DNA of 64,000 nt from Ornithinibacillus bavariensis (GTDB lineage: Bacteria; Bacillota; Bacilli; Bacillales; Amphibacillaceae), in the NCBI RefSeq assembly GCF_018333235.1, contig NZ_BORP01000002.1, positions 62,001 through 126,000 of the forward strand, in the 5' to 3' direction. The notes beneath the pieces were generated by a model. It was not told where the DNA came from, searched no databases, and worked only from the letters and a program-made list of their open reading frames with translations. The translations under genes were made by a program, and so were the position numbers. Positions 1 to 64,000 of this stretch are shown piece by piece; the stretch's first letter is position 1; every line of letters begins with the position of its first letter.

Positions 1-2
1 AA

Positions 3-1121
3 TATACATTTTTTGTTAATGAAGGCGATGATCGTTTACAGATACGGAAGAAGGATGTAGAGGAGATTCTTAGACATACCTTTGATGACCCCGTTGTTTT
101 GGTGGATAAAGATAACAGGTCAGCTAGAATTATAGGTGTACCAATTAACGTATCAGGGAAAAAATATGCACTAATTACACGAATTGATTATGAAGATGAG
201 TTTGAGGATATTCAACAAGGAATCTTTATGTCTTTAGTTATTGTGTTAATGGTTGGTAGTCTCTTAATTCTCCTAGCATCGACCTATTTAGTAAAACCCA
301 TTAGGAATTTGACCCATGCTGCACGAAAGCTTGCTAAAGGGGATTTCTCAGTACGAGTAGAGAAAAAGGAAGGCAAAAACCAGGATGAGGTTGGGGAACT
401 AATCGATAGCTTTAATCATATGGCAACTGAGATTGAAAAAATTGATATGATGCGAGCAGACTTTGTTAGTAATGTCTCTCATGAAATACAATCGCCCCTT
501 ACTTCGATAAAAGGATTTACAAAAGCCATTATGGATGATGTAGTTCCAAAGGAAGACCAGAAGGAATACCTAACCATAATTTATCAAGAGATTGAACGAA
601 TGTCGAGGTTAAGTGATAACTTATTACGTATGGCATCACTGGATTCAGAGCACCATCCATACCACCCCGTTTCCTATCGTCTTGATGAACAATTAAGAAA
701 ATCGATATTAACAACCCAGCCACAGTGGGAAAAAAAGAATCTATCCATAGAGCTAGATTTAGAACCTGTTGAAATATTTGCTGATAAGGATTTGATGGAG
801 CAGGTATGGCTTAATTTAGTTATAAATGCGATAAAATATTCCCATGATAATGGAACCATCGAAATTGCTATTAAAATTGCTGGTGGTCAAATTCATGTAC
901 TAGTTAGAGATTACGGTATTGGAATACCGGGAGAGGCAATACCTAACTTATTCAGTCGTTTCTATAAAGTGGATCGTTCTAGAAACCGTTCAATCGATGG
1001 AAATGGATTAGGGCTTTCTATCGTGAAGAAAATAATATCGATCCATAAGTTCAGTATTCATGTTATCAGTGAAGAAGGGGTGGGCTCAACATTCACAGTA
1101 AAAATACCAATCAGGCACTAA
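3..1121 (+). CDS. Sensor histidine kinase, C-terminal part (5' end outside window)
   Basis: The reading frame is open from base 3, so the start codon lies upstream of the window. The visible part holds the end of an extracytoplasmic sensor domain, one membrane segment (about bases 222-295), a HAMP linker, a HisKA domain with the phospho-acceptor histidine in the motif SHEIQSPL (codon at 480), and an HATPase_c domain with N-box NLVINAIKYS, G1 box DYGIGIP and G2 box GNGLGLSIV. It is a membrane kinase of the PhoR/YclK-like class that should phosphorylate an OmpR-type regulator, expected just upstream. The signal it senses is unknown. A strong terminator follows the stop codon. Confidence 0.9.
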   Translation, partial: YTFFVNEGDDRLQIRKKDVEEILRHTFDDPVVLVDKDNRSARIIGVPINVSGKKYALITRIDYEDEFEDIQQGIFMSLVIVLMVGSLLILLASTYLVKPIRNLTHAARKLAKGDFSVRVEKKEGKNQDEVGELIDSFNHMATEIEKIDMMRADFVSNVSHEIQSPLTSIKGFTKAIMDDVVPKEDQKEYLTIIYQEIERMSRLSDNLLRMASLDSEHHPYHPVSYRLDEQLRKSILTTQPQWEKKNLSIELDLEPVEIFADKDLMEQVWLNLVINAIKYSHDNGTIEIAIKIAGGQIHVLVRDYGIGIPGEAIPNLFSRFYKVDRSRNRSIDGNGLGLSIVKKIISIHKFSIHVISEEGVGSTFTVKIPIRH

Positions 1122-1122
1122 A

Positions 1123-1160
1123 AAAAGGGCTAGGAACAATTTTTTGTTCTTAGTCCTTTT
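1123..1160 (+). terminator. Rho-independent terminator of the kinase gene
   Basis: A stem of about 17 bp (AAAAGGGCTAGGAACAA paired with TTGTTCTTAGTCCTTTT) with a short T-rich loop begins two bases after the kinase stop codon and ends in a T run. Confidence 0.8.
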
Positions 1161-1188
1161 CAGTTCATATTCAGTTCATATTTATAAT
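1161..1188 (+). promoter_or_regulatory. 11-bp tandem direct repeat ahead of a TATAAT box
   Basis: The sequence CAGTTCATATT occurs twice in exact tandem (1161-1171 and 1172-1182), followed at once by TATAAT at 1183-1188. Direct repeats with an 11-bp period are the usual binding pattern of OmpR/PhoB-family response regulators. The site lies between the kinase gene and the YugP-like gene, so it may be the target of the regulator partnered with this kinase. The regulator assignment is inference. Confidence 0.4.
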
Positions 1189-1350
1189 TTATACTAAAAA
1201 CAAAATAAGATCATTAGAAATTTCTTTATTTGTGAAACGAAGTACAAAGTAATTTCGTATAGATAAGTGATACTCCAAAAAAAGGGTATTAATCTAGGAT
1301 GAAATTGGCAAGTCTGAATATAAGAGTAAGAACAGCTAGGGGGAATAGAC

Positions 1351-2034
1351 ATGTTCTTTCATCCAATGGATTTTTTAATAATTATCGCTTTTGGACTTGC
1401 GATGTGGGCACAAAGTCTTGTACAGCGTAATTTCCGAAAAGGTTCTAAAATAGGCTCATCCTCTGGGATGACAGGTGTAGAAGTAGCAAGGAAAATTTTA
1501 GATAGTGAAGGACTCTCTGATGTAAGGATTGAGCTTTCAAGAAGAGGAGCATTATCCGATCACTATGATCCGACAGCTAAGGTTGTTCGACTTTCGGAGC
1601 CTGTATATCGCGGGAAATCTATCGCTTCTCTGGCGGTTGCTGCACATGAGGTTGGGCATGCTATCCAGCATGCGAATCATTATTCCATGCTAGTGTTTCG
1701 TCATAAGCTTTTTCCAGTGGCGAATATTAGCTCCCAGCTAGCACCATTTTTATTAATTGCTGGATTCATTTTTTCCATACCGAGTCTAATTGGAATTGGA
1801 ATTGTTTTTTTTGCGGCAGCAGTCGTTTTTCAGCTCGTCACCCTACCTGTTGAGTACAACGCATCGAGTCGAGCTAGAAATAAATTAATTACACTTGGAA
1901 TGATTACGAATCAAGAGGAGAAAGGCGTAGGTAAGGTTTTAAATGCGGCGGCTTTGACCTATGTAGCAAGTACCTTAATCGCTTTACTTGAATTAGTAAA
2001 ATACATCATGATTTTTCGTGAACGAAATAGTTAA
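1351..2034 (+). CDS. yugP: YugP-like membrane zinc metallopeptidase
   Basis: A 227-residue protein with an N-terminal membrane segment, a zinc-binding HEVGH motif (H99, E100, H103) and further hydrophobic segments at about 125-165 and 200-220. This is the architecture and size of the Zn_peptidase_2 (YugP) family, integral membrane metallopeptidases whose substrates are largely uncharacterised. The ATG follows an AGGGGGAATAG ribosome site. A possible OmpR-type operator lies 160 bp upstream. The next gene starts 17 bp after its stop, so the two are probably co-transcribed. Confidence 0.85.
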   Translation: MFFHPMDFLIIIAFGLAMWAQSLVQRNFRKGSKIGSSSGMTGVEVARKILDSEGLSDVRIELSRRGALSDHYDPTAKVVRLSEPVYRGKSIASLAVAAHEVGHAIQHANHYSMLVFRHKLFPVANISSQLAPFLLIAGFIFSIPSLIGIGIVFFAAAVVFQLVTLPVEYNASSRARNKLITLGMITNQEEKGVGKVLNAAALTYVASTLIALLELVKYIMIFRERNS

Positions 2035-2050
2035 GAAGGTGGGATGTTTA

Positions 2051-2482
2051 ATGAGTTATTTACCAATAACTGATATGCCAAGCTTTATCAAGAAAGAAGT
2101 AGATACGTTAAATGAGGCAATCGCACCATTCATAAAAAGGATATCAAAATATTCATTTTGGGCTTTTCCGTTAATCGTGTTTTCACTCATTAATTTGTTA
2201 TTTATGTTGTTCATTATGCCAGACACAAGGACTACATTTTCATTAGTCATCTATGCGGTGATGGGTGCCTTTGGTTTTGCTTTATCTAGAGAGGTGAAGC
2301 TACAGCGCAAAGAAGTAATAAAGGTAAGTGAGGATTTCATTATAAACCGAATTGAAAAAAGTAGTGCTTTGGTAGATTCCATAAAAGACCGGTATATTAA
2401 ATTGGTTAAAGAGCAGCCTGCATTTGCAATGAATTATTTCATTCGATTCTTGGAAGAAGAGAATCGAGAGATAAGTCACTAA
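2051..2482 (+). CDS. DUF5392-like membrane protein
   Basis: A 143-residue protein with two adjacent membrane segments (about residues 40-62 and 66-84) between hydrophilic ends. It resembles the uncharacterised DUF5392/YwnF-type proteins of Bacillaceae; that name is from memory and unverified. I chose the ATG at 2051 because AAGGTGGGA sits at the right distance before it, whereas an in-frame ATG at 2018 would overlap the preceding gene and has no ribosome site. Function unknown. Confidence 0.65.
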   Translation: MSYLPITDMPSFIKKEVDTLNEAIAPFIKRISKYSFWAFPLIVFSLINLLFMLFIMPDTRTTFSLVIYAVMGAFGFALSREVKLQRKEVIKVSEDFIINRIEKSSALVDSIKDRYIKLVKEQPAFAMNYFIRFLEEENREISH

Positions 2483-2503
2483 AGCGCTAGCTGGAGGGAT
2501 TTA

Positions 2504-2797
2504 GTGGAGTTATTAGCCGAGCAGGAATATGTAAAGATTGAACGTAAGGTAGATAGTTTGGAACAGGTAGATTTGGAACACTGGCGCTACTTACGTCTAT
2601 ATAAAAGCAAAATTACGAGTGAGCATCGTGAATTTCCTATTCAGGAAGTTTTAGATATGTCTTTCCGTGAAATCGGTAGTAAAGGGGTTGGCCTTCTTTA
2701 CTTACATACTATACGTGGTGTGTACTCGTATACCGTGAAGTCTTCTCCAAAGCAATTTATTGAAACGTATAAGCGGCATGTAGGAAAAAATGTATGA
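2504..2797 (+). CDS. Small hypothetical protein (97 aa)
   Basis: GTG start preceded by CTGGAGGGAT at good spacing, 21 bp after the previous stop, so probably in the same transcript. The protein is soluble, charged and rich in aromatic residues, with no signal peptide or membrane segment. The middle part (about residues 20-90) looks like a compact alpha/beta domain reminiscent of small PH-like or YcxB-type domains, but I do not recognise a family. It precedes an Spx-family gene by 36 bp. Confidence 0.6.
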   Translation: MELLAEQEYVKIERKVDSLEQVDLEHWRYLRLYKSKITSEHREFPIQEVLDMSFREIGSKGVGLLYLHTIRGVYSYTVKSSPKQFIETYKRHVGKNV

Positions 2798-2833
2798 GAT
2801 TTTCAAAACTTTAGTTGAAATGGGGAATGATCG

Positions 2834-3235
2834 ATGACTGTTATGATTTATGGAGCAGCGTGTTCATCAACAAGAAAAGCAAAAGATTGGTTTAGAAAAA
2901 ATAACATAGAATTTGTGGAACGAAACATTTTAAGGGAACCTTTAACAGTACAGGAGCTACAGCAAATCTTGCGAAGAACGGTTGAAGGTACAGAAGAAAT
3001 TATATCAACAAGATCAAAGGTATATAAAGAATTAAATGTGGATATTGATTCCCTTCCATTACAAGAGCTGCTGGAACTAATTCATGAACATCCAAGACTA
3101 TTAAGAAGCCCAATCATGCTTGATGATAAACGATTACAGGTAGGGTTTCATGTGGATGACATTAGACAATTTTTGCCACGGAAAACAAGAGAAAGACAAT
3201 GGTTACAGTGGCGAATGAATTACCTTCCGATGTGA
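2834..3235 (+). CDS. Spx/ArsC-family regulator lacking the CXXC redox switch
   Basis: A 133-residue protein that aligns along its length with Spx, the RNA-polymerase alpha-CTD-binding stress regulator of Bacillota. Gly52, needed for the alpha-CTD contact in Spx, is present. The redox motif is not: the canonical C10-T-S-C13 reads C10-S-S-T13, so an intramolecular disulfide cannot form. The RRPI region reads RSPI, changing Arg92 to Ser. Any regulation by oxidation must therefore differ from Spx; it could be redox-insensitive or use single-Cys chemistry. A canonical Spx is encoded at 33877. A strong bidirectional terminator follows. Confidence 0.85.
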   Translation: MTVMIYGAACSSTRKAKDWFRKNNIEFVERNILREPLTVQELQQILRRTVEGTEEIISTRSKVYKELNVDIDSLPLQELLELIHEHPRLLRSPIMLDDKRLQVGFHVDDIRQFLPRKTRERQWLQWRMNYLPM

Positions 3236-3251
3236 AATAAATGAGAAAGAC

Positions 3252-3304
3252 TAACTTAGGAAAAACGTAACCCCTAATGAAGCGGTTACGTTTTTTCTAA
3301 GTTA
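3252..3304. terminator. Bidirectional terminator, long perfect stem
   Basis: A 21-bp stem (starting TAACTTAGG, ending CTAAGTTA, with CGTAACC/GGTTACG at the inner end) encloses a short loop, with a T run on the plus strand and an A run on the other. Only one G-T pair interrupts it. It separates the Spx paralogue from the TraB-like gene. Confidence 0.85.
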
Positions 3305-3377
3305 GTAGTAAAATTATTCAAATTTATTCCAAACTAGTTTATTATTAAATTTATATAGATACAAAGGAAGGTAACCA

Positions 3378-4544
3378 ATGTCCGAAGAAAATATATCACG
3401 ATTGCAAATAGAGGGAAAAGAGATTATCTTAATTGGCACTGCCCATGTATCGAAAAACAGTGCCGAGCAGGTTAAAGAAGTGATTGAGAGAGAACAGCCT
3501 GACTCTGTTTGTATCGAATTAGATGAGCAACGATATAAATCGATTACAGAAGGAAACAAGTGGAAGGATACAGACATTTTTCAAATTATTAAGAATGGCA
3601 AGTCATCCTTGCTATTAATGAATCTTGCCATTTCTTCCTTTCAGAAGCGGATGGCTAACCAATTTGGGATTAATCCAGGGCAAGAGATGATTCAAGGCAT
3701 CGAGTCAGCAAAAGAAACTGGAGCAAATTTAGTGCTTGCAGACCGAAATATTCAAACAACATTTTCCAGGATCTGGCGCGGTATTGGTTTAAAGGGAAAG
3801 GCAATGCTGTTAACTCAAGTTATAGCGAGCATCTTCACGAAGGAGACCATAACAGAGGAAGAGCTAGAGAAGATGAAAAACCAAGATATGATTGATTCTA
3901 TGCTCCAGGAGTTTACAGAAAGCTTCCCGAGGCTAAAGACACCTTTAATTGACGAACGAGATCAATATCTTGCACAAAAAATTAAAGAAGCACCAGGAGA
4001 AAAAATAGTTGCTGTATTAGGTGCAGCACACGTTCCGGGAATCAAGGAGCAAATTAAAAAGAATCATGACCTAGGGCTTCTCACCAAGCTACCACCAAAA
4101 TCGAAAATTCCTAGACTTATTGGCTGGTCGATACCTATTCTCATTATAGCCCTCATTGTATACACCTTTATGACAAATGCAGAAGCTGGTGTTGCCCAGG
4201 TTATTAGCTGGGTTTTATGGAATGGATCGTTGTCAGCACTAGGTACACTACTTGCCTTTGGACACCCGCTTGCTGTAGTCACTGCCTTCATTGCAGCACC
4301 GATTACATCATTGGAACCATTCCTTGCTGCAGGCTGGTTTGCAGGCTTTGTTCAAGCTGCGTTTAAAAGACCAAATGTCCGAGATTTCGAAAGCCTAACG
4401 GAGGATGTTCATAGTTTAAAGGGATTTTGGAACAATAAAGTGACTCGTGTTCTTTTAGTAGTCATCTTTGCTAATATTGGGAGTTCAATTGGAACCTTTG
4501 TAGGTGGTGCAGATGTAATTCGTTTGTTCATTGAGCATTTATAA
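3378..4544 (+). CDS. TraB/PrgY-family membrane protein
   Basis: A 388-residue protein. The N-terminal 230 residues carry the TraB family signatures: GTAHVS near residue 20, an ELDEQR motif near 48, and GAAHVPG near 213. Residues about 250-388 hold four or so membrane segments. The family includes enterococcal PrgY/TraB pheromone-shutdown proteins and is related to the Tiki/EreA/PrgY metal-dependent hydrolase superfamily, so a membrane-anchored peptidase or hydrolase acting on secreted peptides is possible; the substrate cannot be predicted. The ATG follows AAAGGAAGG. Confidence 0.8.
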   Translation: MSEENISRLQIEGKEIILIGTAHVSKNSAEQVKEVIEREQPDSVCIELDEQRYKSITEGNKWKDTDIFQIIKNGKSSLLLMNLAISSFQKRMANQFGINPGQEMIQGIESAKETGANLVLADRNIQTTFSRIWRGIGLKGKAMLLTQVIASIFTKETITEEELEKMKNQDMIDSMLQEFTESFPRLKTPLIDERDQYLAQKIKEAPGEKIVAVLGAAHVPGIKEQIKKNHDLGLLTKLPPKSKIPRLIGWSIPILIIALIVYTFMTNAEAGVAQVISWVLWNGSLSALGTLLAFGHPLAVVTAFIAAPITSLEPFLAAGWFAGFVQAAFKRPNVRDFESLTEDVHSLKGFWNNKVTRVLLVVIFANIGSSIGTFVGGADVIRLFIEHL

Positions 4545-4641
4545 GTAAATAGGGACCAGAATGATCTCTGTTCTAAATTAGAAATATTAAAAGTATTAAT
4601 TACTATATTCATGTTTGAAAATCCTAAGGGGGAACTTTCTA

Positions 4642-5874
4642 GTGATCATTGCGATCATCATTTTATTATGTGCATCATTTTTCTTTTCAGGTAGTGAGAC
4701 TGCTTTAACTGCAGCAAATAAGATGAAACTACAAACAAAAGCAAATCAACATGACAATAAGTCTGCCAAATTGTTAGAGCTAGTTTCCAAACCAAGTGAA
4801 TTCATTACTACCATTTTGATTGGAAATAACATTGCTAATATTATTTTACCTACTCTAGTAACCATGGTAGCGATGGAGCTTGGCGCTAACATTGCTATTG
4901 CTTCAGCTGTTTTGACTGTAACGATTATCGTGTTCTCAGAGGTACTACCAAAGTCAATAGCTGCTGCTTTTCCAGATCGAATTGCTTATATTGTATATCC
5001 TATTATTCGCTTTTTTATGATAATATTTAAGCCATTTACATTTCTATTAAATGGCTTAACTGGACTAGTAGTTAAATGGCTTTCAAAGGATGACGACGAC
5101 AATGTCTCTATATCGAAAGAGGACCTTCGAGCAATGGTAGATATTGCCGGTACAGAAGGGACATTTAAGCAAGAGGAATCCTACCGTATCAAAGGAGTTC
5201 TCGATTTCCAGGATTTAAACGTAAAGGACGTTATGAAAACTCCTCGAATTGATATTGTGGCAGTTCCTCATGATGCTACATATGAAGAGGTTCGGGATAT
5301 TGTTATTCAAAATCAGTATACAAGATACCCAGTTTATGAAGGGGACATCGATAATATTATTGGGGTGTTCCATTCGAAGTATTTATTGACCTGGTCTATC
5401 GAACCAGAAAAAAGACTAGAATCATTTTGTGACTTGGAGCCGATGGTTTTCTTTGAATTCCATTCGATTGAGATGATTTTTAGACAAATGACACGGGATC
5501 GGAAGCATTTAGCTATTGTTTTAGATGAATATGGAGGAACAGAGGGCATTATTACACATGAGGATATTATTGAGGCCATGATCGGGTTAGAAATTGAAGA
5601 TGAAATGGACCTTGAAAGTGAGAAGTTGGTTGAAAAATTAACGGATACAGAAATTATATGTGATGGAAAAATCACGCTACACCGTCTAAACTCCATTTTC
5701 GATACGGAGATACCTGAAGAAGAAGATGTACTTTCAGGATACTTACTAACCGAATTCATTCGTTTTCCTCAGCAGGGAGATATTTTGGAACGAGATAACT
5801 TGAAGTTTAAAATACTAGAGGTTGACGGAAGAACCTTAAAGCAAATACAAATTATTAAAGAAAATTTAGCCTGA
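4642..5874 (+). CDS. Hemolysin-C/CorC-type CNNM transporter with CBS pair
   Basis: A protein of about 410 residues: an N-terminal CNNM/DUF21 membrane domain with three to four segments, two CBS domains (about residues 190-310) and a C-terminal CorC_HlyC domain. Family members are implicated in divalent cation (Mg/Co) efflux or homeostasis; the hemolysin label is historical. I chose GTG at 4642 because AAGGGGG lies nine bases before it; a TTG at 4615 would put the ribosome site inside the gene. The stop is followed after 16 bp by the next start. Confidence 0.85.
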
Positions 5875-5890
5875 TGTGGAGGAAGATAAA

Positions 5891-6199
5891 ATGAACTGTC
5901 CTATTTGTGATAATGTACGAATGAAAGAGGTTCAAAAGGGGGATGTCTTAATTGATATTTGTCCAAGTTGTAAAGGTGTATGGCTGGATAGAGGTGAACT
6001 AGAAAAGATTAGTACAGGGTTGAAAGAGGATCAACAGTTTTATGAGGATACATTTGATTCCTATGAGCGTAAGTTTCGTGAGACGCCAGAATATAAAAAT
6101 AAGACACATCCTCATGGGTATGATGAAAAGTACAATCCGTATGGCTATAAGAAAAAGAAGAAAAAGAAGATGTTGGATTTATTTGATGACTTATTTTAG
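5891..6199 (+). CDS. TFIIB-type zinc-ribbon protein
   Basis: A 102-residue protein with two CxxC knuckles (CPIC at residues 3-6 and CPSC near 27-30) followed by the typical GVWLDRGELEKI motif of the zf-TFIIB family. The C-terminal part is charged, with a His/Tyr-rich stretch, a run of seven lysines and a DLFDDLF tail. ATG 5891 is preceded by GGAGGAAG at seven bases; an in-frame GTG at 5876 would overlap that site. Probably co-transcribed with the CNNM gene. Function unknown. Confidence 0.8.
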   Translation: MNCPICDNVRMKEVQKGDVLIDICPSCKGVWLDRGELEKISTGLKEDQQFYEDTFDSYERKFRETPEYKNKTHPHGYDEKYNPYGYKKKKKKKMLDLFDDLF

Positions 6200-6267
6200 G
6201 ATAATGCACATTATGTATAATGAAAGCAGAACAGGTTTTTGAAAAAAGCTTAGAATAATAAGTAATA

Positions 6268-6303
6268 AACCCCCGCTTAGCATGCTAAGCGGGGGTTGTT
6301 TAT
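6268..6303. terminator. Bidirectional terminator, perfect palindrome
   Basis: CCCCCGCTTAGCA and its reverse complement abut with essentially no loop, flanked by A and T residues on both sides. It lies between the convergent zinc-ribbon and FMN reductase genes. Confidence 0.85.
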
Positions 6304-6304
6304 A

Positions 6305-6868
6305 TTATGAACGTAATGGTTTTAATGCAGTGCTCCAAGCGATAACTTGATCTAGCATACCATTTGCATTGTCTGCATGATAATCAGCAGGTTTAAATAC
6401 GCTGAAGTTTTCAAAATCAGATAGAAGTGAGAAAGTAACAGCTGTACGAACATCTGCAACCTGTAATTCCCCTAAGATTAGACGTAGGTTTTCATGTGCA
6501 CGAGTACCACCAAGGCTACCATAACCAACAAAACCTGCAGCTTTGTTATTTACTTCTGCATTTAAGTAATCTAATGCATTTTTCAATGCTCCACCAACCG
6601 CATGATTATATTCAGGTGTTACAAAGATATATCCATCAAATGAAGCCATTTTTTCTGACCAAGCTTTAATAGTTGCTTGAGCCTCTTCTTTTCCAACTTC
6701 CGGAAGCTTTGCACCAAGTAATGGTAGGCTGTAGTTAGCAAGGTCAACTAACTCATATTCCACACCTTCATCATTACGGCTTGAAGCGAAGTCAAGCATC
6801 CAATTAGCTACAGCTTCACCATTTCTTCCTTCACGCACACTACCTAGTACGACTGCTATTTTTAACAT
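6305..6868 (-). CDS. NADPH-dependent FMN reductase
   Basis: A 187-residue flavodoxin-fold protein with the signatures of the FMN_red family: GSVREGRN near residue 9 (phosphate loop) and TPEYNHAVGGALKNALD near residue 85 (flavin binding). It probably reduces FMN, quinones or azo/nitro compounds with NADPH; the substrate is unknown. The start ATG is preceded by AGAGGAGGAATTAAT. Monocistronic between two terminator-bounded intergenic regions. Confidence 0.85.
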   Translation of the reverse strand: MLKIAVVLGSVREGRNGEAVANWMLDFASSRNDEGVEYELVDLANYSLPLLGAKLPEVGKEEAQATIKAWSEKMASFDGYIFVTPEYNHAVGGALKNALDYLNAEVNNKAAGFVGYGSLGGTRAHENLRLILGELQVADVRTAVTFSLLSDFENFSVFKPADYHADNANGMLDQVIAWSTALKPLRS

Positions 6869-7159
6869 ATTAATTCCTCCTCTAGATGTAGTACATCATT
6901 GAATTAAAGACGGGTAAAAATATTGAAATAAATTATCTCTAATTCAATATATTTATTATCAACATTTGTAATCTTATCATGTGTTTGTCCCTTTTGCAAC
7001 TATAAATAATTTACTTACAAAAAGTAATTATAAAATGCATAGCTAACACGAAATAACCGTATGAAAGGGGGTACATATCCCGAAAGCTAGATTGAAAAAT
7101 ATAACCTTCGATGGGACCACCTTTTCAAACGGTTTAATCATGGAACTGAATTTGAGGAT

Positions 7160-8860
7160 TTAGCTTTTAAATTTACTAATAATCTCACGTGAATGCTCTG
7201 CAACAATAGAGAGATTATGGATAGAAGTATTAATCTGATTCATTAGATTAACTTGCTGTTCTGTTCTAGAGGTGACTTCTTGGGACTTGGCCGCAGCTGT
7301 CTCAGATATAGCAGTAATATGATTCATTGTGTTAGAAATATTACCAGCTCCAACACTCATTTGCTGTACGGCAGATGAAACCTCATGTATCTTTATAGAA
7401 ACATCCTGAATATAGTTATTTATTTGTTCAAAGGAATCTCCAGCCTCAGTGACTACCCCGATTCCTGCGATAACTTCATTTGTAACAATATCCATCGTAT
7501 TCACTGCGGTCTCTACTTCATCCTGAATCGCATTTATTAGAGCTGAAATCTGGGATGATGATTTTTCCGATTGTTCGGCAAGGTTTTTAACTTCATTCGC
7601 TACAACGGCAAAACTGCGTCCTTGTTCTCCGGCTCTAGCTGCTTCAATGGAAGCATTAAGGGAAAGAAGATTGGTTTGCTCAGAAATTTCGGTGATGATT
7701 TCAATAATATGGTTTATTTCTCTGGAACGTTCTCCCAGCCCTTTAATAATCTGTGATAATCCATTTACAGTATGTTTAATCTCGTTCATTTGCTGAATGG
7801 CAACGATAACGGAATCCTTTCCTTTTGTTGCATTATCAGTTGCTTCATGTGCGATATTAGATACATTATTTGCACTCTCTGCAATTTGCTGTATACCGTT
7901 TGACATCTCGCGGATAGTTATGCTGGTTTCTCCCATTGTTCGTACCTGTGTTTCAACACCAACAGATAATTCTTCCATCGTGACTGCTATTTCCTCGGTC
8001 GTTGCATTTGTTTGTTTAACATGTTCCACAAGTTCTTTAGAAGAGGTTGCCACTTGATCAGCGCTTTCGTTAAAGCGTTGGATGACTAATGATAGGTTTG
8101 TGGACATCTGATTTAAGGTTTCGGCTAATAGCCCAATCTCATCTTTATTTTTAACGTTTATCTTATCGACAGTTAAGTCACCATCTGCAATTTGTTTTGC
8201 ATAATAAATGAACGTAGAGAGTGGTTTTGTCTTTCTACCTATGATAAAAATTGTAAAAATACATGCAATAATTAACGGAATAAGTCCAAGTAATACACTA
8301 CTCTTTACAGAATTAATCGTTCTTTCTGTAACAATGTTCGCATTAAAGTCAATAGCATTAAGGGCGATTACTTCTTGGGTGGGGTCATTGTCTTTAAAAA
8401 TAGGTGCATAACCAGTTAATCGTTTCATTCCAGCTTCTTCATATATCTCTGAATAATCTGGTTCCTTTGTTTCGATAATTTTCTTTACTAAGTTTTCATC
8501 TAGATAAAAGGAATCACCAATAGAAACACCTTGGTCTTCTAAATTTCTATCTGCTACTAAAATTTTGCCATCTAGTCCAATAATGTACTGGTCTTCAAAT
8601 ATATGCTTATGCTCAACAGTCCAGTTGATACTTTCCTGCATTTCTTTTGCTTTTTGCATATTACCATTTAATAGAGCCTCCATATCATCTGGACTAATTA
8701 GACCAGTTGTAATATTCGCACAGCCTACTGCTTCTATACCTGCTGCCTCGTATGTATGCTTATATGTAACCCAATAGTTGGAAACTGAAGTTATTAGTAA
8801 AGAAATTAAAAATACACCAATTATAATAACCCCTAATTGCCTTGTGATTCCTTTTCTCAT
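7160..8860 (-). CDS. Methyl-accepting chemotaxis protein (Cache-type sensor)
   Basis: A 566-residue chemoreceptor: membrane segment at about 10-30, an extracellular single-Cache-like domain (about 35-185), a second segment at about 190-212, HAMP, then a long MCP signalling domain. The conserved hairpin tip [19 protein letters not shown] is intact, so it should couple to CheW/CheA. The ligand cannot be predicted. AATGGAGGTACTTTC precedes the start. I checked upstream for a c-di-GMP riboswitch and saw none. Confidence 0.9.
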
Positions 8861-8968
8861 GAAAGTACCTCCATTAATATAATTAAAACCTAGTCAATAT
8901 GATTATATATTAAAACGATAGACATTTGGGTATTTGGTCCTAATTATTGGGAGGTGGTCATTTGGCCT

Positions 8969-9001
8969 TAAAAAAAGGCCTAACTCCTAAGAGTTAAGCC
9001 C
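8969..9001 (-). terminator. Terminator of the D,D-carboxypeptidase gene
   Basis: On the minus strand GGGCTTAACTC pairs with GAGTTAGGCC around a four-base loop and is followed by seven T residues. Confidence 0.85.
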
Positions 9002-9011
9002 TCACCATTCC

Positions 9012-10529
9012 CTATTCCAGCTCGTGTTCCGCAAGTGCTATTGCAATTTGATCTTCAATTTTAGTTATCGTACTTGAAGCGCCTAAGTAATTATTAACGA
9101 TGATGGAGAATGCTAGTTTATGACCGTCCTTCGTTGTCACATATCCAGATAGGGAGGAAACACCTGTTAATGATCCTGTTTTTGCTAAAACATTATTGGC
9201 TGCTGCTGTATTTAGCATTCGAGAGCGAAGTGTTCCACCAACAAGCCGTTCTGTATTACCTGCAACAGGTAATGACTTCTCAAATGCTGGATACCAATCC
9301 TCAGTTTGAATCGCAAACAATAATTGTGATAATTCATTACTTGGAATCAGATTTTTGTGTGACATTCCTGAGCCGTCGCGAAGTAGTAACGTACTAGTAT
9401 TTACACCGTAGTTTCCAAGTACTTCTTTCATTACACGTAATCCCTCGTCCCAGCTTCCTTCATCATAAACGGCTCTTCCCATTTCTTTGGCAAGTGTTTC
9501 ACCATGCCCGTTGTTACTAAGCTTCATAAATGGAATAAGTAATTCATGTAAAGGCATTGATTTTCTTTCTGTGAGTAGGGTCGCATTTGCTGGTACTTTA
9601 CCCACAGTGGCTCTACCTCTTCCAATTATGGTTATGTTATTTTCTTCTAATGATTTTTTAAATACATCGACTGCATATCCTGTAGGCTCCCAAATCGAAA
9701 CCCAAGATCTTGAACTAGACCCTTCTAAAGGTATAGCGCCAGTGATAAAGATTCGGTTGGAACCGTGTTCCCTCTCTATTGAAATAGTCTTGGAATGATC
9801 CTTCTTTACTGTCTCAGCCTTGTTCACAATTTCTACATATTCTGTTTGTGGTGTAAGCGTAACGATTGGTTTATCCCCGACGCTCTTTCCCGGAAGTACG
9901 TCAACTATTATAGTTCCAGCATCATAATCCTCATTTGGAGACAGGGTTAAAGCAGAAACCTGAGCCCCAGTATAAAATGGTTCATCAGACCAGTTCAAAT
10001 CCTGTGAAAGTCTAACATCATCATACCAAGAGTCGTCTCCAATTAAATTACCATTAATCTGCTTAATTCCAAGCGATTTTAGCTTTGCTGCCATTTGATC
10101 TAAATCCTCTTTCAGAAGCGTGGGATCACCTTTTCCTTTTAGATACAGATTGCCCTGTAGAACATTGCCCCGTACTCTGCCATCCGTTAAAACTTCCGTA
10201 GAAAACTGATAATCGGGTCCGAGCTTTTTTAAGGCAGCTACGGTAGTAAGTATTTTCATGTTAGATGCGGGATGTAAGCGATGGTCACCGTAAAATGAAT
10301 AGAGTAGTTCTCCTGTGTCCGCTTTTCTCACGCTAACTCCTGTAGTTGTGCCATTTAGTGAATTGTTCGTTAAGATGGAAGTAAGTTTTTCAGCTAGGGA
10401 CTGGTCCTGGGTGGTTTCAGTTGAGGCATTCACAGGTTGTGATTTTTCAAGGGAAGTAAATGGTGCAAAGGCTAAGAGTATTAGCATTAGTAGGAGAATG
10501 CCTTTCTTCCAAAGCTTGGCCGTGTTCAT
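9012..10529 (-). CDS. D-alanyl-D-alanine carboxypeptidase/endopeptidase (PBP4/DacC, S13)
   Basis: A 505-residue class-C-type low-molecular-mass penicillin-binding protein. It has an N-terminal signal peptide, the SxxK active-site motif in SNMKILT, the SxN motif in SNNGH and the KTG motif in KTGSLTG; the long insert between SxxK and SxN is typical of the S13 family (B. subtilis DacC, E. coli DacB). It trims peptidoglycan cross-links or stem peptides outside the membrane. ATG 10529 is used because GAAGGAGTGG precedes it; an in-frame ATG at 10550 lacks a ribosome site. Confidence 0.9.
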   Translation of the reverse strand: MNTAKLWKKGILLLMLILLAFAPFTSLEKSQPVNASTETTQDQSLAEKLTSILTNNSLNGTTTGVSVRKADTGELLYSFYGDHRLHPASNMKILTTVAALKKLGPDYQFSTEVLTDGRVRGNVLQGNLYLKGKGDPTLLKEDLDQMAAKLKSLGIKQINGNLIGDDSWYDDVRLSQDLNWSDEPFYTGAQVSALTLSPNEDYDAGTIIVDVLPGKSVGDKPIVTLTPQTEYVEIVNKAETVKKDHSKTISIEREHGSNRIFITGAIPLEGSSSRSWVSIWEPTGYAVDVFKKSLEENNITIIGRGRATVGKVPANATLLTERKSMPLHELLIPFMKLSNNGHGETLAKEMGRAVYDEGSWDEGLRVMKEVLGNYGVNTSTLLLRDGSGMSHKNLIPSNELSQLLFAIQTEDWYPAFEKSLPVAGNTERLVGGTLRSRMLNTAAANNVLAKTGSLTGVSSLSGYVTTKDGHKLAFSIIVNNYLGASSTITKIEDQIAIALAEHELE

Positions 10530-10650
10530 TATTTCCACTCCTTCATCCATTTTTTACAATTATATGAATAGAATAAGAAGCTTATCCTAGGTATAAAGAC
10601 CACTTTGCTAGTATTTCCAATGGAAGAAAGGCTTTATAGGAGAAAAAGAA

Positions 10651-11154
10651 TTATTTTATTTTGTTAATCGCAATACAAATTTCTGTATGATTTTCATTAT
10701 TATCCCATATCTCCAGTTCCATGCCTAGAGGGATGCAGCGATTTTCTTCCATCCAGTTATTATAGAGAAAGTCATAGGCCTTATACGTGTCGGTGCGTTT
10801 CCCGTGAAATTCGGTGTGGACATACATATTTTCTTCAACCGTATAGATATCAGCCTCTGAAGGGACTCCTCTCACTTTCTGTACCTCATAGCCGATGAAG
10901 ATATGATAATAATCTTCAAAGGGGTTAAATTCCTCTATAAACGGATATAGTTGTAAAACATAAATATCGTCAGTAACTTTATTTTCAATTTTTTCTTTTA
11001 TTTTACCTAATCTTGAAACCATATTTTCAGTAATATGTTCCTCTCCTATTTTCTGTAAGTTTGTTAAAAGATGATAACCGATGAGCTGAAAGGAATCTTT
11101 TTTTATGATTTTTGGTCCCAAATTGATGACACCTCCATATTTTTCACCATTCAT
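10651..11154 (-). CDS. GyrI-like effector-binding domain protein
   Basis: A 167-residue soluble protein whose C-terminal three quarters match the GyrI-like/AraC effector-binding fold (a domain that binds small lipophilic ligands in multidrug regulators). There is no DNA-binding domain, as in stand-alone SbmC/GyrI proteins. Features include YEVQ near residue 88, HTEFHGK near 112 and a terminal strand ending in AINKIK. It may sequester or hydrolyse a small compound. Likely monocistronic. Confidence 0.65.
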   Translation of the reverse strand: MNGEKYGGVINLGPKIIKKDSFQLIGYHLLTNLQKIGEEHITENMVSRLGKIKEKIENKVTDDIYVLQLYPFIEEFNPFEDYYHIFIGYEVQKVRGVPSEADIYTVEENMYVHTEFHGKRTDTYKAYDFLYNNWMEENRCIPLGMELEIWDNNENHTEICIAINKIK

Positions 11155-11275
11155 ATTCCCCTAAAACAAAAAATATGCTTTCTTTCTATCACATCGGCTT
11201 GTCTATTTTTAGCATGAAGCATATTCCGTCGTCATAGATATGAATGAAAGAATTTTTTGATAGGGGGAATAAGGG

Positions 11276-11680
11276 ATGGAAGGAATGTTATCCATTACGG
11301 AAGAGGAAATAAAGCGTTATTATGAATTAAATAAGCTGCAAAAGGAAGTTAAACAAGAAATGGATCATTTGAAAAAGAAATTCCATGACATTTTGGATGC
11401 TTCTTATGGAAAAGAGAAAAAAGGGGAAATCCAGCGGGGTAATTACAAATTACAAAGGCAAATAAGGGTATCTACTAGCTATGATGATGCTATTGCAGTG
11501 AAGAAACTAGATGAGATGAACCTTAAGGATTTTATTATAGTAACAAGAACAACGGACAAAGAAAAATTAGAATCTGCCTTTAAGCTGGGGTTAGTAGAAG
11601 AGGATGAGTTTAAGGATTGCAAAGTCACCAAATTAATCCCGTCTATTACGGTTAAAGAAACATTTTCTAGTGCCCCCTAA
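11276..11680 (+). CDS. Hypothetical protein, coiled-coil N-terminus (134 aa)
   Basis: Residues about 8-45 form a charged coiled coil, followed by a small alpha/beta part ending in a threonine-rich strand. No signal peptide, membrane segment or recognised domain. GGGGGAATAAGGG directly precedes ATG 11276; an ATG three codons later is an alternative. It resembles nuclease-inhibitor-type small phage proteins only in layout, which is not enough for a call. Confidence 0.55.
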   Translation: MEGMLSITEEEIKRYYELNKLQKEVKQEMDHLKKKFHDILDASYGKEKKGEIQRGNYKLQRQIRVSTSYDDAIAVKKLDEMNLKDFIIVTRTTDKEKLESAFKLGLVEEDEFKDCKVTKLIPSITVKETFSSAP

Positions 11681-11814
11681 ATGATGCCTGAAGAAAAGAA
11701 TGGCTTCGCAGTTTTTATTGGTAAATTGTCTCAATGAACCCCATTTTCTCCTTGCATAGTACGCATTAAAGTGGTCGACAATAATTGTGTAAGGCTGTAA
11801 AAGGAGAGGCAAAA

Positions 11815-12003
11815 ATGGATATAAATAGAGCGCAAGAGATCATGAATGCGGATGTTTATGTCAATGTAAATTATCACGGTATTCCTGTTTTTATCCAAGA
11901 GGTAAACCAACAAGCAGCGAAAGTTTTTCCGCTTGATTCTATGGAACATGTGCAAGAGGTTGATTTGGATGGGCTAAATGAATCGGGGCCAATTCACCTT
12001 TAA
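11815..12003 (+). CDS. sspH: Small acid-soluble spore protein, H type (divergent copy)
   Basis: A 62-residue protein with the SspH pattern: N-terminal INRAQEIM, the VNYHGIPVFIQEVN core and the FPLDSMEHVQEVDL end. SspH proteins accumulate in the spore core late in sporulation. AAGGAGAGGC precedes the ATG. It lies 15 bp upstream of a second, more canonical sspH gene, and both end at one terminator. CATAGTA at 11755-11761 would fit a forespore sigma-G -10 element, but I do not see a convincing -35, so this is weak. Confidence 0.8.
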   Translation: MDINRAQEIMNADVYVNVNYHGIPVFIQEVNQQAAKVFPLDSMEHVQEVDLDGLNESGPIHL

Positions 12004-12018
12004 TTTGGAGGGAAGGTT

Positions 12019-12198
12019 ATGCAGCGAATGCGAGCAGAGGAGATTGCTCAATCTCCGGAGATGAAGCAAGTTACCTATAATGGAAAGCCTGTCTACATTC
12101 AACGGGTTAACGAAAATGGAACGGCTAGAATATTTCCTCTAGATGAGCCACAGCGTGAGTTTGATGTTCAGCTAACTAATTTATATGAAAAGATATAA
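12019..12198 (+). CDS. sspH: Small acid-soluble spore protein, H type (canonical copy)
   Basis: A 59-residue open frame with close agreement to SspH: MRAEEIAQSPEMKQVTYNGK at the start, VYIQRVNENGTARIFPLDEP in the middle and an acidic tail. TTTGGAGGGAAGG precedes ATG 12019. It is a tandem paralogue of the gene at 11815 and is probably co-transcribed with it in the forespore. Two adjacent sspH copies suggest local duplication followed by divergence of the first. Confidence 0.88.
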   Translation: MQRMRAEEIAQSPEMKQVTYNGKPVYIQRVNENGTARIFPLDEPQREFDVQLTNLYEKI

Positions 12199-12226
12199 AA
12201 GAACCTCCCGAGTTGGGAGGTTCTTG
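12199..12226. terminator. Terminator after sspH pair
   Basis: AGAACCTCCC pairs with GGGAGGTTCT around a five-base loop; T-rich sequence follows within a few bases on the plus strand. It also lies just past the stop of the convergent YpjP-like gene. Confidence 0.75.
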
Positions 12227-12232
12227 TGATTT

Positions 12233-12802
12233 TTAAGCCATCCATTTTGGTGGTGTGTTTTTATCATAGTATATTTCGCCTAATGCATGATGTTGTTCAA
12301 AGTTATCTTCCATAACATGATAGTGAAAATTAAACCAATAGCCTTCTTGTGGGCGATTATCCCTGCGAACATGAAATTTTGCTATATCTTGATTTGTTTG
12401 TTCATTATGAAGATTGAAGATACGTTCACCGTAGCCGTTTGAGGGTTGTTCTGTGATGGAAATGTACGCTGCTTCATCTTCTTTTACAATTGACTTTAAT
12501 GCTAGCTCAATGTTTGGTAATATTACTTCCATAAATTCGTCTTCTACTTTTTCACTAATTTTCGGACCGAATTTCTTTAAGCTTTGTTGTTTTGCCTTCT
12601 CAGTCAACGTACGAATGATGTCTGTCTCTTCCTGTGCTTCTTGCCTTATCGGAAGGACAGCGACGTTCCCCCGATTGGAGTCTTCTGGTGATATTACTTC
12701 CTTATTATTATTTTCGTCGGCAATTAAATAAGTAGGCGTATATAAACCAAAGGTTAATACGGCAATTAAAGCAACAGCTATTTTTCTCATCCAACGGTTC
12801 AT
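12233..12802 (-). CDS. ypjP: YpjP-like secreted protein
   Basis: A 189-residue protein with an N-terminal signal or anchor segment (MRKIAVALIAVLTFGLYTP), an acidic linker and a C-terminal domain ending in a His-rich motif (FHYHVMEDNFEQHHALGEI) and NTPPKWM. This ending is characteristic of the Bacillus YpjP family as I recall it. Function is unknown; the His cluster could bind metal, which is inference. Start ATG follows AAAGGGGAAATGTACC. Confidence 0.7.
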   Translation of the reverse strand: MNRWMRKIAVALIAVLTFGLYTPTYLIADENNNKEVISPEDSNRGNVAVLPIRQEAQEETDIIRTLTEKAKQQSLKKFGPKISEKVEDEFMEVILPNIELALKSIVKEDEAAYISITEQPSNGYGERIFNLHNEQTNQDIAKFHVRRDNRPQEGYWFNFHYHVMEDNFEQHHALGEIYYDKNTPPKWMA

Positions 12803-12929
12803 GGTACATTTCCCCTTTATTATTACTTAAATTTTATCATGTTTTCCATGGATGTCTACCTTAATCTCGATGAATAGGAGAATAGACTTATAAGGGATCG
12901 GCTATCCTCTTTTCAATTCATCCGTATTA

Positions 12930-12984
12930 TTTACAAACCCTTTACAATCACAACATATTTACTTAATAATTCTCCCCTATACTT
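12930..12984 (+). promoter_or_regulatory. Putative Pho box and promoter of pst operon
   Basis: TTTACA occurs at 12930 and again at 12941, an exact 11-bp spacing, with related TTTACT at 12958, upstream of TATACT at 12979-12984. TT(A/T)ACA direct repeats with 11-bp spacing are the binding pattern of PhoP in Bacillus, and pst operons are classic PhoP targets. Binding by PhoP is inference. Confidence 0.55.
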
Positions 12985-13047
12985 AAAGCTGTAAGAGGGA
13001 TAGCCCTTCAGAAAAACACAAATTGAACGTTGGGGAGGACAATTTTG

Positions 13048-14037
13048 ATGAGATTCAAAAAGTTTGTGATGTTCCTATTTGTAGCAGCGCTAGCCATTAT
13101 ACTAGCAGCATGTGGGAGCGACAAAGAAGAGAACAGCTCCGGGAATAAAAATCAATCCGAAAACACTTCTAATGGAAGTGAAGGTTCAGAAGAATTAGAG
13201 GGTAGTGTTGTTATTGATGGATCTGGAACAGTTTTTCCTTTAATGTCCCGATTAGCAGAGGAATATATGGTGAACGAGCAACCGGGGGTGTCAGTCGAAG
13301 TTAGTCGTGCAGGGACTTCTGCAGGATTTGAAAAATTCTTACAAGAGAATGGGACGAACTTTAACGACGCATCTCGTTTAATAAAGGATGAAGAAAAAGC
13401 AAAAGCAGATGAGCTTGGTATAGAAGTTAAGGAATTAAAAGTGGCACTTGACGGTTTAACTATCGTGGTAAACCAGGATAACGATTGGGCAAAAGAATTA
13501 ACCGTTGATCAGGTCAAAGGTATTTTCCTTGGTGAGTATACAAATTGGTCAGATATTAATGCTGATTGGCCAAAGGAAAAGATTCAAACGTATGGTCCAA
13601 ATGAAAACCATGGTACGTATGAATTCTTTTATGAAAACATTTTAGAAGAGCAAGACCTAGTTAGCGATATTAATCTACAACAAGAATATTCAACACTCGT
13701 AACACTAGTTTCAGAAGATAAAAATGCAATTGGCTTCTTTGGTTTTGGATATTATGACAGCAATAAAGACAAAGTTAAAGCAGTAGGAATTGACTTTGGC
13801 GCAGGTGCTGTTCAACCATCACTCGATACGATTGCAGAGGATGGCGATTATGCAGGATTTACTCGACCAGTATTCACTTATTTAAATGTAAATCATGCAA
13901 AAGAAAAGCCAGAAGTATTAGACTATGCAATCTATGTCATGGAAAACACAAATAAATTTGCCGGGGAAACTGGGTTTGCTCCAATCCCTGAGGCAGAAGC
14001 TAGTTCACTAGTTGACGAGCTAAAGGCTCTTCAATAA
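13048..14037 (+). CDS. pstS: Phosphate ABC transporter, substrate-binding lipoprotein PstS
   Basis: A 329-residue lipoprotein: signal peptide with lipobox LAAC (Cys22), acidic Ser/Asn-rich linker, then a periplasmic-binding-protein fold beginning with VVIDGSGTVFPL, the phosphate-loop region of PstS, and SRAGTSAGF further on. It captures phosphate outside the membrane and delivers it to PstCA. ATG 13048 has GGGGAGG nine bases upstream. It is first in the pst operon and is followed by an attenuator hairpin that should make it the most abundant product. Confidence 0.95.
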   Translation: MRFKKFVMFLFVAALAIILAACGSDKEENSSGNKNQSENTSNGSEGSEELEGSVVIDGSGTVFPLMSRLAEEYMVNEQPGVSVEVSRAGTSAGFEKFLQENGTNFNDASRLIKDEEKAKADELGIEVKELKVALDGLTIVVNQDNDWAKELTVDQVKGIFLGEYTNWSDINADWPKEKIQTYGPNENHGTYEFFYENILEEQDLVSDINLQQEYSTLVTLVSEDKNAIGFFGFGYYDSNKDKVKAVGIDFGAGAVQPSLDTIAEDGDYAGFTRPVFTYLNVNHAKEKPEVLDYAIYVMENTNKFAGETGFAPIPEAEASSLVDELKALQ

Positions 14038-14068
14038 AAATAAGGCATATTGTTTAGCCCCCTTATGC

Positions 14069-14106
14069 AATAAGATGAGAGTTCTAAAAGGCTCTCATCT
14101 TATTGT
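14069..14106 (+). terminator. Intercistronic hairpin between pstS and pstC
   Basis: A perfect 13-bp stem (AATAAGATGAGAG with CTCTCATCTTATT) and a ten-base loop, without a long T run. In binding-protein operons such hairpins protect or partly terminate the upstream message, raising PstS relative to the permease. The effect here is inference. Confidence 0.65.
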
Positions 14107-14139
14107 TGACTATAAGACTCGGAAGGAGTGCCTTGTCCA

Positions 14140-15090
14140 ATGGCAGCTAATAGTGAATTTAACCATGCTGCAGATGTTAAAGGAATGATACAGAAAAATA
14201 AACAATCAAAGAGTATTCAAGGAAAATTGGAGAAGGTAATTCCAATTCTACTCTTCTTGTTTGCTATTATATCGATTCTGACAACTGTGGGGATTGTAGT
14301 AACATTACTTGCAGAAACAATTGAATTTTTTAAGCGAGTTCCTATATGGGATTTCTTTACGGGGACTGTGTTAAAACCGTTAAGCCAAAATCCTCAATTT
14401 GGTGTATTACCACTAATTAATGGCACAATCATATCTTCTATCATTGCCATGCTCGTAGCTGGACCGATTGGTATAATGGCAGCAATATATTTGAGCGAAT
14501 ATGCATCAGATAGGGTTCGAAGAGTGTTAAAGCCATTACTGGAGCTACTTGCCGGTATTCCTACCATTGTCTATGGCTTTTTTGCTTTTACATTTGTTAC
14601 CCCATTGATTCGTTCCATATGGCCAGGGGTAGAGGCTACTAATATTTTGAGCCCAGGTATCGTAATGGGAATTATGATTATCCCAATGATTGCTTCGTTA
14701 TCAGAGGATGCAATGACCTCTGTTCCCAATTCGATTCGTGAAGGCGCATTAGGTTTAGGAGCAACGAAGCTTGAAACTACTTTTAAGGTTGTCATTCCAG
14801 CAGCTTTATCGGGAATTATCGCATCCTTTGTACTTGGCATTTCACGAGCAATTGGTGAAACAATGATTGTTACGATCGCTAGTGGAAGCTCGAAAAACTT
14901 CACCTTTGATATTACTGAATCGATGCAAACCATGACGGCTTATATTGTAGAGGTATCGGGTGGGGAAGCAGCAGCTGGATCAACCATTTATTATTCGTTA
15001 TATGCAGTAGCAATGACGCTATTCGTATTTACACTTTTGATGAATTTACTTGCAAGATTTGTCTCTCGTAAATTTAGGGAGGAATACTAA
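14140..15090 (+). CDS. pstC: Phosphate ABC transporter permease PstC
   Basis: A protein of about 316 residues with six membrane segments and the binding-protein-dependent transport signature in the EGALGLGATKLET loop, which contacts PstB. Typical PstC features are FFKRVPIWDFFTG near residue 60 and GIPTIVYGFFAF near 140. GGAAGGAG precedes ATG 14140; an in-frame GTG at 14128 overlaps that site. pstA begins immediately after the stop. Confidence 0.95.
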   Translation: MAANSEFNHAADVKGMIQKNKQSKSIQGKLEKVIPILLFLFAIISILTTVGIVVTLLAETIEFFKRVPIWDFFTGTVLKPLSQNPQFGVLPLINGTIISSIIAMLVAGPIGIMAAIYLSEYASDRVRRVLKPLLELLAGIPTIVYGFFAFTFVTPLIRSIWPGVEATNILSPGIVMGIMIIPMIASLSEDAMTSVPNSIREGALGLGATKLETTFKVVIPAALSGIIASFVLGISRAIGETMIVTIASGSSKNFTFDITESMQTMTAYIVEVSGGEAAAGSTIYYSLYAVAMTLFVFTLLMNLLARFVSRKFREEY

Positions 15091-15091
15091 A

Positions 15092-15976
15092 ATGAGGTAT
15101 TTGGATCCAACTCAAGTATCGAGAAGGATGAATGGAAGGATTGTCAAAAATAAGTCAGCGAAAGGCTTGTTCTTCCTTGCGACATTATTTGGTCTTATTG
15201 TACTTGCTGTCTTAATTTATCGTGTTGTTGTGGACGGAATCGGCTGGATTGATTGGAGCTTTTTAACGGGAAGACAATCTCATGACCCAGAGCGCGCAGG
15301 AATAATGGGTGCCATACTCGGTACCTTATGGATGATGGTGGTTGTTGCCCCTGTCACGCTCATTCTAGGTATTGGTACTGCTATTTATTTAGAACTATAC
15401 GCAAGAAAGGGTCGATTACAATCCTTTATCCAGACAAATATAGCTAATCTTGCAGGTGTTCCATCTATTGTCTATGGAATCTTGGGATTAACGATATTTG
15501 TACGGGCAATGAAGATGGGAAATATCGTATTAGCTGGTGGATTAACCCTTTCTCTTTTAGTGCTTCCAATTGTTATTGTGGCAGCTCAGGAAGCAATTCG
15601 TGCAGTTCCAAGCTATCTTAGTGAGGCATCGTATGGTATGGGTGCTACCAAATGGCAAACCATAAAAAATATAATCCTGCCAGCCGCTTTACCTGGTATA
15701 TTAACCGGTGCAATTTTAGCACTATCACGAGCAATTGGGGAGACAGCCCCACTTACTGTTATTGGAATTCCAGCATTAATTATTCCTTTTCCAGAGGGGA
15801 TATTTGATAAATTTACTGCTTTACCAATGCAAATTTATTATTGGACACTTGACTCTTCATTAGTGACTGAATACGCAAATTTAGCTGCAGCAACTATTGT
15901 AGTCTTATTGATTCTATTATTCCTGTTAAATTCTGTAGCAATTTTTATTCGAAACAAATTCCAACAACGTTATTAA
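15092..15976 (+). CDS. pstA: Phosphate ABC transporter permease PstA
   Basis: A 294-residue permease with six membrane segments, GVPSIVYGILGL near residue 125 and the ATP-binding-protein contact loop EASYGMGATKWQT. ATG 15092 lies one base after the pstC stop and is preceded by AGGGAGGAATACTAA inside the end of pstC, so translation is coupled. With PstC it forms the phosphate channel. Confidence 0.95.
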   Translation: MRYLDPTQVSRRMNGRIVKNKSAKGLFFLATLFGLIVLAVLIYRVVVDGIGWIDWSFLTGRQSHDPERAGIMGAILGTLWMMVVVAPVTLILGIGTAIYLELYARKGRLQSFIQTNIANLAGVPSIVYGILGLTIFVRAMKMGNIVLAGGLTLSLLVLPIVIVAAQEAIRAVPSYLSEASYGMGATKWQTIKNIILPAALPGILTGAILALSRAIGETAPLTVIGIPALIIPFPEGIFDKFTALPMQIYYWTLDSSLVTEYANLAAATIVVLLILLFLLNSVAIFIRNKFQQRY

Positions 15977-15994
15977 ACGAGGGAGGAACATAAA

Positions 15995-16828
15995 TTGAGT
16001 CTGGCAACCGTTAAGGAGAATGTAAGTATGGCAAAAAATCAATCCAATGCAGTCATTTCAACTTCTACTGTTAATGGTATTGTATTTGATACGAAGGATT
16101 TAAATCTTTGGTATGGCGAAACACATGCATTAAAGGAGATTAACCTGACGATACATGAAAAAGAGGTTACAGCGATTATAGGTCCATCAGGATGTGGAAA
16201 ATCAACCTATCTAAAGACATTAAATCGAATGGTAGAATTAGTTCCTAGTGTACGAACGACTGGAGTTATCACGTATAAGGGTAAAAGTATTTTGGATAAG
16301 GCCTTTAAGGTGGAGGATTTAAGGACACATGTCGGTATGGTCTTTCAAAAGCCAAACCCTTTTCCGAAGTCCATTTATGACAATATTGCTTATGGGCCAA
16401 GAATCCATGGGATTCGGAATAAAAAAATTCTTGATGAAATAGTGGAAAAAAGCCTTCGTGGTGCATATATTTGGGATGAGGTAAAGGATCGATTGAAGGA
16501 AAATGCCTATGGTCTATCGGGTGGACAACAGCAGCGTTTATGTATTGCTCGTACACTTGCCATCGAGCCGGACGTTATTCTTATGGATGAACCAACATCT
16601 GCACTAGATCCGAAGTCGACATTGAAGATTGAGGACCTTGTTCAAGAGCTCAAGAGAAACTATTCAATTATCATTGTTACGCATAATATGCAACAGGCTG
16701 CACGAATCTCGGATAGAACTGCCTTCTTTTTAGATGGTGAAGTAATAGAATTTAATGATACGGATACTATTTTTACTAATCCATATGATAAGCGTACAGA
16801 GGATTATATATCTGGCCGATTTGGATAA
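15995..16828 (+). CDS. pstB: Phosphate ABC transporter ATP-binding protein PstB
   Basis: A 277-residue ABC ATPase: Walker [11 protein letters not shown]-loop [15 protein letters not shown] (diagnostic of PstB), signature [15 protein letters not shown], Walker [13 protein letters not shown] and H-loop VTHNM. TTG 15995 follows GGGAGGAACATAAA and is the likely start; an ATG 11 codons in is an alternative. A bidirectional terminator lies after the stop. No phoU gene follows, unlike many pst operons. Confidence 0.95.
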
Positions 16829-16865
16829 GCTTGTGAATCTCTAGATCTCCCTTTCTATATAAGCT

Positions 16866-16897
16866 AGAGGATGTTTCATCACGAAACATCCTCTTTT
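16866..16897. terminator. Bidirectional terminator after pstB
   Basis: AGAGGATGTTTC pairs perfectly with GAAACATCCTCT around a short loop, followed by TTTT; it also serves the convergent chemoreceptor gene. Confidence 0.85.
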
Positions 16898-18592
16898 CTA
16901 TTGGATTGTAAATTGTTTTGTGCTGTCGGTAAGCTTTTTAGATATGTCGATTAGCTGTAACCCAATACGATGTGTGTTCTCTACTTGATTTATTTGATTT
17001 TCACTGCTAGCTAGCATTTCCTCAGCGCTTGCTAAGGTTTCCTGTGAGATGGATTGGAAGCGTAACGTCTCCGTTTCTAAAGGAGGTAAATATAGCTCCA
17101 GTTGCTTTAACTCTCCTTGTACATCTTGTAGCCCTTCACTAAGCATATATATATCTTGTAATAGATTGTCCACCTCTTGTTTTGCTTCTGTTGACTGATC
17201 CATCGTCTTATTGGTTTTGTGGAGGATTTTATGGAACGCATCTACCGCAGTTTTCGAAATCACATCCATATTTTTAATGGAAGTAGTAATCTTGTCTGCA
17301 GCAATTGATGATTGTTCGGCAAGTTTTCCTACTTCACGAGCAACCACTGCAAATCCTTTTCCAGATTCCCCCGCATGTGCTGCCTCAATTGTTGCATTTA
17401 ATGATAAGAGCTTTGTCTGTTCAGCAATGCCTTGAATTAATCCGGCAAACTGATGTATCGACTTGGAATAATCATCTATATCGTTAATGGATGTGGTTAA
17501 CTGTGCAAAATCATCCCTATAGGAAGCAAGCATATGTATTAATTCAGTCATGTTTTTATCACTTTGACGTGCAGAAGAAGTCATATCTTGTGCATTTTGA
17601 AAAATGGCTTCCATACGAGCTATTAGTTGAACCATATTTTCCTTCATCAACTGAAAAGAGTTAGCACTTCCCTCAGAGCTACTAGCGGTTTGTTCGGCAC
17701 CTATTTTAACGTTATGTATGGCAGTAATTAAATCTCTGCTAGAAGCTAGTGTGCCATTTGATGCATATTGCAGTTCGTGCCCCGTTTTTTCTAAATGAGT
17801 TGTAATTTCGGTAATCTGATGGAACAATGAGCGCAAATATTCCATCATGACTTGATAGCTTTTATGCAACGAAGCTATCTCTGGTATATTCGTTTTGATG
17901 GAACTGGAATCTTCCCGAAGGTCTCCATCTCGAACAGCTCGCATTTTTTCTCGTAGAACATGTAATGGCTGTGAAATGCCGCGTACGACGAATAAGATAG
18001 TGATGGTTGCAATGAAAATGCTAATTATCATGATGACAATCATTAGATAGGCCATTGTGTGAACGCTGCCCATATAGGATGCTGTAGGGACAATTAAAAC
18101 AAATGTACCACCAATTTCTTCCATTTCCACAAAGGTAAATGTGTAATCATTTCCATTTATATCCTGATGCAATGTTCCACTTTCCGACTCTGCTATTTTT
18201 GAGATGAAGGAACCTGGTATATTTGGTAGGTTATTCTTACTTATTTGGAAGGGAACAATCTCTTGATCTATGATATAAAAATAATCTGAGGTAATCCCGT
18301 CCATAGCAAGCTTTTCTTTTTGCTTGCGGACGTTTAATTCTAGCTGCTGCATAAAATAATCATCATCACTAATATACAAGAACTTTAAATTGTCGGCTAT
18401 GTAACTCATAAGCTCTGTTTCACGTATTAACCTGCTTTCAATAGAATGAATAGTAGTCTCACGGGCAATGGAATAGGAGCTTAAGCCCGTAATGATAATA
18501 GAAATGGTCAGTAAAGCGATAAATAGTACTAGTAAACGTTTTTTTAAACTACTACCTTTGTGGGCATTATTCTTTATCCTTTTAATAATCAA
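16898..18592 (-). CDS. Methyl-accepting chemotaxis protein
   Basis: A 564-residue chemoreceptor with membrane segments at about 18-40 and 176-204, an extracellular domain of about 135 residues, HAMP, and a cytoplasmic signalling domain with the tip [19 protein letters not shown]. The signalling region is shorter than in the receptor at 7160 and its C-terminal helix is more divergent. Ligand unknown. Its 3' end meets the pst operon tail to tail. Confidence 0.88.
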
Positions 18593-18797
18593 ATTCGTAC
18601 CTCCACAAGCATATGTTATATAGCTAATTTTACCAACGATTTATTAATTGATTGTTAAGGCATTGTGAAATTAATCTCTAAATGTTTAATGATGGGGAGA
18701 TTTGTTAAGTGAATTGATTTCAAATTAATAAATTTAGATTTGTGGTTTAATTATTAAATAATTTCTTATTAAAAAATAAATATTTTTAATTTATTTA

Positions 18798-18825
18798 TTT
18801 ACATATTTAAAATAATGTATATAAT
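18798..18825 (+). promoter_or_regulatory. Sigma-A-like promoter of the DUF2089 operon
   Basis: TTTACA (18798-18803), a 16-bp spacer and TATAAT (18820-18825) lie in a very AT-rich 260-bp intergenic region 30 bp before the next start codon. Confidence 0.5.
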
Positions 18826-18854
18826 TATAACTAAAATAAGGAAAGGAATTTACT

Positions 18855-19217
18855 ATGACACATCCTGTATTAACGAACTGTCCTATTTGTCAACATCATC
18901 TAACCGTTATTCAATTACAGTGTGACCATTGTAATACAGTAATTGAAAATAAGTTTTCGCTGCCAAAGTTTGCTCTGTTAACACAGGAACAACTTGAATT
19001 TATTGAGATTTTTTTAGTTAGCAGAGGGAATATAAAGGAAGTTGAAAAAGAGCTAGGAATCTCCTATCCAACAGTAAGAGGAAAGCTTAATGAGGTCATT
19101 AAAGCTCTCGGTCATGATTCCGAACAAAAGAAAGCGATGGATGAAAGTAAAATTGTCAGTATGCTCGAAAAGGGAGAGATTACTCCTGATGAAGCTATAA
19201 AATTATTAAAAGAATAG
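18855..19217 (+). CDS. DUF2089-family zinc-ribbon/HTH protein
   Basis: A 120-residue protein with two CxxC pairs (CPIC at 9-12, CDHC near 24-27), then a helix-turn-helix-like stretch EVEKELGISYPTVRGKLNEVI (split here as EVEKELGISYPT then VRGKLNEVI) and a C-terminal LEKGEITPDEAIKLLKE motif of the SHOCT-like kind. This is the DUF2089 layout. A DNA-binding role is plausible from the HTH. It is followed 12 bp later by a protein that begins with the same short helical motif, so the pair probably works together. Confidence 0.75.
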   Translation: MTHPVLTNCPICQHHLTVIQLQCDHCNTVIENKFSLPKFALLTQEQLEFIEIFLVSRGNIKEVEKELGISYPTVRGKLNEVIKALGHDSEQKKAMDESKIVSMLEKGEITPDEAIKLLKE

Positions 19218-19229
19218 GGGAAAAGGAAA

Positions 19230-19613
19230 ATGAAACAAGAAATTGCGAAGGTCATTAGAATGATGGAAGAGGGAAAAATTGACGCAGAAAAGGCAACAGA
19301 GTTAATTTCTTTACTAAAAGAAAAGGAAGAAAGTGGTTCAACAGCAAAATCTACTAGTTATTTAGATAAAACCTTAAAAATACGTATTAAATCGGAAGAA
19401 AATGATCAGGTCAATGTAAACCTGCCGATTAGGCTTTTCCAAGTATTGCTTCGAGCCGGTCATGGTATTGCCTCTAGTATTCCAGAAGTAGAAAAATATG
19501 TGAAGGATTTGGATGTAGATTTAATTTTAGCAGCAATTGATCAGGAGCTAGAAGGACGTATTGTGGATATTTCAACAAATAATGGCGACAAAATTGATGT
19601 ATATGTTGAATAA
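19230..19613 (+). CDS. SHOCT-like domain protein
   Basis: A 127-residue protein. Residues 1-32 form the short MMEEGKIDAEKATELISLL helical hairpin found in SHOCT-like/YvlB-type proteins; the rest is a beta-rich domain with NVNLPIRLFQVLL and a final strand KIDVYVE. Co-transcribed with the DUF2089 gene (12-bp gap) and the next membrane protein (9-bp gap). The three may form an envelope-stress or self-regulating unit like yvl operons, which is inference. Confidence 0.6.
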   Translation: MKQEIAKVIRMMEEGKIDAEKATELISLLKEKEESGSTAKSTSYLDKTLKIRIKSEENDQVNVNLPIRLFQVLLRAGHGIASSIPEVEKYVKDLDVDLILAAIDQELEGRIVDISTNNGDKIDVYVE

Positions 19614-19622
19614 GGTGCAACA

Positions 19623-19910
19623 ATGGTAAAAATAAAGATCAAGACGGAAGGGTCTATGAAGCTAATTATTCCAGTTCCCTATTTTGCATTACATTTCGCA
19701 GTTTCCATCATTTTCTCCAAATTTGTTTGGAAGCAACTGATGACTCGCCGTGACAATGACAAGACCTCATCACGAATACCTTCCACGCTAAATAACCAAT
19801 TTATTAAACCACTGATTAAAACCACTATCAAAGAATTTCAAAATTATCGTGGGATAACCTTAATCGATATTAAAGAATCTGACGGGACTGAAATAACAAT
19901 TAAACTATGA
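19623..19910 (+). CDS. Small hypothetical protein with one membrane segment
   Basis: A 95-residue protein with a hydrophobic stretch at about residues 13-35 (LIIPVPYFALHFAVSIIF) and a basic then beta-rich C-terminus ending DGTEITIKL, which resembles the end of the preceding protein. It may share that domain fold. Its stop codon lies inside the terminator stem. Function unknown. Confidence 0.6.
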   Translation: MVKIKIKTEGSMKLIIPVPYFALHFAVSIIFSKFVWKQLMTRRDNDKTSSRIPSTLNNQFIKPLIKTTIKEFQNYRGITLIDIKESDGTEITIKL

Positions 19911-19944
19911 AGAATAGGGACTGATTTATAGTCCCTATTCTTCA
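19908..19944. terminator. Bidirectional terminator containing both stop codons
   Basis: A perfect 15-bp stem (TGAAGAATAGGGACT and its complement) with a seven-base loop. The left arm begins with the TGA of the plus-strand operon and the right arm carries the stop of the convergent MFS gene, so the hairpin overlaps both coding regions. Confidence 0.85.
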
Positions 19945-21185
19945 TCCGTTGATTTAAGTGAACGGAATACGATTAAGAAATACAAGGATCCAATTAAATA
20001 TAACCCTGCAGTTATCGTAAAGACATTTGCGTAGCCCCAATATGTACCATATTTTAGGACAATAGCTGTAGATACTGGTCCCATAAATGCCCAACCTAAC
20101 TGAAATACCATTTGATTAATCGAATTAGCCAGCCCTTTAACAGAGTCATTTACTTTTGACATCATTAAAGAGGATTGAATTGGGTTACCAGCATTCATGA
20201 GAGCCTGCCTAAATAGAAATCCAATACTAGCTAACAATAAACTTTCTGTATAAGCGGTAAGCAGCAGGAAGGGTAGTGATGCTAATTGGAGATAAACAAC
20301 TGCCCGAACCTCTCCTACCTTTCTTACCACTAAAGGTCCGATAAACATTGCGACAGCAGTTGCTGCCTGCCCTAAAGAGATGATTAACCCAATGATGGAG
20401 TTAGATGCTAGAAATCGATCCGCAAAGTATAGATTTAAATAGGGAATGACAAGTCCACTACCAAAACCAATTAATAATTGCGCAACTGCAAATAAAATAA
20501 TGACCTTGAAGCCCGATTTATTAGCACGTATAAACTCGCGAAATGGTATCTTTTTATTTTTCGGCAATTTTTCCTTTCTGTTTTCAACCATTTTTGCGAT
20601 TGGGAAGAATGCTAGAATATAAAAGATACTGCCAATAATTAATGTGAAGCGTATCGCACTAAGATCAGTCGTAAATAAATGGAAAAAGTCCGTTAGGAAA
20701 CCACCTAATAAACTACCAATAACATTGGCAGCGGTCATAATTGCAGAATGAAGGCTAAATAGGTGAACCCGCTGTTTCGGCTTAGAGTTTTCTGCTAACC
20801 AGGGGATAGAAGATACCTGTAGGAAGGCTGTAAATATCCCCGTTGCAAATCCTGTAATTAATAAAAGCGTTTGCATCTCCACGATACTTCGCAGGAATAA
20901 AATCATTCCAGAAAGTAGTACCCCAAAAACCATTACGCGTTTTCTGCCAAGCTTATCACTCATTATTCCAGCTGGAACAAGAATAATAGCGGTAGCAAGA
21001 GAGGTAAGAGCAATTACCTGTCCATTAACCTCGTGACTAAGGCCAAGCTCTTGGATATAGATATTATAAATGACCATAAACATGCCCATTCCAATTTGTG
21101 AAAAGATATTGGCCCAAATTGCTAACTTAATATTCTGATTATATGTTTTAAATTGTGTAGACCATTCTTGGAAGAATACCGCCAT
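19935..21185 (-). CDS. MFS transporter
   Basis: About 416 residues with twelve predicted membrane segments and the MFS loop motif GIMSDKLGRKRVMVFG between segments 2 and 3. Likely a proton-driven exporter, perhaps a drug efflux pump; the substrate is unknown. ATG 21185 is preferred because AAGGACGGGG precedes it; ATG codons at 21224 and 21257 lack a ribosome site. It is divergent from a PadR-family regulator gene, a common arrangement for PadR-controlled efflux genes. Confidence 0.85.
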   Translation of the reverse strand: MAVFFQEWSTQFKTYNQNIKLAIWANIFSQIGMGMFMVIYNIYIQELGLSHEVNGQVIALTSLATAIILVPAGIMSDKLGRKRVMVFGVLLSGMILFLRSIVEMQTLLLITGFATGIFTAFLQVSSIPWLAENSKPKQRVHLFSLHSAIMTAANVIGSLLGGFLTDFFHLFTTDLSAIRFTLIIGSIFYILAFFPIAKMVENRKEKLPKNKKIPFREFIRANKSGFKVIILFAVAQLLIGFGSGLVIPYLNLYFADRFLASNSIIGLIISLGQAATAVAMFIGPLVVRKVGEVRAVVYLQLASLPFLLLTAYTESLLLASIGFLFRQALMNAGNPIQSSLMMSKVNDSVKGLANSINQMVFQLGWAFMGPVSTAIVLKYGTYWGYANVFTITAGLYLIGSLYFLIVFRSLKSTDEE

Positions 21186-21383
21186 GCTGTTTCCCCGTCC
21201 TTTGAAAATCCAGTCGTTTGCCATAAAAATATTTCGTGTCCCTAAGCAATAGTACAATCAAATAATAGAAAAGTAAATAAAAATAAGGCGGTTAATTTTT
21301 GTATGAATAATTTGAACATTATTGACTAATCAGGAATATTTATATAATGTATCATATAGATATATATCAAAAGGATAGGTGTA

Positions 21384-21932
21384 ATGATGAAGAAAAATTA
21401 TAATCATACAAGGTTCGCGATATTGGGCTTACTGACCACTGAATGCAGAACGGGATATCAAATTAAGCAAATGATTGATGGAAGCTTAAACCATTTCTGG
21501 AAGATTAGCTATGGCCAAATCTATCCTACATTAAAGACACTTGCAGATGAGGGATTGGCAACTGTTCAGGATACAAAGCAGGATGGTAAGCCAGATAAGA
21601 AAGAATATCTTCTAACATCAAAAGGCGAGAAGGAGCTTCGAGAATGGTTAAAATCACCTTTGAAGGATATCCCAATTCATAAGAATGAGGTTTTATTAAA
21701 GCTGTTCTTTAGCAGACACCAGGAAAAGGAACGAACTATTAACTATTTGCAGCATTATCACGAGATATTACAGGAAAAATTAAACACATATGGAGGTATT
21801 GAGTCTGTCATACATAAGCATTCACTTGATAATGCTGATGCACAGTATTGGCTATTTACATTAGATTATGGAAAAAGGATAACAGCAGCAGAAATAGCAT
21901 GGTGTGAGGATACAATTAAAAAATTAGTATGA
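21384..21932 (+). CDS. PadR-family transcriptional regulator
   Basis: A 182-residue regulator: N-terminal winged helix typical of PadR (FAILGLLTTECRTGYQIKQ, ISYGQIYPTLKTLADEGL, wing with KKEYLLTSKGEKEL), then the C-terminal helical Vir_act_alpha dimerisation domain. It probably represses its own promoter and the divergent MFS gene. A TATCATATAGATA dyad at about 21350-21362, just downstream of a TATAAT box, is a candidate operator. DUF4188 follows 14 bp later. Confidence 0.88.
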   Translation: MMKKNYNHTRFAILGLLTTECRTGYQIKQMIDGSLNHFWKISYGQIYPTLKTLADEGLATVQDTKQDGKPDKKEYLLTSKGEKELREWLKSPLKDIPIHKNEVLLKLFFSRHQEKERTINYLQHYHEILQEKLNTYGGIESVIHKHSLDNADAQYWLFTLDYGKRITAAEIAWCEDTIKKLV

Positions 21933-21946
21933 GAGGAGGAATCTAG

Positions 21947-22426
21947 ATGGGAAAGAAGCTGTACACAGGAAGGTATACAACAGATAATGATGAGGATATA
22001 GTGGTATTTCTTATAGGTATGAGAATTAATAACCGGTTAGCCATTCGAAAATGGTTCCCTGTGTTTAAGGCTATGCCACCGATGATTCGGGAGCTATATG
22101 AGAATAAGGAGGAGCTAGGGTTCCTTTCGATGGAGAGCTTTTTTGGCCTGCGAACCACGTTATTAATTACGTATTGGAGATCGATTGAGGATTTGCTGGC
22201 TTACGCTAAAGGGCAGAAACACGTAACTGCTTGGAGAGAATTTAATAAAAAAGTAGGTGATAATAAGGCTGTTGGCATCTATCACGAAACATATTTTGTG
22301 ACGAAAGGAAATTATGAATCTGTGTATGGGAATATGCCAATATATGGCCTAGCTAAAGCCAAAAATCATCGCTTGATAACATCGAATATACGAACGGCTA
22401 AAAAACGATTATCTGTTAAAGAATAG
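21947..22426 (+). CDS. DUF4188 monooxygenase-like protein
   Basis: A 159-residue protein of the DUF4188 family, a ferredoxin-like (dimeric alpha/beta barrel) fold related to small heme or cofactor-free monooxygenases; family members are often paired with PadR regulators. Visible motifs are GRYTTDNDEDIVVFLIGMRI at the start and YWRSIEDLLAYAKG and GIYHETYFV in the core. Probably a detoxification enzyme induced through the PadR protein encoded just upstream. Confidence 0.75.
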   Translation: MGKKLYTGRYTTDNDEDIVVFLIGMRINNRLAIRKWFPVFKAMPPMIRELYENKEELGFLSMESFFGLRTTLLITYWRSIEDLLAYAKGQKHVTAWREFNKKVGDNKAVGIYHETYFVTKGNYESVYGNMPIYGLAKAKNHRLITSNIRTAKKRLSVKE

Positions 22427-22482
22427 GAAGTAAAGCTACAAGTAGAATAGAGCTGCCTACTGCTAAAAACTAATTATGATAA

Positions 22483-22530
22483 AAACAAGTTATCGAAGTT
22501 TCTTATTTTGATAGCTTGTTTTTTTTTCGA
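22483..22530 (+). terminator. Terminator after the DUF4188 gene
   Basis: ACAAGTTATC pairs with GATAGCTTGT (one G-U pair) and is followed by nine T residues. Confidence 0.8.
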
Positions 22531-22630
22531 GAAAAAAGAGAAAAAACATAAATTGATGAAATGATATGTATAATATATATAATTCCGATTTATCAGTTTA
22601 TTGAAAAAGCCATCAAAGGAGGTTGCTGAA

Positions 22631-23629
22631 ATGGAATCTGTAAAGCCACTACTTGAGGTTAAAAACTTACATACACACTTTTTTACGAAGACTGGAGTGG
22701 TCCGAGCTGTTGATGGCGTAAATTTTGATGTGAAGCCAGGAGAAACCTTAGGGATTGTTGGAGAATCGGGATCGGGAAAGAGTATTACTGCGATGTCTAT
22801 TTTGGGGTTGATTCCGAGTCCACCAGGAAGAATAGTGGACGGAGAAATCCTCTTTAAGGGAGAGGACTTATTAAAAAAGAGTGAAAACCAAATGAGACAA
22901 ATCCGTGGAAAAGAAATTTCGATGGTATTTCAAGATCCAATGACATCATTAAATCCAGTATTTAGTGTGGAAAAACAGATGGTCGAAACTGTTCTAGCGC
23001 ACGAGAAGGTGACCAAAAAACAAGCAAGGGACCGAGCAATAGAACTGTTGAATCTTGTTGGTATCCCAGACCCATCAAAGCGTGTTAAAAATTACCCACA
23101 TGAATTTAGTGGTGGGATGAGACAACGTGTAATGATTGCAATGGCACTTGCTTGTAATCCTTCTTTATTAATTGCGGATGAACCAACGACAGCACTGGAT
23201 GTTACGATACAAGCTCAAATATTAGAGCTCTTTAAAAAAATGCAGAAGGAACTAGATATGGCGATTATCATGATTACTCATGATCTTGGAGTAGTAGCAG
23301 AGGTCTGTGATCGTGTATTGGTTATGTATGCTGGTAAGCCAGCCGAATTTACAGATACGAAGAAGCTCTTTGATCAAGGAAAACATCCCTATACATTAGG
23401 GCTAATGAATTCTATCCCAAAAATTTCTCCAAATAAGGAAAAATTAATACCAATTACTGGTCTACCACCGAACCTAGGTGACTTACCGAAGGGCTGTAGC
23501 TTTGCTCCAAGATGTAAGCATGTAATGGATAGCTGTCTCTCTATTGATCCTACATTGCAAGAAATTGACGAAAACCATTTTGTTCGCTGTCTATTATACG
23601 AAGAATCAAAGAAGGCGGTAACGACATGA
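22631..23629 (+). CDS. Peptide ABC transporter ATP-binding protein (DppD/OppD type)
   Basis: A 332-residue ABC ATPase with Walker A GESGSGKS, signature [15 protein letters not shown], Walker [13 protein letters not shown] and the C-terminal oligopeptide/dipeptide extension with a cysteine-rich iron-sulfur-type pattern ([14 protein letters not shown] and a later Cys). ATG 22631 has AAAGGAGG eight bases upstream. It is first in a five-gene transporter operon and overlaps the next gene by four bases. Confidence 0.93.
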
Positions 23630-24621
23630 GTGCATTATTAGAACTGAAAAATATCAAAAAGCATTTTCCATTAAAAAGTGAGAAGCTCTTCACAAAGGAA
23701 AAGCCCTTACTAAAGGCAGTGGATGGTATATCCCTGTCCGTTCGTTCAGGGGAAACGCTTGGATTAGTAGGAGAAAGTGGATGTGGAAAGTCTACAGCAG
23801 GCAGGATGGCACTAAAATTGTTAGAGCCAACAGAGGGCGAGATTTGGTTTAAGGGAGAAAATATTACGAATTATCGAGGGGAACAATTAAGGAAGCTTCG
23901 AAGAGAAATGCAAATAATTTTCCAGGATCCCTATGCTTCATTAAATCCACGAAAAACGATTGAGCAGACACTTGCTGAACCACTTAAAATCTTTGGCATG
24001 CCAAAAGGGCAAGTAACACAGCGAATTGACTATTTATTAGATGTTGTAGGGCTAAGCTCTTACCATAAACAGCGCTATCCACATGAATTTAGTGGTGGAC
24101 AACGTCAACGAATAGGAATTGCTAGAGCACTTGCACTCGAGCCTGAGCTTGTCATTTGTGATGAACCAGTTTCAGCACTTGATGTATCGATACAGGCACA
24201 GGTTATCAACCTTATGGAAGAATTACAGGCTGAATTTAACTTAACCTATATCTTCATTGCACATGACTTAAGTGTCGTTCATCACATTAGTGATAGGGTT
24301 GCAGTGATGTATTTAGGGAAAATAGTGGAGCTGGGCGACGCAGGTGAGGTGTATAGTAATCCGAAGCATCCTTATACACAAGCATTGCTATCAGCAGTAC
24401 CTGAGACGAATCCACATCGTGAAAAGGAACGAATAATTTTAAAGGGAGATTTACCTTCACCAGCAAATCCACCAGCAGGCTGTAAATTCCATACAAGATG
24501 CCCTTTTGCAGAGGATATTTGTAGAGTACAGGAGCCAGAATTAAAGCTGGTGTCAACAGGTGGTCAGATGGCAGCATGTCACTTTGCTAAAGAGGTAGTG
24601 ACAGAAGGGAATTTTACTTAA
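23626..24621 (+). CDS. Peptide ABC transporter ATP-binding protein (DppF/OppF type)
   Basis: A 331-residue ABC ATPase with Walker A GESGCGKST, signature FSGGQRQRIGIARAL, Walker B LVICDEPVSALD and the C-terminal oligopeptide extension (CKFHTRCPFAEDIC). It pairs with the preceding ATPase to power peptide import. The start overlaps the upstream stop (ATGA), so translation is coupled. Confidence 0.93.
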   Translation: MSALLELKNIKKHFPLKSEKLFTKEKPLLKAVDGISLSVRSGETLGLVGESGCGKSTAGRMALKLLEPTEGEIWFKGENITNYRGEQLRKLRREMQIIFQDPYASLNPRKTIEQTLAEPLKIFGMPKGQVTQRIDYLLDVVGLSSYHKQRYPHEFSGGQRQRIGIARALALEPELVICDEPVSALDVSIQAQVINLMEELQAEFNLTYIFIAHDLSVVHHISDRVAVMYLGKIVELGDAGEVYSNPKHPYTQALLSAVPETNPHREKERIILKGDLPSPANPPAGCKFHTRCPFAEDICRVQEPELKLVSTGGQMAACHFAKEVVTEGNFT

Positions 24622-24720
24622 TCGTATAGGTTACTAGTTGCTTTTTAGAAATAGCTAGGATTTTTATGAAATGATCCTAGGTTTCATAAATATTATTATG
24701 ACAAATGAGGGGGAATAAAG

Positions 24721-26316
24721 TTGAAGAAACGATATTTGTTTATGTTACTTATAATCGTAGCCATGATCCTTAGTGCTTGTGGAGATAGCACAAGTAAGTC
24801 AAACAATAAGGACAATGGTGGCGGGGAAAAAACACTCGTATTTGGACGTGGTGCGGATTCGATTCAGTTGGATCCATCAAAGGTGACAGATGGTGAATCC
24901 ATCTATGTAACAAACCAGATTTATGATACGTTAGTTCGTTATGTTGAAGAAAATACGGAAGTAAAACCAGCACTCGCAACGGAGTGGAATGTTACAGATG
25001 ATGGTTTAGTTTGGACCTTCCAGCTACGAGATGATGTTAAGTTCCATGATGGCACTGACTTCACCGCAGAGGATGTAGTTTATAACTTTGAACGCTGGAC
25101 TACTTCGGCAGAATTTACATACTACGGTTACATGTTTGGGGCTTCTGAGGATGATATGGGTGGAATTATTGAAAAGGTAGAAGCTACAGGAGATTATGAA
25201 GTGCAAATTACATTATCTGAACCGAACGCACCATTCTTACAGACATTAGCGATGCCACCATTTGGAATTGCTAGTCCAGATGCAATAGAAGAGCATGGGG
25301 ATAATTATTTTAAAAACCCTGTTGGAACAGGACCTTTTGTATTCAAGGAGTGGGTTCCAGACGATAGCATTACCCTTACAAAAAATGAAGATTATTTTGG
25401 TGAAGTAGCAAAAATTGATAAGGTTATATTCCGTGTGATTCCAGATAATGGTGCTCGTTTTATGGAATTACAGGCTGGAACAATTGACATCATGGAGGGG
25501 TTAAACCCACAGGATATTGCGACCGCTGAGGGTGATGATGCATTACAAATTATTCGCAGACCTTCGATGAACGTTTCCTATATGGCGATGAATATGGATA
25601 AAGGTGGACCTATGTCAGACAAACTGGTTCGTCAAGCAATCAATATGGCAATTAATAAGGATGAACTAATTGCATTATATGAAGGTGTTGGAAAGGAAGC
25701 TAAAAATCCAATTCCACCATCATTGTGGGGATTTAATGATGATATTGAGCCTTATGCTTATGATGTTGAGAAAGCAAAGGCTTTGCTTGCAGAGGCTGGC
25801 TATGCAGATGGTTTTGATATTACCCTTCACACATTCTCTAATCCAAGACCATATATGCCACAGCCAAAGCTAGCTGCCCAAGCAATTGCAGAAATGCTAA
25901 AAGAAGTAAATATTAATGTGGAAATAACTGAAAGTGATTGGGATACGCATTTAGCAACAGTAGAAAACGGTGAGCATGACATGGCATTCTTAGGCTGGAC
26001 TGGTGATAACGGTGATCCAGATAACTTCCTATATGTTCTTTTAGATAAGGATAATGCGACTGTAGGTTCAGCAGGAAATATTGCTTTTTATAAAAGTGAT
26101 GAGGTTCATGACATTTTAAAAGCAGCACAAGTAGAAATGGATCAGGATAAGCGCACGGAACTTTATCTAAAGGTACAGGAAATAATCCATGAGGATGCTC
26201 CATGGGTACCAATTGCTCACACAACACCACCGCTTGCAGCGAAAAGCAGTGTTGTTGACTTTGTGCCACACCCAACAGGAAGTGAGCCATTCAATCTACT
26301 AGATATTAAAAAATAG
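24721..26316 (+). CDS. Peptide-binding lipoprotein (SBP family 5, DppA/OppA type)
   Basis: A 531-residue solute-binding lipoprotein: signal peptide with lipobox LSAC (Cys20), Asn/Lys linker, then the family-5 domain with the signature region LATEWNVTDDGLVWTFQLR (about residue 80) and a GTGPFVFKEW motif. TTG start preceded by GAGGGGGAATAAAG. It delivers di- or oligopeptides, or possibly another small solute such as a metal chelate, to the permeases. A hairpin after the gene probably raises its expression over the permeases. Confidence 0.92.
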   Translation: MKKRYLFMLLIIVAMILSACGDSTSKSNNKDNGGGEKTLVFGRGADSIQLDPSKVTDGESIYVTNQIYDTLVRYVEENTEVKPALATEWNVTDDGLVWTFQLRDDVKFHDGTDFTAEDVVYNFERWTTSAEFTYYGYMFGASEDDMGGIIEKVEATGDYEVQITLSEPNAPFLQTLAMPPFGIASPDAIEEHGDNYFKNPVGTGPFVFKEWVPDDSITLTKNEDYFGEVAKIDKVIFRVIPDNGARFMELQAGTIDIMEGLNPQDIATAEGDDALQIIRRPSMNVSYMAMNMDKGGPMSDKLVRQAINMAINKDELIALYEGVGKEAKNPIPPSLWGFNDDIEPYAYDVEKAKALLAEAGYADGFDITLHTFSNPRPYMPQPKLAAQAIAEMLKEVNINVEITESDWDTHLATVENGEHDMAFLGWTGDNGDPDNFLYVLLDKDNATVGSAGNIAFYKSDEVHDILKAAQVEMDQDKRTELYLKVQEIIHEDAPWVPIAHTTPPLAAKSSVVDFVPHPTGSEPFNLLDIKK

Positions 26317-26329
26317 ATATTAGAGAATT

Positions 26330-26370
26330 GTTGTCTCATAGGGTAAATATTCCCTATGAGGCAACATCTT
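26330..26370 (+). terminator. Intercistronic hairpin after the binding-protein gene
   Basis: GTTGTCTCATAGGG pairs with CCCTATGAGGCAAC (one G-U pair) around eight bases, then a weak T-rich tail. It probably acts as a partial terminator or 3' stabiliser within the operon. Confidence 0.65.
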
Positions 26371-26398
26371 TATTGAAGGAAAACGGAGGAATAAAGCG

Positions 26399-27403
26399 AT
26401 GTTAAAATACATTACTAGTAGACTACTCATGCTAATCCCCGTGCTCATCGGAGTCTCCATTCTTGCTTTTTCCCTCATTCACTTAGTACCTGGAGATCCT
26501 GCAAGAAGCATATTAGGTGAGAAGGCAACTGCTGCTCAATTAGAAGCATTACGCAATGAACTCGGATTAAATGATCCGTATGTCGTGCAATATGGTAGGT
26601 TTTTAGGACATATTTTGCAAGGGGATCTAGGAAAGTCCATTCAATCAAAGGAAAGTATTGGAGTGGAATTGATTCAGAAGCTACCAGCAACAATAGAATT
26701 AGCGATATTCGCGATGGTAATTGCCATTGTTATTGGAGTATTAGCAGGTGTTATAGCAGCAGTTAAGCAATATTCGTGGTTTGACAATATAAGTATGACG
26801 GTTTCTCTATTCGGTGTTTCCTTACCAATTTTTTGGCTAGGACTAATGATGATTTGGATATTTTCCGTTACGTTTAATATTCTCCCTCCAAGTGGACGCC
26901 TAACAACTGGGGTTGAATTAAACACCATTACGAATTTTTATTTATTAGACAGTATCCTTACTGGAAACTGGGTAGCTTTAAAGGATGCGTTTTTGCATTT
27001 GTTAATGCCTGGTATAGCACTAGCAACAATACCGATGGCTATTATTGCTCGGATGACGAGATCTAGCATGCTAGAAGTAATGCGCCAAGATTACATTCGA
27101 ACTGCTAATGCAAAGGGTTTACGTAAAACGATTATTATCTTTCAACATGCCTTAAAAAATGCCTCCTTACCTGTATTAACAGTTGTTGGCCTTCAGTTTG
27201 GGTTATTGCTAGGAGGTGCAGTGCTTACAGAATCCATTTTTTCCTGGCCGGGAGTTGGTCGGTATGTCTATCTAGCAGTTCTTGGACGAGATTATCCAGT
27301 TGTCCAGAGTACGATCTTAGTAATTGCAGCTATCTTCGTGTTCGTCAATTTAATTACGGATATTCTATATAAGTATCTAGATCCAAGAATAAAGTATGAG
27401 TAG
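26399..27403 (+). CDS. Peptide ABC transporter permease (DppB/OppB type)
   Basis: A 334-residue permease with an N-terminal membrane segment, an extracytoplasmic loop with GDPARSILGEKA, five further segments and the transport signature in RTANAKGLRKTIIIF. CGGAGGAATAAAGCG precedes the ATG. It forms the channel with the following permease. Confidence 0.93.
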   Translation: MLKYITSRLLMLIPVLIGVSILAFSLIHLVPGDPARSILGEKATAAQLEALRNELGLNDPYVVQYGRFLGHILQGDLGKSIQSKESIGVELIQKLPATIELAIFAMVIAIVIGVLAGVIAAVKQYSWFDNISMTVSLFGVSLPIFWLGLMMIWIFSVTFNILPPSGRLTTGVELNTITNFYLLDSILTGNWVALKDAFLHLLMPGIALATIPMAIIARMTRSSMLEVMRQDYIRTANAKGLRKTIIIFQHALKNASLPVLTVVGLQFGLLLGGAVLTESIFSWPGVGRYVYLAVLGRDYPVVQSTILVIAAIFVFVNLITDILYKYLDPRIKYE

Positions 27404-27459
27404 GTTTGACGATTAATGGAATTTGTTTCGGTAAAAGACGAAGAAAGGATGTGCAGCCA

Positions 27460-28362
27460 ATGTCTATAGAACCAATTCCAAATGTAGAAGTTGAGCAGGG
27501 AAAGGTGAAATCTACAAAATCAAGAAGTCTCGGAATGGAAGCATTGTTCCGGCTCTTGAGAAGTAAGACTTCCATTGTTGGCTTAATAATTATCCTAATT
27601 TTGATGATTACAGCTTTATTCGCGCCGTTAATTGCCACCCATGATCCAACAGTCCAAAGTATTCCTAATCGATATCAAGCACCCTCCAGTGAACATATAC
27701 TAGGAACGGATGAATTGGGACGGGATATTTTTAGTAGAATCGTGTTTGGAACTAGAATTTCAATCCAAATTGGACTTATCGCTGTTGGAATCTCAATGGT
27801 AGTTGGTGTGTTCTTAGGAGCTGTTGCTGGCTATTTTGGTAAATGGGTGGACCAGATTGTTATGCGTTTTATTGATATCATGATGGCATTTCCTAGTATT
27901 CTATTAGCAATAGCTCTAGTAGCGGTACTTGGTCCAAATTTACGAAATGCGATGATTGCGGTCGGTATTGTAGGAGTACCCCAATTTGCAAGGATTGTAC
28001 GATCAGCAGTGTTATCTGTAAAGGAAACAGAGTTCATTGAAGCAGCAAGGGCAATAGGTGGAAAGCATGGCAGAATATTGTTTGGGCATGTACTGCCTAA
28101 TAGCATGGCACCGATTATCGTACAAGCAACATTAGGGATTGGTACAGCTATTTTAGATGCTGCTGGCCTTAGTTTCTTAGGCCTAGGTGCACAACCACCG
28201 ACACCAGAATGGGGAGCGATGCTTAGTGATGGTCGAGCAGCTATTCAACATGCTCCATGGGTTGTTGCCTTTCCAGGGCTAGCGATCTTTCTATTCGTAT
28301 TAGGCTTTAACCTATTTGGAGATGGACTACGTGATGCATTAGACCCAAAATTGAAAGAATAG
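27460..28362 (+). CDS. Peptide ABC transporter permease (DppC/OppC type)
   Basis: About 300 residues, six membrane segments, the HILGTDELGRDIFSRI motif (about residue 75) typical of DppC/OppC, and the ATPase-contact signature EAARAIGGKHGRILF. The start at ATG 27460 follows GAAAGGATG; an in-frame TTG at 27406 directly after the preceding gene has no ribosome site. Last gene of the transporter; a terminator follows. Confidence 0.92.
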   Translation: MSIEPIPNVEVEQGKVKSTKSRSLGMEALFRLLRSKTSIVGLIIILILMITALFAPLIATHDPTVQSIPNRYQAPSSEHILGTDELGRDIFSRIVFGTRISIQIGLIAVGISMVVGVFLGAVAGYFGKWVDQIVMRFIDIMMAFPSILLAIALVAVLGPNLRNAMIAVGIVGVPQFARIVRSAVLSVKETEFIEAARAIGGKHGRILFGHVLPNSMAPIIVQATLGIGTAILDAAGLSFLGLGAQPPTPEWGAMLSDGRAAIQHAPWVVAFPGLAIFLFVLGFNLFGDGLRDALDPKLKE

Positions 28363-28392
28363 TAACATTTCTGGTAATTCCATAGTATTATT

Positions 28393-28422
28393 AAGGATAA
28401 AGTTAATGACTTTATCCTTTTG
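28393..28422 (+). terminator. Terminator of the peptide transporter operon
   Basis: AAGGATAAAGT pairs perfectly with ACTTTATCCTT around a five-base loop, followed by TTTG. Confidence 0.8.
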
Positions 28423-28528
28423 TCATTTACCAATGGAGTACCTTTTTATCAATTGTGATTAGAAGGTAGCTCAAGTGAGCAACAGAAAGCTCCATGAAAA
28501 CACATATTACAATGGAGGTTGAGTGGCC

Positions 28529-29116
28529 ATGAAGAAGTTTTTACCTGCCTTTGTTTGCTTTTGTCTAGCACTCATTCTAGTTCCAATTTCCATAGGATCC
28601 ACCACTTCTAAAATCAATACATACCCGAATTTACCAGCACCAATCGCACAGGAAAGGATCTTGATTACATCAGCGGGACAAGCTGTAGAAGGGGCGATTA
28701 TGCAATCCATCGCAGAAAATCTTAACTTAGAAGCAGATTATCGACCACGTGCTCTGGACACGGACTTGTATGAATATAAGAGTGTAGTCATTGTAGTTGG
28801 CTATAGCAAAAATGGCTTAGCTCAAACTGTGAGGAATTTCCAAGAGGAGTTATCACGTTCTAAGCACTTAGTACAGGAGGCAGAGGCTAATGGGATCTCT
28901 GTCATCGTAGTTGATTTTTCTGGTTCCCTTCGTAATGATTCTACGACCTGGAAGCTGCTAGAAGAAGTTATTCCCCATTGTACATACTATATTGGTTTCT
29001 CTCATACGAAGAAAATGGATAAGCTACATGCAATAGTAAAGGAGCATCATATACCAATAACACTCATTGATCAGATAATGGATATAGAGGTTCCTTTTAA
29101 TTCAGCTTATCGTTAA
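28529..29116 (+). CDS. Secreted or anchored protein upstream of a sensor kinase (DUF6305-like)
   Basis: A 195-residue protein with an N-terminal signal or anchor segment (residues 4-25) and one Rossmann-like domain starting ILITSAGQAVEGAIM, with alternating strands and helices to the end. It resembles what databases call DUF6305, from memory and unverified. ATG 28529 has GGAGG ten bases upstream; a GTG two codons earlier is too close to it. Only 25 bp separate it from the sensor kinase gene, so it may be an extracytoplasmic ligand-binding partner of that kinase. No lipobox Cys is visible. Confidence 0.6.
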   Translation: MKKFLPAFVCFCLALILVPISIGSTTSKINTYPNLPAPIAQERILITSAGQAVEGAIMQSIAENLNLEADYRPRALDTDLYEYKSVVIVVGYSKNGLAQTVRNFQEELSRSKHLVQEAEANGISVIVVDFSGSLRNDSTTWKLLEEVIPHCTYYIGFSHTKKMDKLHAIVKEHHIPITLIDQIMDIEVPFNSAYR

Positions 29117-29141
29117 GGGTATGTGGAAAAAGGATGATGAT

Positions 29142-30539
29142 ATGAGCTTAAATGATAATCAGATATCGACCAAGACATTATCTGGAACAATTCTATTAAT
29201 TATTGGCATTTTATTTCCAAATATTGTAGAAGACTGGACAACCTATATCATTGAAAATATTGAAGCAAGTATCTTGCTAAAAGATGGAGGGAAATTGGTC
29301 ATTACTTCGATTGTCTACATGACTAAATACTGCTTTATCTTCTTTTTTATATTTTTTGGGGCAATACTTGTTACGGATGGCATGCTGGTAAAAAAGGACC
29401 ATCCATATCGACTTTATTTCTACGCTGTTTTAGTTCTAGTAACGATAGCTATATACAACTATCTCCATCTGGAAAACTTTTCCTATATTGGTCACTTACT
29501 GACATTAGCTATATTACTATGTTTACAGAACTACATTCCCAAACAAAAATACTATTATGTCATCTATTCTATCATTCTATTATTTGTCTTAATGGCAATG
29601 AACTGGGTGCAGCTTATTCCAGCTCTATCAGTGCTTGGGCTAGGCACAGATGATATGGCAGTTAGCCTTAAAATTACTGACCACTACTTATCAAACAACT
29701 ATTTATTAAATACATTAGCATCTATTCTGTTTGTTGTTTTTTTGGTTATTCCAATTACGTTGACCTTTTTAGTTCATTTATTGAACAAACAGATTATGGC
29801 GATGGAAAAAATACAGGAAAGTGAGTCTGCACTAAAGGCAGCACGGATTGCGTTAGTAGAATCAAAGGTATATGAAGAGGTTAATTCATTGGTGCATGAT
29901 TTGAAGACTCCACTCTCGACAATCGAAGGCTTATCCTCTTTAATCAAAATGCGATTACAGCATAAGGCGGAAACATCCATTGATAACTACCTAGATCGAA
30001 TGGGTGGATCGATTCAAAAAATGAATGATATGATCTCGGAAATATTATATGAAGATATTAAACAACCAATTTCTGTAAAAGAGCTATTAGAGTATGTCAC
30101 AAGCCACCTCATTCTAGCAGAACAGAATATCGAAATCGATATAAGCATAGAAGATAATATACCAAACATTTATGTAAATAAAATAAGATTTTCCAGAGCA
30201 GTATCGAACATTCTCGAAAACGCTATCGCCTCACTAGCTGGAAAAGCAGGGAAGATTACTGTTGATGTTACGAGAATAGAGGAAAGTATTATATTTAAAT
30301 TTCTTGATAATGGTCCAGGTATAGAAGCATCCCATCTGCAAGATATATGGGAGGATGGATTTAGTACGAGAAATTCAACTGGCATTGGACTATCTTTCGT
30401 GAAAACAGTTGTAGAAAACCATCAAGGAACAATTCAAGTGGATAGTTCCCCTGGAAGCTATACACAGGTTTACATTACACTTCCATTATATGAAAAGGGT
30501 GAAAAGGTAGATGAGTATAACTATCTTAGTCGTGGATGA
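29142..30539 (+). CDS. Sensor histidine kinase with six membrane segments
   Basis: About 465 residues. Six hydrophobic segments fill residues 10-220, with almost no extracellular domain, followed by a short coiled coil and a kinase core: H-box LVHDLKTPLSTIEGL, N-box NILENAIASL, G1 DNGPGIE and G2 STGIGLSFVK. The sensor may read the membrane or a partner protein rather than a soluble ligand directly. ATG 29142 is preferred (AAAAAGGATGAT upstream) over an in-frame ATG at 29121. The gene overlaps the response regulator gene by 29 bases, so the two are translationally coupled. Confidence 0.85.
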   Translation: MSLNDNQISTKTLSGTILLIIGILFPNIVEDWTTYIIENIEASILLKDGGKLVITSIVYMTKYCFIFFFIFFGAILVTDGMLVKKDHPYRLYFYAVLVLVTIAIYNYLHLENFSYIGHLLTLAILLCLQNYIPKQKYYYVIYSIILLFVLMAMNWVQLIPALSVLGLGTDDMAVSLKITDHYLSNNYLLNTLASILFVVFLVIPITLTFLVHLLNKQIMAMEKIQESESALKAARIALVESKVYEEVNSLVHDLKTPLSTIEGLSSLIKMRLQHKAETSIDNYLDRMGGSIQKMNDMISEILYEDIKQPISVKELLEYVTSHLILAEQNIEIDISIEDNIPNIYVNKIRFSRAVSNILENAIASLAGKAGKITVDVTRIEESIIFKFLDNGPGIEASHLQDIWEDGFSTRNSTGIGLSFVKTVVENHQGTIQVDSSPGSYTQVYITLPLYEKGEKVDEYNYLSRG

Positions 30540-31122
30540 CGATGAAAATATTCGGTTTACGTTAAAGGAAATTTGTCATTATGCAGAGTGGAATGTACTA
30601 GAAGCGGCAACAGGCAAGGATGCTGTAGAGCTGTTTAAACAAATGCGCCCTGATCTTGTGTTACTGGATTATCATTTGCCTCATGGAGATGGTATTAGCA
30701 CTACAAAAACAATCCGAAAGCGAGATCAGCATGTTCCGATAATAGTCTTAACCGTAGATGAAAGGCAGGAGGTGGCTGATTCATTCATGAAGGCCGGGGC
30801 TACCGACTTTGCCTTAAAGCCAATTAAGGCGCCAGATTTAATCTCAAGAATTCGATTAAACCTTAGAATAAGTAAGCTAACAGAAGAGCATCATAGTGCA
30901 TTTGTTGATAAAGGAATAAAATCAGATACACTAATGTCCATAAAAGGCCATTTATTAAATCAGGAGGATGCGGTCACCATTGATGAAGTCAAAGACGCAT
31001 TACCAATCGCTTATCAGACGGTTCATCGGTACTTAAACTATTTAGAGGGAAAAGGTGAGGTAGAGGTAATTACTCAGTATGGAAAGAAAGGCAGGCCAAA
31101 GAATCGGTACCGGTTGATATAG
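30511..31122 (+). CDS. Response regulator, CitB/DcuR-like
   Basis: A 203-residue regulator. The receiver domain has the acidic pair D9/D10, phospho-acceptor D53 in LLDYHLP, and K103 in ALKPIK. The C-terminal 80 residues form a winged-helix-type domain (DEVKDALPIAYQTVHRYLNY and the wing GKKGRPKNRYRL) like those of the CitB/DcuR/MalR family, which control transport genes. The preceding peptide transporter is a plausible target; that is inference from position. Confidence 0.85.
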   Translation: MSITILVVDDDENIRFTLKEICHYAEWNVLEAATGKDAVELFKQMRPDLVLLDYHLPHGDGISTTKTIRKRDQHVPIIVLTVDERQEVADSFMKAGATDFALKPIKAPDLISRIRLNLRISKLTEEHHSAFVDKGIKSDTLMSIKGHLLNQEDAVTIDEVKDALPIAYQTVHRYLNYLEGKGEVEVITQYGKKGRPKNRYRLI

Positions 31123-31133
31123 AGGTATAAAGG

Positions 31134-31160
31134 AAGGGGACAGATGCTGTCCCCTTAAAA
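31134..31160. terminator. Weak hairpin after the response regulator gene
   Basis: AAGGGGACAG pairs with CTGTCCCCTT around three bases but lacks a T run on the plus strand, so termination is uncertain. Confidence 0.45.
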
Positions 31161-31183
31161 CGTATCGAACTCTATTATGAAAT

Positions 31184-31639
31184 TTAGTTTTCTTTATCCT
31201 TCCATAGCTCCATCGGATTTAGTTGCTCCGCTGTAAGTGGGATTTGTTTTATATCAAGCGAAATTTCCTGTTTATCCTTCTTCAATTCCGCATAGATAAA
31301 TTTAGATTTACCCAATCCTACAGCTTCAGCATCGTCCACAGATTGACAGTAAAAGATTTTTGTAATCCCGACAAAATACATAGCAGCTAGGCACATGGGG
31401 CATGGTTCTCCACTAGCATACATAGTGAATCCAGATAAATCGTTCGTTTTTAATTTTTTCTGGGCTCTTCTTATCGCAAGCAATTCCGCATGACCGCTAA
31501 TATCGAAATTCTTATGTAACTCATTTACCCCTTCTGAAATCACTTCATTACCTTTTACTAGTACAGCTCCGAATGGCTGCCCACCATCCTGAACATTATG
31601 AATAGCTAGTTCAATTGCTCTTTTCATGTGTGTATCCAT
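31184..31639 (-). CDS. guaD: Nucleoside/guanine deaminase (GuaD-like)
   Basis: A 151-residue cytidine-deaminase-fold enzyme with the zinc site HAE (about residue 50) and PCPMC (about residue 79), and the N-terminal GGQPFGAVLVKG loop. Length and motifs fit guanine deaminase (guanine to xanthine) or a close purine deaminase; tRNA adenosine deaminase TadA is less likely because the C-terminus is longer and different. ATG 31639 has AGGAGG seven bases before it. It starts 11 bp after the CDP-alcohol phosphatidyltransferase gene. Confidence 0.8.
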   Translation of the reverse strand: MDTHMKRAIELAIHNVQDGGQPFGAVLVKGNEVISEGVNELHKNFDISGHAELLAIRRAQKKLKTNDLSGFTMYASGEPCPMCLAAMYFVGITKIFYCQSVDDAEAVGLGKSKFIYAELKKDKQEISLDIKQIPLTAEQLNPMELWKDKEN

Positions 31640-31650
31640 CAAATATCCTC

Positions 31651-32208
31651 CTATGTTCTTCTATAAAGTCTCATAAACTCCGGAATGTATAGGATGAATG
31701 CCAACCCTAAAAATATACCGGTAATAAGCATAAGAATTGAAGCAGCATGTGGATGTATTTCTGGGAAGCCAATTAAGATGAATGTAGCCGCATAAAATAC
31801 AGCAGTTGACACTTTACCAAACCACATGGCACCATCCAATTTTTTGCCTCTCTTTAATAAAATCAGACCATTAATACCCATAAAAAGCTCTTTAATAACT
31901 AGTAATACAACCAATACCCACATATAGTAGTAGCGAAACATTAAGCAACCAACAATGGCAGCTTGTGTAAGTTTATCTGCTACCGGATCAACGGTTTTGC
32001 CCAGCTCAGTTATCTGATTGAATCTCCTCGCTATTAATCCATCGAGCATATCCGTAAGCCCGGAAAACAGGATAATAATAGCAGCAACATAATAATCATG
32101 CGCACTTTCTGCAGTGATATAGATAAACACGAATATTGGAATGAGTATTAGTCTTATATAAGATAAGATATTTGGTATAGAAAATATTTCTTTTCTTGTA
32201 AGCCGCAC
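31651..32208 (-). CDS. CDP-alcohol phosphatidyltransferase (PgsA-like)
   Basis: A 185-residue membrane enzyme with five or six hydrophobic segments and the diagnostic motif DG(x)2AR(x)8G(x)3D(x)3D, seen here as DGLIAR then G-K-T-V-D-P-V-A-D. It joins a CDP-activated lipid to an alcohol; size and motif suit phosphatidylglycerophosphate synthase or a cardiolipin-synthase-like member, and a separate housekeeping pgsA may exist elsewhere. GTG start with AGGGGGATATC upstream. First gene of a two-gene unit with the deaminase. Confidence 0.8.
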   Translation of the reverse strand: MRLTRKEIFSIPNILSYIRLILIPIFVFIYITAESAHDYYVAAIIILFSGLTDMLDGLIARRFNQITELGKTVDPVADKLTQAAIVGCLMFRYYYMWVLVVLLVIKELFMGINGLILLKRGKKLDGAMWFGKVSTAVFYAATFILIGFPEIHPHAASILMLITGIFLGLAFILYIPEFMRLYRRT

Positions 32209-32340
32209 AATGATATCCCCCTAGAAGCACCTCACGTAGACGTTAGTAAATTATTCCTATTGGTATTGTAACGGTTATGAGAGATATTTGAAAGTGGAAG
32301 GCACGAAAATGAAGGAAAGTAAAGATAAATCATGTTTGGT

Positions 32341-33447
32341 TCCACTTTCTATTAGACAGAAACCCAGCAAAGAGCATGATTCAGTCTAATAGAACTGCTC
32401 TAATAGACTGAAACTCGGAAGAAAGCCAAACTCAGTCTAATAGAAGTGCTCTAAAAGACCGAAATCCAGAAGAAAGCCTAATTCAGTCTAATAGAAGTGC
32501 TCTAATAGACCAAAACCCAGCAAAAAGCTAAATTCAGTCTAATAGAACTGCTCTAATAGACCGAAATCCAGAAGAAAGCCAAACTCAGTCCAATAGAAGT
32601 GCTCTAAAAGACCGAAACCCAGAATAAAGCCTAACTCAGTCTAATAGAAGTGCTCTAATAGACTGAAACCCAGCAAAAAGCCTAATTCAGTCTAATAGAA
32701 GTGCTCTAATAGACTGAAACCCAGAAAAAAGCCAAACTCAGTCTAATAGAAGTGCTCTAATAGACTGAAACCCAGAAAAAAGCCAAACTCAGTCTAATAG
32801 AAGTGCTCTAATAGACTGAAACCCAGCAAAAAGCCTAATTCAGTCTAATAGAAGTGCTCTAATAGACTGAAACCCAGAAGAAAGCCTAATTCAGTCTAAT
32901 AGAAGTGCTCTAATAGACCGAAATCCAGCAGAAAGCCTAATTCAGTCTAATAGAAGTGCTCTAATAGACCGAAATCCAGCAGAAAGCCTAATTCAGTCTA
33001 ATAGAAGTGCTCTAATAGACTGAAACCCAGCAAAAAGCCAAATTCAGTCTAATAGAACTGCTCTAATAGACTGAAACCCAGCAAAAAGCCTAATTCAGTC
33101 TAATAGAACTGCTCTAATAGACTGAAACCCAGCAAAAAGCCTAATTCAGTCTAATAGAACTGCTCTAATAGACCGAAATCCAGCAGAAAGCCTAATTCAG
33201 TCTAATAGAAGTGCTCTAATAGACCAAAACTCAGCAGAAAGCCTAATTCACTCTAATAGAAGTGCTCTAATAGACCGAAATCCAGCAGAAAGCCTAATTC
33301 AGTCAAATAGAACTGCTCTAATAGACCAAAACTCAGAAGAAATCCAAACACAGTCTAATAGAACTGCTCTAATAGACCGAAACCCGGCAAAAAGCCCAAT
33401 TAAGTCCAATAAAAGCATTAAAAATAGACAAAAACTCAGAAATAAAA
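32341..33447. repeat. Tandem array of a 51-bp non-coding repeat (array 1)
   Basis: Twenty units start at 32382 and recur every 51 bp without a single insertion or deletion up to 33351, with one degenerate unit at each end. Each unit has two copies of TCTAATAGA separated by five bases (AGTGC or ACTGC), forming a near-palindrome of AGTCTA and TAGACT ends, then a variable A-rich linker of about 25 bp. Units differ at a few positions that alternate between two or three fixed states. All six frames have stops in the consensus unit, so it is not coding although 51 is a multiple of three. It fills the divergent gap between the phosphatidyltransferase gene and spx. The same unit forms an inverted array at 40527. 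Confidence 0.92.
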
Positions 33448-33711
33448 TAGGTCTTCCCTCTCATTATTTTTCCGTACTATTCTGATAAAATAACAATGGT
33501 ATGAAGCACTATTTATTTTTCTTGCTTCAATTCTAGATAAACGTGCATAACATTGGGGGCCTTATGGGTATACTTTTCAATAGGGCTTTACTATAAGAGT
33601 TGTTAGACCTGTACTAGTGGAGAATGTGAAGTTGCTGAAGAATATGGGCAAATGCTTGTTTTTCGTTGTTATAGTAATTGAAAACAATTGATATGAGTAA
33701 AGGAAGGCAGG
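33448..33711. other. Intergenic region between array 1 and the spx promoter
   Basis: About 260 bp with no gene that I can support. It is AT-rich and holds no clear repeat. A short GGCAG/CTGCC dyad at about 33706-33722 overlaps the -35 element of the spx promoter and could be a regulatory site. Confidence 0.4.
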
Positions 33712-33740
33712 TTGACACTGCCTTAAAACTGTAATAAAAT
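33712..33740 (+). promoter_or_regulatory. Strong sigma-A promoter upstream of spx
   Basis: TTGACA at 33712-33717, a 17-bp spacer and TAAAAT at 33735-33740. The -35 box lies within a GGCAG(N7)CTGCC dyad. The start codon is about 125 bp downstream, leaving a long 5' leader with a GGAGAAGTCTCC palindrome. Confidence 0.7.
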
Positions 33741-33876
33741 TATATTGAATTAAAGATAATTAATTAAAGTGATATAGATTTATATGGGAATTGGAGAAGT
33801 CTCCATAGGATGAACCATAGGAAATTATCTGTGGATGATTATTTAAATCTCTTCTAAAGAGAAAGGAAGTAATTGC

Positions 33877-34272
33877 ATGGTAACTTTATACGTTACACCT
33901 AGTTGTACATCCTGCAGAAAGGCTAAAGCATGGTTTCAAGAAAATAACATTCCTTACAAGGAGCGTAATATCTTTTCGGAACCGTTAACCTTCGATGAGA
34001 TTAAAGGTATATTACGATTAACAGAAGATGGTACAGAAGAAATCATTTCCGAACGTTCCAAGGTTTTCAAGGAGATGGATGTTGATATTGAACAGCTACC
34101 AATGAAAGAGTTGTATCAATTAATCCAGAAAAATCCAGGACTGTTAAGAAGACCAATTATTATCGACGAAAAGCGTCTGCAAGTTGGGTATAACGAGGAT
34201 GAAATTCGTCGTTTCCTACCAAGATCAGTTCGGACTTTCCAATTACACCAGCTTCAAAAAATGGTAGACTAA
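33877..34272 (+). CDS. spx: Transcriptional regulator Spx (canonical)
   Basis: A 131-residue Spx with the redox switch CTSC at residues 10-13, Gly52 and the RRPI motif containing Arg92, all as in B. subtilis Spx. Spx binds the alpha-subunit C-terminal domain of RNA polymerase and redirects transcription under thiol stress; it is degraded by ClpXP. The start ATG follows AGAAAGGAAG. Monocistronic, with a strong promoter and terminator. The diverged paralogue at 2834 lacks the second cysteine. Confidence 0.95.
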
Positions 34273-34275
34273 TGT

Positions 34276-34317
34276 AAAGAAGAGGTGAGCACCTGAATGC
34301 TCACCTCTTCTTTTTGT
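34276..34317. terminator. Bidirectional terminator between spx and guaC
   Basis: A perfect 16-bp stem (AAAGAAGAGGTGAGCA and its complement) with a six-base loop and T residues beyond. Confidence 0.88.
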
Positions 34318-34320
34318 ATT

Positions 34321-35304
34321 TTAATAAACCTTGTCGCCATTGAAAATAGAGTTTTTCACAACTACATAATCAACATTGCGGATAGCATCTAGCTTATTTC
34401 CACCTGCATACGAGATCGATGATTGAAGGTCTTGCTCCATTTCGATTAATGTGTCTTTTAAATAGCCTCGATGCTCAACAAGCATTTTCTTTCCTTCTAC
34501 ATTCTTTCTTTCCCCTTTTTGGAATTCAGATGCAGAACCAAAGTACTCTTTAAATAATTTTCCTTCTTTTTCAACGGTTTCCCCAGGAGATTCCTCATGC
34601 CCAGCAAATAGTGAACCGATCATCACCATGGAAGCCCCGAATCGTACAGATTTTGCAATATCACCATGTGTGCGGATACCACCGTCAGCAATAATTGGCT
34701 TGCTTGCAGCTTTTGCACACCAACGAAGTGCAGCTAATTGCCAGCCACCTGTACCAAATCCAGTTTTAATTTTTGTAATACAAACCTTACCAGGTCCAAT
34801 ACCAACCTTCGTAGCATCAGCCCCAGCATTTTCTAATTCACGTACTGCTTCAGGAGTACCGACATTACCTGCTATAACAAAGCTTTCAGGTAAGTGCTTC
34901 TTAATATGTTGAATCATATTAATGACTGCATTGGAATGTCCGTGTGCAATGTCTATTGTGATGTATTCTGGAGTAAGATTTTGCTCTTTTAGCTCTTCAA
35001 TAAAACGATATTCTTCTTCTTTTACACCAACACTAATGGACGCGTATAATCCACGTTCCTGCATATCCTTAACGAAATCGATTCGCTTTTCAGGTTGAAA
35101 ACGATGCATGATATAAAAGTAACCGTCTTCTGCTAAGGTTAAAGCAATTTTTTCATCTATAATAGTCTGCATATTTGCGGGTACGACTGGTAATTTAAAT
35201 TTACGCCCACCGAATGTAACGGATGTATCACATTCAGAACGGCTATTAACGATACATTTTGCGGGAATTAATTGGATATCTTCGTAATCAAATACATTCT
35301 CCAT
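34321..35304 (-). CDS. guaC: GMP reductase
   Basis: A 327-residue TIM-barrel enzyme of the IMPDH/GMPR family that deaminates GMP to IMP with NADPH. The catalytic loop [11 protein letters not shown] holds Cys175; the phosphate-binding [14 protein letters not shown] motif follows; no CBS domains are present, which separates it from IMP dehydrogenase. The start follows AGGGGTGTAAGTT. Together with the deaminase at 31184 it belongs to purine salvage. A CGAACAATTG sequence upstream resembles half of a PurR PurBox but no properly spaced partner is seen. Confidence 0.93.
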
Positions 35305-35613
35305 AACTTACACCCCTAAATGCGAATATTTTATTTAATGTTAAAATCAATTGTTCGACATTAGCTAATTTACTATAATTCTAATAATATGTCAAATTTC
35401 ATATTTAGGTTGTACTAAATGCTTGAAAAAGTTGCATCATTCCCAGGTGTTTTTAAAATTGGGTGATTATAAGCTGTAAGAGAGTGGGAAATAGCATACA
35501 AAAACACTTGGATAAAGAACGGCACCCAACTGTTTATGGACTGTCTAAGGTTAGGTATGTTCAAATCCAAGCGTTTTTTTATCAATCCATCATTCTTGTT
35601 GGATGAAAGAATA
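35305..35613. other. Intergenic region between guaC and the DinB-like gene
   Basis: About 309 bp. The part next to guaC (35305-35400) is AT-rich and should hold the guaC promoter. The rest reads as a minus-strand frame that runs on from inside the DinB-like gene in another frame, with no ribosome site or codon pattern to support a gene. I see nothing else. Confidence 0.4.
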
Positions 35614-36102
35614 TTATAATCTGCCCCTGGTATCCCTGTTTTCTTGTAGCTTTCGTATATAGACGATTTGACCGATATGATAGGCGTTATGTGTAATAGC
35701 ATTTCCGAGTACCTCATACCATTTTGCCGGTAAGCTGAATCCAACTACATCACTTTCGAGTTGTTCCTCAGTTAGCAGGTTCTGCCATTGTAACAGCACC
35801 ACTTCTAATTGCTCTCTTAATTCAGTAAACTTACTATTCTTTGGGATAACAAAGCTTTCATCATTATTTTCTATCGGGGTTACTGCTAAGACATTCGCTT
35901 TTTTAAATCTTATTTGCCATGTTTCATTCCAGTAGATAAGATGCTGTACAAGCTCAGCAATACTATGACTATTTTCAGTTGGCTTCCAAAAAGCTTCTTC
36001 CTCAGATAGGTTTTCAACTGCTTCGGTAAATGGAAGATACCAGCTTGGGTCATTCGCATTTGCTAAAAACTGATCTAATAAAAGCTTCTTAACATGCGGC
36101 AT
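35614..36102 (-). CDS. DinB-superfamily protein
   Basis: A 162-residue four-helix-bundle protein of the DinB/YfiT superfamily: His in HLIYWNETW (about residue 54) and the paired histidines of AITHNAYHIGQIV (about residues 136-143) form the usual metal-binding triad. Family members include bacillithiol transferases and other metal-dependent thiol-chemistry enzymes. CTAAAGGAGCTGAAGC precedes the start. The exact reaction is unknown. Confidence 0.75.
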   Translation of the reverse strand: MPHVKKLLLDQFLANANDPSWYLPFTEAVENLSEEEAFWKPTENSHSIAELVQHLIYWNETWQIRFKKANVLAVTPIENNDESFVIPKNSKFTELREQLEVVLLQWQNLLTEEQLESDVVGFSLPAKWYEVLGNAITHNAYHIGQIVYIRKLQENRDTRGRL

Positions 36103-36268
36103 GCTGCTTCAGCTCCTTTAGTAATGGTTCAAAGACCTTGTAAGTAGATCTAACACCTTTTATTCGACGTATTACTAAATTTCCCTTTTAGACTTCCTTT
36201 TCTTATTTAGTAATACAGTTAATCATTTGATTGGAATGAAAGCATTCGTTTGATAAAATGGACAGTTA

Positions 36269-36664
36269 TCAACCTTCAACAATCGCAAGGTATTTTAGTG
36301 TTTTTGCTTCCGATTCGACAATTAGTATATCTCCTCTTTCCTTTACGGAAAAAATCTTTGCGCCAACTGGAAGCTTATTCGCCATTTCATCTTTAAAGTC
36401 TGTATTTGAATCATTTTGTACTTTTATTTCACCGATTTGTTCCCCTTTTGATAAAGATAATTCTTCCACCCAGTCAATGTTAGTCCTATAAATTACTCCA
36501 TCATACTGAAATATATCAGCATCGGGTTCTAATGTTACTACTTCTTCGGCATCAATGTTATCTATTGTTACTGTTCCTTTGTTTTTCTCTCCTTCTAAAG
36601 AGCATCCACTAATAGTAAATAAAGCAACTACAATTGAAGTGAAAAATAGTCTTTGTATCCTCAC
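36269..36664 (-). CDS. Hypothetical lipoprotein
   Basis: A 131-residue protein with a signal peptide and lipobox ISGC (Cys21). The mature part is acidic with a DGVIYRTNIDWVEELSL region and a beta-rich end, a pattern seen in small Bacillus lipoproteins of unknown role. AGAAAGGGGATGTTAAA precedes the start. No functional neighbour is evident. Confidence 0.7.
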   Translation of the reverse strand: MRIQRLFFTSIVVALFTISGCSLEGEKNKGTVTIDNIDAEEVVTLEPDADIFQYDGVIYRTNIDWVEELSLSKGEQIGEIKVQNDSNTDFKDEMANKLPVGAKIFSVKERGDILIVESEAKTLKYLAIVEG

Positions 36665-36722
36665 TTTAACATCCCCTTTCTAATAGGACGTTAGAAGTCT
36701 TACTAATGTTCCTTCTGAAACC

Positions 36723-37127
36723 TTATTTTCCTAAAAGGTGGTTAAGAATATAATTAGAGGAAATAGTGTTTAACATTTCACTCGTTTGTTGGAGAGTACC
36801 TTCATTTCCAACTGTTCCGTTTTCTTCAGTCACTGGTATATCCATCAACCAATTATTATCCTCGTTTGCTTCCATTAACTCATTTACTTCATATGTAGCA
36901 TAATAACCCTCTTTGATAAATGGGTCAGTTTCAACAAGCCTTATTGCCTCATCAATTGTTTTACAAATTAATATTTGCATTGCGCTATCATTATCCTTAA
37001 AGGGCCCGCAGAGAAATAGCCTCCTATCCTTAGTCAAGCGCTGTAAATGGCCTACGTGTTTGTGTAATAATTCCTTTGTTAGTTCCCCTTTCTTTTTATC
37101 CTTTAAAATAGCAACATATTTCCTCAT
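36723..37127 (-). CDS. YCII-domain protein
   Basis: A 134-residue protein. The first 90 residues match the YCII dimeric alpha/beta-barrel domain (MRKYVAILKD, LFLCGPFKDNDSAMQI, DPFIKEGYYATYEVNE), with the conserved His in HVGHLQRL. The tail of about 40 residues is low-complexity and variable. YCII proteins bind small organic ligands, but no reaction can be named. Start preceded by AAAAAGGAGAGGTGCTCT. Confidence 0.7.
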   Translation of the reverse strand: MRKYVAILKDKKKGELTKELLHKHVGHLQRLTKDRRLFLCGPFKDNDSAMQILICKTIDEAIRLVETDPFIKEGYYATYEVNELMEANEDNNWLMDIPVTEENGTVGNEGTLQQTSEMLNTISSNYILNHLLGK

Positions 37128-37481
37128 AGAGCACCTCTCCTTTTTAGGTAGACTGTGTCAAAACATAAAAAAATCAACAGGAGTTATCATGCTATGATGG
37201 TTCCTGTTGAAAAATATGGAATATAAATGGCTAGATATTATCTTCAGCGTGGATAAGCTGTCTAATACTACAGTTAGTTTCTTATACGTACTCCCTCTTT
37301 AATCACACAATAACCCACTGTATCCTCAATAAACGCGCTGAAATTAGCTGTTCGTACAAGGTTGTTCACGAGAAACATAATGCTTCGATTAAATTTCTAA
37401 AAAGTAAAATTCATTTATCTGAGCATATTTTTTTACTATTGCCCCATTCGCTCAAGTAGATGGTTTCATAAGTTTTTTCTA
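37128..37481. other. Gene-poor region upstream of the YCII gene
   Basis: A 354-bp gap. It contains a minus-strand terminator (37164-37210) and, at 37274-37378 on the minus strand, a 34-codon frame starting MFLVNNLVRTANFS without a ribosome site, which may be a remnant of a degraded gene. Nothing else is recognisable. Confidence 0.4.
37164..37210 (-). terminator. Minus-strand terminator-like hairpin
   Basis: CAACAGGA pairs with TCCTGTTG and inside it ATCAT pairs with ATGAT; read on the minus strand it ends in a run of T residues. It lies 270 bp after the fabH stop, so either fabH has a long 3' tail or the terminator served a lost gene. Confidence 0.65.
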
Positions 37482-38498
37482 CTACAATGGTCTTGGCTCA
37501 TTTACTTGTTCGTCTAAATCGATATCTAGCAATTGACCAGCATGAACCAAACCAGAGCCGAAGCCGTATAAAAGCACTCGGTCTCCATCTTTTACTTTTC
37601 CATCACGAATACCTAGGTCAAGTGCTAAAGGAATTGTTGCAGCAGAGCTATTTCCAAAATTGATCAAGCTATAAAGCGTTTTTTCTATTGGATATCCTAG
37701 CTTTTCGCAAATCGGTTCGATGAGCCGTAAGTTAGCACTGTGAGGGATAAACCAATCAACCTGCTCTAGACTCGTTTGTGTTTTTTCTAAAATTTGATGT
37801 ACGCTTTTGGGAATATTTCTTACAACCCATCGAAAAACTTCCCTGCCGTTTTGTACCAGATATTGCGTATCGACTAACTCAATCCCATTAACTTTTTTAG
37901 ACAGACCAGTTCGGTATACATTTTGTGCTCCACTTCCGTCACTTCCCATATGGAATCCAATAAAACTTTTCGCTTGTTCGTCCCTTTCTACCAATACGGC
38001 GCCAGCACCGTCACCAAATAAAATACATGTACTTCTATCCGTATAATCGGTAATTTTGGAGAGAGTATCTGCCCCTATTACAAGTATCTTCTTATGAAGT
38101 CCAGAAGCAATAAGGCTATGGGCTGTATGCAATGCATAAACAAAGCCTGCACAAGCAGCACTTAAATCAATGGCCCCTGTTTGAGCAATATTTAAGCGGT
38201 TTTGTACGATACTTGAAACAGATGGAAATGGAAAATCTGGGGTACTTGTTGCAACGATGATCATATCAACATCTTCCACATTTTTATCATACCGATGCAT
38301 TAAATCCTTTACTGCAGCCTCACATAAATCACTTGTGAATTCATCGGGACGGCTAATTCTACGTTCGTGAATTCCTGTTCTTTCGATAATCCATTCATTG
38401 CTAGTTTCAACCATTTGCTCAAGCTCATAATTGGTCAGCCTTTTTTCAGGTACATACGTACCAATTGCTGTAATTCTTGCTCCTACCAAATTAGTCAC
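37482..38498 (-). CDS. fabH: Beta-ketoacyl-ACP synthase III
   Basis: A 338-residue FabH: catalytic Cys116 in SAACAGF, His253 in IPHSAN and Asn283 in NFGNSSAA form the complete triad. FabH starts fatty acid synthesis by joining acyl-CoA primers to malonyl-ACP; in bacilli it prefers branched primers. The start at 38498 follows AAAAGAGGTGACTAATTTGG closely. It stands alone, without fabF, like fabHB of B. subtilis, so it is probably a second FabH. A FapR-type operator overlaps its promoter. Confidence 0.92.
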   Translation of the reverse strand: MTNLVGARITAIGTYVPEKRLTNYELEQMVETSNEWIIERTGIHERRISRPDEFTSDLCEAAVKDLMHRYDKNVEDVDMIIVATSTPDFPFPSVSSIVQNRLNIAQTGAIDLSAACAGFVYALHTAHSLIASGLHKKILVIGADTLSKITDYTDRSTCILFGDGAGAVLVERDEQAKSFIGFHMGSDGSGAQNVYRTGLSKKVNGIELVDTQYLVQNGREVFRWVVRNIPKSVHQILEKTQTSLEQVDWFIPHSANLRLIEPICEKLGYPIEKTLYSLINFGNSSAATIPLALDLGIRDGKVKDGDRVLLYGFGSGLVHAGQLLDIDLDEQVNEPRPL

Positions 38499-38515
38499 CT
38501 CTTTTATAAGTTGGT

Positions 38516-38562
38516 ATTAGTATCTAGTACCAATTATAACGATGTATATTATTGAAAAGCAA
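38516..38562 (-). promoter_or_regulatory. fabH promoter with FapR-type operator
   Basis: On the minus strand TTGCTT (38562-38557), an 18-bp spacer and TATAAT (38538-38533) form a sigma-A promoter. The palindromic ATTGGTACTAGATACTAAT at 38534-38516 lies over the expected start of transcription. It matches the FapR consensus TTAGTACCNGNTACTAA closely. FapR represses fatty acid synthesis genes and is released by malonyl-CoA; FapR itself is not in this window. Confidence 0.72.
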
Positions 38563-38749
38563 CTTTAATTCTTTACTTTAAAAATTAAAAAGGGTTACTT
38601 TCTTTGAAGTAACCTCTCTGTTCGTTAAAGAATATTCCACATACACTTATCTGTTATACATATTTTGTATCGACCACAGAAGCCCATAGCAATGTTCTAA
38701 TCTTCTCCATAAAAACGGATCTACTTATTACCAGTGGGGCAATTTGCTT

Positions 38750-39403
38750 TCACTTTTTCTTCATCCGATATAAGTCAATCGTCTTATAGCCCTGGGATAG
38801 TATGCTTACCATTTGCTCTGTTCGTTTATCACGAGTCTTTTGTTGTTTTGCTGAAAAGATATATCGTGCCCAATCCCTGCGATAACCTGGAGTTAGACTT
38901 TGATAAAATGTGAGTTCATCTGGATGGGAAGCAAGTAATTCCTCGATATTCGTTTCTAGTCCAACATAATCCGCAACAGATTGACTGGCTGTAGTAAATT
39001 TCTTTGTTTTTCTTTTCTCACGTTTTAACCCAACAACAGTAAATACGTCATCCATACTAACCATCCGTGAGAATTTGAAATCACTATTTTCGACATAACC
39101 GTCTTCGTCGACATGTAAAGCAGGGAAAAGCTCATCTCTAAGGATGGAAGTTTCATAACGCTTATTGCCCTTTTTCGGATAAGCGAAGAATAGATAGCCT
39201 TTCTCGGTTAAAAAATCGTTATGTTCGATAATATATCTTGTATGAGCAATCATCTCATCAAGTGTCAGAACGAAAATAAAGATGGCATCGTGATGCCTTG
39301 TTAAGGTTGTTGGATATTCTTTAAATATATGGTAGTCATCTGGTTCATTGATGACAACCATATTACGATATTTTGGTATATTTAGCTTTTCAATAATAGA
39401 CAT
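38750..39403 (-). CDS. YdeI/OmpD-associated family protein
   Basis: A 217-residue protein. The C-terminal part has the OmdA motif LTPGYRRDWARYIFSAKQQK followed by a basic helix, which defines the YdeI/OmpD-associated family. The N-terminal half is an alpha/beta domain (about residues 10-140) that I do not recognise. Function unknown. It is 15 bp from the SRPBCC gene, on the same strand, so the two are probably co-transcribed. Confidence 0.7.
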   Translation of the reverse strand: MSIIEKLNIPKYRNMVVINEPDDYHIFKEYPTTLTRHHDAIFIFVLTLDEMIAHTRYIIEHNDFLTEKGYLFFAYPKKGNKRYETSILRDELFPALHVDEDGYVENSDFKFSRMVSMDDVFTVVGLKREKRKTKKFTTASQSVADYVGLETNIEELLASHPDELTFYQSLTPGYRRDWARYIFSAKQQKTRDKRTEQMVSILSQGYKTIDLYRMKKK

Positions 39404-39418
39404 GCTGACTCCTCTTTC

Positions 39419-39871
39419 CTATACATGAACAGGTTCTAATACATCTCCTGTTTCTAGAAGTGTTTTAAGGTTACTGATGATCGCAGGCCAACCATTATTA
39501 AATCCCTGGAATGTATCCTCTTCTTCTACTATATCTTCTGGAAGTAAATTTTCGTGTTTTAAGGTAAGCTTTACAACTTGTCCCATTTGTTTTAATAAAA
39601 AGGTAACTTTTGTTGGTTCTTGTCTGTCTTTATTCTTGTCCATGATCGAGGTCCATGTATACGTAAGCTGATGGTATGGCTCGTACGTTATGATATTTCC
39701 ATAGTCTACGGTTTCTCCTTCTCGAAGGTATTTAACTTCTGCCCCTACCTTCCATTCGGATTCGATGGCACTTCCGAAAAAGTACTTTTCTGTATACGCA
39801 CTACTAGTTAAAGCCTTCCAAAGCTCTTCAGCAGAGGTATGAATATAGGAAACATAAGTAAATGTCGTCAT
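39419..39871 (-). CDS. SRPBCC (AHSA1-like) protein
   Basis: A 150-residue START/SRPBCC-fold protein of the AHSA1 type: opening TSAEELWKALTSSAYTEKYFFG and terminal FNNGWPAIISNLKTLLETG are family hallmarks. It should bind a hydrophobic ligand in a deep cavity; no ligand is predictable. The start follows TAAGGAGAAAAATGC. Confidence 0.8.
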   Translation of the reverse strand: MTTFTYVSYIHTSAEELWKALTSSAYTEKYFFGSAIESEWKVGAEVKYLREGETVDYGNIITYEPYHQLTYTWTSIMDKNKDRQEPTKVTFLLKQMGQVVKLTLKHENLLPEDIVEEEDTFQGFNNGWPAIISNLKTLLETGDVLEPVHV

Positions 39872-39994
39872 GCATTTTTCTCCTTAATAGGTATTTGTTA
39901 GTTTGAAAATACCTTTGTTCAGACAGGTTGTCAATTTTTAAATATGCAACAATCTAGGGCATAATAGAAAAGAGAATCGTTGGAGGATGAGCTG

Positions 39995-40537
39995 ATGGAA
40001 TCTGCCATTTTTTTGGACCGTGATGGGGTCATTAATGAAGTGTTAACAAGTCGTGTAAAATATGTGAATAAACCACGTGATTTCTTTTTGCTAGATGGTG
40101 TTGGTGAAGCAATTCGATTATTGAATGAAAAAGGTCTTAAGGTATTTGTAGTTACGAATCAGGGTGGTGTTGGGTTAGGGTATATGAGAGAGAAGACACT
40201 TATAGAGGTTCATCAAAGGATGAAGGATGATTTAGCTGAATTTGGTGCTAGAATTGATGATGTTGCCTATTGTCCGCACAAACCATATGAAGGGTGTGCC
40301 TGTCGGAAGCCAGGGCCAAAAATGCTTGTTGATTTGGCAGAAAAACATAATGTAGATCTGAAGAGAAGCTATATGGTTGGAGACCGTGATCCAGATATTG
40401 AAGCAGGGAAGGCAGCGGGGACAAAGACGGTATTGGTCGGTACAAGGGAGAAAGTGACTAGTAAAGCAGATTATATCTTTCCAGATTTACTCGCCTTTTC
40501 TAAATGGTTAGTACAGGGTACTACTATATTGGACTGA
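39995..40537 (+). CDS. HAD-IIIA phosphatase (GmhB-like)
   Basis: A 180-residue HAD phosphatase with catalytic D8 and D10 (FLDRDGVIN), TNQGG motif II, the GmhB-type zinc loop (C93, H95, C101, C103) and the terminal GDRDPDIEAGKAAGT. The family includes D,D-heptose 1,7-bisphosphatase and histidinol phosphatase; a Gram-positive sugar-phosphate or histidinol phosphatase is likely. ATG 39995 has GGAGG eight bases upstream. Its last codons and TGA stop lie at the edge of array 2 and resemble the repeat unit. Confidence 0.83.
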   Translation: MESAIFLDRDGVINEVLTSRVKYVNKPRDFFLLDGVGEAIRLLNEKGLKVFVVTNQGGVGLGYMREKTLIEVHQRMKDDLAEFGARIDDVAYCPHKPYEGCACRKPGPKMLVDLAEKHNVDLKRSYMVGDRDPDIEAGKAAGTKTVLVGTREKVTSKADYIFPDLLAFSKWLVQGTTILD

Positions 40538-40935
40538 GTTAGACTTTTTGCTCGGTTTCAGTCTATTAGAGCAGTTCTATTAGACTGAGTTTGGCTATTT
40601 GCTCGGTTTCAGTCTATTAGAGCAGTTCTATTAGACAGAATTGGGCTTATTTGTGAGTTTCGGTCTATTAGAGCGTTTCTATTAGACAGAATTGGGCTCT
40701 TTTCTGAGTTTCAGTCTATTAGAGCAGTTCTATTGGACTTAATTTAGCTTTCTGCTGGATTTCAGTCTATTAGAGCAGTTCTATTAGACTGAATTCGGCT
40801 ATTTTCTGGGTTTCAGTCTATTAGAGCAGTTCTATTGGACTTAATTTAGCTTTCTGCTGGATTTCAGTCTATTAGAGCATTTCTATTAGACTGAATTTAG
40901 CTTTTTGCTGAGTTTCGGTCTATTAGAGCATTTCA
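40527..40935. repeat. Tandem array of the 51-bp repeat, inverted (array 2)
   Basis: Eight units of the same 51-bp repeat as at 32341, read here as the reverse complement, with starts of the CAGTCTATTAG core at 40559 and every 51 bp exactly to 40916, plus a partial unit at the left edge that includes the stop codon of the HAD gene. The last unit breaks off after AGAGCATTTCAGTG. The array sits in the convergent gap between the HAD and amidase genes. Confidence 0.92.
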
Positions 40936-40980
40936 GTGAAAAAGTGCAGTATATTAAATTAAATAATTAGGTTCGTGTAA

Positions 40981-41195
40981 AGACTCGCTCCGGAAATATA
41001 CTTGGCTTTCCGCGGGCGGCTGGTGAGCCTCGAGCAGACAGGATGTCGGTCACGAAGGCGTTGCCACAAAGATTTTCGGTGGGGCGAGTAATGGCAGTCC
41101 GAGAACGTGGCGCTCTTAGCCTTCAAAACTCTATACCTGCGGCGAGGTCTCACCGATGCCTTTCCTCCCGCTGGAGTCTACGTATATTTCCTCCG
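40981..41195. repeat. GC-rich imperfect inverted-repeat element
   Basis: A segment of about 215 bp with clearly higher GC than its surroundings. The ends are inverted: GGAAATATAC, then GCGGGCGGC and GGTGAGCCTCG on the left match, in reverse complement, GTATATTTCC, CTCCCGC and CGAGGTCTCACC on the right. About 100 bp lie between the arms. It has no transposase or supported gene. I recall similar TTTCCGCGGG...CTCCCGC...GGAGTC sequences as intergenic repeats in many Bacillaceae genomes, so this is probably one copy of such a family; the recollection is unverified. Confidence 0.7.
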
Positions 41196-41256
41196 TTGAA
41201 CACAGAATTATTCTTCCTTTTAGTTGGTCATTTTAGTTATGGCCAATCCTCTTGTT

Positions 41257-42090
41257 TTATTCGCTCATAATTGGCTCTAAGCTAGCTGTTTTCTGTTCTG
41301 TAACAATATAGGCATCTGTTATTCCTGCATTTTTGACCTGCTGCAAGCGTTGTTCGGCATTTTCTCGACTGGAGAATGCTCCAGCTTGAACTCGGTACCA
41401 GGTTGTTCCAGAAATGTTCACCGTACCGATAAATGAATCGATGCCTTTCCTGCTTAAGTAGGCTACACGCTCTTCAGCATTTTGCCTTGAAGTAAAGGAG
41501 CCTGCGATAACCTTGTACAGAATCTCTCCACCACCATTTTGTTTTGGAGGGAGGTTAAAAGCTATTGCTAACCCGTTTACATGTCCTTGTGCTACTGCTT
41601 GAAGCCATGATGTCTGCTTCATTAGATTTGCATCATTTGGGTTGTCGATAAACCCATTCTCCGTAAGCAGTGCTGGCATATTAGACTCACGTAAAACATG
41701 GAAATCTGCCTTCTTCTGCCCGCGGTTTGTTAATTGATTGAGTTTTGTAATTTCAGTATGGAGAATATCTTGGTATCTAGCAGTTAAAGATGAATCGGAT
41801 AAATTACTGTGAATATAATCCTCATATCCTCGTGCTGACCCATTGAAGGAATTGCAATGGATGGATAAATAGTAGTCAGCTCCCCAAGCATTTGCTTCAT
41901 CTGTGCGTGCCTTGAGGCTCTTTGTAATGTCGTTTGTTCGACTCATCCGAACTTCAACATTATCATAGCTGTTTAATAATGTATTGCGAATACGTAACGC
42001 AATATCGAGGTTAACATTTTTTTCTAACAACCCGTTTCCACTAGCTCCGCCGTCTGTACCACCATGACCTGGATCTAAATATAGTTTCAT
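41257..42090 (-). CDS. N-acetylmuramoyl-L-alanine amidase with two SPOR repeats
   Basis: A 277-residue protein. Residues 1-180 form an Amidase_3 zinc hydrolase (LDPGHGGTDGGA with the first His ligand, a Glu in GLLEKNVNL, SIHCNS, TENGFIDN with the catalytic Glu). Residues about 190-265 hold two SPOR repeats (YKVIAGSFTSRQNAEERV and YRVQAGAFSSRENAEQRL) that bind peptidoglycan. There is no signal peptide. This is the layout of B. subtilis CwlC, a mother-cell autolysin made late in sporulation, and a sporulation role is likely. AGGAGGAGATTTGTT precedes the start. Confidence 0.88.
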   Translation of the reverse strand: MKLYLDPGHGGTDGGASGNGLLEKNVNLDIALRIRNTLLNSYDNVEVRMSRTNDITKSLKARTDEANAWGADYYLSIHCNSFNGSARGYEDYIHSNLSDSSLTARYQDILHTEITKLNQLTNRGQKKADFHVLRESNMPALLTENGFIDNPNDANLMKQTSWLQAVAQGHVNGLAIAFNLPPKQNGGGEILYKVIAGSFTSRQNAEERVAYLSRKGIDSFIGTVNISGTTWYRVQAGAFSSRENAEQRLQQVKNAGITDAYIVTEQKTASLEPIMSE

Positions 42091-42131
42091 AACAAATCTC
42101 CTCCTAAATTTTTATAGAAAGCATTTGTGAA

Positions 42132-42194
42132 ACCTCTTAGGTGGGAAAAAAGCTATTTTATGAAACGCAGTTATAAGGCTTTCTTCTAAGAGGT
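42132..42194 (-). promoter_or_regulatory. Leader hairpin upstream of the amidase gene
   Basis: ACCTCTTAG at one end and CTAAGAGGT at the other form a perfect 9-bp stem, extended by GAAAGCC/GGCTTTTTTCC-type pairing, between a 13-codon ORF and the amidase start. The loop contains CATAAAATA on the minus strand, which fits the -10 pattern of mother-cell sigma-K promoters (CATANNNTA), without a clear -35. Either a transcript structure or a site around the promoter is possible. Confidence 0.5.
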
Positions 42195-42227
42195 GTCTTG
42201 AACATCAGGTCCTAACGATTGCCACAT
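42186..42227 (-). CDS. Possible micro-ORF (13 aa) upstream of the amidase gene
   Basis: ATG at 42227 is preceded by AGAGAGGAGGGATTATT, one of the strongest ribosome sites in the window, and reads MWQSLGPDVQDTS then TAG. The stop codon is inside the left arm of the leader hairpin. It might be a leader peptide controlling the amidase or a sporulation micropeptide; the length is too short for any homology call. Confidence 0.4.
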   Translation of the reverse strand: MWQSLGPDVQDTS

Positions 42228-42509
42228 AATAATCCCTCCTCTCTTTAGTTTTATATCTTTTCGAGATGTAATAGGCAAAACCCTCTATTTTTCTGAAGAA
42301 TGAGATAATATACTTAATCTATATTTCCATGGAAGGAAGAAAGTAACGGTTCGTAAAGCGCTAATTATACGAAAGGATTTAGTACTATTTTCATAGATGA
42401 ATAATAGAGTTAGTGTAATAAAAAAATAATAGACTAAATAGTCACATATTTTGGCAAAAGTTGGTATATAATGAAGAGAGGAATGAAATATAAATAAGGA
42501 GTGGTAATT

Positions 42510-42929
42510 TTGATACAAGAGATAAATCCATATCTCGTTACAAACGGAAATGGCCAGGAAGCAGTTCAATTCTATAAGGATGCCCTCGATGCAGAAGTAA
42601 TTAGTTTACAGACCTTCGGAGATTTACCAGAAGGGGACATGCCTATACCAGAGGAGTCAAAGAATCGTCTTTTACATGCCCACCTAAAAATTGGCAAATC
42701 AATATTGATGATTTCAGATACACACCCTGGAAGTCCTTATCAGGTTGGTGATCATCTATCCATAGCGATTATGATCAGCGATACAGAAAAGACAAAGGCG
42801 GTTTTTTCTAAGCTAGAGGAAGGCGGAAAGGTAGAAATGCCTTTACAACAAACCTTCTGGAGCCCCCTATATGGTCAAGTACAGGACAAGTTTGGTGTCC
42901 TATGGCAGGTTTCAACAGCAGGTGAATAA
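42510..42929 (+). CDS. VOC-family protein (PhnB-like)
   Basis: A 139-residue glyoxalase/bleomycin-resistance-fold protein of the PhnB/YjdN type: INPYLVTNGNGQEAVQFYKD at the N-terminus, HAHLKIG and the terminal WSPLYGQVQDKFGVLWQV. The reaction is unknown. TTG 42510 is chosen because AAGGAG lies nine bases upstream; a GTG at 42501 is too close to it. It is followed by a GNAT gene on the same strand. Confidence 0.78.
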   Translation: MIQEINPYLVTNGNGQEAVQFYKDALDAEVISLQTFGDLPEGDMPIPEESKNRLLHAHLKIGKSILMISDTHPGSPYQVGDHLSIAIMISDTEKTKAVFSKLEEGGKVEMPLQQTFWSPLYGQVQDKFGVLWQVSTAGE

Positions 42930-42983
42930 GTTACGGTAAAGAGCTTGAATCACATCAAGCTCTTTATTAATGGAGGAAAAGCT

Positions 42984-43568
42984 ATGCATGATCAACATCT
43001 TTTAACGGAAATTCCAACTTTATTAACCAAATATTATATTTTGAGAAGTGTAACCATAGATGATACATATGCATTATTTTCTATTTTGAGTAATAAAAAT
43101 ACGATGCGGTTTATTACTGCAAATCCTATTAGAAGCAAAGAGGAAATGCATAAAGCAATTGTAAAATCCTTAACCAAGTTCGCTGATAGACAGGAAATCC
43201 CTTGGGTGATTATTGACAAGTATAGTCAAAGCCTAATAGGACAATTTCGCTTACATAAGCTTGATTTTTGGCATAGGAAAGCAGAGATGGGCGCAGTCAT
43301 TCATGAGGATTATCAAGGAAAAGGTGTGATGACAGAGATTCTTAAAACAATGATTCCATTTGTTTTTGAGACCCTTGAGCTTAATAGACTCGTAGGAGAT
43401 ATTTTTGCCGGAAATGAGGGATCTAGAAAGCTATTAGAAAAGTTTGGTTTTAAAAAGGAAGGCATTCTAAGACAAACAGATTTTGATGGAGAAAGGTATC
43501 ATGATACGATTGTTTACTCGCTACTAGCAGAGGACTTTACTGCTTTAGGAAAAAGCATATTTAATTAA
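42984..43568 (+). CDS. GNAT-family N-acetyltransferase
   Basis: A 194-residue acetyltransferase of the RimJ/RimL type: YILRSVTIDDTYALFSIL start, the acetyl-CoA loop in VIHEDYQGKGVMTEILKTM and the terminal NEGSRKLLEKFGFKKEGILR motif. It probably acetylates a protein N-terminus or a small amine. ATG 42984 has GGAGG seven bases upstream. Likely co-transcribed with the VOC gene. Confidence 0.82.
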   Translation: MHDQHLLTEIPTLLTKYYILRSVTIDDTYALFSILSNKNTMRFITANPIRSKEEMHKAIVKSLTKFADRQEIPWVIIDKYSQSLIGQFRLHKLDFWHRKAEMGAVIHEDYQGKGVMTEILKTMIPFVFETLELNRLVGDIFAGNEGSRKLLEKFGFKKEGILRQTDFDGERYHDTIVYSLLAEDFTALGKSIFN

Positions 43569-43661
43569 TGATAAAAAGAAAATTGGCAAAATTATAGGAG
43601 TGGTCCTATAATAATGGTATGAATGGAGTCGGGTATAGAAACTGGATGATAGAGGTGTAGC

Positions 43662-44588
43662 ATGAGACTAGTAAGTTATCGATTGAAAAATCAGGACGTT
43701 CCACTAAGAGTAGGGGCAGTGGTAGAAAATAATATTGTAGATGTGCAGGAAATATATCATCGGTATAGGAAAGAGAAGAATGGTGAGGAACTGGACATCC
43801 TGATACCAGAGGATCCCACGTCGTTTTTTAGGTTGGGTCATCCGGCGATAGAATGTGTTCAGGAAGCGTATACCTATTGTTTAGCGAATAATTGGGATGG
43901 TGTGGACATTCTGCCTCGTGATATCGTTTATTTAGGCACATTGATTCCAGAACCATCTAAGATAATTTGTGTCGGTAGGAACTATGTGGATCACGCTGTA
44001 GAAATGAATAGTGATGTTCCTGAGTATCCAGTGCTATTTGCAAAGTTTGCGAATGCGTTAATTGGCCCAGATGATGCCATACATAAGACGAGATTAACGG
44101 AGAAGCTCGATTATGAAGTAGAGCTTACCATTGTTATTGGTAAAACGGCTTCCAGGGTAAAAAAAGAGGATGCATATGATTATATTGCAGGCTATACCAT
44201 TGGTAATGATATTTCTGCTCGTGATCTACAGAAGAGAACGCCACAATGGTTACAAGGTAAGACAATCGATCGGAGCACTCCAATCGGACCATGGATGGTA
44301 ACATCTGATGAAATTGGCGACCCTAGTAATCTTGCTATACGTTGCTATGTGAATGGGGACGAAAGGCAATCCTCAAATACAAAAAAGCTAATCTATGATA
44401 TTCCATTTTTAATTGAATTTATTTCTAATTTAATAACCTTACAGCCTGGGGACCTTATCATGACGGGAACTCCTGATGGGGTTGCCTTAGGGATGGAGTC
44501 ACCAAAGTTTTTGCAGGATGGCGATATTGTAACTGTAGAGATCGAAAATATCGGGCGAATGGATAATCAAGTAATAGCTGAAGATTAA
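43662..44588 (+). CDS. Fumarylacetoacetate hydrolase family protein
   Basis: A 308-residue enzyme. The C-terminal FAH domain starts at KIICVGRNYVDHAVE (about residue 100), with metal ligands in DYEVELTIVIG and the GYTIGNDISARDLQ and MTGTPDGVALG motifs. It hydrolyses or decarboxylates beta-diketo or oxaloacetate-like acids; acylpyruvase or 2-hydroxyhepta-2,4-diene-dioate isomerase activities are typical. The start follows GATAGAGGTGTAGC. Confidence 0.85.
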   Translation: MRLVSYRLKNQDVPLRVGAVVENNIVDVQEIYHRYRKEKNGEELDILIPEDPTSFFRLGHPAIECVQEAYTYCLANNWDGVDILPRDIVYLGTLIPEPSKIICVGRNYVDHAVEMNSDVPEYPVLFAKFANALIGPDDAIHKTRLTEKLDYEVELTIVIGKTASRVKKEDAYDYIAGYTIGNDISARDLQKRTPQWLQGKTIDRSTPIGPWMVTSDEIGDPSNLAIRCYVNGDERQSSNTKKLIYDIPFLIEFISNLITLQPGDLIMTGTPDGVALGMESPKFLQDGDIVTVEIENIGRMDNQVIAED

Positions 44589-44655
44589 TGTATGAGCTAT
44601 ACCCGTATTTATGATATAAGTTTGTTTATAATTCGATTACAAAGGAGGAAAGGTA

Positions 44656-44859
44656 ATGAGTGAAAAAGTAATTATTAAAGTAAATGATAATGGCTCTTAT
44701 CGAATTACTGGTGATGTAGAACTTGTAGATGCAGAGGGGAACGTATTTGAAACCAAAAGTAGCTTCTCCCTATGTCGCTGTGGGCATTCTTCTAATAAAC
44801 CATTTTGTGACGGGACACATAAGAAAATTGGCTTTGAAAGTGCACCCCGTGCAAAATAA
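44656..44859 (+). CDS. CDGSH-type iron-sulfur protein
   Basis: A 67-residue protein with the 2Fe-2S CDGSH signature CRCGHSSNKPFCDGTH at residues 40-55, giving three Cys and one His ligand. Small bacterial CDGSH proteins are thought to act in electron transfer or iron-sulfur storage. AAAGGAGGAAAGGTA precedes the start. A terminator follows within 15 bp. Confidence 0.9.
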   Translation: MSEKVIIKVNDNGSYRITGDVELVDAEGNVFETKSSFSLCRCGHSSNKPFCDGTHKKIGFESAPRAK

Positions 44860-44902
44860 AGAAATCCGCAATCCTCGATTCATGAGGGTTACGGATTCTT
44901 TA
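44859..44902 (+). terminator. Terminator after the CDGSH gene
   Basis: AAAGAAATCCG with AACCTC-type inner pairing matches CGGATTCTTT around a loop of GATTCAT; ends in TTTAATT. Confidence 0.72.
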
Positions 44903-44956
44903 ATTAAAGTGGATTAATCTAGCATGTAAGAAGACAATGGCCAGTAGCTTCTAGCA

Positions 44957-45751
44957 TTATTGTATTGGCATATAGGACACCTTCCATACGTTAAGTTCTG
45001 TGTCCTTGTAGAGCCTAAACCCAATCAAATCATCTAGTTGGTATTCGACAAGAGCCTCATTCTCGTGTAGATAAACTACCGTATAGGAATTAATCTCAAG
45101 CATTTTATTATAGTTTTCTTCTATCTGCTGTTTGGCCGTGATATCATTTTTCGCTTCTTCCATAAAGGTATCCCTGTCAGGAACGTAGTGATTATTACCC
45201 TTCATATATAAGGCGTATACCACATCTAAGTCATCATGTAGATTAGCATAATTGTATAGCTTAAAAACATCAAACGGGGTCAAGTCCACTAATAAAGAGT
45301 CATCTAAGGTTGTCTTGTACTCCTGGTAAATATTCGTTAATTCCTCAGATAATGCAATGGACTCATGATACGTATCTCTTACACTATCATCATTACCAAA
45401 CGATTTATTCTCAGTAGAACTATCGTGAATGGAATTTTCCTCTTTACTTTCCAGTGCCTCTGTTTGTGCCATATCTGCTTTATTATCAGATGATTTTTCG
45501 AGAGCGCTATCAGACAATTGGCTACTTCCACTCCTCAAAAGACCTTGTTGATCAATTGTCACGATAAAAATAATAATAGCAAACGTGACGACTAAACCTG
45601 TTAATAGCTTTGGAAATAGCTGAATTTCTCTTCTCCGTGGTTTCTGTTGGATTTTATCAATTTTACTACGTATAGCCTCTTTATCCTTTTCTGTAAAAGC
45701 TGTAGGTATTTGCTCAAACTGTAATTTTAAATCCTTTAATTGCTTATCCAT
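44957..45751 (-). CDS. Membrane anti-sigma factor (putative)
   Basis: A 264-residue protein with a basic cytoplasmic N-terminus of about 55 residues, one membrane segment (about residues 53-75), a Ser/Glu-rich linker and an extracytoplasmic alpha/beta domain of about 140 residues ending VWKVSYMPIQ. It shares an 8-base overlap (ATGGATAA) with the ECF sigma gene, the standard layout for a sigma/anti-sigma pair. It should hold the sigma factor at the membrane until an envelope signal arrives. No zinc-type anti-sigma motif (HxxxCxxC) is present. Confidence 0.75.
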   Translation of the reverse strand: MDKQLKDLKLQFEQIPTAFTEKDKEAIRSKIDKIQQKPRRREIQLFPKLLTGLVVTFAIIIFIVTIDQQGLLRSGSSQLSDSALEKSSDNKADMAQTEALESKEENSIHDSSTENKSFGNDDSVRDTYHESIALSEELTNIYQEYKTTLDDSLLVDLTPFDVFKLYNYANLHDDLDVVYALYMKGNNHYVPDRDTFMEEAKNDITAKQQIEENYNKMLEINSYTVVYLHENEALVEYQLDDLIGFRLYKDTELNVWKVSYMPIQ

Positions 45752-46337
45752 GGCTTTCACCACCTCTTTCAGGAGCAAAGCATTCCTTCAGTTTCTCTCG
45801 TCCCCGATTTAGCCTAGTACGAACTGTTGCTTCATTCATATTTAATACCTGGCTAATTTCCTTTGTGGAAAACTCTTTAAAATAATACAGTATAATAACC
45901 TCTCGATACTTAATGGGCAATTCCATAACCTTACGAAATAATTCGCTTGCATAATCTTTTTCCAAGGCTTTCTCTTCAGGAGTAGTGCTCTCCTCCTTTG
46001 AGGTATGCGAGGATTGTATCAGTCGCTCTCGTAACCGTTGATTACGGGAATGCCAGCTCCGTAAGTAATCTTTACATTTATTAATTGCTATCGCGTATAT
46101 CCAGCTTTTTAGTGTTGAATTACCTTGAAAAGTACTCAATTTTTGATAAATCGTTACAAAAACCTCTTGTGTCACATCGTCTGTGTCAGCAGCGTTTTTG
46201 ACGTACGCAAATACTAGTCGTTTAATGTCATCTCCATACGTATTCATGATAGTCTCAATTGCCTGGCTTGGACTAGCTTGTAATATCTCCAGGTCTACCT
46301 TACTGTACGTCGGACGGAAAGCTTTCGAGTGGCCCAC
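45744..46337 (-). CDS. ECF-type RNA polymerase sigma factor
   Basis: A 197-residue sigma-70 factor: region 2 (about residues 35-100, with DTDDVTQEVFVTIYQKL and STLKSWIYAIAINKCKDYLR) and region 4 (YREVIILYYFKEFSTKEISQ then NEATVRTRLNRGREKL). GTG 46337 is chosen because TTAGGAGGAAAAAGA precedes it; an in-frame ATG at 46403 has no ribosome site. It is co-transcribed with its membrane anti-sigma gene and probably activates its own promoter. Confidence 0.88.
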   Translation of the reverse strand: MGHSKAFRPTYSKVDLEILQASPSQAIETIMNTYGDDIKRLVFAYVKNAADTDDVTQEVFVTIYQKLSTFQGNSTLKSWIYAIAINKCKDYLRSWHSRNQRLRERLIQSSHTSKEESTTPEEKALEKDYASELFRKVMELPIKYREVIILYYFKEFSTKEISQVLNMNEATVRTRLNRGREKLKECFAPERGGESHG

Positions 46338-46583
46338 TCTTTTTCCTCCTAACTTTCTATCTCGTATATAAGACGTGATAATTTGCTTTGATGTTTCATA
46401 CAAGAATTATTTATCGTAAGTTTACCATAGATATTCCTTTGGAAATAAAAAAATAAAGAAGTAATTCGGTATTTATTTTATATTAAAAATTTTCAATCAT
46501 ATCATTGTTCGTGATTGAATGAAATACTATACTGATTATAGATAGGCATTATAACGAGATAGGTGAATTGGGGGCAAAACAAG

Positions 46584-48239
46584 ATGAAGTATGATGCAAT
46601 TGTTGTTGGTGCAGGGCTTGCGGGTTTGGTTGCCACCGTCGAAATCGCTGATGCAGGTAAAAGAGTATTGTTGGTAGACCAGGAACCAGAAAGCTCGCTT
46701 GGGGGGCAAGCATGGTGGTCGTTTGGAGGACTATTTCTGGTTGATTCCCCTGAACAACGGAGAATGGGGATAAAGGACTCTAAGGAATTAGCGTGGCAGG
46801 ACTGGCTAGGGACGGCAGGCTTTGATCGTGAAGAAGATGAGGACTATTGGGGGAGAAAATGGGCGGAGGCATATGTGAATTTTGCCGCTGGTGAAAAAAG
46901 AGCATGGTTACATAGCTTAGGTATTCGATTCTTCCCAGTTGTAGGATGGGCAGAACGTGGAGGATATATAGCAGATGGTCATGGAAACTCTGTGCCTCGA
47001 TTCCATATCGTGTGGGGAACAGGTCCAGGTGTGGTGGCTCCATTTGAGAATAAACTTAGAGACTATATAAAAACTGGTATTGTAAATTATCTTCCAAGAC
47101 ACCGCGTTGACCATTTCATTCAAGATAATGATCGAGTGGTTGGTGTTCGTGGTGCAGTTCTTGTTCCAAGCGATGTAAAGCGTGGAGAGGAGAGCTCACG
47201 TGAGGTGGAAGGTGATTTCGAATATTATGCAGAGGCAGTCGTTGTAGCGAGTGGTGGTATTGGAGCGAACTTTGAGCTTATTCGTAAGAACTGGCCGAAG
47301 CGGTTAGGTAGTCCACCTAACCATATGATATCTGGCGTACCTGCCCATGTAGATGGGAGAATGCTAGAGATTACCGAGAGGGCAGGAGGAAGGATTGTAA
47401 ATCGAGACCGGATGTGGCATTACACAGAGGGGATTAAGAACTGGAATTCCATCTGGCCAGAACACGGGATTCGTATTTTGCCAGGACCATCTTCTATCTG
47501 GCTAGATGCAAGGGGAAGAAGATTTCCTGCACCAAATTTCCCTGGATTTGATACGTTGGGTACACTCGAGGCAATCATGAAAACAGGCTATAATTATTCC
47601 TGGTTTATTTTAACAGAAAAAATAATTGAAAAGGAATTTGCTCTATCTGGCTCGGAACAAAATCCGGATTTAACGGAAAAAAATATTCGTAAGCTGCTAA
47701 ATAGAATATTGCCCGGACCACCTGCTCCGGTCAAAGCATTTATGGACAAGGGTGAGGATTTTATTGTAGCGGATAATCTACATGATTTAGTCAATAGAAT
47801 GAATGAGTTAACAGGTGAAAATTTATTGGATGTAGTGGAAGTGGAGAGGCAAATTGTTGCTCGAGACCGAGAAATGGATAATCCTTTTACAAAAGATTTA
47901 CAGGTTACAGCACTACGGGGTGCCCGCAAGTATCGTGGGGATAAGCTGATTCGTGTAGCAACTCCACATAAGATCCTCGACTCGAAAAAAGGACCTTTAA
48001 TTGCAGTCCGTCTAAATATATTGAGTAGAAAAACACTAGGGGGCTTACAAACCGATTTATCCTCAAGAGTACTGGATTCTCATGGGAATCCAATTCCTGG
48101 CTTATTCGCAGCTGGGGAGGTAGCTGGTTTTGGAGGCGGTGGAGTGCATGGTTATCGTTCATTGGAGGGGACCTTTTTAGGTGGCTGTCTATTTTCCGGG
48201 CGTATTGCTGGAAAGAGCGTAGTGAAGGAGCTTGGTTAG
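46584..48239 (+). CDS. FAD-binding dehydrogenase (KstD/fumarate-reductase-like)
   Basis: A 551-residue flavoprotein with N-terminal FAD motif VVGAGLAGLVATVEIADAGK, a substrate domain in the middle, and the C-terminal FAAGEVAGFGGGGVHGYRSL motif. It matches the FAD-binding dehydrogenase group related to 3-ketosteroid dehydrogenase and flavocytochrome fumarate reductase; the substrate is not predictable. ATG 46584 follows GGGGG at nine bases. Monocistronic. Confidence 0.82.
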   Translation: MKYDAIVVGAGLAGLVATVEIADAGKRVLLVDQEPESSLGGQAWWSFGGLFLVDSPEQRRMGIKDSKELAWQDWLGTAGFDREEDEDYWGRKWAEAYVNFAAGEKRAWLHSLGIRFFPVVGWAERGGYIADGHGNSVPRFHIVWGTGPGVVAPFENKLRDYIKTGIVNYLPRHRVDHFIQDNDRVVGVRGAVLVPSDVKRGEESSREVEGDFEYYAEAVVVASGGIGANFELIRKNWPKRLGSPPNHMISGVPAHVDGRMLEITERAGGRIVNRDRMWHYTEGIKNWNSIWPEHGIRILPGPSSIWLDARGRRFPAPNFPGFDTLGTLEAIMKTGYNYSWFILTEKIIEKEFALSGSEQNPDLTEKNIRKLLNRILPGPPAPVKAFMDKGEDFIVADNLHDLVNRMNELTGENLLDVVEVERQIVARDREMDNPFTKDLQVTALRGARKYRGDKLIRVATPHKILDSKKGPLIAVRLNILSRKTLGGLQTDLSSRVLDSHGNPIPGLFAAGEVAGFGGGGVHGYRSLEGTFLGGCLFSGRIAGKSVVKELG

Positions 48240-48272
48240 GTAGAGCGAATAGAAAGTACGATTAGCCGATGG

Positions 48273-48304
48273 AAGGAAGCCTAGTTAAATGGTTAGGCTT
48301 CCTT
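48273..48304. terminator. Bidirectional terminator
   Basis: AAGGAAGCCTA pairs perfectly with TAGGCTTCCTT around a ten-base loop between convergent genes. Confidence 0.8.
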
Positions 48305-48312
48305 TGTACATC

Positions 48313-48963
48313 TTACCAAATGGCCTCATACAACTTCGGTTCAATTAGATTTGTATCAACAGCACATTCTTGTGCATTTTCTCCATACTGCCATGCCCAA
48401 ACATTGGCAATACATGGCGGAACTATCGGTTTATATGCTGGTGCATCCTTCTTTTTTGTCGTTCCATGTTTCGGTTCATGACTCCATAAAATGAGCTGTC
48501 TACTAACAGCTTCATTGTTGGATGCCGCAGTACAGTAAGCCTCATTAAATGTGACAGAGCTTGGATCGCCATAAATCCCAGGACGGAATCCACTTGGACG
48601 AATGGCATCTACCCAACCACGTATCCACGCTTCGTCAATTTCAAATGACCGCTCTGTATTGACAAAAATAATATTCCCTTCTGGATAGCCTAATCGGCGT
48701 GCATGGAAAATAGCATTAGCAGCTGCCACTCTTCCATTACGGTATCCAGAAGCGGAAGCGAAGTCATTGTAAATTGGTATAATCCGAACCCCATTCTGAC
48801 GAAGAAAACGTATTTCGCTCTCAGTCAATCTATCCGACACATTTTGAACCGTATTTAAGAAGCGTCCCCAAAATAGTGGTTTTCCAAGATTTTCAATCAC
48901 ACAGTTATATAAGTCTTGTGTAACCCTTGCAGCAGAATTAACACCCCATAATTCATTAACCAT
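48313..48963 (-). CDS. DUF1906 glycoside-hydrolase-like protein
   Basis: A 216-residue protein of the DUF1906/Rv2525c-like family, a TIM-barrel fold related to glycoside hydrolases: WGVNSAARVT at the start, GVRIIPIYNDF, a FVNTER strand with an acidic residue, GIYGD and terminal AWQYGENAQECAVDTNLI. Family members are thought to act on cell-wall polysaccharide. No signal peptide is visible. ATG 48963 has GGGAGAAG upstream; a longer form from 49002 is less likely. Confidence 0.8.
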   Translation of the reverse strand: MVNELWGVNSAARVTQDLYNCVIENLGKPLFWGRFLNTVQNVSDRLTESEIRFLRQNGVRIIPIYNDFASASGYRNGRVAAANAIFHARRLGYPEGNIIFVNTERSFEIDEAWIRGWVDAIRPSGFRPGIYGDPSSVTFNEAYCTAASNNEAVSRQLILWSHEPKHGTTKKKDAPAYKPIVPPCIANVWAWQYGENAQECAVDTNLIEPKLYEAIW

Positions 48964-49170
48964 ATACACTTCTCCCTTAAGTTTCATTCGTCTACATATC
49001 ATATGAACGAGAAATGGGATGGGTCATTGATTAGTTAAATCTTGGGCTGTCGTAAGTAAAGCGAGATACTATACATAAATAATACAAGGAGTATAGTTTC
49101 TAATGGTGACAAATGTGAATAAGTTATTAGGTTACTCAAAAACTAAGGTGATTTTAAAGGAGGGAAGAAA

Positions 49171-49314
49171 ATGGTCAATAAAGGTAAGGAATTTAATAAT
49201 ATGTTTAAAGAAAATAAGACACATGGTGAGCATAGGAATGGTCGAAAAAGTCAGTTTAAGAATAGCTCTGTTCACGGTGAGAAGCTGGATGAGTATTTAA
49301 ATCAGAAGGATTAG
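49171..49314 (+). CDS. Small hydrophilic protein (47 aa)
   Basis: ATG 49171 follows AAAGGAGGGAAGAAA. The protein (MVNKGKEFNNMFKENKTHGE at the start) is very polar, has no hydrophobic core, repeats an HGE tripeptide (KTHGEH and VHGEKL) and ends DEYLNQKD. A terminator follows directly. The profile is like small sporulation or stress proteins of bacilli, but I do not recognise it. An overlapping plus-strand frame at 49103 has no ribosome site. Confidence 0.6.
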   Translation: MVNKGKEFNNMFKENKTHGEHRNGRKSQFKNSSVHGEKLDEYLNQKD

Positions 49315-49320
49315 AAGGTG

Positions 49321-49362
49321 AAGGCCGGTGGGTATCATTCCTATCGGCTTAAAATTTTTCTG
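49321..49362 (+). terminator. Terminator after the 47-aa gene
   Basis: AAGGCCGGTGGG pairs with CCTATCGGCTT, with G-U pairs and one bulge, followed by AAAATTTTTC. Confidence 0.65.
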
Positions 49363-49559
49363 CTCCTTATTAAATCGAATCACTCAGCCACCTATCACAC
49401 GATATAGTTGGCTATTCAAACCCTCCACTTGAAATGAATGTGCATCTATTGTGAAGTAAGGATTATAGATAACTGTCCCGTATACTAAGTTTATTTCATA
49501 TGATGGTATATGTATTTTTAAAAGAAATTTAGAACTTATTCATAGGAGATGTATTGTTT

Positions 49560-50318
49560 ATGGGAGTATATATCAATCGAAATTCTCACCCTAATTTATT
49601 TCAGAACAGTAAGCCAATTGAAGCTCAAAATCAGGATTATTTCCATTCCGACTATATGAGGGAGCTTTTAACGAATCAAAAGGAATTACATGAGTCATTG
49701 GAGCGTGCATTAAAGTCTTTTAAAATCACCTTTCAAAAGCATCAGTATTCTGAAGATAAGCGGTGGGGTAGCATAAACAAACAGATTCAGGAACTAAGCC
49801 AATCAAGTGAAAGACAGGATTCCTTCATGACTCAGGCAAGGGAGTGGTTAGGTATGTTAGAAAAGAATAACTTGGAGCTTCAAAAAATAATACAACATGA
49901 TTCCATTGTCAAAGAGGATATGAAGGAGGAAATTTCGCGAATCCATCAATCTAATCGTGATATCGTGGGCCAGCTTGCTGCATATGAAAATTTAAATGAA
50001 CAATTAGTAGGTAAGATGGATGAACTGGTGGAACTTTATGATTCTATGTCAACCAAAATAACAGAACAAAATGAAAAGCAGGATACGGTCATTGATAATT
50101 TAGAAAAACAGGAAGCCATGATGGAAAAGTCGTACCGTCAGCTTAGCAATTTAAGATCCATTCTTTATGAGAGAACAAGCTTTGTTGCTGAGAAAATTGA
50201 GGAAAGCTATCGATTGACTTCATCTATTTTATATAAGTTCTTATCAGGCTCAGATAAACCATTAGAGATTATGTTCATGAATCATAAAAGAGATGGGGTT
50301 AAGAAAAGGGACGAGTAG
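49560..50318 (+). CDS. Coiled-coil protein of unknown function
   Basis: A 252-residue, highly charged protein. Residues about 30-210 are almost continuous coiled coil with heptad-like spacing (for example YENLNEQLVGKMDELVELYD and NLEKQEAMMEKSYRQLSNLR). There is no signal peptide or membrane segment. The start is ATG 49560 or TTG 49554 after AGGAGAT. The last 30 residues are basic. A structural or scaffold role is possible; nothing more can be said. Confidence 0.6.
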   Translation: MGVYINRNSHPNLFQNSKPIEAQNQDYFHSDYMRELLTNQKELHESLERALKSFKITFQKHQYSEDKRWGSINKQIQELSQSSERQDSFMTQAREWLGMLEKNNLELQKIIQHDSIVKEDMKEEISRIHQSNRDIVGQLAAYENLNEQLVGKMDELVELYDSMSTKITEQNEKQDTVIDNLEKQEAMMEKSYRQLSNLRSILYERTSFVAEKIEESYRLTSSILYKFLSGSDKPLEIMFMNHKRDGVKKRDE

Positions 50319-50324
50319 AAGAAC

Positions 50325-50356
50325 AAAAGACTTGTAGTCCTTGCTACAAGTCTTCC
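50325..50356. terminator. Bidirectional terminator
   Basis: AAGACTTGTAG pairs with CTACAAGTCTT around six bases; on the minus strand TTTTG follows, for the flavoprotein gene. Confidence 0.75.
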
Positions 50357-50360
50357 GCCC

Positions 50361-51425
50361 CTAATGCCGCTTATTCAACCATAAGACGCCCGATTTTACA
50401 AGTCTTGGTACGATCCCTGTTAATGCTTGATTCATCATATTACCAAAGCCATCATTTTTCCCAAGGGAGCCAAGGGTTCCTCTTAGGCGAATTTCCTTCG
50501 GCTGTTTCGGTTCTTGATTACGAAGGATTGCATTTAGAATTATCGCTACCTGTTCACCTTGAATACCAGCTAACTGAGCACTCGGTGAAAAGATAGATGA
50601 CGCACAATCTCCAATGATATAAACATTGGTTTGTTCAGGAACCTGGAAATAATCATTAACAATAATCTTCTCTTGATTATCCTTCTGGAAAGGGAGTTCT
50701 CGAACGACCTTATTAGGACGAACTCCTGCTGTCCATATCGTGACATCATTCACATAACAAACACCGTTATTACAAACACCGTCTTTTTCAACGTACTCTA
50801 CATTTGCGTGATGAAGCACCTCGACATCATTCTTGTTAAACCAATCTGCAACATAGCCTTGAATTCTTGGGTTAAATGCTCTTAATACAGATCCCCCACG
50901 GTCTAAAATTCGAATATTTAGATCTTCTCTACTCTCACGTATCTCGGAGGCAACTTCAACACCACTGAGACCAGCCCCAACAATGGTGACCTTTCCATTT
51001 GCTTTTAGGTTTCCTACCTCAAGACCAGTCTTTCGTGCTCTAGAAAAGGTTTGTACACTCTCTGTGTACACATCTGCCCCAGGGATCCCATGATAATTAT
51101 CTTCGCAACCTAATGCTACAACTAAGTAGTCATATGCTAAAGGCTCAGAGCGATCCTGGAATAAAATTAATTGGTGATCTGTATCAATTTTTACAATTTC
51201 TCCATACACATAATGTATTCTATCATCCTTGGGAAAATCATTTCGAACTTCTCGATCAGCTACTGTACCGGCAGCAATTGTGTAGAACTCAGTTTTTAAG
51301 GATTGGTACGGATTCCGATCGACAATGGTGAGTGTTACATCTGACGGTAAATCCTTATCAAGTACACCTAAGGCAACTTTGATTCCCCCATATCCGCCAC
51401 CGAGTATCACTAAGTTTTTCATCAT
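50361..51425 (-). CDS. NADH-dehydrogenase-like FAD oxidoreductase (YutJ/Ndh type)
   Basis: About 354 residues of the Ndh-2/YutJ group: FAD motif NLVILGGGYGGIKVA, NAD motif VTIVGAGLSGVEVASE, FAD-binding VYIIGDCASS and WTAGVRPN. It transfers electrons from NAD(P)H to a quinone or another acceptor. The start is one of two adjacent ATG codons (51425 or 51422) after GGGATGGGGG; earlier in-frame ATGs lack a ribosome site. The C-terminus lacks a clear membrane helix. Confidence 0.85.
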   Translation of the reverse strand: MMKNLVILGGGYGGIKVALGVLDKDLPSDVTLTIVDRNPYQSLKTEFYTIAAGTVADREVRNDFPKDDRIHYVYGEIVKIDTDHQLILFQDRSEPLAYDYLVVALGCEDNYHGIPGADVYTESVQTFSRARKTGLEVGNLKANGKVTIVGAGLSGVEVASEIRESREDLNIRILDRGGSVLRAFNPRIQGYVADWFNKNDVEVLHHANVEYVEKDGVCNNGVCYVNDVTIWTAGVRPNKVVRELPFQKDNQEKIIVNDYFQVPEQTNVYIIGDCASSIFSPSAQLAGIQGEQVAIILNAILRNQEPKQPKEIRLRGTLGSLGKNDGFGNMMNQALTGIVPRLVKSGVLWLNKRH

Positions 51426-51657
51426 TATTACCCCCATCCCCTGGTAGAAATCTAGATTGATAGTATTGGGATACGTTTTGAAAACGTTCTCGATTTCTTC
51501 TCTCATTAAGAGTAACAAAGAATTGACAGTACGACTAGGGGGAATATGAAGATAATTTTTTGTAGAAAATTATCAAAAATAGTATTCATGCTTTTTTTAT
51601 TTTAGGAAATAGTAACAGATAGCATTACCGGACTAAATAAGGAAAGGAACGAGTGTA

Positions 51658-52425
51658 ATGAAAGGAAAATTATTATTGGTTGTGACACTTATCTTTGCCA
51701 GCTCCTGGCCAATTTCCACCGTATTTGGCGAGAAAAATATGGACGAAGGTTGGTTTGACTTTATTAAAAAGGAGAAGGAGGAGCAAGAGCAAAGCCAGGA
51801 ACCACAAAAGGGTGTACATAAAAGGCATGAGGCATGGATTAAGTACAACGCAAAAGAGCTGGGAATTGATACAGAAGGAAAGGATCTTAATGAGCTAGCA
51901 AAGGAAGTAAGGGAAAAAAAGCTGCTGAAAAAGGCAGAGGAGTTGGGTATTAAGACAGAAGGAAAAAATCCAAAGGAACTTTCTGCTGAGATTCATCAGG
52001 CTAAGGTGAAAAAGGAAGCAGAAGAACTGGGAATCGATTCAAACGGTAAGGGAATGGACGTCTTAGCTGAGGAAGTAATCGATACCAAGCTTAAAAATAA
52101 AGCAAATGAATTAGGAATCAAAACGGAAGGTAAAAATAGAAGTTCTCTTTTAAAGGAGATTAACCGGTCTATCTTGATAAAAGAAGCAAAAGAATATGGT
52201 GTAGAGACAGAGGGTAAGAAACATCATGAGATTGTCATGGAAATTCACGAGGCAAAGATATATGACTCTGCTGAAAAATTAGGCATAGATACAGAAGGCA
52301 GAAAGCCAAATGAAATATTAAGTGAAATCTTCGAAAAATATGCAAGTGAAGCAAAGGAATTAAAGATTTTCCCATTTGAAGACAATAAGGATAAATTCTT
52401 TCTTGAGCACCATATGCAGGATTAA
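51658..52425 (+). CDS. Secreted protein of tandem 28-residue repeats
   Basis: A 255-residue protein with a cleavable signal peptide (residues 1-24, no lipobox) and a charged linker, then six repeats of exactly 28 residues. The ELGI-type motif starts at 67, 95, 123, 151, 179 and 207, with a degenerate seventh at 234. The unit reads A-x-E-L-G-I-D/K-T-E-G-K, then L-x-x-E, then Lys-rich. It looks like a helix-loop-helix module of the SAP/HeH type, usually a nucleic-acid-binding fold, but here exported. Function unknown. GGAAAGGAACGAGTGTA precedes the start and a terminator follows. Confidence 0.78.
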   Translation: MKGKLLLVVTLIFASSWPISTVFGEKNMDEGWFDFIKKEKEEQEQSQEPQKGVHKRHEAWIKYNAKELGIDTEGKDLNELAKEVREKKLLKKAEELGIKTEGKNPKELSAEIHQAKVKKEAEELGIDSNGKGMDVLAEEVIDTKLKNKANELGIKTEGKNRSSLLKEINRSILIKEAKEYGVETEGKKHHEIVMEIHEAKIYDSAEKLGIDTEGRKPNEILSEIFEKYASEAKELKIFPFEDNKDKFFLEHHMQD

Positions 52426-52436
52426 GAACGAATAGA

Positions 52437-52480
52437 AAGAGGATTATTCCACCTAAGCTTTAAGGAACAGTCCTCTTTAT
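52437..52480 (+). terminator. Terminator after the repeat-protein gene
   Basis: AAAGAGGATTATTCC pairs with GGAACAGTCCTCTTT (two G-U pairs) around a 12-base loop. Confidence 0.72.
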
Positions 52481-52483
52481 GTG

Positions 52484-53155
52484 TTATGAAAATTGATAAT
52501 CAGCCTCGATCATAGCAGTTATTTTAAATTGTCCTGCTTCAATAGGAGTAGTCGCGCTTTCCGTGGAAAGTCCTAGCACCATTGGTCGTGGAATTTCAGG
52601 GCGTCTAGCAGTTATTTCCTTTACTTTAAAAGGTGTTTGATTAATAGTGACACCAAGTGTTTCACCAACAATTGCTGCTTTTTCCTGGGAGTTTTTAATT
52701 GCATTTGCAAGTGCTAGGTTATAAAGTTCCTCATGATTAGAGACGGACATTTGGATATTCCGGACCGTGTTAGCACCATTTTCTACTGCAATGTCCACTA
52801 GCTTCCCCACATTTTCGATGTTATCAATAGTAATTTGAAGTAAATTAGTTATACGGTATCCACGAAAAACCTGTACACCGTTTTGGAAGTCGTAATCTAT
52901 TTCAATTTGATAATCAGAGGTTTGGATGTTTTGGCGTGGAACTCCATTTTCTAGTAAAGCATTTATGACCGTATTGGTCTTTGTGGCATTTGTTTGCTGA
53001 GCTTCCTGTAAATTTTTGCTTTCCGTTACGACACCTATTAAAATTGTTGCTTTGTCAGGAGTGGCAAGAACATAACCCTCTCCGAACAGCTTTACTTTAT
53101 GTTCACGTTGCCGAGCAGGAAAGAGTGGATTTGCTGGACTAGATGAATAGTACAT
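52484..53155 (-). CDS. SIMPL-domain (DUF541) protein
   Basis: A 223-residue protein with the SIMPL/DUF541 domain: VKLFGEGYVLATPDKATILI start, LLENGVPRQNIQTSDYQIEI and GYRITNLLQITI. Related proteins (such as BP26 and YggE) form oligomers and are linked to oxidative or envelope stress. Unlike YggE it has no signal peptide, so it is probably cytoplasmic or spore-associated. Start preceded by AGAGAGGTGAAAAA. Confidence 0.82.
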   Translation of the reverse strand: MYYSSSPANPLFPARQREHKVKLFGEGYVLATPDKATILIGVVTESKNLQEAQQTNATKTNTVINALLENGVPRQNIQTSDYQIEIDYDFQNGVQVFRGYRITNLLQITIDNIENVGKLVDIAVENGANTVRNIQMSVSNHEELYNLALANAIKNSQEKAAIVGETLGVTINQTPFKVKEITARRPEIPRPMVLGLSTESATTPIEAGQFKITAMIEADYQFS

Positions 53156-53243
53156 TTTTTCACCTCTCTTGGCTATTATATATGGTAACTATATGAATAG
53201 CATGTAATAAATGTGTGAAAAACCTATGTTTTCATGCAACTAA

Positions 53244-53271
53244 AAAGACCAAATCATTTTTGATTTGGTCT
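53244..53271 (-). terminator. Terminator of htpX
   Basis: On the minus strand GACCAAATCA pairs with TGATTTGGTC around a four-base loop, followed by TTTTT. Confidence 0.82.
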
Positions 53272-53279
53272 AATTTGTC

Positions 53280-54158
53280 CTACGCCAGACGTCTAATTCG
53301 CTCATCTAAATCTGGGTGGGTTGAGAATAATGATGCTTTACGCTTGTTATTAATTTTTAGTGTAGCAATGGAGGTTTCTTCCCCACTTTTAATTCGATTT
53401 GTATACGCCTTTAAGCTTTCTAACGCATGACGCATTTTATCTTTTCCAGCTAGATCTGCACCACCACGGTCTGCATGGTATTCACGGTGTCTAGAGTAAG
53501 CATAGACTACAATACTGCCTAGAATGGAGAAGACAATTTGGAATACAAATACAGCAATAAAGTGTACAATTGGTGCTAATTCTTCCTTCACAAAACGAGA
53601 TGCAACAAAGGCTACAATACGTGATAGGAAGACAACAAATGTATTCACAATACCCTGAAGAAGAGTCATTGTTACCATATCACCATTGGCAATATGTGCT
53701 ACCTCGTGCGCGATAACGCCTTCCACTGCATCATCATCCATCTCTTGAAGTAAACCTGTTGAAACAGCAACTAAAGAACGTTTCTTAGATGGCCCAGTAG
53801 CAAAAGCATTAACTTCTGGAGAGTTATAAATACCAACCTCTGGCATATGTGTTAGTCCAGCTGCTCTTGATAAGCGATGAACCTTTTCTACAATAGCCTT
53901 TTCATAATCATTTAGTAGACCACTTGGATCGATGATCTGAACGCCCATCATCTTCTTGGCCATCCAGCGTGACATAGCTAAAGAAATGAAGGAACCAGTA
54001 AAACCAATAACAGCACTAAAAATTAGAAGCGTAGTAAAGTTAATGGTGGTTCCATTGTTAGTAAGATAGCCTCTAACAGGTAAAATGCTAAAAATAATAC
54101 TAATGGTTAGAACTACTAAAATGTTTGTTAGTAGAAAGTAAAATATTCTCTTTCCCAT
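53280..54158 (-). CDS. htpX: Membrane zinc metalloprotease HtpX
   Basis: A 292-residue M48 protease with two N-terminal membrane segments (about 8-28 and 38-60), zinc motif [10 protein letters not shown] (about residue 140) and the third ligand in [14 protein letters not shown], plus a second hydrophobic pair between them. HtpX degrades misfolded membrane proteins. ATG 54158 has GAAAGGTGAG upstream; an in-frame ATG five codons earlier is less likely. Confidence 0.93.
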
Positions 54159-54301
54159 ATTCTCACCTTTCATTTTTAAATTTTTGAAATTGTTTTCGCA
54201 AAGATATTATGTATATTATAAAGGTAACGGACATTATTGTCATCTGGAATATATATATGTTTAGGGAAGACAAGATATTCTTAGAGGGAGAGTGGAATAA
54301 A

Positions 54302-54781
54302 GTGGAAAAGGTGAAACAGGCGATTCAGGATGATTATGCAGAGGATTATTCGTATTGCTATGGTTGTGGAAGATTGAATCAGGACGGACTTCATTTGCGA
54401 ACAGGGTGGGAAGGGGAACATACGGTAACGATCTATGAGCCGCGCCCTGAACATACGGCAATTCCGGGATTTGTATATGGTGGTGTTATTGCTTCCCTCA
54501 TTGACTGCCATGGAACCGGGTCAGCATCGCTTGCCTTACATAGAAAAAATGGCCATGAACCAGGAGATAGAGTGGAACCACCTCGATTCGTTACCGGGTC
54601 TTTGCAGGTGAATTTTCTAAAACCAACCCCACAAGGTGTTCCATTAAAGGCCATTGGAAAAGTGGAGGAGATTCATCCAAAAAAGTGGAGGGTTGTTACG
54701 GAAGTTTTTGCAGGTGAGGAATGTGTTGTAGCTGGTGAGGTAATTGCTGTAGTCATGCCTAAGACCTTTGTACAGGAATAA
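54302..54781 (+). CDS. PaaI/hotdog-fold thioesterase
   Basis: About 159 residues with the hotdog signatures CYGCGRLNQDGLHL (about residue 18), PGFVYGGVIASLIDCHG with catalytic Asp/His, and VNFLKPTPQGVPLKAIGKV. It hydrolyses an acyl-CoA thioester. GTG 54302 is preferred, with GGGAGAG upstream; earlier in-frame ATGs lack a ribosome site. Divergent from htpX. Confidence 0.82.
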   Translation: MEKVKQAIQDDYAEDYSYCYGCGRLNQDGLHLRTGWEGEHTVTIYEPRPEHTAIPGFVYGGVIASLIDCHGTGSASLALHRKNGHEPGDRVEPPRFVTGSLQVNFLKPTPQGVPLKAIGKVEEIHPKKWRVVTEVFAGEECVVAGEVIAVVMPKTFVQE

Positions 54782-55089
54782 ATGGCTACTAGGAGCTATT
54801 CTTTAATCACGAAGACTTTTGGACATAAAGTATTAAATTACTTTTTATTATTTATAATAGCATATGCATATTGAACACCGAACCCTATGGTACTTGTATA
54901 ATGTCTGGGGTTCGGTTTGTTCTAAGATTAACGTCAACACTTAGGATTCTTGAGCCAGCTACTTAGGAAGGTATTCTTTTTTGTCTTTGGAATTTGAACC
55001 CATAGGCCATTCAATAGGCATTTTTTGAATAAATATAGCCAGAGCATGGTAGAATTAGTCGTATGTTGAATTGAAAAAGAGGGAAATGT
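54782..55089 (+). other. Intergenic region with two terminator-like hairpins
   Basis: A 308-bp gap. An AAAGTA/TACTTTTT hairpin at 54825-54848 could end the thioesterase message. A second stem, CCGAACCC (54878) with GGGTTCGG (54908-54915), is followed by TTTGTTC; its loop holds GTATAATG, a possible -10 box. No gene is visible. Confidence 0.5.
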
Positions 55090-57021
55090 ATGACGAATAG
55101 TAATGGGTTACCATTTCAGGTGGCAAAAACGGAAAACTTCTTTGACAAGCTTGGTGATTATGTCGGGGATGTTTTCTATGATGTGTTACCTGAACAGGGA
55201 TATGAAGTTCGCGATGAACAGATTTACATGGCTTTTCAGCTGGAAAAGGCCTTTAAGGACAGGAGCACCGTCTTTGCTGAAGCGGGTGTTGGTACCGGTA
55301 AAACGTTTGCTTATTTAATATATGCGATATGCTATGCACGCTATAAAGGTAAGCCAGCAATTATATCCTGTGCAGATGAGACATTAATTGAACAGCTCGT
55401 GAAAAGAAACGGTGATATTGAAAAGCTGGAAAAGGCACTTGGTATAACGGTTGATGTAAGGCTAGCAAAGGCAAGAGAAAACTATATATGTGCCCGTAAG
55501 CTAGATGGGCTTGTTGATGAAACAGAGGATGAAGCTATCGTTCGTGTTCATGATGCAATTCCTGAGTTTGTTTATGATAATAGTGCTGTAAAGAAGGTAT
55601 TCGAACGTTATGGAGACAGGAAGGAGTATCCTTGGGTATCCGATGAAACGTGGGAAAAAATTGCCTGGGACCCACTACAGCAATGTGCAACCTGTGAGTT
55701 TCGCCACCGTAGTGGTCAGACCTTGAATCGAGAGTACTATCGCCATGCGAAGGACCTCATTATTTGCTCGCATGATTTTTATATGGAGCATATCTGGACG
55801 AAGGATTCACGGAAGCGAGAAGGACAAATACCGCTTCTGCCAGAGGCATGTACGGTTATTTTTGATGAAGGGCATTTACTCGAGTTTTCTGCGCAAAAGG
55901 GTCTTACCTATCGCTTTAACTCTGAAACACTACAAAACGTCCTTACTGGTTATATGGGACAAGATGTACGTGAGGAATCACTCTACTTAATTGAAGATAT
56001 TATTACCTTACATGAGGATTGGTTCTACTCCTTAGGTCAATCTGCAATAGCGGTTACAGGTTCGAATCGGAAGGAAGTCGATTTGACCAGTGAAATGAGA
56101 AGGTTAGTATCTACGCTTTTTGAAAAGGTGGAAAAGCTTCTAGATCAGCTTGTATTTGATGCGGAAATGTTTACCATCGATGAATATCATCTAAGAATCA
56201 TTGAAGAATATTTGGAGTTTTATCACCATGGACTTTCTATAATTCTAAAGGACAATGAGGGTATTTTCTGGCTAGAAGAAAATAAAGCATCTACAACCCT
56301 TGTATTAATGCCGCGATTAGTAGAGGATGTCCTAAAAAACGAGGTTTTCTCAAAGGACATACCAATTGTTTTCTCTTCAGCAACGCTATCACAGGGTGGG
56401 GATTTTTCCTATTTAGCGAAAAGTCTTGGTATCGAATCCTATCAATCTTTTTCAGTGGAGTCACCTTTTGACTATGAAGAGCAAATGAAGCTATTTGGAC
56501 ATATTGAATATGACACCGATGAAAAATGGACAAAGGTGGAAAAACAAATTCTCCAAAATAATGGGAGTACCCTTGTGTTATTTTCTAATGTGGCTGAAAT
56601 GAATCACTTTAGAAGCTGGGCGAACAGCAGATCATTGCCAGTTGAGATTTTCTATGAGGGTGATCAGGAAATTAGTGAAATAATAAAAGAATTCCAGAAC
56701 AGGAAGGAATCAATCCTTTGCGCCTATCACCTATGGGAAGGGCTTGATATACCAGGTGAGGCATTATCACAGGTGATTATTACCTCTCTTCCATTCCCGC
56801 CTAAGGATCCTGTTTTTCAGGCAAAAAGAAAACACGCAGTTGACCCAGATAGGGAAGTTGATACACCATACATGCTTTTAAGACTCCGGCAGGGAATTGG
56901 GCGTTTAATCCGAACAAGAGAGGATCAAGGAGTTATTCACATATGGATGAAGGAAAGTGAAGAAAATAAGTATCGTAAGGAATTAATGGGTGTATTGCCT
57001 GTAGAAATAAATTGGGAATAA
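55090..57021 (+). CDS. ATP-dependent DNA helicase, YpvA/DinG-like
   Basis: A 643-residue superfamily-2 helicase of the XPD/DinG group: Walker A AGVGTGKT (65-72), DEGH box (259-262) and C-terminal motif VI GIGRLIR near residue 610. No exonuclease domain is present, unlike Bacillus DinG, so it is closer to YpvA. In the iron-sulfur region I see C134, C199 and C202, but Ser208 where related proteins, as I recall them, have the fourth Cys. It should unwind 5' flaps or R-loops in repair. Start preceded by AAAGAGGGAAATGT. Confidence 0.85.
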   Translation: MTNSNGLPFQVAKTENFFDKLGDYVGDVFYDVLPEQGYEVRDEQIYMAFQLEKAFKDRSTVFAEAGVGTGKTFAYLIYAICYARYKGKPAIISCADETLIEQLVKRNGDIEKLEKALGITVDVRLAKARENYICARKLDGLVDETEDEAIVRVHDAIPEFVYDNSAVKKVFERYGDRKEYPWVSDETWEKIAWDPLQQCATCEFRHRSGQTLNREYYRHAKDLIICSHDFYMEHIWTKDSRKREGQIPLLPEACTVIFDEGHLLEFSAQKGLTYRFNSETLQNVLTGYMGQDVREESLYLIEDIITLHEDWFYSLGQSAIAVTGSNRKEVDLTSEMRRLVSTLFEKVEKLLDQLVFDAEMFTIDEYHLRIIEEYLEFYHHGLSIILKDNEGIFWLEENKASTTLVLMPRLVEDVLKNEVFSKDIPIVFSSATLSQGGDFSYLAKSLGIESYQSFSVESPFDYEEQMKLFGHIEYDTDEKWTKVEKQILQNNGSTLVLFSNVAEMNHFRSWANSRSLPVEIFYEGDQEISEIIKEFQNRKESILCAYHLWEGLDIPGEALSQVIITSLPFPPKDPVFQAKRKHAVDPDREVDTPYMLLRLRQGIGRLIRTREDQGVIHIWMKESEENKYRKELMGVLPVEINWE

Positions 57022-57027
57022 TGGTAA

Positions 57028-57063
57028 TGAAAACCGCAGTTTATTTATTAGCTGCGGTTTTCA
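57028..57063. terminator. Bidirectional terminator
   Basis: TGAAAACCGCAG pairs with CTGCGGTTTTCA around an 11-base loop; it spans the stop codon of the convergent Nudix gene. Confidence 0.85.
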
Positions 57064-57677
57064 TTACTAATTAATTGACAAAAGTGTCTTAAAATCTTCG
57101 CTGTTAATCCCCAAATTACTCTATCCTCATATCGGTAGAAAAGCTCTTCTATATGTTGAATCTGCCAGTTGTAGTTTTCTCCGCCAACAATTAATTCAAA
57201 CGGAAAATTATCCTCTGGTATGACGTTGACCTTTACTTTGTAAGTATCTGGAGTGGTAGCTTGAAAATGGGCTAAAGGGACAGTGAATATTTCTCCGACT
57301 TCCATTTCATTAAGGATAATTTTGTTTATATCTGTAAGCTGTCCAACATAGGGGTAGATGATTCTGCCCATATCTGAAACAACATAATCAATTGGCGTGA
57401 CATTGACGATATTTTCTTTTGTAATGCCGAGCTCTTCGGATGTTTCCCGAATAGCGCATTCCATTGGAGTTTTGTCACTAGGATCTATTCTACCTCCTGG
57501 AAAACAAATGTCTCCAGGTTGCCTCCGCATATGCATGGAACGAACCTCAAACAATATATGCACTTCCCCTTCTACCTCAACAAGTGGTATGAGTACAGAT
57601 GATCTTCTGAAGTTCTCAAGTCCCATTATTCCGGGCTCTTTAGCTGCCAATTTGGAAAGAATATTAGTTATATTCAT
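57048..57677 (-). CDS. Nudix CoA pyrophosphatase (NudL/YeaB-like)
   Basis: A 209-residue Nudix hydrolase with the Nudix box GGRIDPSDKTPMECAIRETS followed by EELGI, and the preceding RSMHMRRQPGDICFPGG motif specific for CoA pyrophosphatases. It probably cleaves CoA to phosphopantetheine and 3',5'-ADP. ATG 57677 follows GGAGGGATGCAT; longer forms lack a ribosome site. Confidence 0.87.
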   Translation of the reverse strand: MNITNILSKLAAKEPGIMGLENFRRSSVLIPLVEVEGEVHILFEVRSMHMRRQPGDICFPGGRIDPSDKTPMECAIRETSEELGITKENIVNVTPIDYVVSDMGRIIYPYVGQLTDINKIILNEMEVGEIFTVPLAHFQATTPDTYKVKVNVIPEDNFPFELIVGGENYNWQIQHIEELFYRYEDRVIWGLTAKILRHFCQLISNENRS

Positions 57678-57846
57678 ATGCATCCCTCCGGTAATCACTC
57701 TTTTAATTATTATACTAATGAGTAGCAGCATAAAACCAATGATTTCCATTCAGTGAATTCATGTTTTATTTTCTTACTATTAGACAATCTAATGATGTAC
57801 TCGATTACAAAAGCTTGATCAAATCTAATCTTTAAGGAGGATTATA

Positions 57847-58359
57847 ATGGGAATTTTAAGTGGAAATCCACAGGATGAACCAATGCATTATGGTGAAGTA
57901 TTTGGTGCATGGTCTGCTGTATTAACTGGGAAGTCCATGATTGCTGCTTATCAAACATTACTTAACCACACCGGTGATGGGGATCTAAGAAAATTGATTC
58001 AGGAAGCGATTGAACAGTGCAAACAGGATACAGAAAGTATTGAAAATCTACTTAAGGAAAATGGTGTAGGGCTACCACCTTCCCCACCGGAAAGACCAAC
58101 AGCTGACTTGGAATCTATTCCAGCAGGTGCTCGTTTTATGGATAATGAAATAGCTGCAAAAATGTCTGCAGATGTTGCTGCTGGATTAGTGTCTGCTAGT
58201 ACGATGATTGGCCAAGCGATTCGAGAAGATATTGCAACATTGTTTGGATCAATTCATACAAAGAAAGCAGCATTCGGTGCAAAGCTGTTACGATTAAATA
58301 AGGAAAAAGGCTGGCTTGTACCTCCTCCATTACATTTGGCAAATGTTGAGAAAGAATAA
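57847..58359 (+). CDS. DUF3231 protein
   Basis: A 170-residue helical protein of the DUF3231 family, common in spore formers: MHYGEVFGAWSAVLTGKSMI start, GVGLPPSPPERP in the middle and GWLVPPPLHL at the end. The fold is predicted as a ferritin-like four-helix bundle. Some members are sporulation-induced; function unknown. TAAGGAGGATTATA precedes the start. Confidence 0.82.
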   Translation: MGILSGNPQDEPMHYGEVFGAWSAVLTGKSMIAAYQTLLNHTGDGDLRKLIQEAIEQCKQDTESIENLLKENGVGLPPSPPERPTADLESIPAGARFMDNEIAAKMSADVAAGLVSASTMIGQAIREDIATLFGSIHTKKAAFGAKLLRLNKEKGWLVPPPLHLANVEKE

Positions 58360-58549
58360 TAAAGAATACAGCTTGCTGGTATGCTTAAAAAATAAGTGAA
58401 AAGGTAGTATGGTCAGATGAAATGTCTGGCATTTTATTTTATTACAGCTTTTTATACAGTATGGCCAAATATGTGGTGAAGCCCTCTAAACCATTTGATA
58501 TCTTGATAAACTAAAAAATTGATAACCTCTATTTTCAATAAATTTGTTC

Positions 58550-58580
58550 TTGACCTTCAAGTTACTTGAAGGTTTATCTT
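58550..58580 (+). promoter_or_regulatory. MerR-type promoter with palindromic operator
   Basis: TTGACC (58550-58555) and TATCTT (58575-58580) are separated by 19 bp, the long spacer typical of MerR-activated promoters. A perfect 21-bp palindrome, ACCTTCAAGT, one base, ACTTGAAGGT (58553-58573), fills the spacer. It lies 20 bp before a MerR-family gene, which is almost certainly its regulator. Confidence 0.85.
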
Positions 58581-58600
58581 ATATATAGAGAGGTGATAAC

Positions 58601-59365
58601 TTGAGGGATCTAATGAATATACAAGTTTTTTCAGAGAAAACAGGAATACCTAAAAGTACATTGCGTTTTTACGAGGAAAAAGCGCTACTCGTACCAATTC
58701 GAAATAAAGAAAATGGTTATCGTTTATACACAGATGCACAAGTAGAGCTTGCCAAGTTAATAGCTAGCCTACGATTAATAAATGTTCCGTTAAAGGAGGT
58801 TCAACAGTATGTAGCTTCTGCTGAATCGGAACGACAAAACATGAGAAGAAAATGGATGGAAACGATTAGAAGACAGTTAGACTTACTGAATCTCCAGCTA
58901 AAGTTTCTAGATAGCAATCCGAATGAGGAGATTTTCTTAATGGAAAAGGAGACAGAAAGAATTCTTTGGTTTTCCGCTGAGGAAAGGCAGGGTAGGTTCG
59001 CTAAGTTCTTTAAGTTAGGACGAGAGGAACTAGAAAAACATGGCGTTAAAATCAGCCATTCTTATTTGAAGCACGTATCTGGTCGTCAAAATGTTCGCGC
59101 TATGATTGGGTTTGGGATCGCTAATCACCATGACGTATCCGAGATATCCTTTTTTGAAGTAGAGGAGCAATTAAGTAAATCCTTATGTGTAGCAACTTAT
59201 TTTCGAGGGAATTTTACTGCAATTGAAGACGCTTATCAATCACTAATAAAATATATAGTGCTTAATAATTATGCACCAGCCGGACCGATAATGGAGATGT
59301 ACCAAGGTGAACAGCTGGATGCCGTTACCATTTTCATGCCTGTCATGAAACTAGGAGGGGAATAG
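58601..59365 (+). CDS. MerR-family regulator with effector-binding domain
   Basis: A 254-residue regulator: MerR winged helix (FSEKTGIPKSTLRFYEEKAL, YRLYTDAQVELAKLI), a dimerisation coiled coil (about 75-115) and a C-terminal GyrI-like effector domain (FEVEEQLSKSLCVATYFRG). This is the layout of multidrug-binding activators such as BmrR. TTG 58601 follows AGAGGTGATAAC; an ATG four codons later is an alternative. It abuts the C45 acyltransferase gene and is probably autoregulated through the operator at 58553. Confidence 0.87.
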   Translation: MRDLMNIQVFSEKTGIPKSTLRFYEEKALLVPIRNKENGYRLYTDAQVELAKLIASLRLINVPLKEVQQYVASAESERQNMRRKWMETIRRQLDLLNLQLKFLDSNPNEEIFLMEKETERILWFSAEERQGRFAKFFKLGREELEKHGVKISHSYLKHVSGRQNVRAMIGFGIANHHDVSEISFFEVEEQLSKSLCVATYFRGNFTAIEDAYQSLIKYIVLNNYAPAGPIMEMYQGEQLDAVTIFMPVMKLGGE

Positions 59366-60379
59366 GTGTATCAGGAGCTTAAGGTGGATATTAAGGAAGT
59401 AGTTGGTTCAAATGTTGATATCGGTATTAAATTAGGTAGAGAGACAAATAAAGATGAAAGCATTGCGTACATGTCTAAGCTAAATCGTGATGTAGATGCT
59501 AACACTGCTAAAGCATTGCTACAGAGGTATTCACCTGGTCTATGTAATGAATTATTAGGACTTGCAAATGGATTAGGAATAGACCAAGACACTGCCTTGA
59601 AAATATTTAGTGGCTATAATACAGAAATACCTCCAATGGGCTGTTCAGCTATTGCAAAAGACGATTACTATGCTAGAAATTATGACTTTAGCCCGAAATT
59701 GTACGATGCTTGCTTTATTTTCCATAACGCAACAGAAGGATATGCGAGTGTTGGATTTAGCCAACAAATGATTGGCAGATTAGATGGAATGAATGAACAT
59801 GGGCTTGTGGTCGGTTTACATCTTGTCAATGAAGGGTATAAGGGAAATGGCTTTTTGGGAACGAACATTGTCCGTATTGTACTAGACCAATGTAAAGATG
59901 TCACCGAAGCAACAGAATTATTAAATAGAATTCCTCATGGCTATTGCTATAACTTCTCCCTGATGGATAAAAGCGGGAATAAATGTATCGTGGAGGCATC
60001 CCCAGAAAAACAGGTTGTGAAATACCTGGATACTTTGCAATGTACAAATCATTTTGAATCAAAACATTTAAAGGATAAAAATAGAAATTATATAAAGAGT
60101 TCTATCTCCCGTAAAAAAACTCTCCAAGAACTAACTGAACTACATCATGACCCCGCACATATTTACTATGAGTTTAATAAGGAAGACTCTCCTTTATTTT
60201 TTCAAGATTATCACCATTTTTTTGGAACATTACATACAGTTGTTTATTTACCTAATTCACTGGAGGTCATTGTTGGTGTTGGTGGAAATGCTGAGCCAAC
60301 AAGGTTTTCGCTAGCTAAATGGTTAGAAGGGGAATGTAAGGTAGGGGGTCATTTAATTGGAAAAATTAATATTATGTAA
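59366..60379 (+). CDS. C45-family autoproteolytic acyltransferase/hydrolase
   Basis: A 337-residue Ntn hydrolase of the acyl-CoA:6-aminopenicillanate acyltransferase (C45) type. Cys93 in MGCSA is the expected nucleophile, freed by self-cleavage at Gly92-Cys93; ARNYDF follows at 103-108, and N-L-V-N-type and NHF motifs later complete the active site. Substrates are likely linear amides such as N-acyl amines or antibiotics. GTG 59366 abuts the MerR stop, with AGGAGGGGAATAG inside the MerR gene, so the two form one operon. Confidence 0.85.
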   Translation: MYQELKVDIKEVVGSNVDIGIKLGRETNKDESIAYMSKLNRDVDANTAKALLQRYSPGLCNELLGLANGLGIDQDTALKIFSGYNTEIPPMGCSAIAKDDYYARNYDFSPKLYDACFIFHNATEGYASVGFSQQMIGRLDGMNEHGLVVGLHLVNEGYKGNGFLGTNIVRIVLDQCKDVTEATELLNRIPHGYCYNFSLMDKSGNKCIVEASPEKQVVKYLDTLQCTNHFESKHLKDKNRNYIKSSISRKKTLQELTELHHDPAHIYYEFNKEDSPLFFQDYHHFFGTLHTVVYLPNSLEVIVGVGGNAEPTRFSLAKWLEGECKVGGHLIGKINIM

Positions 60380-60472
60380 GGCTCTTTTTTCTTAGGTTAT
60401 AGGTTTAAACTAGGAATTTTTACAGATAATAGAAGCGATAAAGAAATGTAACCTAAAAAGGAGAAAATGTAT

Positions 60473-61072
60473 ATGGTTAAATTAGCGGTTATTTACTACA
60501 GTTCTACCGGTATAAACTATCAGTTGGCAAGATGGGCAGAAGAAGCAGGAAAGTCAGTAGGTGCAGAGGTAAAGGTCGTGAAAGTACCTGAGCTTGCCCC
60601 AGAAGCGGCAATTGCTTCAAATCCAGCTTGGAAGGCACATGTAGAGGAAACAAAAGATGTTCCTGAAGCTACTTCAGCTGATATTGAATGGGCAGATGCG
60701 ATCATCTTTAGTGTACCGACCCGTTTTGGTGTTATGGCATCACAAATGAAACAGTTTCTTGACACCCAGGGTGGATTGTGGGCATCTGGAAAAACCGTGA
60801 ACAAGGTAGTTAGTGCGATGACCTCTGCACAGAATGCACATGGTGGACAAGAGGCTACCATCCTCTCACTGTACACCGCGATGATGCATTGGGGAGCCAT
60901 CCTTGTACCACCTGGATATACAGATCAGGTTCTCTTTGGTGCAGGAGGAAATCCATATGGAACAAGTGTATCACAGGGGCAGGATGGAAAGATGGTAGAG
61001 GATGTAAAGGGAGCTGTAGAGCATCAAGCAAAACGTACGATTGAAATTGCAAAGAAAATAGTTGGCGAATAA
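60473..61072 (+). CDS. wrbA: WrbA-like NAD(P)H:quinone oxidoreductase
   Basis: A 199-residue flavodoxin-like protein with LAVIYYSSTGINYQLA (FMN phosphate loop), SVPTRFGVMASQMKQFLD, and QNAHGGQEATILSLYTAMMH, all typical of WrbA. It reduces quinones by two electrons with NAD(P)H. Of two in-frame ATGs (60467 and 60473), the second has the better spacing from AAAAGGAG. A terminator follows. Confidence 0.9.
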   Translation: MVKLAVIYYSSTGINYQLARWAEEAGKSVGAEVKVVKVPELAPEAAIASNPAWKAHVEETKDVPEATSADIEWADAIIFSVPTRFGVMASQMKQFLDTQGGLWASGKTVNKVVSAMTSAQNAHGGQEATILSLYTAMMHWGAILVPPGYTDQVLFGAGGNPYGTSVSQGQDGKMVEDVKGAVEHQAKRTIEIAKKIVGE

Positions 61073-61084
61073 ACACTCACAGTT

Positions 61085-61116
61085 AAACGGCGTTGGGGAT
61101 CTAATGCCGTTTTTCT
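61085..61116 (+). terminator. Terminator after wrbA
   Basis: AAACGGCGTT pairs with AATGCCGTTT (one G-U pair) around eight bases, followed by TTTC. Confidence 0.78.
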
Positions 61117-61210
61117 TTGGTTGAAATAAGTAATTTGAGCAGCTACTCCATGCGTTGCAGATCTGTATAGATTATACTTAATAAAAAGAACCGAAAAAGG
61201 GGATAAGGAA

Positions 61211-61852
61211 ATGGTAAAAGGATTTAAAATAGATAAGCCAAAGCTGCCACATGAATTGCCTGAAGTAGGGTTTACCATAAAGGAAAATGGCTATTATGAT
61301 TATTGTATCTATAGAGATTGTGTGATTACTCGGGACGATACGGACCGCATTGCTTTTGATCAAGTAATATTTGATCGTGTAACCTTTGAAGGAACTGATT
61401 TTACCAATATTGAATTGACCGACTGTGTCTTTGATCATTGTGATTTATCGAATATTGACTTCAGTAAAGGCAGCATTCACCGTGTAGAATTTAAAAATTC
61501 AAAAATGATAGGCGTTATGATGCCAGATTCGTCATTAGGTAATGTTGTTTTTGATAATTGTCAATTGAATCTTAGTGCATTCGGTTACTCCAAATTAAAA
61601 CAGGTAAGGTTTACGGAGTGCACGATAAAGAACAGTGACTTCTATGAGTGCAAATTTCAAAAGGTTGCACTTGATACATGTGATATCGAAGAGGCGAATT
61701 TCGCAAATACTAAGTTAACTGGTGTGGATTTAACTACCTGTAAATTTGATAGATTACAAGTATCACCGGAAAGCATGCAAGGTTGCATTGTTTCTACGGA
61801 ACAAGCAATAGGGTTTGCAAGACTTCTAGGGTTAGAGATTAAGGATGAATAG
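61211..61852 (+). CDS. Pentapeptide-repeat protein, Qnr-like
   Basis: A 213-residue protein built of pentapeptide repeats (A/N)(D/L)(F/L)XX over residues about 45-185, for example VIFDRVTFEGTDFTNIELTD and FDHCDLSNIDFSKGSIHRVE. The repeats predict a right-handed beta helix. Length and a repeat-free C-terminal helix (about 190-213) are as in Qnr, which mimics DNA and protects gyrase from quinolones. Chromosomal relatives exist in bacilli; resistance is not shown here. Start preceded by AAAAGGGGATAAGGAA. Confidence 0.75.
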   Translation: MVKGFKIDKPKLPHELPEVGFTIKENGYYDYCIYRDCVITRDDTDRIAFDQVIFDRVTFEGTDFTNIELTDCVFDHCDLSNIDFSKGSIHRVEFKNSKMIGVMMPDSSLGNVVFDNCQLNLSAFGYSKLKQVRFTECTIKNSDFYECKFQKVALDTCDIEEANFANTKLTGVDLTTCKFDRLQVSPESMQGCIVSTEQAIGFARLLGLEIKDE

Positions 61853-61856
61853 AAGA

Positions 61857-62131
61857 GGATGGGCTATACCTAAACGGATTCATTAAAAGAGAAAAAAATT
61901 GCTTTTTGGCACGGAGACTTTGACGAGAGGAACAACAACGGTGGGACCTCAAAGTGCGAAAATAGAAGGTTGATGATGAAGAGAGCCCCATCCTTGGACT
62001 GTGATAACTCGCCCAGGAGAACTTTGTGGTAACACCTCTATGGCTGAAGATCTGTCTGTCTGTCTGATGCACAACAACCACCAAGCAGCAAGGTAGACAC
62101 TGCGAAGGTTTTCGAGCAGATGTCTACCTTG
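61857..62131. other. Structured non-coding region downstream of the pentapeptide gene
   Basis: The 383-bp gap 61853-62235 has no supported gene. It holds three nested or serial dyads: AGGATGGGCT (61857) with AGCCCCATCCT (61984-61994); GCAC and CTTTGA (61909-61923) with TCAAAG and GTGC (61949-61957) inside it; and CAAGGTAGACA (62089) with TGTCTACCTTG (62121-62131). A CTGT microsatellite lies at about 62051-62066. The sequence is richer in GC than its surroundings. It could be a small RNA or an intergenic repeat element. Confidence 0.5.
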
Positions 62132-62235
62132 TACTGGAATTAAAGAAAAGTATATTTCCGAAGCGGTTATTTAGATTAAACAATTAATCGGGTTTTCATA
62201 TATATACTTTTGCACCAAGCTTCTTCTTCAGAACA

Positions 62236-63252
62236 TTAATCCATCATTTCCGCTACAATCTCATAGGAACGTAAGCGGTCCTCATGATGGAATATTTGTG
62301 ATCCAATAATTAGCTCATCTGCATTTGTTTCCTCTATAAAGCTTTCTAATCCTCTGTGTACGGCTTCCTTGTCCCCGACGATGGTTGTTTTGGGATCGAG
62401 TGATTCCATTACAGCAGCAATTTCCATAGGGGAATATAATTCCTCTAGATTATGAACAGGAGGCTGCAATTTCCCAGGATTACCCCTACGCAAGCTTAAA
62501 AATTGCTGCTGCTGAGAAGTAGCAATGAATTTAGCTTTTTCATTTGTATCTGCTGCTATAACGTTTATTCCCAACATAACATATGGTTTTTCTAGTACTT
62601 CTGATGGTTTAAAATTATCTCGATATAGCTTCAAGGCTTGATGTAAATAAGCTGGTGCAAAGTGGCTAGCGAAGGAAAATGGTAATCCCTTTTGTGCTGC
62701 TAATTGTGCACTAAAGCCACTTGAACCTAGTAACCATAATGGAACCTTTGCTCCTTGACCAGGGATAGCTTTTACTCTTGAAATAGGTTCATCCGAAAAA
62801 TAATCCTGTAATTCATTTACTTGCATTGGAAAATCTTCTACACTCATATTTAATGTTCTTCTCAATGCATAGGCCGTTGCCTGATCACTCCCAGGTGCCC
62901 TTCCTAAGCCTAAATCAATTCGCCCCGGGTACATCGCTTCAAGGGTACCGAATTGTTCAGCAATTACTAGTGTTGCATGGTTTGGGAGCATCACACCACC
63001 AGCACCAATACGCATTGTATTGGTTGCACCAGCTATATGGCCTATCACGACAGAGGTTGCAGAGCTTGCGATACCAGGCATATTATGATGCTCTGCTAAC
63101 CAATAGCGATTAAAGCCCCATTTTTCCACGTGCTGTGCTAAATCCACACTATTTTTGAACGATTCACTAGCATTACTACCTTCTGTAATAGGTGCAAGGT
63201 CGAGAACCGATAAAGGTATATGTTTAAAGTTTTTTGCTGTTTTAGATTTCAT
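62236..63252 (-). CDS. LLM-class flavin-dependent oxidoreductase
   Basis: A 338-residue luciferase-like monooxygenase: [19 protein letters not shown] start, [40 protein letters not shown] and [14 protein letters not shown], all typical of the MsnO8/YhbW subgroup. It uses reduced FMN and oxygen on an unknown substrate. ATG 63252 follows GAAAGGAGTTCAATTT; a longer form from 63276 is less likely. Confidence 0.88.
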
Positions 63253-63451
63253 AAATTGAACTCCTTTCAGTTGCAATCCTTAATAAGCAATGATAATTAT
63301 TTTGGCCATAAGAGTCCAGTTTTCCGCTTAGAGCTCATGATACAAAAATTAGTTTGCGCATACCATTTGAATCAAGTATGATAGTAAAGTGATTTAGGCA
63401 AAGCTATTACTGGATAAACCAGCTTACTATAGATTTTTGGAGATGAGAATA

Positions 63452-64000
63452 ATGACAAAAGCATCCATTTACGGGTTAACAATGGATCAATTGACAGAAT
63501 GGCTAACGGAAAACGGACAAAAACGTTTCCGTGCAGATCAGGTGTGGGATTGGTTATATAAGAAGCGTGTCCACAGCTTCTCCGATATGAAAAACGTAAA
63601 TAAGGAGACTATTGCACTCCTTGAAGAAAATTTTGTAATTGAAACGTTAGCAGAAGAAATTAAACAAGTGTCAAAGGACGGTACGATAAAATTTCTTTTT
63701 AAACTAACAGATGGAAACCTAATTGAAACAGTATTAATGCGATTTAATTACGGACTATCCGTATGTGTAACTACACAGGTTGGTTGTAATATTGGTTGTA
63801 CATTTTGTGCCAGTGGCTTGCTAAGGAAGAGCCGTGACTTAACGAGTGGTGAGATTGTCGAACAAATTATGAAGGTGCAAAAGCATTTAGATGAACAAGG
63901 AAATGATGAACGTGTTAGTCATATCGTTGTCATGGGTATTGGAGAGCCATTTGATAACTTTAATAACCTACTCAATTTTATTAACGTTATCAATGATGAA
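63452..64000 (+). CDS. rlmN: 23S rRNA (adenine-C2)-methyltransferase RlmN, 5' part
   Basis: 183 codons are visible before the window ends. The protein starts [18 protein letters not shown], has the substrate-recognition WDWLYKKRV region, then the radical-SAM cluster motif [10 protein letters not shown] with three Cys, and [13 protein letters not shown]. RlmN methylates C2 of A2503 in 23S rRNA and A37 in some tRNAs. ATG 63452 has TTGGAG nine bases upstream. The text is RlmN-like rather than like the resistance enzyme Cfr. Confidence 0.92.

Follow-up and report, generated by a model that had tools for sequence, protein, structure and literature searches.

Tandem arrays with periods near whole helical turns stand behind genes for NERD-domain proteins, in families that are each cognate to one such gene. 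The 51-bp array studied here (W1) is probably a dispersed member of one of these satellite families, one tied to a gene, located at a different place in the genome, for a NERD-domain, nuclease-like protein that would recognise the cognate repeats and take part in their maintenance and spread. For the wider proposition, that the NERD proteins form a class of DNA enzymes in which every gene is followed by a helically phased satellite of its own and every protein seeds cognate arrays chromosome-wide, we hold the chances to be evenly balanced. The partner gene lies outside the window (the whole stretch of 64,000 nucleotides analysed), so that an earlier, sequence-only reading of W1 could not have seen it; the interpretation given there is partly supported.

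Array W1 and its relatives

W1 was called by TRF with a period of 51 bp, 20.9 copies, 90% match and 0% indels. Printing the units placed 20 of them in register at 32382+51n (n=0..19), indel-free and bounded by degenerate end units, exactly as the sequence-only reading had described. Its motif statements were somewhat too strict: TCTAATAGA-N5-TCTAATAGA, reported for every unit, is exact in 17 of 20 and inexact in the other three, and of the outer ends AGTCTA/TAGACT the left is exact in 17/20, the right only in 9/20, with TAGACC in another 9/20. We orient W1 by the strand on which the dyad reads AGTCTAATAGA-N5-TCTAATAGACY, which is the strand of the A-rich linker. The array is indeed non-coding, with stops in all six frames (11 to 50 each) and a longest open run of 92 codons; nor is it a CRISPR, as its linkers are not unique, linkers within an array being 0.776 identical on average. 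Long open frames (102-147 aa) do occur in some arrays (L105:4066-4383, L106:4409-4717, L112:4253-4627, L118:3896-4339), owing to a period, 51, that is divisible by three, and could be annotated as repetitive hypothetical proteins. No Rfam match above the cut-off fell in the array (window positions 32000-41500 scanned); a sub-threshold MIR860 match inside W1 (33039-33129, 33 bits against a cut-off of 89) probably arises by chance from the hairpin repeats.

Table 1. Positions of the arrays, their parts and their neighbours (window coordinates unless a locus is named).
Feature	Position	Strand	Basis
Array W1, 20 full 51-bp units	32348-33415	+	TRF, unit read-out
Degenerate first unit, left end of W1	32341-32381	+	sequence
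Degenerate last unit, right end of W1	33402-33447	+	sequence
Conserved 27-bp dyad of first full W1 unit, recurring every 51 bp	32383-32409	+	unit extraction, between-array conservation
24-bp linker of first full W1 unit (linkers array-specific)	32410-32433	+	unit extraction, array comparison
W1 left neighbour, CDP-alcohol phosphatidyltransferase	31651-32208	-	Pfam PF01066
W1 right neighbour, Spx-type regulator	33877-34272	+	NCBIfam NF002459
Array W2, family A, 8 copies, between convergent genes	40527-40934	-	TRF
W2 left neighbour, HAD-family phosphatase	39980-40537	+	Pfam/NCBIfam
W2 right neighbour, N-acetylmuramoyl-L-alanine amidase with SPOR domain	41257-42090	-	Pfam PF01520, PF05036
Repeats at the fourth NERD gene (20-bp, 3'; 40-bp, 5')	L335 (G000:C2), local 1153-1245 and 2339-2432

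The window holds a second array of this family, designated A, on the other strand (W2; Table 1). Between W2 and the amidase gene there is a Bacillaceae-1 RNA (RF01690; 41035-41135, minus strand, 48.2 bits, cut-off 35). The window also holds two ArsC/Spx-like genes, one at 2834-3235 (by sequence alone) and the Spx-type gene flanking W1, a 67% identical homologue of which also flanks an array in another genome (G216, L206).

Searching the home genome (G000; 3.47 Mb, 31 contigs) with W1, a scan that the sequence-only reading had proposed, returned 21 matches representing 18 array places on six contigs, W1 and W2 included. The FabH protein of this genome has its nearest named match in Heyndrickxia sporothermodurans (88%). 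With three mismatches or fewer allowed, GTCYAATAGA-N5-TCTAAWRGAC, the pattern of the dyad, matched 158 and 155 times on the two strands and its reversed control 0 and 0 times. Solitary dyads were considered as possible seeds of new arrays; there were none in 16 home-genome stretches that hold 155 of the 158 and 151 of the 155 matches. Units were cut from 17 home-genome arrays and from five arrays of two other genomes of the genus, and in all 22 the unit consists of a 27-bp dyad and a linker, mostly of 24-25 bp. Across the 17 home-genome arrays, arm identity is 0.948 within and 0.942 between arrays, while linker identity drops from the within-array value given above to 0.469 between arrays (shuffled linkers, 0.311). 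Thus, the dyad is constrained genome-wide and homogenisation of the linker is confined to single arrays, with a weak A-rich pattern common to the linkers. The earlier suggestion of selection on spacing was right; recent amplification, offered as its alternative, does not suffice alone, since period and dyad persist between arrays with diverged linkers.

This persistence extends to relatives. A two-frame pattern (GTCC-N17-GGAC twice, separated by any 12-42 bp) was run on 397 genomes of the order and found in 80 of them, in 34 of 135 genera; one of the 80 (G285) proved by eye to be no such array. Among the matches listed, frame spacing was 51-53 bp in all but that one (by eye), and the reversed control gave at most 2 matches per strand in any genome. 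A single assembly artefact behind W1 is unlikely because of the 18 family places on six contigs and the recurrence of the two-frame pattern in these genomes. In 81 fetched stretches, picked for holding pattern matches, we called 72 arrays in 33 genomes and 0 on the same sequences read backwards; successive GTCY-N17-RGAC frames 20-90 bp apart were 51 or 52 bp apart in 382 of 388 cases. Outside the home genus (42 arrays, 27 genomes) the inner arms are widely different yet complementary, with arm pairing of 0.726 vs 0.359 (sd 0.036) when right arms were dealt to other arrays. Published consensus units likewise contain a significant dyad in 17 of 27 cases, spanning 25-31 nt (11-nt arms, loops of 3-9).

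NERD-domain genes as array partners

Comparison of the genes adjoining the 72 arrays with each other revealed a protein of ~300 aa, 49-57% identical, that recurs beside arrays in five genomes: G000 (18 arrays called, all family A), G007 (5), G009 (2), G178 (1) and G247 (1). All five proteins carry the NERD domain (PF08378), one with an additional sub-threshold match to DUF6671 (Pfam). Profiling the 397 genomes for close NERD relatives (E<=1e-50) found them in 74 of 80 pattern-positive as compared to 70 of 317 pattern-negative genomes (OR 43.5, p 2e-32); the six pattern-positive genomes lacking one have 1-5 pattern matches each.

We then read the surroundings of 70 close NERD copies in 55 genomes (30 loci plus another 40 places taken in list order, skipping five, some of them at contig ends). 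A tandem array lies 1-180 bp 3' of the stop codon in 65 of the 70 (53 of 55 genomes), with a period of 51 bp in 7 and 52 bp in 58, while a 49-55-bp array occurs within 200 bp at only 6 of the 1424 gene ends of 80 unselected FabH loci. Of the remaining five copies, three have an array on the 5' side only and two have none by TRF; at one of the 5'-only copies (L284) the frame caller detects three dyad frames 284 bp 3' (G178, L256). The dyad is significant alone in only 29 of 66 NERD-side arrays. Among the 70 pattern-negative genomes with a close NERD gene, 15 and five more were read around that gene, and the 15 that belong to the 55 genomes all have a 3' array beside it, from which it follows that the GTCC pattern undercounts. 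A class-wide draw of 299 genomes gave the same picture, 12 of 12 close NERD loci having a 3' array with a period of 51-53 (11 new to the sample and one already read; five in genomes of other orders).

At one site, that after walJ, gene and repeats also come and go together. Of the 11 genomes of the genus, eight carry both a NERD gene and repeat units there and three (G002, G004, G008) carry neither; six of the eight arrays are called by TRF, and in G009 it is the frame caller alone that picks up four units. Between species the arms at this site are strongly different, with the NERD protein still 49-57% identical to that of G000. These observations bear on the possibility of a neutral, purely recombinational satellite for which the NERD gene is a passenger. 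Drifting linkers, and array lengths that are seldom conserved between strains (PMC8161180), would fit such a satellite; it is nevertheless already hard to hold and, in our estimate, very improbable, since dyad identity between arrays equals that within them as the linkers fall away, the NERD gene is linked to an array in 65 of 70 copies, and the two are jointly present or absent in 11 of 11 genomes at the walJ site. One of these genomes (L340, G001:C4) has N letters in place of the central part of its array; short-read assembly or masking may remove arrays. In Bacillus renqingensis (L015:12472-12970) only the C-terminal part of a NERD protein is left (residues 211-301, tblastn), with a 52-bp array directly behind it, which looks like a decaying module.

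The home genome contains three close NERD genes, each with a 3' array and a dispersed repeat family of its own: C6:123225-124127 (A), directly behind which lies the family A array C6:122654-123086; C3:7134 (B), with one in-frame TAG; and C3:216450 (C). Searches with the family B and C arrays gave 17 matches (14 places) and 14 matches (8 places), respectively, as counted by eye. The 18, 14 and 8 places of the three families have none in common, and one place of each adjoins its own NERD gene. TRF periods of 49-55 occur in 13 of 14 B places and 8 of 8 C places, and family B units keep GAAATGATG...TAGA-N5-TCTATG...CATTTC-like arms with differing linkers (by eye). Unit similarity was compared with NERD identity across 59 intact modules, and the two increase together (Mantel r 0.489, matched by 0 of 999 permutations). 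Part of this signal, and of the presence profile across genomes, reflects shared descent. Together, these data argue strongly that the NERD protein binds its cognate repeat, and they put a candidate name to the multi-site platform for a DNA-binding protein that the sequence-only reading had proposed.

A different reading, which we regard as improbable, is that the array acts as RNA, its transcript being a chain of hairpins that is processed by the NERD enzyme or restrains it, as in type III toxin-antitoxin systems. In those systems the repeat array lies 5' of the toxin gene. The adjacency of a nuclease-like gene and a tandem array speaks for an RNA role, as do the fixed orientation of NERD-side arrays (in 51 of 63 the T-rich linker strand is the sense strand of NERD), the complementarity of arms between arrays outside the genus, a pooled excess of wobble pairs on the A-rich strand (120 G.T vs 80 A.C over 72 arrays) and the transcription of 52-nt satellites in B. 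coagulans reported in the available part of PMC8625621. Against it, the array is placed 3', not 5', of the gene; RNA offers no obvious reason for periods near whole helical turns; the stem pair that varies T/C by A/G shows no covariation (Fisher p 0.47; 22 arrays, three genomes); and the wobble excess is not a preference of single arrays, G.T exceeding A.C in 28 of the 52 informative ones. Moreover, dispersed arrays in tandem gene contexts are oriented opposite to the NERD-side arrays, with the A-rich strand as sense in 24 of 29 (25 of 32 without the skew limit), a bias not above that of array-free intergenic background (12 of 18, p 0.29). In convergent and divergent contexts the A-rich strand is the one on which most local genes lie in 21 of 28 cases (p 0.013), and in 9 of 15 outside the genus. 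As to W1 itself, its outer-stem substitutions, wobble-compatible on the minus strand, had suggested a one-strand RNA hairpin, against which the 28 of 52 arrays rule. One A.A mismatch is moreover retained in 129 of 135 distinct home-genome units, and a structured RNA, one of the possibilities first put forward for the array, is not supported as the main reading.

The NERD protein is nuclease-like in its conserved residues. Residues G41, E42, D74, E108 and four cysteines (216, 219, 235 and 238) are invariant in 65 intact proteins, in which E86 stands at 0.94 and K88 at 0.98; these residues supply the conserved D...E-x-K with upstream E typical of PD-(D/E)XK proteins. PvuII chains are the only PDB matches up to E 1, the best of them weak (0.0012, residues 71-117). 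The partner is a putative nuclease, PD-(D/E)XK-like, with a Cys4 (zinc-ribbon-like) segment. Ten pairs of NERD genes gave dN/dS values of 0.12-0.33, and in-frame stops occur in 5 of the 70 close copies. Carriage on mobile elements or spread from host to host left no sign at the thresholds used: no NERD relative was found in plasmids (E<=1e-30), in phages (E<=1e-10) or in a viral contig scan that finds close relatives only.

NERD-linked periods lie near whole helical turns

Distant NERD proteins, 23-32% identical, have arrays of their own. Among 55 copies from 20 genomes (15 loci and 40 places in list order, with three skipped), 47 are followed on the 3' side, within 350 bp, by a tandem array whose period is at least 18, some with only two to three copies, and 8 have none by TRF; by the same criteria the background is 25 of 1424 gene ends. 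Their basic periods are 20 (4 arrays), 21 (12), 31 (1), 40 (1), 41 (14), 42 (3), 50 (1), 61 (5), 62 (2), 63 (1), 83 (1) and 103 bp (2). The best common pitch is 10.25 bp (R 0.945), or 10.35 bp (R 0.903) with one value per period and 51 and 52 added, and 0 of 2000 random sets reached the observed fit under a null that is simple and ignores family structure. The periods of NERD-linked repeats are therefore near whole helical turns, for which side-by-side binding on one face of B-DNA would be the simplest reading.

The home genome has such a gene as well: its fourth NERD gene (C2:307112-308041, 29% identical) is followed after ~40 bp by a 20-bp-period array of 4.6 copies, and on its 5' side lies a 40-bp-period repeat that shares the CGCTGATA motif with the 3' array. 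A 40-bp repeat is also found near a NERD-like gene in Fredinandcohnia quinoae (L025:1190-1280).

Helical phasing would also suit an architectural platform, in which NERD proteins would bind the phased arrays but leave them uncut, and the arrays would serve as nucleoid organisers or as insulators between convergent genes. This comes close to the proposal by Subirana and Messeguer of a protein polymerising on the repeats, and gene context lends it weight: array-bearing spaces are convergent in 30 cases, divergent in 5, tandem in 32 and at an edge in 3, as compared to 36 convergent, 83 divergent and 145 tandem among array-free spaces of at least 120 bp, a marked preference for convergent over divergent pairs (30:5 vs 36:83, OR 13.8, p 8e-9). 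We nonetheless think it unlikely. Firstly, the catalytic-type residues of NERD are under purifying selection; secondly, matches to the family A pattern range from 0 to 158 (forward strand) among 11 genomes of the genus; thirdly, families diversify each with their own NERD copy, which fits a self-maintaining element better.

A candidate mechanism and its known counterparts

In the explanation that we favour, a NERD enzyme with its cognate satellite, the NERD protein would recognise the cognate dyad in double-stranded DNA, and the presence of neighbouring units on one helix face would allow several molecules to bind side by side. Less certainly, cutting or nicking at bound arrays might promote unequal exchange and copying, and these processes could yield homogeneous arrays, changed array lengths and new arrays seeded at gene ends. 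The sequence data point less firmly to this second part, maintenance and spread driven by cleavage, than to binding. Several points weigh against the scheme. W1 and W2 themselves lie far from the NERD gene; 5 of 70 close and 8 of 55 distant copies lack a 3' array by TRF; the dyad reaches significance alone in no more than 29 of 66 NERD-side arrays and 17 of 27 published families; close NERD genes also occur in 70 pattern-negative genomes; and an enzyme that cuts DNA, faced with dozens of target arrays in the chromosome that encodes it, would need to be held in check.

The mode would resemble that of REP sequences and RAYT transposases, with an unrelated enzyme. REP/REPIN elements, as the available part of PMC3116915 describes them, are dispersed extragenic palindromes in several families, each near its own enzyme gene, and here too gene-end palindromes form families tied to one enzyme gene. 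The partner differs: RAYT is a Y1 (HUH) tyrosine transposase, and all five partner proteins match NERD (Pfam). Set against that same part of the description, the present elements also differ in being tandem arrays at helical periods served by a PD-(D/E)XK-like NERD protein, and in having no solitary family A copy in the home-genome stretches examined. ToxIN, to the extent covered by the available descriptions, shares with our modules a nuclease gene adjoining a tandem repeat array, and differs from them in that NERD takes the place of ToxN, that phasing here extends over several helical periods and that dozens of cognate arrays are dispersed.

What is new here is the enzyme link and the helical rule, the repeats themselves being already in print. 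Tandem repeats of 51-53 nt in Bacillus and other Firmicutes were reported by Subirana and Messeguer (PMC8161180), and are treated also in PMC6749651, as far as the available part of that paper goes. Both this 52-nt class and a second, of 20-21 nt, were described as enigmatic, constant in size and without obvious function; the repeats contain short characteristic signals, often together with their reverse, and the account states no conservation of sequence between species and gives no partner protein (PMC8161180). W1 belongs with the 51-53 nt Bacillus repeats, having their period, at least four regular repeats and several families per genome. It is like them also in being non-coding, in that many arrays of one period and different sequence share a genome, and in that some species carry such arrays and others have none. 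Unlike in the published account, a dyad frame is common to many families, a NERD gene stands directly 5' of one array in each family tested, and the 20-21-nt class is linked to NERD as well. Our literature search, conducted without bioRxiv preprints and with few subscription papers, returned no record of the NERD-array pairing.

If the wider proposition on NERD proteins is true, the two classes of bacterial tandem repeats that lack an explanation (20-21 and 52 nt) would share one mechanism with the classes found beside distant NERD genes at 31, 41, 62, 83 and 103 bp, and several mutually independent enzyme-satellite pairs, even of different period, could coexist in one chromosome. A linked enzyme and a helical period rule would make these enigmatic repeats testable, add to REP/RAYT a second, unrelated case of dispersed palindromes tied to an enzyme, and supply a naturally occurring set of dyads and proteins that vary in concert.

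It would also give the NERD domain a biological setting. SmdA of S. aureus has partial homology to the domain and differs in having a membrane helix and in missing several of the most conserved NERD residues, according to the available part of PMC9040797, whose authors state that, to their knowledge, the role of NERD in bacteria had never been studied. NERD also appears among putative CRISPR auxiliary genes in a CRISPR survey (available part of PMC10910872), and arrays of the NERD-linked kind mistaken for CRISPRs could be one reason for that listing.
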